This document shows, in pieces, positions 1 through 14,508 of a DNA stretch of 14,508 bases (position 1 is its first letter; each line of letters starts with the position of its first letter). This DNA is from Amoebophrya sp. AT5.2 (lineage: Eukaryota > Sar > Dinophyceae > Syndiniales > Amoebophryaceae). Made by a program: the position numbers and the translations under genes. The DNA lies in contig RXOD01005366.1 in the NCBI GenBank assembly GCA_005223375.1, forward strand, positions 1-14,508. The letters run 5' to 3'. The notes beneath the pieces were generated by a model. It was not told the DNA's origin. It did not search any database and saw only the letters and a program-made list of their open reading frames with translations.

Positions 1-38
1 CCACCTCCACACCCTCCACCTCCTGCGTCACGTGTATG

Positions 39-69
<31 letters not shown>

Positions 70-563
70 CCATCAGCAGTTTGATCGGAGGCAACAGTTT
101 GATCGGTCGCGGGAGGCGCCGCGGGAGGCGCATCGGTCGCGGGAGAGGGAGCAGCGGTGGTCGTGTTCGCGGAGGTGGCGACCTTGGGCTTGGTAGCGCT
201 AGCGTTCGCGGTAGCGTTCGCGGAGCCCGAGGCCTCCGGCGTTCCCTGCGAGTCGTCCGACATCGTATGCCTGCGTTTCAGGAGGGACATGGCTCCGGCT
301 TCTCTCTGGTGTCCCTCCTGAATCGCAAGCCTACGAACCTCTTTCTCCCCCACGCCTTTGGCAAGCGCGTCATCCTCATCTGGCCGCGGCGAGACTACTT
401 TAACTTTCTCCCCGCGGGGCTTCGCCAGCAACGAACGCGCCGAGAGGCCGTACACGGCGGAAAATTCGCGAAAACCACTTGTTTTTGGAGAAAAAAGACC
501 TCCATCGGGATGCTCAAGAGAACAGACCAGTAAAAGAACCGGGCGAAACCGGAGACCCGGCAT
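1..563 (-). CDS. 5' part of an unrecognised protein gene, running off the window edge
   Basis: On the minus strand an ATG at 561-563 opens a frame with no stop down to base 1 (187 codons, 3' end missing). In-frame ATGs also occur at 288-290 and 261-263. I do not recognise the family. Residues 1-16 start with basic residues and a short hydrophobic run (PVLLLVCSL), a possible but weak signal or anchor. Residues 30-60 look like ordinary protein (FSAVYGLSARSLLAKPRGEK), and 60-100 are strongly charged. From about residue 101 the chain becomes low complexity: Ser/Ala/Thr/Pro-rich, then 11 Asp in a row encoded by GAT repeats, then Gly-rich. The upstream region on this strand holds a T-rich run around 670-690. 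An intron inside the frame cannot be excluded. The opposite-strand frame over the same bases encodes poly-Ile and is a shadow. The low-complexity tail makes the coding call less secure than the N-terminal 100 codons. Confidence 0.55.
38..72. repeat. (ATC)n / (GAT)n trinucleotide microsatellite
   Basis: About ten tandem ATC units, slightly degenerate at the right end (CACCATCAG). On the minus strand the phase is GAT, giving the poly-Asp tract of the gene that covers it. Its length is expected to vary between isolates. Confidence 0.9.
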
Positions 564-1346
564 AATTTGCGCAACTTTCAATATGGACGAAGATGAAAGA
601 ATGTTCTTGTTGAGGAACGAAAGTTATAGGCATACATTGAATGTCTGTGATAGTGATGCGGTATGGGGCATATAAAAGGGGAAAAAAAACTGTTGCTCGG
701 AAGGAGCTTGAGCCAAAATGGAGAGAAACAAACAAAAGTAAAATGCACGTGGGCGCGGCCCCGCAAACGGGTGATACGGTTACGGGGGCTCAGTAATACT
801 AAATCATCTGGAAGTAATGCGGCTCAGCCGGGTCGATCCCACTGTAATTCCAGTGCACCTGGAGGAAACGAAAAACAAAATTGATCATGCATGGATGTGG
901 CGCAAGTACACAAAGGATCCCGCAAGCCCGCCAAAACGAAAAGGCATCGAATCTATCAATCGATGAACGAAAGCAGGACAATACCACGAAAAATAAAAAA
1001 TAAACTTTTATATATTTATTACAGTATACGAGTAACGGAAGGGCGGTTCAGACATCGATCAGCAACGGAATCGGAATCGGAAGAGAAACACGGAGGAGTT
1101 TCGGCGTCAGGCGCGTCTACATTCATCGGTCCGAGGCTCAGTAGTTGGGTTGTAAGTACTAAAGAACTCACGACGATGAGCGTTTTTCTTCTTCATATAT
1201 AGGTACGTTAATACTCAAGTTCAAGATGAGCGTATTTCTAAGTAAATAATGCCCGGGCGCGCCGCCGCCGCGCGCAGCTCCTGCTGCGGACCTGGACCTG
1301 CATACGATACCCATACCACGCAGGTCTAGAGCCGCGGGATCGAGGG
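564..1346. other. Intergenic stretch without a supported gene
   Basis: No frame here looks like a conserved protein. Visible items are a TATAAAAG string near 670, an A-run just after it, and an AT-rich patch around 990-1020 (TTTATATATTTATTACAG) that resembles an intron 3' end but has no recognisable exon on either side. The right end (about 1250-1346) becomes GC-rich where the foldback field begins. Confidence 0.5.
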
Positions 1347-1634
1347 TGCTACTATGCAGCGTCTGAGACGCGACTCTGCTGTCTCCGGACGGGTGCAGAG
1401 ACATGCGTCCCCCAGGGAAAAGGGAGGGCCGCAATGGTAAAGGAGGACGGAAGAAGAAGTTGGCAAAGACGGAACGCGACTCCGAGCGACAGGAGCCTGG
1501 GGGTCCATCCCGGAGAGCCAGCATGTTTTCGCGTGCTTCTCGTTCGCGCCCGCGGTGTGCCCTACTTCAATCGGCCCCCGGACGCTTGTTCTCGGTCGCG
1601 CGCAGCTCCTGCAGGTCCAGGAGGCTGCGCGCGA
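1347..1634 (-). repeat. GC-rich dispersed element, copy 1 (inverse of the copy at 9715-10002)
   Basis: This segment matches the reverse complement of 9715-10002 over essentially its whole length, with scattered substitutions. Examples are the ATGCAGCGTCTGAGACGCG block, the GGAAGAAGAAGTTGGCAAAG block and the CTCGGTCGCGCGCAGC block. Both copies can be read as an Arg/Lys/Ser-rich peptide in one frame, but the start context differs between copies and small indels move the other frames. I read it as non-coding repeat DNA. The other copy lies inside CK1 intron 4, so this is a mobile or duplicating, introner-like unit. The edges are estimated by eye to within a few bases. Confidence 0.75.
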
Positions 1635-1882
1635 AACCTACCCGGGAGGGGAAGACCGCCCCCTTAGGAGGCCGAGCTGTGGTCGAAAAAACAAAACCTA
1701 AAATCCACGAGGCAGTGGCGATAGTACTACTGTCTCATGGTCAGGGGGGTGGTTTGTTCCAGCTACAGAAGGACGGAGTGTGATCTTCTAGGATGGAAAG
1801 GATGGCAAAGAAAAAGGTGGACAATCAAAGACGACATGCGCGCACAGGAGGCTGCGCGCGACCGAGAACACGCGTCCGGGGG
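1577..1882. repeat. Unit bounded by about 37-bp terminal inverted repeats
   Basis: The sequence at 1577-1613 (CCCCCGGACG...TCGCGCGCAGCTCCTG) recurs in reverse complement at 1845-1882 with only two or three differences. The arms enclose about 230 bp, so the whole looks like a small MITE- or introner-like unit. In the related copy at 9702-9768 the same arms face each other directly with a loop of only a few bases, so the interior 1614-1844 is cargo missing from the other copy. The interior has no recognisable product. Confidence 0.65.
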
Positions 1883-1892
1883 CAGAGGGAGG

Positions 1893-2065
1893 CCGCAGGG
1901 CGACAGCTTCTTCTTCGTGGGCTTCTCCCTGTGCCCCCGCGCCTTGGCTATGTTGTTGTTCGGGTTGCCGCTCTGCTGGTTCTGGCCGGAAGCCTGCTGC
2001 GACCGGTAGCTATTAGCGCCGTCCAGTCGAAAACACTGACTTTTGTTCACTGAAGTTGTTAGTTG
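1893..2065 (-). pseudogene. Decayed antisense copy of the CK1 gene 3' end
   Basis: Reverse-complemented, this segment matches the last CK1 exon and its flanks (about 10491-10708). It carries the codons for [16 protein letters not shown], the tail beyond it and the start of the 3' flank. At its other side it contains CAACTAACAACTTCAGTGAA, which belongs to CK1 intron 5. Intron sequence in the copy means it arose by DNA duplication, not retroposition. About 60 bp spanning the intron/exon junction is missing, a 3-base change disrupts the VLNY segment, and the TGA stop is lost. It lies directly beside the inverted-repeat unit, and a short stretch near 1900-1925 resembles both the CK1 3' flank and intron 4 (9661-9690). 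It is not a functional gene. Confidence 0.8.
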
Positions 2066-2076
2066 GTCCAGGTGGT

Positions 2077-2469
2077 CCGCAGCAGGCCGTAGGGCGACAG
2101 CCGGGATCGTCGGGCCCCAGATCATGGAGGAGCGCAATGGAGGCAAGCAATGCGGGGCATGTGGGCATTCATCGGCGCACTCGCGCAAAGCGCAGCTGAT
2201 GAAGGTGCGCGCCGGATGCAGTGCCCAAAGCGACGGCCGCCGTGCCCATGGAGCGCCGTCCTAGAGTCCCCAGCGATGCGGACCCGAAAGCGCGATGCTC
2301 GTCCACGAGAAGTCCAAAGAACTCTCGTGGACGAGCCTCGCCTTTTCGGGTCCGAGAAGGCCGCCTGGTGATTGTCAGCCGATCCAGGGACGCGCCGCAC
2401 CGATGACCGTAACTCCCCGGGCCCATCGATCTGGGGCCCGGCGATCCTGCCCCGGCTCTCGCCCTGCGG
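2077..2469. repeat. Foldback structure with about 45-bp inverted arms
   Basis: The left arm 2077-2123 and right arm 2428-2469 are imperfect reverse complements sharing GATCTGGGGCCCG, CGATC, CGGCT and TCGCCCT blocks, with a few indels. A second hairpin (2280-2353) sits inside the loop. No protein can be supported in the enclosed sequence. Confidence 0.6.
2280..2353. repeat. Internal hairpin, imperfect arms of about 30 bp
   Basis: Bases 2280-2289 (GGACCCGAAA) pair with 2344-2353, and 2297-2309 (GCTCGTCCACGAG) pair perfectly with 2324-2336. A 14-base loop lies between the inner arms. Confidence 0.75.
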
Positions 2470-2494
2470 TATGACCAGCTCGTAGCCCTCTATG

Positions 2495-2612
2495 GCGGTG
2501 GGAGAGCAGGTAGTGCGGGTCCGCAGAGGGCTAGAGGCGCTAGAGAGCTTCATCCTCCCACCGCTCCAGCTGGTAGCCTCTCTAGCCCCCTCTGCAGGAC
2601 CGTGCGAGGCGG
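2495..2612. repeat. Overlapping inverted repeats
   Basis: GCGGTGGGAG at 2495-2504 pairs perfectly with 2555-2564. A second, imperfect pair (GGTCC.GCAGAGGG..CTAGAG) links about 2517-2545 with about 2577-2610. The two pairs interleave, so they cannot form simultaneously in one simple stem. Confidence 0.55.
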
Positions 2613-3203
2613 GAGAGCAGCGAGTGCGATGCTGCTGCGGACCTGCACTCCTGCAGCAGCAGGAGCCGCCGCTCCTCGACCTCTAATAGAAATAGACTCC
2701 GCGACTCATTTGCCAATAGGACGACGAGCAGCACGTCACGCATGGAGTTCCAGGCGTGCGCGCAAGTGCATTCTTGCATCTTTATGCAAGTAATTTGCAG
2801 CTGGGCTGCAGCACTCGCATATGCAATTAGAATAGCTGTACCCGAAGGAAAAAAACAACAAAGCAAGAGTATACTACGCAGCTAGAATTTTACTATGGAA
2901 ATGTTGGATGGGCATATAGAAAATATATACGTGCTAGTCTATGGCTTTCATGTTTTATGTTTTCCATGTGTGAGTATACTGCAATCCACTTTGCGAGCTG
3001 CTGCCCCGCCTCGTCACTACTTATAATGTCGCACGTGATCACTTCATAGCTTGAACCTGAGCTTCTCGCCCCCCCGCCGGCGGCCCCGAAATTCTCTGTG
3101 CTGCCTCAGAAATCTCAGAGCGATGGCGCATGAAGGAGGGCAAGCCCTACTTGTTGGGCAAGCAAAAGGTGCAAATGGAGCTGCTTCCGGTGCTCTGCAG
3201 GTG
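2613..3203. other. Intergenic stretch upstream of OSCP1
   Basis: GC-rich to about 2700, with CTGCAG-type repeats, then AT-richer with nothing recognisable. An in-frame ATG at 3123 could extend the OSCP1 N-terminus by 27 codons, but that extension is Gly/Ala-rich and unlike the family. Confidence 0.45.
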
Positions 3204-5881
3204 ATGCCCCTACTCATTTTGTGCATGGGCGGGGAGATGATCTACATTTTGGATATGCTGGCGACCGCGATCAGCTACATAGAGATTTAGACTGATCGCT
3301 GCCGTGATCAGATACATTTTCTACATCTCAACATAAATCACCGGCAGAGTTGTATGGACCATCCCGCGCGGCTGCGCCGCGCGGTATGCGGGTGGAAATG
3401 AATGACCAACCGCGAAAGATGACGAGCGCGGTGCAGTACGTAGGGCGCCGCGGAAGGAATTGCTTCGACTTCTCTGCTCATAACTTCTCTTGCTTCTACT
3501 TCTCTTTGGATATGCTGGCGGCCGCGATCAGCTACATAGAGATTTTTTCGGGTTTTTTCTACATCTCATAAATCGCCGGGGTGGACGAGCTCGCACGGCG
3601 TCGGGGGATGCGCCAGTCGATTCTTGGGAGGCTACATATGGTCGCGCGGCATCGTCCCTATGGGTTTCTGTCCTCTCACCGATCTTCTTTATGGAAAAAC
3701 CGGCGCTATGTACTTGGACTAATACTCTAGACAAACCAGCTGGTCTCGGGGGTCCCCCCCCTCAACCCGGGAGCAGCGGCTGGAGGCACAGAAGATCGCT
3801 CCGACCAAGGGCGAGAAGGTTTTGCACGACGTGGTGAAGAGCATGTTTTTCCCGAGGTTCCTCCAGGAGCTGTTCAAGCCGCAGGAGGCCTTCTCCATGC
3901 CCAGCTGCCGCCAGGTCTTCGACCGGCTGGCGCACAGCAGCATCATGCGGCTGAACGCGTCCAGCATGGACAAGCTGATGGACCTGATCACCATGGGCTT
4001 CAAGTACCAGTTCCTCGTTTCCACAAGCGCGGAGGAACTGGTGGACGTCACCCTGAACCACCTCGCGGCGTGCAAACGGATCGCCGCCGGGAACGCGGAC
4101 CTGCTCGCCCTGGTCCAGCAGGGGGAGGCCTTGTTTTAAGGGTTGAAAAAATTCGGGTTCAGGTCCCGGTCTAGGTTTGGGCTTGCCCTGTCTGGTTCAC
4201 AAGTGAATAGAACACCCCTTTGCCACTTGTGGAAGAAAGATTGCCATCGGTGCAGAGGGAGGAGGTCCAGGATCTTTTTAGTAGGAGTAGCATTAGACAT
4301 AGACTCGGACTCCAACTGGTACGCCCCCATCGGGCCCATCGGAGAGGGCTGCGGCGTTCCATCTGTGACGTGTTGACTCCCATCTGAGCAAATTGCAGCC
4401 ATAGAAAGCTGCCCCCTCAGTCGGGTATCGCTGCCGATGATGACCATCACACTGTTCGGAAGCGATGACAGGCGGGATCTGCCAAGGTCAAAGCCTAAAC
4501 CTGAAGCACGACCGGAATTTTTTCAGCCTCTATCTGTTCCTGCGCAGCGCGGACACGTTGTCCATGTATGCGTTCCGCGAGCTGAAGCTACAGCTGGCCG
4601 CCTTCCTCCAGGATCGGCGGGTGAAGGTCAGCCTCTTCCTGCAGGACGAAACGCAAAACCCGGACGGCAGCATCGTGGTTCCGCTTGCGGGGCCCCTGCC
4701 GTTCAACACCCTGCCGCCCGGAACGGTGACCTACCTGCAGCAGGACCTGCGCCAGGAGCGGGTGGAGGGAATGGTCTCCGGGGGCGGCTCGTTCTTCGTG
4801 AACCCGCAACGGGTGTCGCGCGTGAACCCCGGTCTCCATGGCGCGAGTTGGAGCAGCCTGGGCACAAACCTCTACGCCAAGAACCAGGCCTCCAAACAAG
4901 GCGACAAAGGTACAAGAAGGAACCGATCTGTCTCGCTACTGTTGTTTAACCACCTTTCTCTAAGGAGTAAGCGCTATTTTTTTTTAAAAAGATGGGGATG
5001 AGTATGGAGGACGAGGACCCTGGGTTTAGGGGAGACGCAGACAGACGCTCGAAAAGAAATTGGATACGAATATGACTTTTTTGCATAATGAAGATGAAAG
5101 ACAACCTGTCAGCATCAGACTCAGAAAAGTATGGAGGTGATGGTCGCGCTCCAGGTTACGCGTCCTCTGGAGGCGAAGGTCCGGCGATGTCGCCCACTCA
5201 AGCCAAGCGAAACGCGGTGGAGCAGCTCAACAGTTTGGCGTCCATTTACAACGAACTCAGCAACAGCAACACTCTCGCGCTGCTGGGAGCATGGTAGGTG
5301 CTGTTTATGCATTTATTGTTATTCTTATACACAACTAGTACAGCTTCGACGTGAGGTTGTTGTACTAGCTGGGATAGGCACCTACGAAATGCACCATAGG
5401 CACCTACGAAATGCCTAGCACGCACTGAAGTACTTACTTGCATAGGCGGCGCCGGGCCCGAGGGGGCGGGGGATGAAGGTTCCTGTAGCTGAACATGGCT
5501 AAGTAACTAGATAATGGTTCTTGTGGTCGTTTTTCTTCCTCCATCATCTAGAGTGCTGTCCGTGCCCGGCTCCTCCATCATGTAGAGTGCTCCCGAAGGG
5601 CCCGGAAAAAAGTGTTGATGAGTTGCGGCGTCGATACCTACCTGGGCCCGCCTGTGCCGGATTCCACCGACACCTTCCACTTCAACAACCTGTTTCAAGG
5701 CGAGAAGATGTTCGATACGTCTGGAGAGAACAAAGCAGCCGGGAATCTTCTCGCCGGCGAGAAGATGTTCGGATCCGCCGCCGCTACTTCTACTTCGCCG
5801 AAGAATACTGGCAAGCCGATTATGGATGGGTCGGCGACGACGTCCTCGAGAGCTCTTTTTTATACATCTACGATCTTTTAA
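3204..5881 (+). CDS. OSCP1: OSCP1/NOR1-family protein, five exons
   Basis: Exons inferred from protein similarity and phase: 3204-3254 (3' edge uncertain), 3774-4132, 4527-4909, 5113-5293, 5623-5881. They sum to 411 codons including the stop, close to the roughly 380-390 residues known for animal OSCP1 (organic solute carrier partner 1, also called oxidored-nitro domain protein). That protein is linked to cilia and flagella; its molecular activity is unsettled. Family landmarks in order are MPLLILCMGGEMIYIL, QRLEAQKI, FLQELFKPQE, DRLAHSSIMRLNASSMDKL, MGFKYQFLV, LAAFLQDRRVKVSLFLQDE, VPLAGPLPFNTLPPG and LGTNLYAKNQ. Exon 4 has a weak match (AKRNAVEQLNSLAS) to the conserved C-terminal segment; exon 5 is divergent. 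Introns 2-4 are GT-AG. Intron 1 shows no GT donor. The C-terminus (FYTSTIF) is doubtful, and the real gene could splice on. The exon 4 acceptor may be 5112 or 5124; both keep phase. Confidence 0.85.
3248..3546. repeat. Direct repeat duplicating the exon 1 end and intron start of OSCP1
   Basis: About 42 bp at 3248-3291 (TTTGGATATGCTGGCG...ATAGAGATTT) recurs at 3505-3546 with one or two changes. The similarity resumes further on (TTTTCTACATCTCA, AAATC.CCGG), so the repeat unit is nearer 75-95 bp. The first copy covers the last codons of exon 1 (YILD) and the intron start; the second lies inside intron 1. Confidence 0.85.
3364..3384. repeat. 8-bp GC hairpin in OSCP1 intron 1
   Basis: CCGCGCGG at 3364-3371 pairs with 3377-3384 around a CTGCG loop. 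It lies between the two copies of the direct repeat. Confidence 0.7.
5374..5414. repeat. Two-copy tandem repeat in OSCP1 intron 4
   Basis: ATAGGCACCTACGAAATGC occurs at 5374-5392 and 5396-5414, a perfect 19-bp repeat with a 22-bp period, inside the 5294-5622 intron. Confidence 0.9.
5745..5766. repeat. Perfect 22-bp palindrome in OSCP1 exon 5
   Basis: ATCTTCTCGCC followed immediately by its reverse complement. Its right half is also repeated directly at about 5699-5716 (GGCGAGAAGATGTTCG), giving two GEKMF motifs in the predicted protein. Confidence 0.85.
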
Positions 5882-5996
5882 AAAAGTAATAGTACCCACC
5901 TATTGATGCTATTTCCACAAGAAGAACAAGTTGTGTAAGTATAGTGATGTTTTATTTCTTGGATCAGCTCGCTACCGCTAGCGTCGTCCCCGTACC

Positions 5997-6037
5997 GGTA
6001 GCGTCGTCCTTGTTTTCCCAACGAGGACGACGCTACC
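5997..6037. repeat. 14-bp perfect hairpin downstream of OSCP1
   Basis: GGTAGCGTCGTCCT at 5997-6010 pairs with 6024-6037 across a 13-base loop. Another copy of TAGCGTCGTCC lies just upstream at about 5979-5989, so the left arm is tandemly duplicated. It sits about 115 bp after the predicted OSCP1 stop. Confidence 0.8.
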
Positions 6038-6586
6038 AAGCCGGGGAGCGTCGAGACGCGCAGCTGCAAAAAAAGTCAAAAAAAAAGTCAAGCCATGAGC
6101 TTGTTTAAGCGCCAGCTGTCGGAGGTAGAAATAGGCGCGTGGCCATCTTCACGACCAGCTCATCCGAGTCTGATTGTGGATTTGGATTTATGTCTACGTA
6201 CCCACGTACTACTTCGAAGTCCGCAACTCCTCCGTGACATACAATGCCCTCTCCTCTTTATCATGGGGCGCGAGCCCTCGCGCGAGGTGTCCCCGATGTA
6301 CGTGTCTCCGGAGATATAAAAAAGAGCTCTCTCGGTATCGCGATCGTGCTGAAGCAAGCTGGGCGGGATCATCAGAGCGCGCTGGACGGGATACGCCAAG
6401 ACCTCGTAGTAGGAACTCGATCTACCGATCTACCCATATACTTCGATCGATAGGAATCGATAGGAACACCAGAAGATGCACTGGTGATTAGAATTCTTTC
6501 AGTATAGTAGTTCCACCGGAAGTTGTTGGGACTAGGAGCCTAGCAATGGTATCCATATTTAGCGCCGCCAAGAGCGGCCGCAGCGA

Positions 6587-6608
6587 GCCGACCAGATCGA
6601 TGGTCGGC
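6587..6608. repeat. 8-bp hairpin with a flanking, looser inverted repeat
   Basis: GCCGACCA at 6587-6594 pairs with 6601-6608 around GATCGA. AAGAGCG..GCGAGCC upstream and GGCTCGCTCTT downstream could extend it with bulges. Confidence 0.6.
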
Positions 6609-7780
6609 CCCTGAGTAGCAGGGCTCGCTCTTGGTCTCGCACCCCGATACTCACAGAAGTGCTTGTTAGTCGAAAAGAAAAAAACATCGGGGAGGAAGCA
6701 TCGGCTCGCAGAAGAAGAAGTAGAAGTGGTCGAGTTAGTTTCTCTAAGCTGGGCGGAGGAGGGAAGCGGCGCAGGCGCGGCCGCGGCAGGCGGACGAACG
6801 CAAGAAGAAGCGGACCTACTGGATTTGCTGGGATGAACTACATGAAAAGTTGAACAATCAACGCACTGTAAAAAAAGATGACGAGGAGCGGATCCTTCTT
6901 GACTTCTATTTTCTTCACTCCTGCCGACCCTGAGAAAACAACTGCTCGCTCGACGTTCCTATTGATTCTGCTCGCACGACACGCAGAATCGTTTTTCGCC
7001 CGGAAGAACGCAGAGATGAAAGAGCAAAAATAGAATGCACTTGGTCGAGAAAGGAGTTGATGCGATCAAAAATGAAAAAATGGCCAGTGGCCGCGTGGTT
7101 CAAGTTGATGCTTAAGATCTCTGTCGATGAGACTGCTCTCTAGCGCGCCCTCGCGCTCCCGCTCCGATCGATCTAAAGAGAAAGAACGGACCAAAATGAA
7201 AAGGCGGTGGAAAACGACATGATACATGCGCACATCGATCTTCACTGAACGAATTCTATCTGTTGAAAAATACAGGCAACAGGAGAAGATATAAGCGTCG
7301 TCGTCGAGTGGTTGTTATTGCTATAGCTACATCAATAGAATACGATGGTAGCTACTAGGAACTCCTACTGCTAGTAGCTCTATGGCAACTATCGGCTCTT
7401 CTTCGGAGGACCTCCACCAATTTTGTTGCGTGGTTATATTTATACGCTAGTGATCATATTGATATTATAGTCGTCGGGCTCAGATGAAGTAGTAGTAGAT
7501 CGATGGACGAGAGAAGTATGAAATCATTATTCACGACAAAGAGAAGCGTGACTGACTAGACTAGTACAACAGCCACGAATTCTACCTTCAATCGATCGGA
7601 CACATCGGACGGTTTTCCTCTCCTCAATCGATGGCTGAGTGGTAGTTTGTTCGCCGATTCTACTATAGCGTGGGTGATCTGATACATTCCTACTTCTGAT
7701 AGAAGAGAGAGACAGCCGCTGGCTTCCCCCCTTCCCCCTCCCCTTCATAGACCCAGTTCGAAGGGGGAATCAGCTTGCAG

Positions 7781-10679
7781 ATGAACGACAGTTCGTATCG
7801 GAGCAGCGGCTCCGGGAGGGAGAACATGAACATGGAACTGAGGGTGGGGAACAAGTACCGCCTCCGCCACAAGATCGGGTCTGGCAGTTTCGGCGACATA
7901 TACCTGGGCGCGGACATCCAGACCGGCGAGGAGGTGGCCATCAAGCTCGAGTCGATCAAGTCCCGCCACCCCCAGCTGCTCTACGAATCCAAACTCTACA
8001 AAATCATGGCCGGAGGCGTCGGCATACCCAACCTGCATTGGTACTAGTAGTACTGTACCTACCTATCTATAGTAGACATATCCATCTTCGTCCGTAGATA
8101 TGTTTTGGGTTTCTACTACTACGTACTACTTCCGCGCGGTGGTGATGGTGTTCGTCCCTGCATATAAGTGCGGGGCCTCGTCGCTCGCTTACATGAAGGG
8201 CCGCTGCTCAATCACAGCGTAATCCTAAGGCAATCAATCTTGAACACAGGTACGGTGTGGAGGGTGACTACAACGTAATGGTAATCGACCTTCTGGGGCC
8301 TTCACTCGAGGACCTCTTCTCCTTCTGCGGGCGGAAATTCTCCCTCAAAACAGTGGTACTTCTATTTACTTCTTCCGAGCACTTCTTTTGGGACCAACTT
8401 GCAGTGGATGCATTGCTGGATGAAGCACCACGACAACCACTGATGCGTCGTCACTCTGACACTCTTTTCGGTTCACAGGTGATGCTTGCCGATCAGATGA
8501 TAAACAGGGTGGAGTACATGCACACGAAAAACTTCCTGCACCGCGACATCAAGCCCGACAATTTTTTGATTGGCCTCGGTATTATATTATTTCAGTCCAA
8601 ACCACTACAGGGAGGTACAGATAGTAGCTGGTTTGCGATGAAAAATTTAGTACATCATGATCATAATGTCATTAATACTATCATTGCAGATGCAGATGCA
8701 GAAGGCTTCGGCTAGTCAGTGCTAGCTCTAGCTCACTTTCCTCAACTACGGATCATTGATAGATGACCTCGGATCTAACCATCTATCATAGATCGATGGA
8801 TCTTTATTCACATTCTTTCAAATAGAAATAGCTCATAGCTATCGACTCAAGTCCAAGTTCATCGTCCACTTCGCAGGTAAGAAGGCGAACATGGTGCACA
8901 TAATCGATTTTGGCTTGGCGAAGAAGTACCGCGACCCGAAAAGCCAGCAGCACATCCCGTACCGGGAGAACAAGAACCTCACGGGCACCGCGCGCTATGC
9001 CTCAATCAACACCCACCTCGGAATCGAACAATCGCGCCGCGACGACCTCGAGGCCGTCGGCTACGTCCTCATGTACTTCAACCGGGGCAGCCTGCCATGG
9101 CAAGGTAAGACATGCTATATTTCTTTATCAATAGATATAGAACTGCTCTTTAACCGCTGCTCCAGGAACGCGTGCGTGCCGCCCCTGCCGTTAGATGGAC
9201 CAGAACATGACGATCGTAGTCCCGTTTCTAAACAGTTAGAATATAGAGCTGTTATACGTCTAATTATTTCGGCGATAAGGATAAAACAGATTGGGATCGG
9301 TGAGTTCTCTGGGCAGTAGGCAAGAAGGCGAATTACGACAGGATCGTCCTTTCTAGACGCTTCTAGCTGACCGCAGAGTCTTTTACTTTTTGCCAACCAA
9401 CGAAATTTCTTTGCCACGGTAATCGGCCGAGACGATCAGTCTCAATGAATCCGGCATGGCTGAATGGGTGAACTAACTTTCGCTGGTCCTCCGCCACCCG
9501 GAAAGTTCGTAAGCACTGGGGTCCGCTGTTGGTGACTACCCCTCCGATCATTCAAAATTGAATGATCGGAGGGGTAGTCACCAACAGCGGACCCGCAGCT
9601 CGTTCAACTCAAGCACATAGGCTCATAGCTCAAAAAAAATAGATCACCTGCCTCCTTCTGCCCATGAAGAAGAAGCTGTCGTCCTGCAGGTCATGAAGAA
9701 GACGCTTGTTCTCGGTCGCGCGCAGCCTCCTGGACCTGCAGGAGCTGCGCGCGACCGAGAACAAGCGTCCGGGGGCCGATTGAAGTAGGGCCCACCGCGG
9801 GCGCGAACGAGAAGCACGCGACAAAATGCTGGCTCTCCGGGATGGACCCGCAGGCTCCTGTCGCTCGGCGTCGCGTTCCGTCTTTGCCAACTTCTTCTTC
9901 CGTCCTCCTTTCCCATTGCGGCCCTTTCCCTTTCCCCTGGGGGACGCATGTCTCTGCACCCGTCCGGAGACAGCAGAGTCGCGTCTCAGACGCTGCATAC
10001 TTAGCAGCGTCAGAATGAAGGCTACTGCTCGTGACTACCCCTCCGATCATTCAATGTCAATGCCCCCGCAGCTCGTTCAACTCAAGCACAAGCCCATAGC
10101 TCAAAAAAATAAATAAAAAGGTCTCCGGGCAGTAGGCAAGAAGGAGAAGTACGAGAAGATCATGGAGAAAAAGATGGCGACGCCGATTGAGACGCTGTGC
10201 AAGCACTTCCCCTCGGAGTTCATCACCTACCTCGGGTACTGCCGCGGGCTGCGCTTCGAGGACAGACCCGACTACGCCTACCTACGCCGCCTCATGAAGG
10301 GTAACGACTAGATTTTTGTAGATTTTTTTAAGTAAATGCAAGGTGGTAGAAAGATCATGTTGAATTGATCAAACGTCCTCGCGCAGAAGATGCTCCATGG
10401 AAACATACAACTGTAAACTGCTCATGCTCACAATGATCAAGAAAAAATATAGATTAAAACGTAGGAACATCATCTTCTTCGCGAGTGAGACAACTAACAA
10501 CTTCAGTGAACAAAATCAAAAATGAATCTTAACCAACAGATTTGTTTTGCCGCGAGCAGATCCAGTACGACTTCATTTTCGACTGGACGGTGCTAAACTA
10601 CCGGTCGCAGCAGGCTTCCGGCCAGAACCAGCAGAGCGGTAACCCGGACAACAACAACCAAGGCGCGGGGGCACAGTGA
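7781..10679 (+). CDS. CK1: Casein kinase 1 (Ser/Thr protein kinase), six exons
   Basis: Exons 7781-8040, 8250-8355, 8479-8578, 8877-9104, 10121-10300 and 10540-10679 join in phase to 337 codons plus TGA. The protein matches the CK1 delta/epsilon-like family end to end. It shows [11 protein letters not shown] (18-28), the Gly loop GSGSFGDIY (33-41), catalytic VAIK (Lys55), [10 protein letters not shown] (101-110), HRDIKPDN (143-150), DFG (166-168), the CK1-specific [12 protein letters not shown] (191-202) and [14 protein letters not shown] (276-289). Residues 313-337 are a short Gln/Asn/Gly-rich tail, much shorter than animal CK1 delta. CK1s phosphorylate primed or acidic Ser/Thr sites in many cytoplasmic and nuclear pathways. 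The catalytic residues are intact. All introns are GT-AG. The start could instead be the internal ATGs at residue 16 or 18. CTTGCAG directly before the first ATG could be a (trans-)splice acceptor. Intron 4 is expanded by repeat insertions. Confidence 0.93.
9304..9348 (+). pseudogene. Vestigial copy of the start of CK1 exon 5 inside intron 4
   Basis: The segment CTCTGGGCAGTAGGCAAGAAGG and what follows match the first 45 bp of exon 5 (10121-10165) with a handful of changes. The reading frame is kept, with [14 protein letters not shown] against [14 protein letters not shown] in the real exon, and it is preceded by an AG. It then runs into unrelated sequence with no donor-like continuation. It marks a duplication of the intron/exon boundary caused by whatever expanded intron 4. 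Confidence 0.75.
9519..9594. repeat. Perfect 37-bp inverted repeat with a 2-base loop
   Basis: Every base of 9519-9555 pairs with 9558-9594; the loop is AA at 9556-9557. The inner part of the left arm (GTGACTACCCCTCCGATCAT, continuing to 9555) occurs once more, in single-arm form, at 10031-10054. This is the strongest foldback in the window and lies in CK1 intron 4. Confidence 0.95.
9532..10112. repeat. Duplicated flanks around the insertion in CK1 intron 4
   Basis: Two blocks occur in the same order on both sides. GTGACTACCCCTCCGATCAT is at 9532 and again at 10031. GCAGCTCGTTCAACTCAAGC plus a CATAGCTCAAAAAAA tail is at about 9592-9640 and again at about 10064-10112. The GC-rich element lies between them, so the arrangement looks like an insertion that duplicated its surroundings. 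The left side has the palindrome complete; the right side has only one arm. Confidence 0.8.
9702..10002 (+). repeat. GC-rich dispersed element, copy 2, with a terminal hairpin
   Basis: 9715-10002 is the inverse of 1347-1634. Its left end forms a strong hairpin (9702-9768). ACGCTTGTTCTCGGTCGCGC and the bases after it pair with the reverse complement ending at 9768, with one bulged base and a loop of about six bases. It sits inside CK1 intron 4 in the sense orientation. Arg/Ser-rich frames exist on both strands but are not supported as genes. Confidence 0.75.
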
Positions 10680-10780
10680 GTAGCCCATGAAGTTGAAGCT
10701 GTCGCGACCTGCTTACTTTTTTACCAAGGAATTATATGTCCACTCTAGCTACCAGCATCGAACAAGAGCATAGCCACCAT

Positions 10781-10815
10781 TTCCGATCATGAGTAGAAGA
10801 TTCGCATGATCGGAA
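10781..10815 (+). terminator. 11-bp perfect hairpin about 100 bp after the CK1 stop
   Basis: TTCCGATCATG at 10781-10791 pairs with 10805-10815 across a 13-base loop. Position suggests a possible mRNA 3'-end or termination element, but no T-tract or poly(A) signal accompanies it. The stem also resembles the CCGATCAT part of the intron 4 palindrome, so it may simply be repeat debris. Confidence 0.3.
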
Positions 10816-11050
10816 TCCTCTACTTCCGGGGACTCACTACACTCCGCTGCGCATCAGCGGTCATGATTTCGTATCCGGCTCGTCCGACTATGATGCTGAT
10901 CGCAGGAAGGAAGCGAGGCGAAAGACCTTCTCCGAGCGACGTGGGAAGCGGCGGGAGCGGCTACCAGAATACCGAAAAAACGGTTTTAAAAAAGATGTCT
11001 GCCTCTTCAACATCCGATCATCTACTACTGATCATCATCGACTGATACTA

Positions 11051-11173
11051 CTAGCGAACAATGCGAAAGCGATAGTACTTGTACTACCGAAAGCGAAACC
11101 GAAAGCGATATTACTAGCGAAAGCGAAAGGGGCTACAACTATAGCTCGAACACTTCTTCTTCTTCTTCTTCGA
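11051..11173. repeat. Degenerate GAAAGCGA repeats followed by (TCT)n
   Basis: CGAAAGCGA-like units recur at short, uneven spacing from about 11056 to 11130, followed by a CTTCTTCTTCTTCTT run near 11152-11172. One plus-strand frame reads as Ser/Glu/Thr-rich but has an upstream stop at 11029 and no ATG. Confidence 0.7.
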
Positions 11174-11440
11174 CCGAACATCCGAACTCGAACTCGAACA
11201 TTGATGAAAGCAAAACAAACCCATGTGATCTGGCGGCCGCCATATCGATCGTAGGTATCTATATGAAATGCTGAGGAGCAGCTGCATCTCCCATGCTGCC
11301 CATGAAGACGAGATGAGCTACTAGCCATTAAGAATAAACTTTGCAGCCAAGGACGCGTGCGATCGAGATCATTCGGTTCCGATGCCTCGTATGAAATGTG
11401 TATTCGTATGTACTGTGGGCTAAGTCAGTCAGTATGTAGT

Positions 11441-12154
11441 GACCGAGGACGTACCTCGGTCCATATTTTTTCTTAGTTCTACCTCTCTCTTTCACCCACG
11501 CTTAGGTTACCCACGCAGGCTGTACTCGTACGGTACTGATGGGTAGCCCAAAGCGGTCCTGGTGGGGACGCTGGGCTTGTTACGGTTGATGTACTCAGGT
11601 GTTACCTGGATACCTCTCTGCTGTTGCTTGAAAGTGATGTCGAACCGAGATCCGACTGACTTTGGATAGTAAATCACCTCGTGGTGAGCCCCTCTAGCCT
11701 GGGTAGCACGTAGCTACCCGAGCTAGCCATGTCACAGCACTCGCTGTGCCATCCTCGAGCACGTAGCCCGAGCGCAGCGGCGCGTAGCCCTGCACAGAGG
11801 TAGAGTACCTACCTCTAGTACACGTATGTAAAACCGTACCTAGGGCACGTAGCCCTATCACCTTGAAACTGCCCAGGCAAGAAGCCTCATCGTAACGGCG
11901 TGCAGCCGTCTTACCCGGCAGTGGTACGTGACCACAAGAAGAGTGGCCCTCTTCTCCGTCGAAACTAACCTCAGAGTGGCGCAAAGCTGAAGAGCTGTCG
12001 CCGTCTCAGCGCATGAGACAAGTGTTCATCACCAGGAGACGTACTCCTAAGTGAGTAAGAACAGCAACGAAAAAGCAGGCATTGCGCCTTGACTTCTGAC
12101 TAAGGGCACTTATGTGTTGCCTCAAACTGTATTTCGCGGTCTTTTTCCAAGACC
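11441..12154 (+). ncRNA. Array of stem-loops with five-base loops, mostly ACGTA
   Basis: Perfect or near-perfect hairpins follow one another. Loop ACGTA: 11441-11461 (8-bp stem), 11701-11719 (7 bp), 11754-11772 (7 bp with one mismatch), 11841-11857 (6 bp), 12034-12048 (5 bp). Loop GCGTA: 11774-11793. Loop AGTAC: 11796-11816 (8 bp). Loop GTGCA: 11895-11909. Loop ACGTG: 11921-11935. Loop TGGCC: 11937-11955 (7 bp). Loop GCGCA: 12003-12019 (6 bp). Loop TTTCC: 12138-12154 (6 bp). Others with different loops occur at 11545-11577, 11596-11608, 11674-11687 and 11733-11748. The stems are unrelated in sequence while loop length, and often loop sequence, is kept. This is what selection on a folded RNA (or ssDNA) recognised through its loop would leave. 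A pyrimidine tract (11466-11495) precedes the main run. Strand is assumed from the ORFs downstream; loop function is unknown. Confidence 0.6.
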
Positions 12155-12769
12155 CCAGCCGCAGGCTGATTTACTATGCTCACCATGGGCCTCTGAGGGA
12201 GCCCTCCGGCTGGTGCGTGGATTCGTATCCCATCCAGTTAGAGGAGAGGAGACGCAGGTGCGTTGCGCCGGAGCAGGTCGGCCTGGCTTCCCCCGTGAGT
12301 GAGGCGAAGGGCCATGAGGCTGGCGTCCTGGTGCACCAGGCGTCGGCGAGCAGGTGCAGACTCTCATGGCATTAAGGTAACCCGCACTGCAGCCTCGCCA
12401 ACTGCGGTCACGCCCCAGGTTTTTGAAAGGAAAAAGCACAATGATGGCACCAGCGTGACCTGAAACATGAACCTTTCGAGTTTTGACTTACGAAAGAATG
12501 ATAACGGCACAAAGGTTGCAAAAGCCACACAACGAGCAGTACATTGCACTAGCTCGTCTGGGCACAGGTTTGTCTGCGACTGACCATCGCGCAGTACTGG
12601 CAGTGTACAGGACAGCAGAGAAAAGAGCGAACTGAGACAACTCGAGACGAGGCTCGTTGAGAAGGAATGTGCGTAGCCGCATGTATAGCGCACCGGAACG
12701 ATTCCACGCACGAGGGAAACTATCACCTATGCACAGTCAGCCAACAGCGCTAGAAAACAGCGGGAAATT
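12155..12769 (+). promoter_or_regulatory. Folded leader between the hairpin array and the ORF run
   Basis: No supported protein. It continues to fold: CAGCC/GGCTG at 12156-12168, and an outer stem GCCATGAG (12311-12318) with CTCATGGC (12363-12370) enclosing the palindrome CCTGGTGCACCAGG (12327-12340). ACGAG/CTCGT lies at 12532-12557, and a TGCG-TAGC-CGCA hairpin near 12670. It directly precedes the first small ORF, so a 5' leader or internal ribosome entry region is plausible. I saw no tRNA or rRNA landmarks. Confidence 0.35.
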
Positions 12770-13111
12770 ATGGTCAGCGAAAGTGATAACTCATGGAATG
12801 AATCGTTAATCGACGAAGATGAGTCTCCCTCGGATGAAGATGACTTCGACCCGAGCCCCAGACAGCTGATGCGCATAGTACCGGGCGCATACTACATTCA
12901 AGACGAAATCTGGCCGGTAGTGGATCTTCCGATCCGAGTATCAGTCCCGCTGCGTGGCAGCGTGATACGAGCACGAGTCCTGATACAGGTCCCTGCGGCG
13001 CTTACAAACCACTATGGATCTATAATTGACAATTACCCAGCAGAATTTCGCGAAACCTTTCTCACCCAAGCATCAAACCTGGTATTGACGAGGATGATAG
13101 GTGGAGGATGA
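12770..13111 (+). CDS. Small-protein array member A (113 aa, acidic head)
   Basis: Unrecognised family. It starts at the first ATG after the structured leader. Residues 1-30 are highly acidic (ESLIDEDESPSDEDD), followed by VPGAYY, then an alternating hydrophobic pair of strands (IRVSVP ... RARVLIQVPA), then HYGSIIDNYP and a predicted helix ending QASNLVL. The same order of motifs is found in the next ORF and in the last, partial one, so I treat it as a paralogue family. There is no signal peptide or membrane segment. No Shine-Dalgarno-like sequence precedes the ATG. The following ORF begins 27 bp after the stop. The function is unknown; the size and the beta-hairpin plus helix pattern would fit a small structural or nucleic-acid-binding protein, but that is guesswork. 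Confidence 0.7.
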   Translation: MVSESDNSWNESLIDEDESPSDEDDFDPSPRQLMRIVPGAYYIQDEIWPVVDLPIRVSVPLRGSVIRARVLIQVPAALTNHYGSIIDNYPAEFRETFLTQASNLVLTRMIGGG

Positions 13112-13138
13112 TAGCAGCAGGATGCTCCCCTAGTAAGC

Positions 13139-13480
13139 ATGACTGCTACTTTCGATACTTTTGAAAGCGACGAAGAATGGCCATATCCTGAGTCGTGTTA
13201 CCGCGACGGCGTTAAGCTCACTGAGCTGCCCGGAGTCTTCTACCAGCCCGGAATATACCAACCTCAGAAACCAGGAGTCCTCACGCCCCTAATCAACATC
13301 CGAGTCCCGGTGCTCACGACAGCCGGAGGCACAGCCAAAACAGTTTTCGTACAAGTAAGAACTTTTGCATCGCTAGTAGCGGTCTTCGGCCCTAAATTTG
13401 AAGACCTGCCATTGCGTGACCAAGCAGAGTTACGAGACAGAGCACGACGTATCTATGCAGCACGGAAAGTAGGAGCGTAA
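13139..13480 (+). CDS. Small-protein array member B (113 aa)
   Basis: Unrecognised, and exactly the same length as member A. The head is acidic (FESDEEWPYP), then LPGVFY, then strands INIRVPVL ... TVFVQVRT, then VFGPKFEDLP and a charged helix (RDQAELRDRARRIYAAR). Aligned with A, the [VL]PGx[FY]Y, IRV, V[LF][IV]QV and G-x6-P positions agree without gaps inside the motifs, while overall identity is low. This supports an old duplication. Member C starts 11 bp after the stop, so independent promoters are unlikely and co-transcription is inferred. Confidence 0.72.
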   Translation: MTATFDTFESDEEWPYPESCYRDGVKLTELPGVFYQPGIYQPQKPGVLTPLINIRVPVLTTAGGTAKTVFVQVRTFASLVAVFGPKFEDLPLRDQAELRDRARRIYAARKVGA

Positions 13481-13491
13481 AGTGCCTTTAG

Positions 13492-13725
13492 ATGACGAAC
13501 CACAAACCACCTCCTGTGCCACTACGTTTCCGGATAAAAGGCACCTCATCAGGACGGAGATACTCGTGCATAGTAGAAATAGAAGTGGAGGCAAAAATCA
13601 CACGACGTTGCGGCACTGTCGTTGAGAGTTGGCCAACGTCGCTACGCTTATCTGTTATGAGAGTTGTACTGCAGAGGACCAAGCACATACTGGAGATCCC
13701 TGTCCCTGCTAAAAGATCCAGATAA
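13492..13725 (+). CDS. Small-protein array member C (77 aa, basic, short form)
   Basis: Unrecognised. It lacks the acidic head and PGxFY motif but keeps the core: strand RFRIKG, strand CIVEIEVEAKI, then RCGTVVESWP and a hydrophobic helix-like segment (LRLSVMRVVLQ). The Arg/Lys-rich ends make it strongly basic, unlike A and B. The ATG follows TTTAG directly. A 65-bp C/A-rich, G-poor spacer separates its stop from member D. Assignment to the family rests on the G-x6-P motif and strand pattern alone. Confidence 0.62.
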   Translation: MTNHKPPPVPLRFRIKGTSSGRRYSCIVEIEVEAKITRRCGTVVESWPTSLRLSVMRVVLQRTKHILEIPVPAKRSR

Positions 13726-13790
13726 ATCCGATACAAACCACAAACTCACACCCAACAAACCTGCCCCATCAAACCTAAATAGCCAACCAG
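13726..13790 (+). promoter_or_regulatory. C/A-rich, G-poor spacer between members C and D
   Basis: Only four G in 65 bases, dominated by ACAAACC-type strings, so this stretch should be unstructured as RNA. It is the longest gap in the ORF run and lies just upstream of the only non-paralogous member. It could act as an unstructured initiation leader. Confidence 0.3.
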
Positions 13791-14045
13791 ATGAGCACCA
13801 AACAAAGCCAGAAAAGTATGCCCTTTGGCACATGCCATGCACCGCGTCAATTTATGTGCGCACTCCATGCTTTAGAGAAGATAGGACAGGATGCCTGCAC
13901 ATGCCCAGCCTCCAGGAAGTGCGACACTGCCTTACGGAAACGCACCCAGGAATTTCTCGAGAAGCACAAAGCAGAACAAGAAACCACTGCAGCTAAGAAG
14001 ACCGTCACTTACGTAGATGATGTAGCTGAGGTATGGAAGAAGTAA
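13791..14045 (+). CDS. Small-protein array member D (84 aa, Cys-rich N-half, Lys-rich helix)
   Basis: Unrecognised and not a paralogue of the others. The first half carries five Cys and two His (GTCHAP, MCALHAL, ACTCPASRKC), which could bind a metal or form disulfides. The second half is a charged, helix-prone stretch (TQEFLEKHKAEQE) ending in VDDVAEVWKK. The ATG follows ACCAG directly. The last 13 bases overlap the start of member E in another frame. A longer frame (13664-13996) overlaps it but lacks family motifs and runs through member C, so I prefer this one. Confidence 0.6.
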   Translation: MSTKQSQKSMPFGTCHAPRQFMCALHALEKIGQDACTCPASRKCDTALRKRTQEFLEKHKAEQETTAAKKTVTYVDDVAEVWKK

Positions 14046-14233
14046 AAGTACCTGTAGTCGTGAGCACGGGCATCGCCCACGCCTATACTCGAATACCTCT
14101 GCACCTAGCTAGAGTCTTCGGAACAGACTATCATCGCCTACCAAAACAGCTACAAGAAATACTACAGAAGAAGGCGGAACCGATCGTGCAACTACCATCG
14201 CCCACCAGGAAAAGGATAGCAGAAAGCTCCTAA
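14033..14233 (+). CDS. Small-protein array member E (66 aa, short form)
   Basis: Unrecognised. It starts inside the end of member D (ATGGAAGAAGTAA carries both the start and the D stop), an arrangement suited to termination-reinitiation. It keeps the family core without the acidic head: strand VKVPVVV, strand RIPLHLA, VFGTDYHRLP, then a helix (KQLQEILQKKAEPIV) and a basic tail. The G-x6-P block matches member B most closely (VFG....xLP). Its stop is 50 bp before the last ATG in the window. Confidence 0.65.
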   Translation: MEEVKVPVVVSTGIAHAYTRIPLHLARVFGTDYHRLPKQLQEILQKKAEPIVQLPSPTRKRIAESS

Positions 14234-14283
14234 ATCAAGATCATCACAAATACGGTCCATGAAGCTCAACTTGTCGCACAAAG

Positions 14284-14508
14284 ATGGCAGCTGGCATAGG
14301 CGGCGGTATGTGGGACGGCCTTTTTAGCGATAGCGAGGACGAACTGAACCCCTATCCAACAGGTGACAACGTACCTGGGAGATTCTACAACCGCAGACTC
14401 GGGATCCTAGCTAAGTGCTTCTTCGCAATAGAAGTTGAAATTGAAGACAGGAAACGAGGCACAACGACAGTCCGAACCAGAATAATAATTAGAGCTTGTC
14501 CATTAATG
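14284..14508 (+). CDS. Small-protein array member F (3' end beyond the window)
   Basis: Seventy-five codons open from the ATG at 14284 to the last base. It repeats the long-form layout: Gly-rich start, acidic FSDSEDELNPYP (compare FESDEEWPYP in B), VPGRFY, then IEVEIED and VRTRIIIRA as the two strands. The G-x6-P helix would lie beyond the edge. It shows the array is not finished here. The ATG follows CAAAG directly. Function unknown. Confidence 0.68.
   Translation, partial: MAAGIGGGMWDGLFSDSEDELNPYPTGDNVPGRFYNRRLGILAKCFFAIEVEIEDRKRGTTTVRTRIIIRACPLM

Follow-up and report, generated by a model that had tools for sequence, protein, structure and literature searches.

Sequence features of the locus

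The DNA analysed here (the window, 14,508 nucleotides) is an entire contig, C1570, of the 50.7-Mb assembly of 2759 contigs in which the searches of the own genome were carried out. To the left of the region of interest it contains an exon of OSCP1 (PF10188, E 3.9e-35) and, as judged by eye, exons of a casein-kinase-like gene, for which the kinase matches were weak. Sequence comparison indicates that from position 11327 onward the window is the left end of a large retroelement, made up of a terminal repeat, a leader and small orphan ORFs, all on the forward strand. The terminal repeat, A1 (11327–11475; element start at about 11327), is identical over 149 bp to positions 11872–12020 of contig C451. 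The leader reaches from the element start to the first ORF (11327–12769, ~1.4 kb) and contains 23 ATG triplets. It includes a noncoding stretch (12183–12424) with 82% identity to the copy in contig C135, and looks strongly constrained; the reverse transcriptase (RT) proteins of C451 and C135 are at 49%.

The leader is followed immediately by ORF1 (12770–13111, 113 aa), a member of an orphan family, so that the hairpin array described below indeed lies just upstream of orphan ORFs, as the first-pass annotation had stated. Next come a diverged ORF1 paralogue of 113 aa (13139–13480; profile E 4.4e-7), a small ORF weakly similar to an ORF of contig C1082 (13492–13725; E 7e-6), an 84-aa ORF with no relative in the compared copies and family matches at chance level (13791–14045), a weak ORF1-family member (14033–14233; profile E 1.8e-4) and a further family member cut by the contig end (14284–14508; profile E 2e-7). 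A word-based search of 5.8 billion proteins found no relative of ORF1 at E ≤ 0.1, and none was found in IMG/VR. Its predicted fold (pLDDT 80, pTM 0.61, a fair model) yielded no significant fold in the PDB. Searches of the small ORFs against Pfam and PHROGs gave chance-level matches (E 0.068 or worse), and the C1082 relative of ORF1 matched LPD28 below the cut-off (E 0.0047). A phage or virus origin was ruled out on the basis of these chance-level Pfam and PHROGs matches and the lack of an ORF1 relative in IMG/VR.

Identity of the retroelement

Related copies were found in the own genome on contigs C675, C135, C1082, C1823 and C451. In C451, the sequence corresponding to A1 sits between two identical 258-bp direct repeats, in the arrangement B1-A2-B2, downstream of an RT gene and other element ORFs. 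Contig C135 carries both element ends, arranged as A1..B1-A2-B2 over ~13.6 kb in total (A repeats, 141 bp, 100% identical; B repeats, 222 bp, 99.1% identical); the same search revealed no split direct repeats in C675 or in the piece of C1082. The window end does not overlap the first 3000 bases of C451, which may be either the other end of the window's insertion or a sibling element.

The relatives encode a protein of ~750–800 aa with a reverse transcriptase domain (RVT_1: E 5.8e-8 in C675, above the cut-off; 29.4 bits in C451, just under the cut-off of 29.6); the window contig ends before this gene, which is thus known from the relatives. The genome contains at least 66 RT matches, with 56 of the 102 candidates scored. 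Outside this genome, five matches, all from EukProt, were found among the 7994 candidates scored, and the RT profile had no match among PDB sequences at E 0.01. For RNase H, the RT ORF was assessed by eye. The relatives further encode a protein rich in Lys and Gly, whose CCCH match is weak and below the cut-off, and a macro-like ORF with eight genome matches including itself. The likeness of the latter to the macro domain is at the level of motifs: its best fittingly named match has an E of 0.71, and the copies scanned gave no Pfam or NCBIfam match. H-Q-x-N-C is invariant between this protein (piece L018, 4610–5170) and seven relatives. Finally, the motifs T/S-G-L-R-P, P-R-R and G-W...Y, which we take to be those of tyrosine recombinases, suggest that the element carries a putative tyrosine recombinase; this protein had no Pfam or NCBIfam match, an hhalign probability of 0.6% and a low-confidence structure model with no significant fold match. 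Pfam gives 28 tyrosine-recombinase matches in other parts of the genome, 20 of them above the cut-off; none coincides with a copy studied here, and other elements that carry a recombinase may therefore be present alongside.

According to PMC5890265, DIRS-like elements of Symbiodinium have repeats in the order A-coding-B-A-B; split direct repeats, a divergent RT and a dinoflagellate host are shared with the element described here. It differs from them in its length (~13.6 kb in C135), orphan ORFs, macro-like ORF and structured leader, and in that its recombinase is recognised at motif level; also in comparison with the DIRS-like elements, no methyltransferase was found among the element ORFs scanned. 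A 21-mer that we take to be the dinoflagellate spliced leader occurs in the genome 18 times exactly and 15 times with one mismatch, as opposed to zero matches for the reversed pattern, from which we conclude that a dinoflagellate, or a close relative of one, is the most likely host.

The hairpin array in the window

Scanning of positions 11441–12154 for perfect hairpins revealed 11 Watson-Crick hairpins with a five-base loop and a stem of at least 5 bp; 500 dinucleotide shuffles gave 0.74 on average and never more than 5. For stems of at least 6 bp, the count was 7 against a shuffle mean of 0.23 and a maximum of 3 (500 dinucleotide shuffles). Ten of the 11 hairpins are separate, the remaining one (11711–11725) overlapping the hairpin at 11701. 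Twelve hairpins had been reported before; ten stand as separate and perfect, and the total is reached with two imperfect ones at 11761 and 11782.

The loop ACGTA occurs five times, as claimed, four times on perfect stems of 5–8 bp. The first of these hairpins, GACCGAGG-ACGTA-CCTCGGTC (11441–11461), lies within A1, and the same placement and loop are found in C675 and C1082 on different stems. The other perfect ones are GGGTAGC-ACGTA-GCTACCC (11701–11719), TAGGGC-ACGTA-GCCCTA (11841–11857) and AGGAG-ACGTA-CTCCT (12034–12048). The fifth, CTCGAGC-ACGTA-GCCCGAG (11754–11772, loop at 11761), contains one A.C mismatch. Loops that resemble ACGTA, as the first-pass annotation had also noted, are GCGTA (11774–11793; by eye, 3 bp, one bulged base and 4 bp), GTGCA in ACGGC-GTGCA-GCCGT (11895–11909), ACGTG in GTGGT-ACGTG-ACCAC (11921–11935) and GCGCA in GTCTCA-GCGCA-TGAGAC (12003–12019). 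Three further loops are unlike it, namely those of AGAGGTAG-AGTAC-CTACCTCT (11796–11816), AGAAGAG-TGGCC-CTCTTCT (11937–11955) and GGTCTT-TTTCC-AAGACC (12138–12154).

Over 860 bases of the window, ACGTA is displayed four times on stems of at least 5 bp, and none of 2000 shuffles reached one word four times; the number of hairpins at this stem length was likewise reached by 0 of 2000. Seven-base loops are also in excess within 11441–12154 (8 with stems of at least 5 bp, 0.73 expected), a count that includes again each of the seven five-base loops on stems of at least 6 bp, with the closing pair opened. The same region folds more stably than its shuffles on both strands (z −5.3 for the plus and −6.6 for the minus strand, 20 shuffles each), unlike the neighbouring stretch 10600–11313 (z +0.6, 20 shuffles). 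Short hairpins are common in any sequence, and the array might in principle reflect chance or base composition. We assign next to no probability to this reading, which for the structure is already refuted by the shuffles, by the sharing of loops, by covariation and by the controls in other sequence given below.

The core hairpin and the leader family

Between the first and second ACGTA hairpins of the window lies a further hairpin with the stem TCACC/GGTGA, flanked by AAATC and GAGCCC (11671–11691), which is termed the core. The ACGTA loop of the hairpin at 11701–11719 lies 37 bases past the core start, and its counterparts in C675 and C1082 lie at +37 and +35. The pattern AAATCACCNNNNNGTGAGCCC has five exact genome matches (C675, C935, C1082, C1570 and C1823); allowing up to two mismatches raised this to 21, with 10 for the pattern in reverse, and most of the looser matches are accordingly attributed to chance. 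A core pattern with a free stem gave 19 matches versus 2 for the reversed pattern. Fifteen of the 19 have a stem of at least four pairs; the other four (C128, C582, C1688, C2539), which form at most three pairs by eye, were left unfetched. Together with the window, C675, C1082, C737 and C135, the cores of the last two being placed by eye, the 15 leaders found by pattern make up a set of 20.

The core hairpin is common to all 20 leaders. The search pattern dictates pairs 1 and 2 in most of them; at pairs 3 and 4, all 20 have standard pairing, of three and five types, respectively (pair 3: AT 8, GC 8, GT 4; pair 4: CG 12, GC 3, TG 3, TA 1, GT 1). In nine of the 15 pattern-found leaders (C13, C45, C96, C336, C347, C363, C835, C1823 and C1878), the core is followed ~8–10 kb downstream by an RT match on the same contig and strand, and in C675 this distance is 9.1 kb. 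The other six have no RT match on their contig among the matches listed (56 of 102 candidates scored). No recognisable leader was seen in 5-kb stretches of C253 and C801, and the leader of C24 was sought and not located. Nine places in IMG/VR match the core pattern; we take them to be chance matches because, by eye, none extends the two pattern-fixed pairs to four. A short leader-like fragment with a core is found on C935 (L042, about 1200–1640), where by eye it lies between two partly duplicated pieces of an apparent EF-hand-like host gene.

Loop words differ between lineages

The window, C675 and C1082 (group A) share ACGTA-capped hairpins on unrelated stems around the core. Within −360 to +500 of the core, the three leaders contain 20 ACGTA words, of which 12 are closed by at least four contiguous Watson-Crick pairs and 17 lie on stems with at least four such pairs when single interruptions are allowed. 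Closure by at least four pairs was found for 0 of 31 ACGTA words in 75.6 kb of other fetched sequence and for 0 of 8 in the other leaders. At the six positions adjacent to the loop, 90 of 120 cells are paired in group A; when the 3′ arms were redealt 2000 times, the mean was 47.1 and the maximum 63. The 5′ arms are 32% identical at positions 2–6. The earlier observation of a conserved loop on unrelated stems is therefore borne out. In C675, the commonest loop word occurs five times at stems of at least 4 and twice at stems of at least 5 bp, a count that none of 2000 shuffles reached in either case; in C1082 it occurs three times at stems of at least 4 (0 of 2000), with no excess at stems of at least 5 (925 of 2000). 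At this latter stem length, 300 and 265 of 2000 shuffles have as many hairpins as C675 and C1082, respectively; what is exceptional in these two leaders is thus the sharing of the loop alone.

A second group of five leaders (C13, C835, C347, C201 and C2646; the GAGTM group, or group B) has hairpins at about +80, +116 and +153 with the loops GAGTC or GAGTA, once GGGTT. These hairpins have the same two closing pairs, C-G and G-C, and the stems beyond them covary: over 23 pairs, with the structure counted being read off the alignment that was tested, 95.7% of cells are paired and 10 pairs are double-changed (0 of 500 shuffles), the number of pair types being reached by 46 of 500. Sliding of the partners gave at most 56.5% paired cells. 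Covariation, which had been proposed from hairpins within the window, thus also exists between homologous copies, in group A, in the GAGTM group and in the core. Because the GAGTM stems are interrupted after three pairs, closure by at least three contiguous pairs (GAGTC 8 of 18, GAGTA 3 of 6) is more frequent than closure by at least four (2 of 18 and 2 of 6). Three-pair closure of these words was found in 0 of 24 cases in other leaders, and four-pair closure for GAGTC in 1 of 64 and for GAGTA in 0 of 46 cases in the 75.6 kb of other sequence. Four of the five copies have an internal loop of the UGA/GAY type in the second GAGTM hairpin, the exception being C2646 with AA/GA (columns 93–95 with 107–109 of alignment A3). 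Directly past the hairpins, the GAGTM leaders contain runs of ATCATTACC/ATCATTGCC-like repeats (L064, L057, L060 and L055), which are mostly unpaired in folds.

On the reverse strand of C737 (L054, 606–690), three consecutive hairpins with unrelated stems are capped by CCTA, 3 of 7 CCTA words in this leader lying on stems of at least 4; read post hoc, CCTA may be a third loop word. The other 11 leaders have no loop word more than twice on perfect stems of at least 4 with loops of 4–6 bases. C2502 has CTCG and TAGA twice each; C347, of the GAGTM group, additionally has TTCG twice. Pooling of the 12 leaders outside groups A and B gave CGCTG, CCTCC and TTAGC three times each. A single loop word for all leaders is ruled out, 11 of 20 having no word more than twice, and such an array is therefore not required by all members.

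Two of the alternatives that we considered bear directly on these words. The first-pass annotation had raised kissing of the self-complementary ACGT loops, by which the repeated hairpins would dimerise or compact the RNA. ACGTA is indeed self-complementary and repeated in the group of the window; GAGTC and GAGTA, which occupy the corresponding place in the sister group, are not, which disfavours self-kissing as a general principle and leaves this reading improbable. Alternatively, a host RNA-binding protein might read the loops to localise or stabilise the RNA or to let it escape silencing. Proteins that read loops generally leave the stem variable and the loop fixed, as seen here, and by eye ACGTA and GAGTC/GAGTA agree in their third and fourth bases, G and T. 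A single host protein common to all elements, however, gives no reason to expect two words in one genome, and we consider a host reader unlikely.

Strand preference of the stems

In the clean stems of the two loop words and the core, G.U pairs outnumber A.C oppositions by 17 to 2 (6:1 in group A, 5:1 in group B and 6:0 in the core), an asymmetry of 19 cells, some of them inherited, in related and hence non-independent stems. The window's own clean stems contain no G.U and one A.C. A looser set of variant-loop hairpins from group A, mostly with broken stems, has one G.U and four A.C and was left out of the count. The asymmetry favours selection on RNA of the sense strand, and we read the sequences as pointing to such selection. 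It also argues, on few cells, against an array that works as DNA, raised earlier as an ssDNA recognition array; its hairpins would be extruded in single strands and serve a recombinase of the element or its copying. A DNA role would suit the position of the first hairpin within terminal repeat A and the good folding of both strands, whereas the remaining hairpins of the window lie outside A1; overall, we regard it as very improbable.

A putative recognition signal for an element-encoded protein

The explanation that we favour, and to which we give about an even chance, is that the array is a multi-site RNA recognition signal, probably for packaging, read by an element-encoded protein, with a word that changes between lineages. 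The leader that contains the array would be part of the full-length RNA of a large split-direct-repeat retroelement, each hairpin displaying one five-base loop on a stem whose sequence is irrelevant. An RNA-binding protein of the element, most likely capsid- or nucleocapsid-like, would read several loops in a row, and this multiple binding would select the full-length RNA for assembly and reverse transcription. Trans-spliced mRNAs are usual in dinoflagellates; if the ORF mRNAs are trans-spliced, the leader would stay on the genomic RNA alone, which is where a packaging signal is needed. From the sequences we infer transcription, trans-splicing, binding and packaging. The repeated word, the free stems and the position before the first gene fit a loop-reading protein that binds at multiple sites, and the difference in word among lineages is better accounted for by a reader that the element encodes and that evolves with it than by a host factor common to all. 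The Lys/Gly-rich protein of the element, with its weak CCCH match below the cut-off, also counts in favour of this explanation.

By comparison, hairpins that regulate translation or processing of the leader, through IRES-like entry, ribosome shunting or control of trans-splicing, by a host or element protein, would account for the long leader with its 23 ATG triplets ahead of ORF1 and for the conserved stretch downstream of the array (12183–12424). They would leave the repetition of the word and its switch between lineages unexplained, and trans-splicing would presumably remove the leader; we judge such regulation rather unlikely. Returning to the packaging signal, the repeated loop could further serve as an identity code, in which each lineage shows its own word many times in its leader, ACGTA, GAGTC/GAGTA or perhaps, in C737, CCTA, and the protein of that lineage reads this word only. 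An element would thereby copy its own RNA and spare that of its neighbours among dozens of co-resident copies. We put this forward tentatively, as a possibility with clearly less than an even chance; if true, the arrays would be a natural record of the evolution of an RNA–protein recognition code.

The ORFs just downstream of the array, suggested by the first-pass annotation as binders, are on positional grounds candidates for the loop-reading protein. The ORF1 family is present in the window, C675, C1082 and C1823, the last of which has no ACGTA array; it was not found in 5-kb stretches of C13 and C347, the two of five GAGTM-group members examined. Among the copies examined, none of the downstream protein families tracks the loop word.

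Relation to known systems

Recognition signals of multiple hairpins are already known as a kind, and sets of stem-loops of this sort are known to serve in packaging or assembly (PMC3662417, PMC8233893). The packaging signals of STNV and MS2 are dispersed stem-loops with a short conserved loop motif (A.X.X.A in STNV), as described in PMC3662417, and resemble the array in having several hairpins and a short shared loop motif. The array shows this feature of multi-site packaging signals, several stem-loops with a common motif and free stems; it differs in being a ~700-base cluster in a retroelement leader with a fixed pentaloop word and a proposed packaging role. Similarly, the alphavirus packaging signal in nsP1, according to PMC8233893, is a cluster of 4–6 stem-loops that share the short conserved motif GGG and by which the genomic RNA is selected. 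That signal lies in the coding region of a virus, whereas the array lies in a noncoding leader and has another motif and a putative function. In retroviral leaders, the packaging and dimerisation hairpins are few, with no single loop word repeated many times. The array shares with them its position, after the 5′ repeat and ahead of the first gene in a reverse-transcribing element; it differs in repeating one word many times, and self-kissing does not suit the GAGTC group. What appears to be new is the array of loop words, with words specific to lineages, in the leader of a split-repeat retroelement: our searches of the open-licence PMC literature gave no report of a packaging signal or of a leader array for DIRS-type elements, nor of such a loop array in dinoflagellates. 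To our knowledge, little is known of how retroelements other than retroviruses and LTR elements select their own RNA. The natural variants, with free stems and lineage-differing words in one genome, make both a loop-reading protein and a change of its code testable with short synthetic hairpins.

Other features of the window

No Rfam match was found in 11000–14508 at E up to 1, and the 11 matches elsewhere in the window (2287–2347, 5989–6046 and 9516–9780) are all below the gathering score, so a known Rfam RNA family was ruled out for the array. By eye, the 15 bases at positions 707–721 of the minus strand match the terminal part of the dinoflagellate spliced leader; they may be a remnant of a cDNA that was inserted back into the genome. 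Near-perfect palindromes are located at 9518–9595 and 9700–9770. These are possibly introner-like elements, which have been described for Amoebophrya (PMC7789003). As seen from matching ORF translations, about 1320–1660 and 9700–10000 represent inverted copies, ~8 kb apart, of one repeat.
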